A DNA stretch of 21,168 nt from a virus. The notes under the pieces were generated by a model. That model was not told the DNA's origin. It worked only from the letters and a program-made list of their open reading frames with translations, and made no database searches. Positions within the stretch are counted from its first letter, which is position 1; every line of letters begins with the position of its first letter. The stretch is taken from positions 1 through 21,168 of IMG/VR virus record IMGVR_UViG_3300006810_000496. One strand, written 5' to 3'. A program made the position numbers and the translations under genes. This document shows positions 1 through 21,168 of the stretch, in pieces.

Positions 1-2
1 AA

Positions 3-65
3 AAGCTCAAAGAAGCAGAAGCATTAGTTGCGGCCAGCAAAGCTAATACTGCTGCCAATAAGTAA
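3..65 (+). CDS. C-terminal end of an upstream gene (partial)
   Basis: Frame 3 is open from the window edge to a TAA at 63-65 and gives 20 residues rich in Ala, Lys and Glu that look like the end of a helix. The next gene begins 4 bases after this stop, the tight spacing seen throughout the window, which supports a real gene end. By position it should belong to the head or head-to-tail module, for example a capsid, decoration or minor head protein. Twenty residues are too few to assign a family. Confidence 0.45.
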   Translation, partial: KLKEAEALVAASKANTAANK

Positions 66-69
66 GTAG

Positions 70-432
70 TTGGCTGCAACTGTAGCTGACTTTCAAAAGC
101 GATTCCCAGAATTTTGTCATGTAGATGATGTGACTGTACAGCTATTCTTAGATGATGTTGAGCTTATTATGAGTTCAGAAGGTAAGTGGTTAAAGTTTTA
201 TGATACTGTTCATCAGTATTATACAGCCCACTTCCTAGCAGTAGCAGAACATACTGAATCTGGTGACACAGCTTCCTTATCTCCCATCAAGAAACAGATG
301 GTAGATGATGTGCTAATTGAATCGGCAGTCAGCGATATTAGCCCAAATGCCAATGAGTTGCTAAGTACAGCTTATGGCAAGCGCGTACTGTTCTATAGAA
401 AGTTATGCTTTGCTGGCCCAAGAGGAGTATAA
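70..432 (+). CDS. DUF4054-like head-tail connector protein
   Basis: A 120-residue protein whose N-terminus (TVADFQKRFPEF, then a run ending in the acidic LDDVEL) has the look of the DUF4054 family of small helical phage proteins. These are taken to form the ring between the portal and the tail-joining proteins. The middle (VHQYYTAHFLAVAEH) fits the conserved helix of that family. The start is TTG at 70: an in-frame stop lies directly upstream (67-69), and no in-frame ATG would keep the conserved N-terminus. No good Shine-Dalgarno site is visible, so translation may be coupled to the upstream gene, whose stop is 4 bases away. The place just before the neck and sheath genes agrees with a connector. 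Family call from memory of the motif, not a search. Confidence 0.7.
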   Translation: MAATVADFQKRFPEFCHVDDVTVQLFLDDVELIMSSEGKWLKFYDTVHQYYTAHFLAVAEHTESGDTASLSPIKKQMVDDVLIESAVSDISPNANELLSTAYGKRVLFYRKLCFAGPRGV

Positions 433-435
433 CTT

Positions 436-813
436 ATGGCAGGACTAAATATGAGTCGTGCCTTCAATTCAAGAATGTTATCTAAGTTAGTTAGATATGA
501 AGTCTTAGAAGGCCACTATGATGATGACAACAACTGGGTTAAAGGAGCTACTAGAAAGAGTACTGTATTTGGAGTAGTTCTTTCTGGTAACAAGTTCTCT
601 CAGTTTGAAGAAGGTCAAGCCAAAGTATCAGAAGATGGTGGTATCCGCATCAGTGATTATAAAACCTTGTACATTAAGGATAAGTATAATCTACAGATGA
701 ATGACAAGATTTTCTATGCTGGAGTATATTATAACGTACTACAGCGTTCTGACGAGTATGAATATAATTTCAGATCGTTTATACTAGAGAAATCTGAGGA
801 TTGGAAACCATGA
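436..813 (+). CDS. Putative head closure / head-tail joining protein
   Basis: A 125-residue protein predicted to be mainly beta: a pattern of Val/Ile/Phe/Tyr strands with a central EEGQAKVSEDGGIRISDYK segment and a later MNDKIFYAGVYYNVLQ segment. This 'low-order polar turn, then ND-x-I-x-Y-x-G-x-x-Y-x-V' layout resembles head-closure or stopper proteins (SPP1 gp16-like fold), whose barrel seals the connector after packaging. ATG at 436 has a strong site, GAGGAG, about 8 bases upstream. The stop overlaps the next start (ATGA at 810-813). The role rests on position between a connector and a tail-terminator-like gene plus the strand pattern; no catalytic motif is expected or seen. Confidence 0.5.
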   Translation: MAGLNMSRAFNSRMLSKLVRYEVLEGHYDDDNNWVKGATRKSTVFGVVLSGNKFSQFEEGQAKVSEDGGIRISDYKTLYIKDKYNLQMNDKIFYAGVYYNVLQRSDEYEYNFRSFILEKSEDWKP

Positions 814-1343
814 CACCTGATAGAGCAGACGTAATGGTTTTGCAGAAAATGGTAGATACTATGGTAGGAATACCAAAGTTTTCTTACCCTGCAAGACAGC
901 GTGAGGCAAAGAAGCCAGAAGGCGAATTTGCACACATTAGAATCTTGGAAGAATATCAAGAAGGCATACCAGCCCAAAAGATACACGCACAAGATGAACT
1001 AACCACTACTTTCCGAACCTTTAGTTTAGTCAGACTAAGAGCTAGGATTGGTGTGGTAGATACTACCGGAATCCCTTCAAGCAAAGTAATGAATGGTTGG
1101 ACTTCCGAAGCTATGAAAGCTCTTATGATTGAGTCAGGATACGGATTTGTAAGATGTATCCCTATTTCAACAGAAGATGCCAAGCTAGAAAAGGAATGGG
1201 AATACCGCAAAGGTTTCTCAGTTGAACTATACACTACTCGCGTGTATGAAGAAGTTGTTTGCAATATGACTGCTGTTAGCATTACAGGTAGATTCATTGC
1301 AGAAAACTTAGATGAAGTAGTAGTTAATATAAACCTAAATTAA
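810..1343 (+). CDS. Putative neck / tail terminator protein (gp12-like)
   Basis: A 177-residue protein placed immediately before the sheath gene, where contractile phages keep the tail-completion or neck-terminator protein. The opening helix (ADVMVLQKMVDTMV) followed by a basic turn with PARQREAKKP, and the alternating strands that follow, fit the phage neck terminator gp12-like group (also annotated LIC_12616). I place the start at ATG 810, which overlaps the previous stop as ATGA and has GAGGA 9 bases upstream; a longer reading from TTG 801 has no better site. The family is suggested by position and overall pattern, not by a diagnostic motif. Confidence 0.6.
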   Translation: MTPDRADVMVLQKMVDTMVGIPKFSYPARQREAKKPEGEFAHIRILEEYQEGIPAQKIHAQDELTTTFRTFSLVRLRARIGVVDTTGIPSSKVMNGWTSEAMKALMIESGYGFVRCIPISTEDAKLEKEWEYRKGFSVELYTTRVYEEVVCNMTAVSITGRFIAENLDEVVVNINLN

Positions 1344-1359
1344 TAGGAAACAAAAACAA

Positions 1360-2799
1360 ATGGCAATAGAAATTACAGAATTTTCTGATGTGTCAATCTC
1401 AGTCTCACCAACTGGTGCGGCCAGTGGTAACTTTGGTATCTTAGGATTCCTAACTACTGAAAGTGGGATTCCTACAACAGAGCGTAATCGTGCTTACACA
1501 AAACTGACAGACGTTGGTAGTGACTGGGCAACAAGCTCAGAAGTGTATAAAGCTGCTCAAGCTTTCTATGGTGCAACTCCTACGCCTAATGACTTTGTTG
1601 TACTTTCAATGTACGACACAGACCAAGCAGCAATGATTTCTGGTGGTGGCCACTTATCACTTACTGATTTGGTTGCTTTAAGCCCAGTAGATTTTAGTGT
1701 TGAGGTCGACAACAATACTTTATCTTCTACCAGCATTTCATTGTCTGGTGCAACTTCATTAGATGATGTAGCATCTGCTCTTGAGACAGCATTAGGTGGT
1801 AACACTGCTGTTATTATTGAGTATGTTGATAATCGCTTTGTAATCAAGTCACCGACCACTGGTGGAGCCTCTGATATTAAGTTCCCAGTAGGTACAGTTG
1901 CCGAAGCATTAGGTTTGGCGCAACATCAAGCCGCAATCGCTGACCGTGTTGCTGCTGAAACCCCAGTAGATGCACTTGCTGCTAACTTAGCAACTGGTGT
2001 TGACTTTACTGCTTTCGATGTACATAAAGATTTGCGTGACAATATCACTGGAGGTGTTGGAGAAACAACTCTAAACATTGGACAGTGGGCAGAAGCAGCT
2101 AAGAAAATCTTTGTGAACACTACTAACAACTTAGCAACTCTAAGTTCTAGTATCACTACAGATGTTGCATCATTGCTCAAGTCAAATACTTTGCGCTATA
2201 CTCTTACTACTTTCAGTAAGACAGCTAGCCAGTATCCATCATCTGCGGTATTTGGTCGTGCAGCAAGTGTAAACTTTGGTGCGGCTGCATCTACGATCAC
2301 ATTGAACTTGAAGCAAATTGGTGGCGTCACTGCGGAAGACTTAACTCCTGCTGAGTTTGCTACTTTGAAAAGCAAGCACTGTTCTGCTGTTATTCAGATT
2401 GGTAAATCACAAACTGGTTATGCAGACTCTCGTATGGCTTCTGGTTCCTTCTTTGATTCAGTGCATGGTTTACTATGGTTGGAGAATCGTTGTGAAGTTG
2501 ATATGTTTAACTTACTATATCAATCTACAACGAAGGTTCCTTTTACCCAAGTAGGTATTAACCTTTGTAAAGCTCGCCTAGAGCGCAGCTTAGAAGCTGC
2601 GGTACGAAACGGCCTAGCAGCTCCAGGTTACTTACCTGATGGTACGTACTTACCTAACGGGTACATCGTAGAAGCTGTCGAACTTGCTGATGTTCCTTCA
2701 AGTGACAAGAGCAATGGAGTCTACGTTGGACTTTCATTCAAAATGGTTGGTGCTGGTGCATTACATGAAATTGTAGTGTCTGGCGAATTCGCAGAATAA
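1360..2799 (+). CDS. Tail sheath protein (DUF3383-like)
   Basis: A 479-residue protein that should form the contractile sheath around the tube. Recognition rests on the insertion at residues about 124-175: a strand-rich GATSLDDVASALETAL helix, then a VDNRFVIKSPTTGGASDIKF stretch, then AEALGLAQ. This is the repeated domain found in DUF3383-type sheaths. The C-terminal third (GYIVEAVELADVPS, then a strand ending in VSGEFAE) fits the polymerising C-terminal domain. Length is usual for the family. ATG 1360 has AGGAAA upstream. The tube gene follows 17 bases later. By a hand count, all of its roughly 11 Arg codons are CGN, unlike the tape-measure gene, as expected for an abundant protein. Confidence 0.85.
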   Translation: MAIEITEFSDVSISVSPTGAASGNFGILGFLTTESGIPTTERNRAYTKLTDVGSDWATSSEVYKAAQAFYGATPTPNDFVVLSMYDTDQAAMISGGGHLSLTDLVALSPVDFSVEVDNNTLSSTSISLSGATSLDDVASALETALGGNTAVIIEYVDNRFVIKSPTTGGASDIKFPVGTVAEALGLAQHQAAIADRVAAETPVDALAANLATGVDFTAFDVHKDLRDNITGGVGETTLNIGQWAEAAKKIFVNTTNNLATLSSSITTDVASLLKSNTLRYTLTTFSKTASQYPSSAVFGRAASVNFGAAASTITLNLKQIGGVTAEDLTPAEFATLKSKHCSAVIQIGKSQTGYADSRMASGSFFDSVHGLLWLENRCEVDMFNLLYQSTTKVPFTQVGINLCKARLERSLEAAVRNGLAAPGYLPDGTYLPNGYIVEAVELADVPSSDKSNGVYVGLSFKMVGAGALHEIVVSGEFAE

Positions 2800-2816
2800 C
2801 TTAATTAGGAAATTAA

Positions 2817-3311
2817 ATGTATCAATATAGTTTTGCAAATGTAGACCTTATCTTAGAAATCCCTGACTCGACTGGTGTTTATCAGTCTATCACAGTTCGT
2901 GGTTTTGCTACAGGTGAGAACCTAATTAACATTCAACGTCGTGCGCCTATCGCAACAACTCAGTTTGGTGCGTATGGTGATATGGTTGTGTCAATGCAGC
3001 GTATCAAAGCTGGTGACTTGACATTCCCTGTACTGATGAATGCGCCTGAAAACAAACTGTTGCAGGATTACTGTAACTACTTCCAAGAGCAAGCAGATGC
3101 AGATGGGTCATTAGTGTTCCCAATCCAAGCCGCGTTGAAAGATAACATGGGCAAGGATGAGGCACGTTTAGATAATGGTGTCATCTTAGCTATCCCTGCC
3201 ATTACTCGTGGTCAGACAATGAACACAGTAACTTGGATTCTCACGTTTGAAAATATCGACATTAAGCGTAATGTTGGTGAAGATGCTACACAATTTGGTG
3301 TACAACTCTAA
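2817..3311 (+). CDS. Tail tube protein (DUF3277-like)
   Basis: A 164-residue protein directly after the sheath, the standard place for the inner tube subunit. It shows an N-terminal strand (YQYSFANVDLILEI), a turn with GFATGENLINIQRRAPI, and the segment GAYGDMVVSMQRIKAGDLTFPV, followed by a helix (ENKLLQDYCNYFQEQA). This order is what I recall for the DUF3277 family paired with DUF3383 sheaths. AGGA lies about 9 bases before ATG 2817. Arg is almost always CGT, again the high-expression pattern. The gene ends just before an intrinsic terminator, so sheath and tube close an abundant transcript. Confidence 0.85.
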   Translation: MYQYSFANVDLILEIPDSTGVYQSITVRGFATGENLINIQRRAPIATTQFGAYGDMVVSMQRIKAGDLTFPVLMNAPENKLLQDYCNYFQEQADADGSLVFPIQAALKDNMGKDEARLDNGVILAIPAITRGQTMNTVTWILTFENIDIKRNVGEDATQFGVQL

Positions 3312-3318
3312 TTATAAC

Positions 3319-3350
3319 AGCCCTGCCTTAATAGGTTAGGGCTTTTTTGG
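3319..3350 (+). terminator. Rho-independent terminator after the tube gene
   Basis: AGCCCT (3319-3324) pairs with AGGGCT (3338-3343). The stem continues inward with GCCT against AGGT around a TAAT loop and one bulged T. A run of six T follows (3343-3348). It starts 7 bases after the tube stop. It probably lowers transcription of the chaperone, tape-measure and baseplate genes relative to sheath and tube. It is a bacterial-polymerase type signal, although T7-type polymerases can also stop at such structures. Confidence 0.85.
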
Positions 3351-3374
3351 TTTAACTATTCTAAGGAGAATATT

Positions 3375-3764
3375 ATGTCAGGAAACAAAGAATATAGAAA
3401 CTCTTTAAAAGATGGCAGAGAAATTTACATTCCTCATTGGCCAGTAGATGTTTCATTAGAAAATCTTACTAAAGCTGGTAAGATTTTAGGTACAGAAAAC
3501 ATTATTCGTATTGCAGAGCTGAACATTCCAGCGTCTATTGTTGCAGTTATGAATTGTGAAAACCCAGCAGTCGCTTCTGCACTGGTGAAACACTTTGTAT
3601 GCCAAGTGCGTATCGAAGGTAAGAAGATTGACACAACTACAATCAATAATATGTTTGCAGGCGATCTTCATGGTGTTATTGAACTATTCACTCATGTTAT
3701 CCATAGTCAGTATTCAGATTTTTTCAGCTTAGGTTTAGCAAAGGTAGTCTCCCAAGAGCAGTAG
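3375..3764 (+). CDS. Tail assembly chaperone, upstream frame (G-like)
   Basis: A 129-residue protein between the tube and the tape-measure gene, the fixed place of the tail assembly chaperone in many tailed phages. That chaperone coats the tape measure protein and recruits tube subunits. The start ATG 3375 has a strong AAGGAG site 7 bases upstream. The protein has an N-terminal strand region with Gly-Arg-Glu-Ile-Tyr, then mostly helices. Near its end, codons GAT-TTT-TTC create a slippery heptamer at 3719-3725. A -1 shift there would bypass the TAG at 3762-3764 and read into the frame of the next ORF, making a G-GT-type fusion. No strong sequence family is recognised; the role rests on position and the overlapping frames. 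Confidence 0.75.
   Translation: MSGNKEYRNSLKDGREIYIPHWPVDVSLENLTKAGKILGTENIIRIAELNIPASIVAVMNCENPAVASALVKHFVCQVRIEGKKIDTTTINNMFAGDLHGVIELFTHVIHSQYSDFFSLGLAKVVSQEQ
3719..3725 (+). other. Candidate -1 programmed frameshift site
   Basis: In the reading frame of the chaperone the bases read T TTT TTC, a canonical X XXY YYZ slippery heptamer. The -1 frame is open from 3707 through the downstream ORF to 3985, so a shift gives a fusion of about 203 residues. A second, weaker slippery tetramer (A AAG, 3740-3743) lies within the same overlap. A strong hairpin begins at 3762, 36 bases after the heptamer. That is farther than the usual 5-9 base spacer, so the stimulator is uncertain. Confidence 0.6.
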
Positions 3765-3782
3765 TCTCTGGAGAAGAGACTA
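3762..3782 (+). promoter_or_regulatory. Hairpin hiding a ribosome binding site
   Basis: TAGTCTCT (3762-3769) is perfectly complementary to AGAGACTA (3775-3782), an 8-bp stem with loop GGAGA. The stem begins at the stop codon of the upstream chaperone frame. The loop holds the GGAG that would serve as ribosome binding site for ATG 3785, 11 bases on. Independent initiation of the downstream frame may therefore be weak unless ribosomes ending at 3762 open the stem. It could also influence frameshifting. Confidence 0.55.
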
Positions 3783-3784
3783 GG

Positions 3785-3985
3785 ATGCCTGTAGACTATA
3801 GCCAAATATATCCCAAACTTAATGGGTATTTTGTTAGACCTTTGCTTGTAAATCCTCCACTTTGTAGCTTGAAAGAGTTGCAAGATGGAACCTATACAAT
3901 AGCTGACTTGGAAATGTTACACCAAGTTATTGAAATTAGAAACCACCAAACCCCAACATTGCCAAATCCAAATCAAAGTAACTAA
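3785..3985 (+). CDS. Tail assembly chaperone, downstream frame (T-like)
   Basis: A 66-residue frame (if started at ATG 3785) that lies in the -1 frame relative to the preceding chaperone and stays open back to 3707. Its content (a Pro-rich strand region, then SLKELQDGTYTIADLEMLHQ, a helix, and a Pro/Asn tail) resembles the T part of G/GT tail chaperones, which bind the tape measure protein. It is probably made mainly as a frameshift fusion. Separate initiation is possible, but the ribosome binding site is in the loop of a hairpin. It ends 9 bases before the tape-measure start, in keeping with its proposed partner. Confidence 0.65.
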   Translation: MPVDYSQIYPKLNGYFVRPLLVNPPLCSLKELQDGTYTIADLEMLHQVIEIRNHQTPTLPNPNQSN

Positions 3986-3994
3986 GGAGTTATA

Positions 3995-6900
3995 ATGAAT
4001 TACGATGAAGATGAAAATTTTGGCTTTTCCGTAGATGGAGAAGAAGACTTAGATGGCTTTTCTATCACTGGTGAAGACGATGGATTTGATATTCTAGCCG
4101 AAGAAGGCGACGCTATGGGAGATGCTTGGCTTACTGGCAGTGCAGAAGGCCAGACCAATAAGCTAGATGCAGACACAGTAGACGGAATCGTAAGTGGAGA
4201 TGGACTAGAACAGCCAGATCATTTGGTAGGTGCAGCAAAGATTTCTGACTTACAACTTGGAAGAATTGATGGTGTAAGCTACGGTGTACAAGCTGGAATC
4301 AAAGCTATACTAGAAAAACGAGATGTAGCTGGGATTGACCCATTAGATGCTGCTGCTGCCAGACAAGTGTTTGGTGAACTTATTGGCATGGACACTGCAA
4401 AGTTTGCAAGCCAAATTAAAGTAGATGAAACAGTAGAACTACCTAATAGCTATCAAGATCATCGAAAGATTTTGTCTATGTTACAAAATACTTCTGGTGA
4501 GTACTTAGATAGAGGGCCAGGAGCTGCTTTAGTAAACAAGTTCAATGACGAAAAGCAAGAGAAGGAAAATGAAGAACTTCTGGAAGCATTTGATATTGTC
4601 AAAGAAATTGCTGACCATTACATACACCCTAATACAATAGGGACTGATGTTGAGAAAGGCAGAAGGCGGTCACTAGAAGATGCCATTACATTAAGATTAA
4701 GGGATGGAGTATTCTTTGATAATTCCAGAGACATTCTTCCCCTACCTAATGAAACTGGCGTAGCTGGTATCAAAATCACCCAAGGTATATGGCCATCAAG
4801 GTTGGGTACTTCCGAGGACAGAGTATCTGCTGCTGGCAAATTTGATCATCTATATAAAAGCAATAAAGTTGATGGAATTCGTACCAAGTTTGAAAGAGAC
4901 GAAAATCATTACAAAGTGTTTGTAGATGGAGTAACAGAGGAAGAACGCAGAAGAGTTCTAACTCGTACACCGTCTGTAAGGTCTTCAATATTTCCAAACC
5001 CGACCAAATCGGAAATAGAGAAGAATGCTTGGACAGAAGAGACTGTAGAGAAAAAGAAAGCTGAGAACAAAAAAGCTTATGAAGAGTTGATAACCAAGGC
5101 TAATAAAGCAAGGGCAACATTCATTAAACAGTTTCCTACAATCCATGATGAAAACTATAAGCAAAACCGTACAGCAGGTAAACAGTCACCAACTGACCAT
5201 TTTGATAAAATACGCAACCTGATGGATGAAGCTGCTATCCTTGGTAAAGATTGGGATGGTGGTACTGACTATGATACTGTAGGTAGTGCTACAGGTATTA
5301 TATATGGAACCTCAATTTTGCCTGAAATAAGTTTGAAGGAAGCTGCTAGAAGAACTTCCCAAACTGAAATGGAAAAAGTCAATGGTGTAGAAATTGGATA
5401 TAGTTTCGATGAAGAATACATAAGCCATGAAGGTGGATTGTGGAGACCTTCTGAAATTAGATACCAGAAAGCAATGAATGAAGCCATAGCAAAACACAAT
5501 GACAAAGTGACTGCTGGCGAATACGTTAATCAAGGTACTGGGAAAGGTTCTGATAGAGGTGGAATGTATGGCTACAAGAAACAATCGGAAATATCCCGAC
5601 ATATTGAGGATGCGCTTGATGAAGAAGAAGAACAGAGAATGGCTGACATTAAGGAAGGCAGATTCTCACAAGGTACGCAAGCGTGGCTAGATCAACGTAA
5701 AGGTAAGATCACAGCTTCTACTGCTGCTACGTTACTTAAACCTATGGGTGCGGAAGAAATGGCTGTTAAGTTAGCTTCCGAGAGATTAGGTATTGCTTCA
5801 TCAGACGAACCTAATGCACACATGCGAGAAGGTAATGACGGTGAAGAAAAAGCCCTCACAGCATTCCTAATGGGAGAAGGTAAAGGCTTGCACATGGAAG
5901 AGGCTTTCTTTGAGACTCACATGGACTATGAAGGCTTTGGTGTATCCCCAGATGGTAGGTTATATGAAGAAGCATTTGACCCTGACAACCCTGAAAAAGT
6001 TAGGAAAAGTGCTGGACTGTTAGAGTTAAAATTCTTATCTACTAATAGGATGGAGGGAGCACTAGATAGATATATGCCACAAATGCAGATGCAAATGGCT
6101 ATAGCTGGTGAAAGCCAAACCCACTTCTATGCACTAGACAAGCACACTGGCGATAACATGCACTACGTAGTTAAAGCCGACCCTAAAATGCAAAAGAAAC
6201 TTCTTAAAGCTGGTTGGAAAGCTAAACAGCTTGAGCAAGACTTAGACCCACTAGGAGCACAGGAATTGAGGAAGAAAATTAAAGCTCGTAGAGAGTATGA
6301 CCCTAGAACCGAAAAGCAGATTGCAGAAGATGCTGCTAAAGAAGAAGCAGAGCTAAGGGCTAAAGCTGGAGAAGATGGTCAAACCAAAGCTTTTGAAACA
6401 GCAGATGATGACCAACCCATGACACCTTTTGAAGAAGATGTAGCTGAGGCTTTAGATAGTGAAGAAGATTTACTAACAAGTGACTCTGAGTTTGCAGTGG
6501 AGTATCGCAAGCAGATGAAGAGAAGAAAACAAAGCGAACTTTCAGCAAGGGTTAAAGAAGCTATTGAATCAAGCCTTACTACCGCTGATGGTGAAGGTGG
6601 GTCTAGTGGTGATAAGAAAGAAACAGTTAAAGCTGTCTCGGCACCTAAAGAAAATCCTGCTAATAAAGAACTTGCTGAGTTTTACCAGACTCACAAGAAA
6701 TTGTTGGAAGAAGAGGCTAGACTAAAAGAGGCTTCCAGAGCAAGAAAGAAATCTAAAGTCAAAGATGCCACAGCAGAAGCGGAAATGTCAGAGTTTTACA
6801 AGACAAATAAAAGTGTACTTGGAAAACGTAACCAGCTTGAAAGTGCTGCTGCCATGGAAGCTACAGCTACGTCCCTATCTTTACCAGACCTTAAAGGTGA

Positions 6901-8404
6901 TGTTGCAACAGCATTAGCTAACGAGGACTTAGAAACAAGCGACTCTCCTATTGCAGTTGAGTATCGTAAGCAAATGAAGAGTAAGGATGATGAGGCACTT
7001 AAACAAGCTGTATCAGAAGCAATAAGCCCAGATCATACTTCTACAGATAACTTATCTAAAGCGCAAGAAAATGCTACCAAAGCTACTAAAGAAGCGGAAA
7101 GATCAGTACGAAACTTTACTAGTGCAATGGGTAAAGCTATTGGTGTTCTTGGAGAACTTGGTGGTGTGGTTGCCGATGGTAACAAATCTGCTATGGATAC
7201 TATTCGTATGGCAGCAGAAACAGGACAGACTCACCAAGAAGTACGTGGTATGGAAAGGGCTTTAAAGGCTGGCTCACTAGATCAGCAAGGTGCGCTAAAC
7301 GTAATTAATGCAGCTTCCAGAAAAGCAATGCTTTTCAGAGATGAAAAGAGTACTGCTGCGGAAATCAAAAGTCTTCACCACAAAATAGGTCTAAGTAACC
7401 TAGAAGAAGTCCATAACTTGAAGTTACCAGATGTGTGGGAATTACAAAACCTGAAGCCTAATGAACTTCTTAACTTGTATGGTACTCTGATAGAAGGGAT
7501 AGAAGACCCAATGGCTAGAGCACAGGCTTCTGAAATTCTATTAGGTACATCTGAATTTGCAATGTTCAATAAAGATGCTGACAGTCTTCTGGATCTAAAC
7601 AATAGCATAAATAAAGAAGGTGCTATTGAAACCGAACAAGGTTTAAACTGGGTAAGGCATACTTGGCAAGATGTGAAAGAGGACGTAGGTAGCTTAGGCT
7701 TTGGCGTAGGTGTTCTTGCTGGTGGGTCAGGTTTAGCAGCATTAGCTGTTAAGTCTCAAACTGGTAAAGCAGTTGCTAGCCAACTGGCCAAATCTAAAAC
7801 AGCTCAGAAGGGTGCTCAAGCAACAGCTAGTAAACTTAATACTGCTAAAGATGTGACTAAAGTTGCAGGAGGTAAAGTCACCAACGCAGCAGGCAAGGCT
7901 TTACAGACTGCCTCGAAGCTAAACCCTGTAGGATTAGCAACTGCGGCAGTATCAATCGGTGGCAGAACTGTAGGTGGTGTGGAAGATGATGGTGGCCTAG
8001 CTGATAGCGCATTAGATGTACTAGAGTTTGCCAGCTCAGGTTCTGCTCTTGGTATGGGCATAGGTGCTGGTATTGGTGTATGGGCTGGTGGTATTGGTGC
8101 TGCACCTGGAGCTGCTATTGGTGCTACCTTGGGTGGTATTGCTGGTGGTGTTATAGGTGTTGGTAACGAGCTTTGGGAATGGGCAACTGGTGATGATGAT
8201 GAAGTCAAGGCTAGTGCTATTCCAAGCGCAAACATAGGAGCTATCAATCAGCAAAGTACGCCTATAGCAGAAAAGAGTAAGAATATAGTAAATGTGGAAG
8301 TTACAAATGAAATCTCACCAGATTTGATTAAGACAACCACAGGTGTTAATGGGGACTTAACAGTTGATCAAGAATCAACTAATAGCACAGGAACTTATTA
8401 CTAA
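3995..8404 (+). CDS. Tape-measure-position protein with embedded YqaJ-type exonuclease domain
   Basis: A 1469-residue protein, by far the largest in the window, between the tail chaperones and the baseplate hub: the tape measure place. ATG 3995 has AAGGAG. Parts: a very acidic N-terminus (1-45); a long charged region; a YqaJ/lambda-exonuclease-like domain at about 557-730; two kinds of internal repeat (812-860 with 966-1015; 893-905 with 931-943); a helical region from about 1025; and glycine-rich hydrophobic segments at about 1231-1255 and 1350-1398 with GxxxG spacing that could enter membrane. The nuclease domain has QGTQAWLDQRKGKITAS at its start, E617, SPDG with D653, the ELK pair E677/K679, and the Gln-rich MPQMQMQM at 694-701. 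These match the catalytic set of the family. Tape measure by position, helical content and hydrophobic end; nuclease by motif. No lytic transglycosylase motif seen. Confidence 0.8.
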   Translation: MNYDEDENFGFSVDGEEDLDGFSITGEDDGFDILAEEGDAMGDAWLTGSAEGQTNKLDADTVDGIVSGDGLEQPDHLVGAAKISDLQLGRIDGVSYGVQAGIKAILEKRDVAGIDPLDAAAARQVFGELIGMDTAKFASQIKVDETVELPNSYQDHRKILSMLQNTSGEYLDRGPGAALVNKFNDEKQEKENEELLEAFDIVKEIADHYIHPNTIGTDVEKGRRRSLEDAITLRLRDGVFFDNSRDILPLPNETGVAGIKITQGIWPSRLGTSEDRVSAAGKFDHLYKSNKVDGIRTKFERDENHYKVFVDGVTEEERRRVLTRTPSVRSSIFPNPTKSEIEKNAWTEETVEKKKAENKKAYEELITKANKARATFIKQFPTIHDENYKQNRTAGKQSPTDHFDKIRNLMDEAAILGKDWDGGTDYDTVGSATGIIYGTSILPEISLKEAARRTSQTEMEKVNGVEIGYSFDEEYISHEGGLWRPSEIRYQKAMNEAIAKHNDKVTAGEYVNQGTGKGSDRGGMYGYKKQSEISRHIEDALDEEEEQRMADIKEGRFSQGTQAWLDQRKGKITASTAATLLKPMGAEEMAVKLASERLGIASSDEPNAHMREGNDGEEKALTAFLMGEGKGLHMEEAFFETHMDYEGFGVSPDGRLYEEAFDPDNPEKVRKSAGLLELKFLSTNRMEGALDRYMPQMQMQMAIAGESQTHFYALDKHTGDNMHYVVKADPKMQKKLLKAGWKAKQLEQDLDPLGAQELRKKIKARREYDPRTEKQIAEDAAKEEAELRAKAGEDGQTKAFETADDDQPMTPFEEDVAEALDSEEDLLTSDSEFAVEYRKQMKRRKQSELSARVKEAIESSLTTADGEGGSSGDKKETVKAVSAPKENPANKELAEFYQTHKKLLEEEARLKEASRARKKSKVKDATAEAEMSEFYKTNKSVLGKRNQLESAAAMEATATSLSLPDLKGDVATALANEDLETSDSPIAVEYRKQMKSKDDEALKQAVSEAISPDHTSTDNLSKAQENATKATKEAERSVRNFTSAMGKAIGVLGELGGVVADGNKSAMDTIRMAAETGQTHQEVRGMERALKAGSLDQQGALNVINAASRKAMLFRDEKSTAAEIKSLHHKIGLSNLEEVHNLKLPDVWELQNLKPNELLNLYGTLIEGIEDPMARAQASEILLGTSEFAMFNKDADSLLDLNNSINKEGAIETEQGLNWVRHTWQDVKEDVGSLGFGVGVLAGGSGLAALAVKSQTGKAVASQLAKSKTAQKGAQATASKLNTAKDVTKVAGGKVTNAAGKALQTASKLNPVGLATAAVSIGGRTVGGVEDDGGLADSALDVLEFASSGSALGMGIGAGIGVWAGGIGAAPGAAIGATLGGIAGGVIGVGNELWEWATGDDDEVKASAIPSANIGAINQQSTPIAEKSKNIVNVEVTNEISPDLIKTTTGVNGDLTVDQESTNSTGTYY
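5663..6184 (+). other. YqaJ / lambda-exonuclease-like domain inside the tape-measure gene
   Basis: Codons 557-730 encode the nuclease domain. This PD-(D/E)XK family includes lambda Red exonuclease and YqaJ, which digest one strand from double-stranded ends. Seen in order: the Trp/Arg entry motif (Q559 to S575), the acidic residue after a glycine (G613, E617), D653 in GVSPDG, E677-x-K679 in GLLELKF, and the Gln cluster with a following MAIAG. These line up with lambda exonuclease E85, D119, E129, K131 and Q157 by my reading. All needed metal-binding and catalytic positions appear intact. No single-strand annealing partner lies nearby. Confidence 0.82.
6428..7024 (+). repeat. Two nested protein repeats downstream of the nuclease domain
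   Basis: Residues about 812-860 and 966-1015 of the tape-measure protein repeat each other. Both have an acidic D-V-A-x-A-L start, a TSDS turn, the identical core AVEYRKQMK (834-842 and 987-995) and a following helix with EAI. Between them, ELAEFYQTHKKLL (893-905) recurs as EMSEFYKTNKSVL (931-943). At the DNA level the copies differ at many third positions, so the duplication is old and kept at protein level. Function unknown; binding modules or helical spacers are possible. Confidence 0.7.
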
Positions 8405-9360
8405 TGGCAGTATCTAAGTTTGGGCAGTATGTACTGTTGCAAGTACATGATAAAAATGATAAGACTGTTTTTGAATCAGACAGTCTTAAAATTAATTTCG
8501 ATGTAAGAATCATTGCTGACTTTAGCAGAGCTAAAATTACTATATGTAATCTTAACCAAGAAACCATACAGTTGCTAATGAAGGAAGACTCACATTATGT
8601 AACTGTCTGGACTTCATTGCATGGCTCGGAACGTCAAAAGGTTATTGATGGGCTATATGTAAGTAACGCACTAGAGGAGTTAAAACTACCTCAAAGTGAA
8701 TTTAGCATATATGCCTACTCAAAACTAAAAGCTGAATATTTGGAAAAGCCTGTTGACCTTAAAGTTACTCAGCCTAGCCTAAAGAAAGTAATCATACAAG
8801 TGCTAGACAATGCTGGCTATACTGGCCAAGTAGAGTTTAAGCATTTCCCAAGTGATATTCTGTCTTATGTGAATTATAGACCTACCAGACGAGAGGGCAC
8901 TCTTTTGAGTGTTCTCAAAACGCTTGGTAAGGAGTATGGATTTACTATGTACACAGATGGCAATAAATTTACATTTATGTATAAAGCCAAGTTTGCTAAT
9001 GCAGAATCCACTGAGCTGTTTTTCTCAAAAGATAGTATCAAATTAGATACCAGTAATATGAGGGCCAATCCTAGATTGGGTGCAGGTCAACTTGATGTAA
9101 CATCAAACCTAGACCCTAGGATTAAGCCAGCAGTAGTCTTAGATATTACAGACTTGATTGCAGTAGATATTGGGGAACAGCAAGATACGTTAGAGCTTGC
9201 AAGAAACCTTGTAAGAAAGTCAATAGCTGGTAAGAGCAAGTATCAAGCATCTGAGGTGCAACATAAAGGCTCAAACTGGGAAGATGTTTGGCTTACACAA
9301 GTAGTAGCTTATCCACCTACTCAGGGCACAACAATGCCTACTGACAAGTGGTGGACTTAA
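8404..9360 (+). CDS. Baseplate hub-like protein
   Basis: A 318-residue protein that starts on the last base of the tape-measure stop (TAATG), so it is translationally coupled. The place after the tape measure and before the spike is that of the hub that closes the tube (gp27 / Mu gp44 / P2 gpD-type). Its layout agrees: an N-terminal beta domain with DGLYVSNALEELK, then SLKKVIIQVLDNAGY, and the hub-like EGTLLSVLKTLGKEYGFTMYTDG. The C-terminus ends in a short tail with PPTQGTTMPTDKWWT. No peptidoglycan hydrolase motif is visible. The role is mostly inferred from order and fold-like pattern. Confidence 0.6.
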   Translation: MAVSKFGQYVLLQVHDKNDKTVFESDSLKINFDVRIIADFSRAKITICNLNQETIQLLMKEDSHYVTVWTSLHGSERQKVIDGLYVSNALEELKLPQSEFSIYAYSKLKAEYLEKPVDLKVTQPSLKKVIIQVLDNAGYTGQVEFKHFPSDILSYVNYRPTRREGTLLSVLKTLGKEYGFTMYTDGNKFTFMYKAKFANAESTELFFSKDSIKLDTSNMRANPRLGAGQLDVTSNLDPRIKPAVVLDITDLIAVDIGEQQDTLELARNLVRKSIAGKSKYQASEVQHKGSNWEDVWLTQVVAYPPTQGTTMPTDKWWT

Positions 9361-9372
9361 TGAGGAGCGAAT

Positions 9373-10563
9373 ATGGCGAAGCTGAATAAAGCTCAAATCT
9401 CTTTTAAGCAAGAGGAAAAATATCACCACGGTAATGAAGAAGTAACAACTACACTAAGGTTTCATTCTGTTATTGCAGAAGACCATAGTATATCATCTGA
9501 CATTACCAAGTTCCCTGTACAGACAGGCTTTAATATTAGCAACCATGCAATTAGAAGAAACAGGATAGTCTCCATCACTGGAGTTATTAGTAATCATCTA
9601 GTTGTAGGTTCGCAAGAGTTTCACCAATATGGTGGTAATAACTCTAGAGTCATGTTTGAGACGCTAGAAGGATTAGTCCGACTAGCTACAGTGTGTGATG
9701 TGGTTACTAACTATGGTAACTACACCAATGTGGTATTTACTAAGTTCAAAACAAAACTTAGTGAAGGCAAGACAGATGTTATGGAGTTCACGATAACTGG
9801 AGAAGAGATTCAACTAGCCAGTACTATTATTGGTGAGACTCCAACTCTGCTAGTGTTCACAGCTTTAAGTGAACCTAAAAGGGTAGCTAGAATAGCAGCA
9901 TTAAATGAAATTGGTTTAGACGTACCAGAAGATGCAGTTATTTCAGAAGCTACTTGCGATATGTCGCGAAGTTTCCAAACCCAAGTCAGAGGCACAAACA
10001 GTAAACCTGTAACAGTGACTTATGACAGATCGGCCTATGATGTAACAACTGAAAGATTTAGCTACGTAGTTAATACTAGCGATACCGACTTAGTTGTTGC
10101 AGAAGAATCTGATAACATTAACTGGTTCTCACTATTAAAAGATGGTGCAGATATGACAGAAGGTGCATTGACAGCAGGTGCGTGTCTTAAAGATGGACTT
10201 ATTGGGTTGGGAACTGAAATTGTCAATGATACTATCAATACAGCACTAGGAGAGTTAAAGCAAACTGTCTATGGTGCTGCCTATGGTGTCTTTGGCGTAA
10301 ATGGTGATAGAAGTTTTGGTCAAGTTCTCTTGACGATTGGTGTAGACTGTCTAGTAGCTGGTGCTATTGGAACAGTTGACCCTAACCTTAATCCTGATGA
10401 CTACACTGACTATGACTTACCAACAGTCGATGAAGTGCTACTAGGTGCTGCTAAAACTGGAGACAGGGTATCTACTATAGGATTAAGAGCAACTGCGCCA
10501 ACTACTATTACTAAAATCTCAAACACAAGTAGTGTGAATTATTTGGAGAATCTGTTTAGATGA
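9373..10563 (+). CDS. Dit-like baseplate protein with extended C-terminus
   Basis: A 396-residue protein with GAGGAG before ATG 9373. Residues about 25-150 carry the pattern I associate with the Dit-like tail protein N-terminal domain of myophages: FHSVIAEDHSISSDI, then FPVQTGFNISNHAI, then the strand NRIVSITGVISNH, then an EGLVRLATVCDVVTNYGNY segment. This domain normally forms a ring joining tube and baseplate. Residues about 240-345 form a separate region with glycine- and alanine-rich weakly hydrophobic segments (LKDGLIGLGTEIV; TIGVDCLVAGAIGTV) that is not part of the Dit domain. Its function is unknown. The stop overlaps the spike start as ATGA. Confidence 0.7.
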   Translation: MAKLNKAQISFKQEEKYHHGNEEVTTTLRFHSVIAEDHSISSDITKFPVQTGFNISNHAIRRNRIVSITGVISNHLVVGSQEFHQYGGNNSRVMFETLEGLVRLATVCDVVTNYGNYTNVVFTKFKTKLSEGKTDVMEFTITGEEIQLASTIIGETPTLLVFTALSEPKRVARIAALNEIGLDVPEDAVISEATCDMSRSFQTQVRGTNSKPVTVTYDRSAYDVTTERFSYVVNTSDTDLVVAEESDNINWFSLLKDGADMTEGALTAGACLKDGLIGLGTEIVNDTINTALGELKQTVYGAAYGVFGVNGDRSFGQVLLTIGVDCLVAGAIGTVDPNLNPDDYTDYDLPTVDEVLLGAAKTGDRVSTIGLRATAPTTITKISNTSSVNYLENLFR

Positions 10564-11567
10564 TTGATAATCAAGCATATTCTATGATATTACCTGCGCG
10601 TATAGTTGAATACTTTAAAGAAACACAAACAGCTACTATACAAATATCCGCAGAAGGTATTCATAGTAGCTCGTCTGAAATATCGCAAACGAAAATACGT
10701 GAGCCTATTGAAGACGTACCTGTTCATACACCTTCGGGTGGTGGATGGGCTTTGACTGTACCAATTAAGAAAGGTGATACTTGCTTGATTGTATTCAGTC
10801 AGATAGGGTACGACCACTGGTTATTTAAGGATGAAGATGTAGCAGGGAAGCTGGCAGGCTTACCTCAACCTTGGTTAAATCGTCAATTTAGTGTTGATGA
10901 TGGGTTTGCCTTTGTAGGTTTCAATACTCTACCAAGAGCTATTGATAACTATACAGATGACGGAAGTCAATGGAGAAATGAGGATACATCTCAAAGTATT
11001 CATCTCAAGGATGATCTTTCTATTACGGTAGATAGTCCAACTTCCGTCACTATTAATGCTCCACAAGTAATTGTGAATTCAACTAATGCAACTATTAATG
11101 CTGAGGAAGATGCAAACATTAATGCTAAGAATGCAACTATCACTACTGAGGAAGATGCAAATATTGATGCTAAGAATGTGACAGTTAGTGCTGAGCAAAC
11201 TGCAAGTGTTAGTACTGTTAATGCCTCAATAAGTGCAGATGCAACTGTTAGTATTGATGCGCCAGTCACTACGGTGAGTGGTACTTTGACCTGTGGTGCT
11301 TTAACTGCTGCTAGTCTTGGGTTCTCTGGAAGTGGTGCAAGTGACCTATCCTTTGAAACTGACCCTAGTAAGCCTAACACTATGGTGATGAAAGGCCATC
11401 TTGAAGTTGCAGGTCTTGAGAATGAAGCAGGCACTATTGAAGTATATGGTGAAACTACTGCTGGCTCTCCTTTGAAAGGTAAAGTTAATGGTATCATTGT
11501 TGAAGAACATACTCACGTTGCACCATCTAGCGGTGGGCCGACTGGTGGGCCAATTAATCCACCTTAA
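10560..11567 (+). CDS. Baseplate central spike (gpV / Gp138-type)
   Basis: A 335-residue protein that should form the trimeric cell-puncturing tip. The N-terminal ~110 residues show the OB-fold-like segment with IEDVPVHTPSGGGWALTVP and KKGDTCLIVFSQ, typical of gpV/Gp138-type spikes. Residues about 165-240 are short Val/Ile/Asn/Ala repeats that fit a beta-helix, partly tandem at DNA level. The end (GIIVEEHTHVAPSSGG then PTGGPINPP) carries the His-x-His seen in spike tips, which in the P2 and phi92 spikes binds an iron ion. The start ATG 10560 overlaps the preceding stop. No lysozyme domain is present. Downstream comes the gp25-like wedge, as in P2-type baseplates. Confidence 0.85.
   Translation: MIDNQAYSMILPARIVEYFKETQTATIQISAEGIHSSSSEISQTKIREPIEDVPVHTPSGGGWALTVPIKKGDTCLIVFSQIGYDHWLFKDEDVAGKLAGLPQPWLNRQFSVDDGFAFVGFNTLPRAIDNYTDDGSQWRNEDTSQSIHLKDDLSITVDSPTSVTINAPQVIVNSTNATINAEEDANINAKNATITTEEDANIDAKNVTVSAEQTASVSTVNASISADATVSIDAPVTTVSGTLTCGALTAASLGFSGSGASDLSFETDPSKPNTMVMKGHLEVAGLENEAGTIEVYGETTAGSPLKGKVNGIIVEEHTHVAPSSGGPTGGPINPP
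11103..11178 (+). repeat. 45-base tandem repeat in the spike gene
   Basis: Bases 11103-11133 and 11148-11178 agree at 29 of 31 positions with a 45-base period, exactly 15 codons. They encode the repeating E-E-D-A-N-I-N/D-A-K-N segment of the predicted beta-helix. The near identity at DNA level points to recent duplication of one helical layer, a simple way to change spike length. Confidence 0.75.
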
Positions 11568-11579
11568 TAGGAGAACTAT

Positions 11580-11939
11580 ATGTCTGTACAAATAGCCCTT
11601 GACAAGAAGACTCATGATATTATCAAACTTAGTGGTGGTGGTATTGCTAGAGTCTCTGATGGGCGATACACAGTGCAACTTGTGAAGAACCGGCTACTCA
11701 CTAAGTTAGGTGAGTGGCTACTTGACCCCACACTAGGTTTTATGAACTTAGATGATTTTGAGAAGAATGTAGACTTATTCGACTTAGAAATGAGGGCTAA
11801 GAAAATTATTTTAGACACGGTAGGTGTGCAAACGATTGATACTTTCGATATTGTATTGGAGAAAGATCGTACGCTACTTATCACTTTTACAGCCAAAACA
11901 GTTTACGGTGAGATTGATCTTACTGTACCTTGGAGTTAA
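11580..11939 (+). CDS. gp25 / gpW-like baseplate wedge protein
   Basis: A 119-residue protein with AGGAG before ATG 11580. The core KNRLLTKLGEWLLDPTLGF is the signature of gp25-like wedge proteins (also DUF2634 in simpler phages): basic helix, G-E-W-x-x-D, then a glycine-containing turn. The C-terminal strands (TLLITFTAKTVYGEIDLTV) fit as well. In contractile machines this protein binds the J-like wedge and starts sheath assembly. The order spike, gp25-like, J-like is the usual one. Its stop lies 3 bases from the ATG of the J-like gene. Confidence 0.85.
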   Translation: MSVQIALDKKTHDIIKLSGGGIARVSDGRYTVQLVKNRLLTKLGEWLLDPTLGFMNLDDFEKNVDLFDLEMRAKKIILDTVGVQTIDTFDIVLEKDRTLLITFTAKTVYGEIDLTVPWS

Positions 11940-11941
11940 TT

Positions 11942-13099
11942 ATGGCAGGATTATCAAATGAGGGTTTCATTCCCTTAACATTAGATGAGATCAGAGAAAG
12001 AATACATACTAAGTTGGAGGCGTTCAGCCCAGGAATTGACTTGAGTGTTTCTTCTCCTGACGGTCAGTTGGTGGAGATTTTCGGCTTTGAGTTAGCGCAA
12101 GCATGGCAAGAACTTGGATTAGTATTCAGTAGTTACAATCCTAATGATGCTATCGGTGCAGGGCTAAGAAACATTGGCCTAATATCTGGCTTGCCTTATG
12201 GTGCAGCCACTAGATCACAAGCTGATATTGAGTTGATTGGAGTAGAAGGCACTGTAGTTCCTGCTGGTTCTATAGTTTCTGATGCTGCTGGTAATGAGTT
12301 TGCCACATCATTTGACTACACTATCTCACCTAGTACAACAACAGTACCAGCTGTTGCAGTTGTGTCAGGTAGTATTAACGTAGATGCTGGTACTATTACT
12401 AATATAGTTACACCAGTATCAGGCTGGACAAGCATTAATCAGCCTCTATCAGGAAGGGTGGGCGACTTACCTCAAACAGAGACAGAGTATAGAAACCTAC
12501 GCAACAGGACTGTACTTAGAAACTCTGTGCATATTGAGGAAGTAATTAAGGCAAGAATCAATGAAGACTTAGGTATTTCACAGGTTCAAGTACTTAACAA
12601 CGACACACCACTTCCTTTGGCAGATGGTACTCCACCTAGCAATATTCACGTAACTGTAGGTGAAGTTCCTTCTAACGTAACTGATGAGGCTATTGCTAGA
12701 GTGATCTCGCTACACAAAGGTCTAGGTACTATTACCTATGGCTCAACAAGTGTTACGATAGATGACTCACAAGGCCAACCTCATGAAGTAAAATTCACTA
12801 AAGCAACAGCTAAACCTGTGTTTATGGACATCGAAGTATTGTTCTTAGATGAAGACTATGCTGGTGCAGTAGAGAATATTAGAGCTGACTTGTTAGCTCA
12901 TATCTCTAACTTGGAAGCAGGGGAAGACTTGATCTGGTCAAGACTGTTTGGAATCATTACTCCATACTCGAAAGCTCAAGTAAACAAGCTAGAGCTATCA
13001 ACAGATGGTGTAACTTACAATCCAAGCAATATTGTGTTTGACGAGGACGAGTTTGCGGTATCTGCATTAGGTAACATAAACATAACAGCGGTGAATTAA
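11942..13099 (+). CDS. Baseplate J-like protein
   Basis: A 385-residue wedge protein. The start I choose is ATG 11942, with GGAG 6 bases upstream and just after the previous stop. A longer reading from TTG 11930 adds four residues but overlaps the upstream gene. The N-terminus (EGFIPLTLDEIRERIHTKL, then SSPDGQLVEIFG and later YGAATRSQAD) is typical of baseplate_J proteins, as is the EVIKARINEDLG segment mid-protein. In the baseplate it forms the periphery, linking the gp25-like protein to the gpI-like protein and fibres. The stop overlaps the next start (TAATG). Confidence 0.9.
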   Translation: MAGLSNEGFIPLTLDEIRERIHTKLEAFSPGIDLSVSSPDGQLVEIFGFELAQAWQELGLVFSSYNPNDAIGAGLRNIGLISGLPYGAATRSQADIELIGVEGTVVPAGSIVSDAAGNEFATSFDYTISPSTTTVPAVAVVSGSINVDAGTITNIVTPVSGWTSINQPLSGRVGDLPQTETEYRNLRNRTVLRNSVHIEEVIKARINEDLGISQVQVLNNDTPLPLADGTPPSNIHVTVGEVPSNVTDEAIARVISLHKGLGTITYGSTSVTIDDSQGQPHEVKFTKATAKPVFMDIEVLFLDEDYAGAVENIRADLLAHISNLEAGEDLIWSRLFGIITPYSKAQVNKLELSTDGVTYNPSNIVFDEDEFAVSALGNINITAVN

Positions 13100-13794
13100 T
13101 GAAACCATTATTACATGAAGCACCCTTGTTTATGCCACTAAAAGAAGCCCCACAAGCTGCTATTGCAAATAAAGGCGAACAAATCTTGGATGGAATGCTA
13201 TTACACCAATATAGAAACAGTCCAGATTTGCGTGAATATTACATGGCTTTTATATCTGAAATGGATTACTTATTTGAAGAAATTCAGAAAGTGTACATAG
13301 GAAGATTCTTGCAACATGCAGAAGGCAACCAGTTAGATATTATAGGTATTATCCTACAGCAACCAAGAACAGTTATATTGCCTGAAAGGTACTTTGGCTT
13401 TGTTGGTGCTCCTTTATCAGAAGGCTTCTCAGATGATGCTAACCCGTCCACAGGTGGTATATTCAGAGATGGTAGACAGACTATTGGGGCAATTACTCCC
13501 TTAGATGATATTACTTATAGAAGAGTGCTACTTGTCAAAGCAATGGTAATGAATAGAGATGTTGCCGATCTGAACTTGGCTTACTTCTTAATCATTACTG
13601 TGTTAGGGCGAGTTCCTAAGCAGTTAGCACTAAGGGACGCAAGTTCGGTGGGTGTAATTCCTACTATAGCTGACAGAGAAGTGAACTTGCTAATTTCCGG
13701 TAGTGACACAGACGACGCAGAAATTCAGTTGATATTATATATCTCTAAATATTTCGTCCCTGCTGGCATTACTCTAACATTAACAGAGGTTTAA
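13099..13794 (+). CDS. gpI-like / DUF2612 baseplate protein
   Basis: A 231-residue protein coupled to the J-like gene by a TAATG overlap. The segment GRFLQHAEGNQLDIIGIILQ is the conserved core of DUF2612 and gpI-type wedge proteins, which connect J-like protein to the tail fibres. Another matching stretch is DDITYRRVLLVKAMVMNRDVA in the middle. The order J-like, gpI-like, fibre is the P2/Mu order. The C-terminus ends in a strand pair (FVPAGITLTLTEV) typical of the family. Length is slightly above the usual 200. Confidence 0.85.
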   Translation: MKPLLHEAPLFMPLKEAPQAAIANKGEQILDGMLLHQYRNSPDLREYYMAFISEMDYLFEEIQKVYIGRFLQHAEGNQLDIIGIILQQPRTVILPERYFGFVGAPLSEGFSDDANPSTGGIFRDGRQTIGAITPLDDITYRRVLLVKAMVMNRDVADLNLAYFLIITVLGRVPKQLALRDASSVGVIPTIADREVNLLISGSDTDDAEIQLILYISKYFVPAGITLTLTEV

Positions 13795-13796
13795 TT

Positions 13797-14870
13797 ATGA
13801 CTACTCCAGTAGGTTTAGAACTAATTTGGGCACTGTCTGGCGGTGTCTCAGACCCAACTAATGCAAAATATGAGCTTGGTTGGGTAGCAGAAAAGCCAAC
13901 TTACCAGAACTTTAACTGGGTTTTACAAAACCTTGATAAGGCTAAGTTAGCCCTTGCAGAGTCAGATGTTTGGCCGTGGCAAGAGAAGATTGGATACCAG
14001 CTTGGTGCGAAAGTAATCAGGAATGGTATTATCTATCGTTGCGTAGAAGCCCACAATAGTGTTGTTAATAACAACCCACAAGACCCTGCCTTAGATAGCA
14101 CCAACTCTTATTGGGTCACAGGCGCAGTATTTAGTAAGACCAGCCTAGCTTACGACTTCTTGCAACAGGAAGATGGTGTTGCTATTAATGAAGTAAATGA
14201 TAGACCTGCTACGCCAACTTGCTTGTGGTATGGCAATGAGTTGACTCTTAACAATACCTACTCAGTTATTGCACTTAATACTTTAGATAGTAGTAAGAAG
14301 AATTGGGTATTTGGTAATGTGGATGGAGAAATGGTAGTAGTTGATGTAGGTAACACTAACTATCACCCAGACCCTACCATACCACTAAAGCCAAGTCCGA
14401 CTAATACTGCCTACAGAGTGTACCACGAAGGCTACAAACCTGCAGTGGGTGACGTGCATAATGCAGTTGAAGAAGCTCCCCTAGATGGCCAAACCTATGG
14501 TCGTAAGAATGGGCAGTGGGTTCCTGTAACTGGAGACCACATTGGCACTGCTCCTCCTCCTCCATCAACAGGTAGTGGCACTAAATGGTACAACTTAGAT
14601 GATGGTGTACTGTATGTTGATATTGATGATGGTGATAGTTCCCAATGGGTTCCAGGCAATCCGCCAAATGCACCTAATACTTATCAACAACCAGCGGTAA
14701 ACCAAGCCCAGTTGCAAGATATTACTCATGAAATTAACACAAGTGATGACAAGCGAGCTGGCTATCAAGTGTATGACACAACCACTCGTCAGCCTTTATG
14801 GGCTTATGATAATCATGATGCAAGTACTTGGCGTGATGCAAGTGGTAACATTATTTATACACCTTCTTAA
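13797..14870 (+). CDS. Tail fibre protein, baseplate-proximal
   Basis: A 357-residue protein following the gpI-like wedge. The N-terminus carries GWVAEKPTYQNFNWVLQNL, a motif common at the start of tail fibres that attach to simple baseplates. Residues about 60-105 (WPWQEKIGYQLGAKVIRNG, then IYRCVEAH) resemble the small carbohydrate-binding CBM5/12-type fold: Trp, Y-x-x-G-x-x-V, then Y-x-C. Further on there is a repeat-like DGQTYGRKNGQWVPVTG and a similar GTKWYNLDDGVLYVD stretch, seen in fibre shafts. It probably carries or anchors the two following receptor-binding proteins. ATG 13797 has GAGG upstream. Confidence 0.7.
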   Translation: MTTPVGLELIWALSGGVSDPTNAKYELGWVAEKPTYQNFNWVLQNLDKAKLALAESDVWPWQEKIGYQLGAKVIRNGIIYRCVEAHNSVVNNNPQDPALDSTNSYWVTGAVFSKTSLAYDFLQQEDGVAINEVNDRPATPTCLWYGNELTLNNTYSVIALNTLDSSKKNWVFGNVDGEMVVVDVGNTNYHPDPTIPLKPSPTNTAYRVYHEGYKPAVGDVHNAVEEAPLDGQTYGRKNGQWVPVTGDHIGTAPPPPSTGSGTKWYNLDDGVLYVDIDDGDSSQWVPGNPPNAPNTYQQPAVNQAQLQDITHEINTSDDKRAGYQVYDTTTRQPLWAYDNHDASTWRDASGNIIYTPS

Positions 14871-14882
14871 TAGGAGAAAATT

Positions 14883-15689
14883 ATGGCTATTAATTTCCCA
14901 AATAGTCCCGTACATGGTACAACTTATGAGTATCAAGGTACTACGTACAGATTTGAGCTTACAACTGGTAGTGTAGGCTATTGGAAGGTTCATTTGCCAA
15001 TTCCGTCTGGTCTAGCAACACCTACGGAAATTGATGCCGGAAGTGAACCTATCAAGTATATTACACCGGAGGCATTAGCTTTATCTAAGTATAACCGTAG
15101 CGAATCAGACTTCCAAATTTTGGTGTCAAATCCTGCTAGGGTTATTAGGACTACAGGCAGAACTTACTTAAATCCGGTTGATGACACTAATTCGCGTGAC
15201 AATGCAACTGACCCGCATACTGTCTACGGAAATACGCCAAGTCCTCATATCAGTATTGGCTCACCTATTGTATTTCATAAGGATTGTAAGATTACCAAGA
15301 TAACACTAATTGCAGAGAAAGCTGCTACTATGGCAACTAATCCGCAACAAGGTGATGGCTCTTACTTACCACATGATATATTGCTCAGAGTTGTAAAATA
15401 CGATTATGAAACATCGGGCAGCTCTTCAGCACTTATCTATATGAATGTTGATGACCCTTCGCTTGTAGCTGAATATAATGATGTATTTAGAGATGGCGAC
15501 CCACTGAATGTAGATACAGCACCAAATGAGGATAAGTATATCTTTTCTGAAACCATACCAGCTTGGAGTGGTATCAGTATAGATAATACCCGACACTGTG
15601 TTGGGGTATCTTTTGTACCTAGGTTCGAGGCACAAAATGTTAGTGCTTTGCTAAACTATTCTATATTGATTGAAGGAGTAGATTTATAA
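14883..15689 (+). CDS. Putative fibre / receptor-binding protein 1
   Basis: A 268-residue protein with AGGAGA before ATG 14883. The N-terminal ~35 residues (INFPNSPVHGTTYEYQG, then Tyr-Arg-Phe and a Trp-Lys-Val) are the short fibre-like module found at the start of phage tail fibres. GLATPTEIDAG and YITPEALALSKYN form the 'TxxEIDAGxxxxKYITPxxL' stretch typical of fibre shafts. The last ~130 residues look like a beta sandwich and resemble the end of the next protein. This suggests the tip that contacts the receptor. The TAATG overlap with the next gene points to joint production. Confidence 0.65.
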   Translation: MAINFPNSPVHGTTYEYQGTTYRFELTTGSVGYWKVHLPIPSGLATPTEIDAGSEPIKYITPEALALSKYNRSESDFQILVSNPARVIRTTGRTYLNPVDDTNSRDNATDPHTVYGNTPSPHISIGSPIVFHKDCKITKITLIAEKAATMATNPQQGDGSYLPHDILLRVVKYDYETSGSSSALIYMNVDDPSLVAEYNDVFRDGDPLNVDTAPNEDKYIFSETIPAWSGISIDNTRHCVGVSFVPRFEAQNVSALLNYSILIEGVDL

Positions 15690-17017
15690 TGAGTAACAGC
15701 CCAAATTCAAGATTGAATCCTACTTACTTTAGTGTAGACTTAGCCGACTTTGGAAGTATTGGTGTAGAAATTGGTGAAATAAAGGCTTATAACCGATCAG
15801 GTTCAGGCAGTAATAATGACCAAGAACTTATACCTATGTTTGGATATACACATGGTATGTCTCCATATACTAATAAAGACTTTTATGATTGTATGGAGCT
15901 TGTAGACATACCCGGTGTAGGTTTTGTACGAAGAATTATTATCCATGATGAATATGGTGATGTAATTCAGCCAACAGATTGGGATGATGTCTTCTGGCAG
16001 AAAATTCTAGAAGCCTATGCTACCAATGGTGAAAGCTGTAGACCCACAAGAGACAACTGTGAGTTTGATGCCGGTATATTGGAGCATTTGCCATTAGGTG
16101 AGGTTCTAACTAGACCTACTCAAGTCGGTACAAATCCTTTAGGGGATGATATTGAGTTTATGTCAGGAGGAGTAGGGTTTGGTGAAATACCAGAAACTAT
16201 AAACCTACATCTTAATCCCAACCACTTTAGTTTTTCAACCTTTACAGGTGGCGCAGAATCAATGTTACGACATAAAGTCGTACCAAGAGCTGCCATTACT
16301 GGTGGAACTTTCTACCCATCTTTCCCACTAAAACGTGGTGACGGTTCTGACTTACAATCAGGCGACTTGACGACTGCTGATGCAAGAGTAAAAGCTATCA
16401 AGCATCTAGGTTCAAATAGCGAAATTGAGTACTGGATTGAAGGCTTAGGTGTAACCAGTGGTGGTGGTGGCAATGGTGGAGGTGGTGGTACTACACATAA
16501 AGCTAGTTGGGATGAAACAGTTACAAACAGGGCAAACGTATCTGCTGTACAGGGTTACACTTACATATACAGTGAAGGTACTCAAAACTTGGTCAATGGT
16601 GCAACTACTGATAACCAAGGTATTCGTAATGGCATTCTTAATCCTTTACATACTGGTCAAGGTCAAAAGGTCAAAAGAGCTTTTGTCCAAGCAGTTGCAG
16701 GTGCAACAGGTCTCAATCAGAAAGCCGGAACAGTATTTGGTAGATTTAAGTTGTATCAAGTATGGGTAAATGGTTGGAACTTAATTGCCACATTAGACTT
16801 AGAATGCTTAGACATAAGCAAAGTAGGTATTAATAATGACCTTAGCTTTGCCACTGGGTCTGGCTTGCTAAGAGCTGAATGGGAAGATACAGATGGAATC
16901 TCACTTCCCGATAACGCACTTTATGGTGTTGTGTTTGAACCAGCAAATGCAGACAACCGATTAAATGCAATAGGTAGATTTACTCTACACTTAGAAGGAG
17001 AGAAAGACTTTGCTTAG
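15689..17017 (+). CDS. Putative fibre / receptor-binding protein 2 with Gly-rich hinge
   Basis: A 442-residue protein coupled to the preceding fibre gene by a TAATG overlap. It divides into an N-terminal domain of about 255 residues with no recognised family (four Cys residues, two within SCRPTRDNC), a flexible hinge SGGGGNGGGGG near residue 260, and a C-terminal domain of about 170 residues. The C-terminal domain resembles that of the preceding protein: a KVKRAFVQA strand, then N-Q-x-A-G and the end pattern ISLPDNALYGVVFEP with a final strand ending in LEG. A glycine hinge before a beta-sandwich tip is a common design for receptor-binding proteins. The hinge is also a low-complexity GGT repeat in DNA (about 16458-16491), a place where slippage could change the gene. 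Confidence 0.6.
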   Translation: MSNSPNSRLNPTYFSVDLADFGSIGVEIGEIKAYNRSGSGSNNDQELIPMFGYTHGMSPYTNKDFYDCMELVDIPGVGFVRRIIIHDEYGDVIQPTDWDDVFWQKILEAYATNGESCRPTRDNCEFDAGILEHLPLGEVLTRPTQVGTNPLGDDIEFMSGGVGFGEIPETINLHLNPNHFSFSTFTGGAESMLRHKVVPRAAITGGTFYPSFPLKRGDGSDLQSGDLTTADARVKAIKHLGSNSEIEYWIEGLGVTSGGGGNGGGGGTTHKASWDETVTNRANVSAVQGYTYIYSEGTQNLVNGATTDNQGIRNGILNPLHTGQGQKVKRAFVQAVAGATGLNQKAGTVFGRFKLYQVWVNGWNLIATLDLECLDISKVGINNDLSFATGSGLLRAEWEDTDGISLPDNALYGVVFEPANADNRLNAIGRFTLHLEGEKDFA

Positions 17018-17423
17018 ATATATTAAACACAATGAAGTGTCTGATCTAGTCTTAGGCTCTGCTATTGTACCGTCAGGTGAATTAGTGGAGCTTGGTAGTA
17101 TTTCAGGCATGTATGATAATGCAGCTAAGGCTCTTTATTACTATTTAGGCACAGGCCAGTTATCAGTTTATGATGACAAACAAAAGGAAGTTGTAGTTCA
17201 GGACGAAGGATTTTATCAAGAATTTATTGAAATCATTAGTAAGGGTATTACCATCGACTTTAAAGCAGCAGAAGATGACCAGTCAGCAAGGAAAGCAGCT
17301 ATTGCTTACTTAGACTGCACTGGTTGGTACATTGAACGCTTGAACGACCCAAGTTCAGGAAAAGAAGTACCAGAAGAAGTACTTACTTTACGTGCTGAGG
17401 CAAGAGATTTGCTAAACTCGTAA
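17010..17423 (+). CDS. Tail fibre assembly (Tfa-like) protein
   Basis: A 137-residue protein that overlaps the preceding gene by 8 bases. The start is TTG 17010, supported by AAGGAG 10 bases upstream; the first in-frame ATG is far inside. The C-terminus (KAAIAYLDCTGWYIERLNDP, then GKEVPEEVLTLRAEARDLL) is the common ending of Tfa-like and related fibre-chaperone proteins: Tyr-Leu-x-x-Thr-x-Trp-Tyr-x-x-Arg, then 'P-E-E-V-x-x-x-R-A-E-A-R'. Such proteins help fold the fibre tip encoded just upstream. It is the last gene of the structural module. Confidence 0.7.
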   Translation: MLRYIKHNEVSDLVLGSAIVPSGELVELGSISGMYDNAAKALYYYLGTGQLSVYDDKQKEVVVQDEGFYQEFIEIISKGITIDFKAAEDDQSARKAAIAYLDCTGWYIERLNDPSSGKEVPEEVLTLRAEARDLLNS

Positions 17424-17429
17424 GAGCTT

Positions 17430-17510
17430 ATTTTGGCCTTTTATAGCACTTTACAGATTTAAGGTAGGTTGACCTATTTTATCTGTAGAGTGCTCCATAA
17501 AGTCCAAAAT
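17430..17510 (+). other. Long imperfect hairpin after the structural operon
   Basis: Two arms of about 30 bases pair: ATTTTGG (17430-17436) with CCAAAAT (17504-17510), CTTT (17438-17441) with AAAG (17499-17502), then 14 consecutive pairs including one G-U (17445-17458 with 17481-17494), and a small top stem TAGG/CCTA (17465-17468 with 17473-17476). It begins 6 bases after the last structural gene's stop. There is no T run after it, so it is not a classic intrinsic terminator. A processing site or a barrier to 3' decay of the late transcript are options. Confidence 0.75.
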
Positions 17511-17624
17511 TTAGGCGAGACGCTTGTTTTGCCGCCTTTGAGCCGCGCCCGAACTCATCAAACCCATGCTATCCAGTAGCGATATTGGCACTAAAACGCA
17601 TATTTTGAGGTCTAAGGCGCGTTC

Positions 17625-17998
17625 AAAATAAAATAATATAATGTCAGGGATACAGCCTAAAACGCCCTGATACAGGCTAATTTTAGCTCAAAATAATGAA
17701 ATTTAGGCACTCGTTCGTCATTTGCAGTATATACGGACTACCTAGCATAGACAGACTCAACTTAGCAATAAATAGTCACTATGTTAGGCGAAACTGAACT
17801 GTAACCTAGAAAATAAAATATTATATATAGGCAGTTCTTAATCAGTAACTTGTTAGGAGTATTGTTAGTTGTTTGCAGGTTATACGGGCTTACCAGAGTC
17901 AGGTAAGTTATCTATTAAACTCAAGGAAGTTAGTTGGAAAGTTAAGCTAAGTAGAAGCTGGGCAGGCTTGGCAGAAAATAAAAAATATTATATTTGCC
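17625..17998 (+). repeat. Three copies of an AT-rich box
   Basis: The string AAAATAAAATA followed by an alternating AT run occurs at 17625-17643, 17810-17831 and, with two extra A, at 17975-17998. The second and third copies sit in the loops of possible hairpins: GAACTG/CAGTTC (17796-17837) and GGCA/TGCC (17970-17998). The first includes a perfect TATAAT (17637-17642), but no matching -35 box lies at the right distance. They could be promoter elements or easily melted DNA. Confidence 0.55.
17649..17680 (+). repeat. 12-base direct repeat, possible pseudoknot
   Basis: GATACAG then C or G then CTAA occurs at 17649-17660 and 17669-17680, one mismatch, 20 bases apart. Because of that mismatch AGCCT (17654-17658) can pair with AGGCT (17674-17678), while TCAGGG (17644-17649) can pair with CCCTGA (17665-17670). 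The two stems interleave, the topology of an H-type pseudoknot with loops of 4, 6 and 3 bases. The 3-base loop is tight for a 6-bp stem, so the stems may instead be alternatives. Confidence 0.5.
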
Positions 17999-18069
17999 TG
18001 TGGTGCTTGGCGATGTATGAGTTAAGGAGTCTCTTTGACCTTTTCCATATATCGTACAACTTAAACTAA
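17869..18069 (+). CDS. Possible small protein (66 residues), doubtful
   Basis: An open frame of 66 codons from TTG 17869 with AGGAG (17855-17859) 9 bases upstream, a good spacing. The product is basic in its first half and has a hydrophobic, Cys/Trp-containing segment (YYICLWCLAMYEL) in its second half that could be a short membrane stretch. Against it: a rare start codon, overlap with a 6-bp hairpin (17889-17907) and an AT-rich box, and location in a region full of RNA-like structure. No family is recognised. It ends 25 bases before the polymerase gene. Confidence 0.25.
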   Translation: MFAGYTGLPESGKLSIKLKEVSWKVKLSRSWAGLAENKKYYICLWCLAMYELRSLFDLFHISYNLN

Positions 18070-18094
18070 CTATTACCAACTAAGGTGAACTATT
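18057..18094 (+). promoter_or_regulatory. Leader motif before the RNA polymerase gene
   Basis: CAACTTAAACTAACTATTA (18057-18075) stands 19 bases before the polymerase ATG. Nearly the same string, lacking one A, stands 21 bases before the next gene (20257-20274). The bases after the motif are also loosely alike. This is the only clear sequence shared by the two upstream regions, so it could be a promoter or untranslated leader used in common. An AAGGTG ribosome binding site follows at 18082-18087. Confidence 0.45.
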
Positions 18095-20230
18095 ATGAGC
18101 ATTACTAACTTAATCAACAAAGCTAAAGCAAACAACAACGTAACTAAAACAACTAATGAGGAACTAACAATGAACAATGAAATCGTAACCTTCGACGAGC
18201 AACCAAACTTAGAAGTACAACCTTTAGTAGAAGCAGTCGCAACAACTGAGGAGAACAATATCAAGTTGGGCGATGTAATTAATGTAAACGCTTTATCAAG
18301 TACAGTTGCAGCAACACTGTTTCATGTACTTGAGAATGCGCAACAAGCAATTATGGCAGCTTGTGCAATTTGTGACGCAGTTGAACTTAGCGACAACTTA
18401 GGAATGCCGGAAGCGTTCTTTGGGATGATTGAAAGTGTTTTAGAAAGTTCTTCAATGAAGTCAACTTTGTCAGGCAACGGAGCTATTACTACCACTTCCC
18501 ATGAGGTAGAGGTAGACATGGATATACTAGAGGCTGCCATGCAAGAGACAGGCCTAGTCACTGACACTGGGGAGATGGGTGCTAAGCTAATCGAGATGCT
18601 AGAGCAACGTACAGAGGCATACGCTCCTATTGAGGTTGGCACTAAGTGGGAACGTCGCTTTCCATTATATGCTCCGGAGAAAGGTCAAGTTAGTCCATTG
18701 GCTATTGAGTCTATCAAGGTGCTTGAAAGTACACAGTTTACAAAGTGTAGAATAATGACACCTATTGCAAACGAAGTACAAGCTATCTTAGGTCGTGACA
18801 ATGACGACGAGGCTTATGTGTTAGATGGTTGCAACAAGATGGACGAGAACAAAGCGTATATCTCAGAGTTCAAAGCTGATAGACGTATTCGTGAGTATCA
18901 AGCATCATGTCATGGTCCAAATGGTCAAGCTAGTGATCGTTCAAGAGCTTGTCAGGAGTTAGTTGGTGTTCCAACTGATTACTGTGTAGAAACAGTTAAG
19001 AAGGCTATTAAGGCTGAGGTGATGGATATGGTGAACATACCAATGAACAAGGTTGGTAAGTTAATGTCTATTGCAGCTAAAGACCCAGTGGCTTTCATTG
19101 TTGGTGAGTTACGTAAGGCTAAGAAAGATCGTGACGCAGCTAAGCCTTGGTCATTTGTTAAAGCTGCTTTGATCTGGATTGAGTTACAGAAAGGTAACAG
19201 ACCTTACATTGGCATGGCTGTTGGCTTAGATGCTAAATGTTCAGGTCCACAGTTAGGTGCTTTGATGTCAGGTGATGCCGAAGTAGCTGCTGCTTGTGGA
19301 TTCTCAGTAGTAGAGATTGAAGATGCTTACCATAGAGCAATCCGTGAGCTTAACAAAGCAGGCTTCACAGGATTTACAATGAAGAACCGTGGCGACATTA
19401 AGAAGCCTTTCATGGGTATCTTCTATGGTCAAAGCTGGATGGCTTACACTGACTTAGCTCAGATGCGTAAAGACGAGCAAGATGTACTGATTGAGGAGTT
19501 GTATCCAAACGGTGTTGCTGATGATGAAACTGCAAAGCGTTTCCACAAAGCAATTACTAAGTCATTTGGTAAGAAGATGGTTGCAGTACGTAATCGCTTC
19601 AAGGACTTCCATAACAAGGTTGATGGTCGTATCTCTCACATGATGCCAGACGGTTCTAAGGTAATCATGAACTATAAAGTTCAACAGAACATCTTAGGTG
19701 AAGAAGTTGAGTATGATACAGCATGCCCAGACGTACAAGTTACGACTGAAAACAATACATACAAGTTCATTAAGTTGGCCTTGAATACACGTAAGGTCAA
19801 TACAAACAACTTTGTACGTAATGGCTTTGTGAATATGATTCAAGCAACAGATGCCTTGATCGCTCGATTGATCATTGTGCATTTGGGTCGCTTGGGAGCT
19901 AAGCACGTGATTTCAGTTCATGACTGTTTCCGTGTAAATGTAACTGAGATGCACTTGCTAGAACAAGCTATCAAGAACGCTTACATGGACTTATTTGGTT
20001 CACGTACTAACGTCAAGACTAAGGACTTGCCACTTGGTACTGACATCTTAGGCATGTATTTCAAAGGTGCTAACGATAGAGTACTAGCTGAGGAAGATAA
20101 GATCACTCCAATCAGCCAGTTCATGAAAGTGAGCAAAGTGGGTGAGGTTCGTAAGTTGTTGCACATCAACCGTGTAGCTGTACCTGAGCTTATCAACCAA
20201 CTTGGTACAACTTACTACTTCGCTAAGTAA
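18095..20230 (+). CDS. T7-type single-subunit RNA polymerase, N-terminally short
   Basis: A 711-residue DNA-dependent RNA polymerase. Residues aligned by eye to T7 RNAP (883): D262-R-R-I-R266 for the DxxGR motif (D421-R425), with the Gly replaced by Ile; D379 in LDAKCSG for D537 in FDGSCSG; R432-x3-K436-x7-Y444-G445 for R627, K631, Y639-G640; QATDAL near 590 for the H784 region; and H609-D610 for H811-D812. Spacing from 262 to 379 (117) matches T7 (116). The part before motif DxxGR is about 160 residues shorter, and motifs A to B are about 37 shorter. So promoter-recognition parts are reduced. Two starts are possible: ATG 18095 (AAGGTG upstream) and ATG 18170 (GAGGA). The first 25 residues are low-complexity. 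It should transcribe phage genes from its own promoters. Mostly CGN arginine codons suggest good expression. Confidence 0.92.
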   Translation: MSITNLINKAKANNNVTKTTNEELTMNNEIVTFDEQPNLEVQPLVEAVATTEENNIKLGDVINVNALSSTVAATLFHVLENAQQAIMAACAICDAVELSDNLGMPEAFFGMIESVLESSSMKSTLSGNGAITTTSHEVEVDMDILEAAMQETGLVTDTGEMGAKLIEMLEQRTEAYAPIEVGTKWERRFPLYAPEKGQVSPLAIESIKVLESTQFTKCRIMTPIANEVQAILGRDNDDEAYVLDGCNKMDENKAYISEFKADRRIREYQASCHGPNGQASDRSRACQELVGVPTDYCVETVKKAIKAEVMDMVNIPMNKVGKLMSIAAKDPVAFIVGELRKAKKDRDAAKPWSFVKAALIWIELQKGNRPYIGMAVGLDAKCSGPQLGALMSGDAEVAAACGFSVVEIEDAYHRAIRELNKAGFTGFTMKNRGDIKKPFMGIFYGQSWMAYTDLAQMRKDEQDVLIEELYPNGVADDETAKRFHKAITKSFGKKMVAVRNRFKDFHNKVDGRISHMMPDGSKVIMNYKVQQNILGEEVEYDTACPDVQVTTENNTYKFIKLALNTRKVNTNNFVRNGFVNMIQATDALIARLIIVHLGRLGAKHVISVHDCFRVNVTEMHLLEQAIKNAYMDLFGSRTNVKTKDLPLGTDILGMYFKGANDRVLAEEDKITPISQFMKVSKVGEVRKLLHINRVAVPELINQLGTTYYFAK

Positions 20231-20256
20231 GACAAATGGCTGGCATCCATAACTGC

Positions 20257-20295
20257 CAACTTAACTAACTATTAATACTATAAGAGAATAAGACT
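20257..20295 (+). promoter_or_regulatory. Leader motif before the downstream gene
   Basis: CAACTTAACTAACTATTA (20257-20274) repeats the motif before the polymerase gene with one base fewer. It continues into ATACTATAAGAGAA (20274-20287), which loosely recalls the CACTATAGGGAGA end of the T7 promoter. The likeness to T7 is weak and may be chance; the match between the two leaders of this phage is the stronger observation. The only ribosome binding site candidate is AAGAGA at 20280-20285. Confidence 0.4.
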
Positions 20296-20775
20296 ATGAC
20301 TAATTTATTACCACAAAACGTATACAGACTAACAACTCAAGGCATTGCACAAGTTAAGTTAGAGCTTGACATATATGAATCAGACACCATACGAGTTGGT
20401 GCAATGTGTTTTGTATGTGATGAGTGGAGTATTGAGATCATTGATATTGAAGAAGATGGTACTGTTGTTATACATGATATTGACAACTTCCTCAACGAGA
20501 CATTTGCTAGTAAAGAATATCTAGCTATGGTTAAGCATGAGCCACACCTTGTAGAGCTAATTGATATACCAGTGTTAGCATTGGATAATGAGCCTACTAA
20601 AGATACAGTTTGTACAATGAGTCGCTTCGTATCGTTATGTGTTATGAACGATAGATTGCATGGCTTCGACTTAGGTACAGTAGGAGTTAAAGCTCACCTA
20701 GAAAGCAAGTGGCTAGAAATGACATTCGACGAGCTACTTGACGAAATGGACGTACTAGAGCCTATCCCGTTCTAG
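20296..20775 (+). CDS. Protein of unknown function, acidic
   Basis: A 159-residue protein 65 bases after the polymerase gene and sharing its leader motif, so the two are probably expressed together. No family is recognised. It is acidic, with a strand-rich first half (YRLTTQGIAQVKLELDIYE; then CFVCDEWSIEIIDIEEDG) that could be a small beta barrel, and a helical end (HLESKWLEMTFDELLDEMD). The CFVC pair has no partner cysteines close enough for a clear zinc site. Many phage early genes of this kind encode host-takeover factors, but nothing here shows that. ATG 20296 has only a weak ribosome binding site. Confidence 0.65.
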   Translation: MTNLLPQNVYRLTTQGIAQVKLELDIYESDTIRVGAMCFVCDEWSIEIIDIEEDGTVVIHDIDNFLNETFASKEYLAMVKHEPHLVELIDIPVLALDNEPTKDTVCTMSRFVSLCVMNDRLHGFDLGTVGVKAHLESKWLEMTFDELLDEMDVLEPIPF

Positions 20776-20948
20776 TAGCCAACTAGATAGTAGTCAGCTA
20801 GATAGTCTTCTCTTGAGGGCTATCTGTGGTGGCTATTAGCCTTTAATTTGGGGAGGCAGCTGCCTTTGGAGTGCTAAAAGTGTGCTGTGGTCTAAGGCTG
20901 CTCCCTCGTCCCTCGGTCGCTTGATTTGCATGGCGTTTTCTTTTAGGG

Positions 20949-20978
20949 TCAAAACATGGCTCCTGCGTCGCAAACCTT
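20949..20978 (+). repeat. 30-base direct repeat, copy 1
   Basis: TCAAAACATGGCTCC and the following 15 bases, ending CGCAAACCTT, recur at 21053-21082 with 2 differences in 30. A few bases on, TTCTAGG and a small stem AGTCT/AGACT (21000-21014) follow. Confidence 0.8.
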
Positions 20979-21052
20979 AAATGCGTTTATTCTAGGGAGA
21001 GTCTGCTAAAGACTGAAAACCTTCCTGTGGTAGGGCTGGTCTCCTTGTGAGA

Positions 21053-21082
21053 TCAAAACATAGCTCCTTCGTCGCAAACCTT
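21053..21082 (+). repeat. 30-base direct repeat, copy 2
   Basis: Matches 20949-20978 at 28 of 30 positions, 104 bases downstream. A second TTCTAGG followed by a GTCT...AGAC element lies at about 21130-21152, but farther from the repeat than in copy 1, so the unit is modular and not a simple tandem copy. Confidence 0.8.
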
Positions 21083-21168
21083 GGTACATTGCCAATGGTC
21101 TGGTGCGTACGAAGGCGCTTATGAAATACTTCTAGGTAGTCTATGACAAAGACCGCAGAGACATGGGT

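Follow-up and report, generated by a model that had tools for sequence, protein, structure and literature searches.

The tape measure protein encoded in the viral DNA analysed here contains, at residues 551-750, a lambda-exonuclease/YqaJ domain with the full catalytic set, an identification that is confirmed and lies far beyond chance. The DNA, referred to below as the window, is a 21,168-base fragment of a virus record (IMGVR_UViG_3300006810_000496) and, judged by its proteins, it belongs to a Chaseviridae-like myophage on a deep branch. The domain is probably a 5'-to-3' double-strand-DNA exonuclease and is predicted to be active. The preliminary description of this DNA had treated the arrangement as a feature of one phage; instead it is family-wide in Chaseviridae, being present in 16/16 complete genomes. 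What is new is the virion-borne setting of a known enzyme family.

A nuclease domain inside the tape measure gene

The features of the window on which the analysis rests are the following, with the evidence for each in brackets.

1360-2799, + strand: contractile tail sheath (PF11863, phrog_205; best matches in Chaseviridae)
2817-3311, + strand: probable tail tube protein (PF11681, phrog_280; its slot is that of the tail tube gene of phage 4HA13)
3375-3764, + strand: tail assembly chaperone (phrog_11820, E=1.2e-14)
3719-3985, + strand: probable frameshift site T_TTT_TTC (3719-3725) and chaperone extension frame, annotatable as an ORF at 3785-3985 (phrog_4364, conserved peptide)
3995-8404, + strand: tape measure protein of 1469 aa with embedded exonuclease domain (single frame, slot, Chaseviridae homologues in the same slot)
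5645-6244, + strand: lambda-exonuclease/YqaJ domain, residues 551-750 (Pfam, PDB profile, AlphaFold, Foldseek)
5696-6094, + strand: catalytic set R568 (5696), S575 (5717), E617 (5843), D653 (5951), E677 (6023), K679 (6029) and Q696/Q698/Q700 (6080-6094) (alignment with lambda exonuclease)
7694-8170, + strand: hydrophobic Gly/Ala-rich segments of the tape measure, residues about 1234-1392 (Kyte-Doolittle 19-mers at 1234, 1352 and 1372)
8404-9360, + strand: baseplate hub (phrog_196)
18095-20230, + strand: single-subunit RNA polymerase, a Chaseviridae marker (PF00940; the matches listed are Chaseviridae)

The genes of the window follow each other in the order tail completion, sheath, probable tube, chaperone, the 3785-3985 frame, the long 3995-8404 frame, hub, Dit-like protein, spike and wedge genes. 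The long frame runs for 1469 codons without interruption behind a good ribosome-binding site and, according to Pfam and PHROG matches, sits between the tail-chaperone frames and the baseplate hub. An alternative frame is open from the T_TTT_TTC site into 3785-3985, and the peptide that it encodes is conserved in the related contig L002 and in gp61 of phage phiEcoM-GJ1. The site itself, a probable programmed frameshift of the tail chaperone, is also conserved in L002. A frameshifted chaperone pair usually precedes the tape measure gene, and from its slot behind such a pair and before the hub 3995-8404 was identified as the tape measure gene. Its product is moreover a long protein with hydrophobic C-terminal segments, which score weakly in the Chaseviridae isolates. 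Homologues in Chaseviridae occupy the same slot, and one of them has been annotated as a tail tape measure protein and detected in virions.

Two further observations concern the tail genes. Behind the nuclease, the L002 tape measure (residues about 950-1250) contains about six tandem repeats of some 55 aa, SASGTLFAEKMIKAEQASLSKEALE, and degenerate relatives of these, SEFAVEYRKQMKRRKQSELSARVKEAIES and SPIAVEYRKQMKSKDDEALKQAVSEAISP, are found at residues about 830-1010 of the window protein (about 6482-7024). In the tail fibre region a 357-aa protein (13797-14870) has a chitin-binding CBM_5_12 domain (E=2e-6), which suggests a host or particle surface with chitin.

The window phage was placed beside Chaseviridae on the matches of its sheath and RNA polymerase. 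The sheath has its best matches in this family, with 40% identity to that of Vibrio phage VPs20. The 711-aa RNA polymerase matched 92 phage records; those listed are Chaseviridae, at about 25% identity, and the host genera of the remaining matches are those of Chaseviridae. Such divergence of the polymerase is consistent with a new deep lineage of the family. The window thus encodes both the contractile tail and the family-related single-subunit RNA polymerase that are expected of a member. Genomes of Chaseviridae measure 52-56 kb and have terminal repeats of about 3 kb; the window is a 21-kb fragment, within which no terminal repeats of its own are visible. A shorter contig, L001, is identical to the window; the next closest are the IMG/VR contigs L002 and L003, whose homologue of 1723 aa shares 36% identity in the best segment and has the domain.

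Within the tape measure, the Pfam YqaJ family (PF09588) covers residues 564-705 (E=1.8e-11, a score twice the curated cut-off). The single window sequence already retrieved the alkaline exonuclease LHK-Exo (3SYY) from the PDB by phmmer (E=1e-6), and a profile of 21 tape-measure domains matched LHK-Exo at 2e-30, the mimivirus R354 nuclease at 1e-15 and lambda exonuclease (1AVQ) at 2e-11. An AlphaFold2 model of residues 551-750 reached a mean pLDDT of 92.3 and a pTM of 0.88 with an alignment of 21 rows, the pLDDT having been 49 with 7 rows. The best PDB matches of this model in Foldseek were LHK-Exo and lambda exonuclease (TM 0.72-0.78, probability 1.00), so that the predicted fold is a PD-(D/E)XK fold of lambda-exonuclease type. 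By profile alignment and motif order, R568, S575, E617, D653, E677, K679 and Q696 of the window correspond to R28, S35, E85, D119, E129, K131 and Q157 of lambda exonuclease. The preliminary description had placed a YqaJ/lambda-type domain at 5663-6184 (residues 557-730) of one 1469-codon frame, and Pfam, profile and fold all agree with it. Its numbering of E617, D653, E677, K679 and the Gln cluster was right, and the structure prediction on which it had staked the claim gave the fold, with the pLDDT and Foldseek probability reported above.

Two other accounts of the domain were rejected. A separate nuclease made from an internal start would require a conserved internal start or ribosome-binding site to detach the domain, and there is none. 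A dead remnant does not agree with the strict catalytic pattern, which is intact in 39/39 tape-measure domains, some of them near-duplicates.

Distribution and evolution in Chaseviridae

A search with the YqaJ family in 16 complete Chaseviridae-type records and four IMG/VR contigs found a single match in each genome, in every case within the tape-measure gene, and no stand-alone YqaJ protein in any of them; one contig scored just below the curated cut-off, and the Spp001 frame is broken behind the domain. Further scans added 22 loci, some of them duplicates of isolates, all with the domain, although in the pAh6-C-like locus L037 it was seen only in part, in a broken frame. Among tape-measure domains, identity to that of the window falls to 17-20%.

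In Spp001 (L025, 1378-5069) and in L037 (4593-7678) the tape-measure frame is interrupted within the nuclease domain or directly after it, while close relatives have it intact. These breaks are probably sequencing errors. They are what could be said for the embedded nuclease being an artefact, produced by chimeric assembly or by a frame error that fused a nuclease gene to the tape measure. Many isolates and metagenomic contigs, independent of each other and alike in gene order, nevertheless have the domain intact, and among them are close relatives of both broken sequences. An assembly artefact or gene fusion is refuted by this family-wide conservation, and we regard its probability as negligible. 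In another record, PP952070.1, named Staphylococcus phage Pel53, the tape measure is 88% identical to that of E. coli phage phiEcoM-GJ1, and the Staphylococcus host label may be wrong.

Comparison of homologous tape measures with and without the domain, which the preliminary description had proposed, separates Chaseviridae from their neighbours. Six sister myophages with related sheaths (BUCTT20, Magia, VBM1, yong1, KpV79 and ZCSE2) have no YqaJ match anywhere in their genomes, and the protein in their tape-measure slot is 448-727 aa long, against 1185-1723 aa in the carriers of the domain. In addition to the nuclease, the phiEcoM-GJ1 tape measure has a C-terminal SLT transglycosylase domain, which matches the end of the yong1 protein. 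The lack of YqaJ in the sister phages, the lengths and the SLT match agree with the gain of a nuclease-bearing part by the tape measure.

In the best tree three clades of tape-measure domains (Nefertitivirinae-type, window-type and Cleopatravirinae-type) stand apart from each other among stand-alone enzymes, although one origin is not rejected (p-AU 0.37). The window-type alignment had no matches in bacterial genomes. In four pairs of E. coli members with a shared nuclease allele the domain has a dN/dS of 0.04-0.08, and in three of these pairs no other region of the protein has a lower value.

Virion presence and a possible role at DNA ends

Particles of 4HA13, a member of Chaseviridae, have been purified in CsCl and analysed by LC-MS/MS, and 15 proteins were identified at a coverage of at least 50% (PMC9699118). 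Among the twelve most abundant virion proteins listed there, second place is held by the tape measure (gi 1735348880), an identification of the protein as a whole that is compatible with cleavage between nuclease and ruler, and the passages concerned make no mention of a nuclease in it (PMC9699118). By matching the accession offset we assigned gi 1735348880 to the product of AC4HA13_0067, which has 1204 aa and the YqaJ domain. It is thus supported that the tape measure of one domain-carrying member of the family is a virion protein.

Lambda-type enzymes degrade 5'-phosphorylated strands starting at double-strand ends, and lambda exonuclease is a trimeric ring that is too wide for the tail tube. 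Since the ring is wider than the tube, the virion probably holds the domain in an extended or unfolded state, in which the packaged DNA would also be safe from it. In other phages tape measures are trimers and the DNA end lies close to them or is held by them (PMC11445458, PMC11661146). A trimeric tape measure and a trimeric ring would mean that one tail could supply one ring. The genomes of Chaseviridae are linear and non-permuted, with terminal repeats of about 3 kb (PMC12842549). As the incoming genome would be the chief source of ends in a freshly infected cell, the first target may be the phage's own ends.

The reading that we prefer is a tail-injected exonuclease that works at DNA ends, first of all those of the phage. 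It is quite possible, falling just short of probable, and for it we infer activity, unfolding in the tube, injection, the trimer and the target. About three copies of the tape measure would lie extended or unfolded, and hence inactive, in the tail tube; they would leave the tail together with the leading DNA end or in front of it, and would fold in the cell. Arriving together, the three copies could form one toroidal trimer, which would act on free DNA ends and first on those of the incoming, terminally repeated linear genome. Resection of the repeats would expose complementary single strands, through which circularisation or concatemer formation could follow. In the complete version of this scheme three chains stored unfolded in the tail would regain their fold once ejected and together make up one toroidal exonuclease, which would settle on the end of the entering genome and begin to process it before phage genes are expressed. 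Such an arrangement would be an undescribed tail-injected DNA-processing machine; it is more tentative, and we hold it to be conceivable but somewhat doubtful.

Two observations count against end processing. RecT and ERF annealing proteins, the two families covered by the search, were not found in 14 Chaseviridae-type records and contigs, and a separate 5'-3' exonuclease is encoded by at least phiEcoM-GJ1. A candidate for the annealing partner, the 'recombinase' gp11 of VPs20, was discarded as it matches ribonucleotide reductase. Stand-alone YqaJ relatives do adjoin ERF or RecT proteins, in agreement with the earlier statement that the family normally exists as a stand-alone enzyme encoded with an annealing protein.

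This normal service of the family in recombination, together with the late synthesis of tape measures, could also mean that free or nascent tape measure works late in infection in the producing cell, in recombination or in the processing of concatemers or packaging ends, and is only a passenger in the virion. T4 gp4, as cited in PMC7824862, offers a parallel, being a virion-associated nuclease that is needed for packaging. A free enzyme would however be simpler for such a task, yet the fusion is kept throughout Chaseviridae, and the missing RecT/ERF partner weighs here too. We consider a role confined to the producing cell rather improbable.

Alternatively the domain might hold or guide the DNA, binding the leading end in the tail or at the membrane and so ordering ejection or shielding the end from RecBCD, with catalysis secondary. 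The fold binds DNA ends and the tape measures of JBD30 and 80alpha are located at the DNA end (PMC11445458, PMC11661146). Metal ligands and catalytic lysine are nevertheless kept in all 39 domains, although end binding alone would not require them, and the folded domain is probably too big for the tube lumen. Holding of the end as the main function is improbable as well.

The last alternative is a weapon delivered through the tail, by which the injected exonuclease would attack host DNA at breaks or forks, plasmids or the linear DNA of superinfecting phages, supplying nucleotides or excluding rivals. Tape measures of BSBP01 and of contig L012 are 85-100% identical in most of the flanks and mostly 40-75% identical at residues about 400-700, and this pattern of similar flanks around a divergent centre indicates that the nuclease region was exchanged by recombination. 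Such a swap could be expected of a conflict module, and the active site is conserved in 39/39 domains; the remainder of the tape measure is however mosaic too, so that the swap is no proof of diversifying selection or of a diversifying exchange confined to the nuclease. Lambda-type enzymes start from free double-strand ends, and an intact circular chromosome has none; the few copies per virion would be little for mass destruction, and genes for immunity or for an inhibitor were not recognised. For phage polyvalent proteins the injection of DNases has been proposed (PMC5512222), but on balance a weapon seems unlikely.

If the exonuclease is indeed injected and works at DNA ends, Chaseviridae, including flopper, which grows on E. 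coli K-12 MG1655, may bring in, at the very start of infection, an enzyme for the remodelling of DNA ends. This raises the questions of how a folded enzyme passes through the tail tube, how the packaged DNA is spared and how terminally repeated linear genomes are handled before phage genes are expressed. The tape measure would also show a natural way in which a phage tail can be loaded with a nuclease.

Comparison with known systems

In GenBank the gene of Chaseviridae is named tail fiber, tape measure, hypothetical protein or exonuclease, and a few records (ZPAH14, LA93P2 and SKA49) label it exonuclease, endonuclease or yqaJ. No published description of a YqaJ domain in a Chaseviridae tape measure was found in the openly licensed literature, an earlier description elsewhere being possible, and the 2022 ICTV profile does not mention it.

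The tape measures of phiEcoM-GJ1 (gp62), 4HA13 (AC4HA13_0067) and Aeromonas phage ZPAH14 (gp34) have the same slot and the same embedded domain as that of the window. The branch of the window and L002 is deeper than that of these isolates; its tape measures are longer (1469 and 1723 aa) and have no SLT match. Lambda exonuclease (Red alpha, 1AVQ), LHK-Exo (3SYY) and PF09588 share with the window domain the fold, the catalytic set R/S/E/D/E-x-K/Q and the order of the motifs. The two enzymes are however stand-alone proteins of about 210-230 aa, the phage ones usually encoded beside RecT, Erf or Bet, whereas here the domain is in the middle of a tail protein of 1200-1700 aa and no RecT/ERF was found.

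DNA enters the cell along the tape measure, and wall-degrading enzymes are known components of such proteins. Tape measures with a peptidoglycan hydrolase (TM4 and the SLT-bearing ones) likewise have an enzyme built in, and phiEcoM-GJ1 has the C-terminal SLT domain as well as the nuclease. These hydrolases open the cell wall, whereas the predicted exonuclease of the window would have DNA inside the cell as its substrate. In this respect it resembles the polyvalent proteins with injected ParB-type DNases (DdrB-like), which are also virion-borne and multidomain and for which the entry of a nuclease together with the DNA has been proposed (PMC5512222). The nuclease fold of those proteins differs from that of the window domain, and neither tape measures nor YqaJ are among the proteins treated there (PMC5512222).
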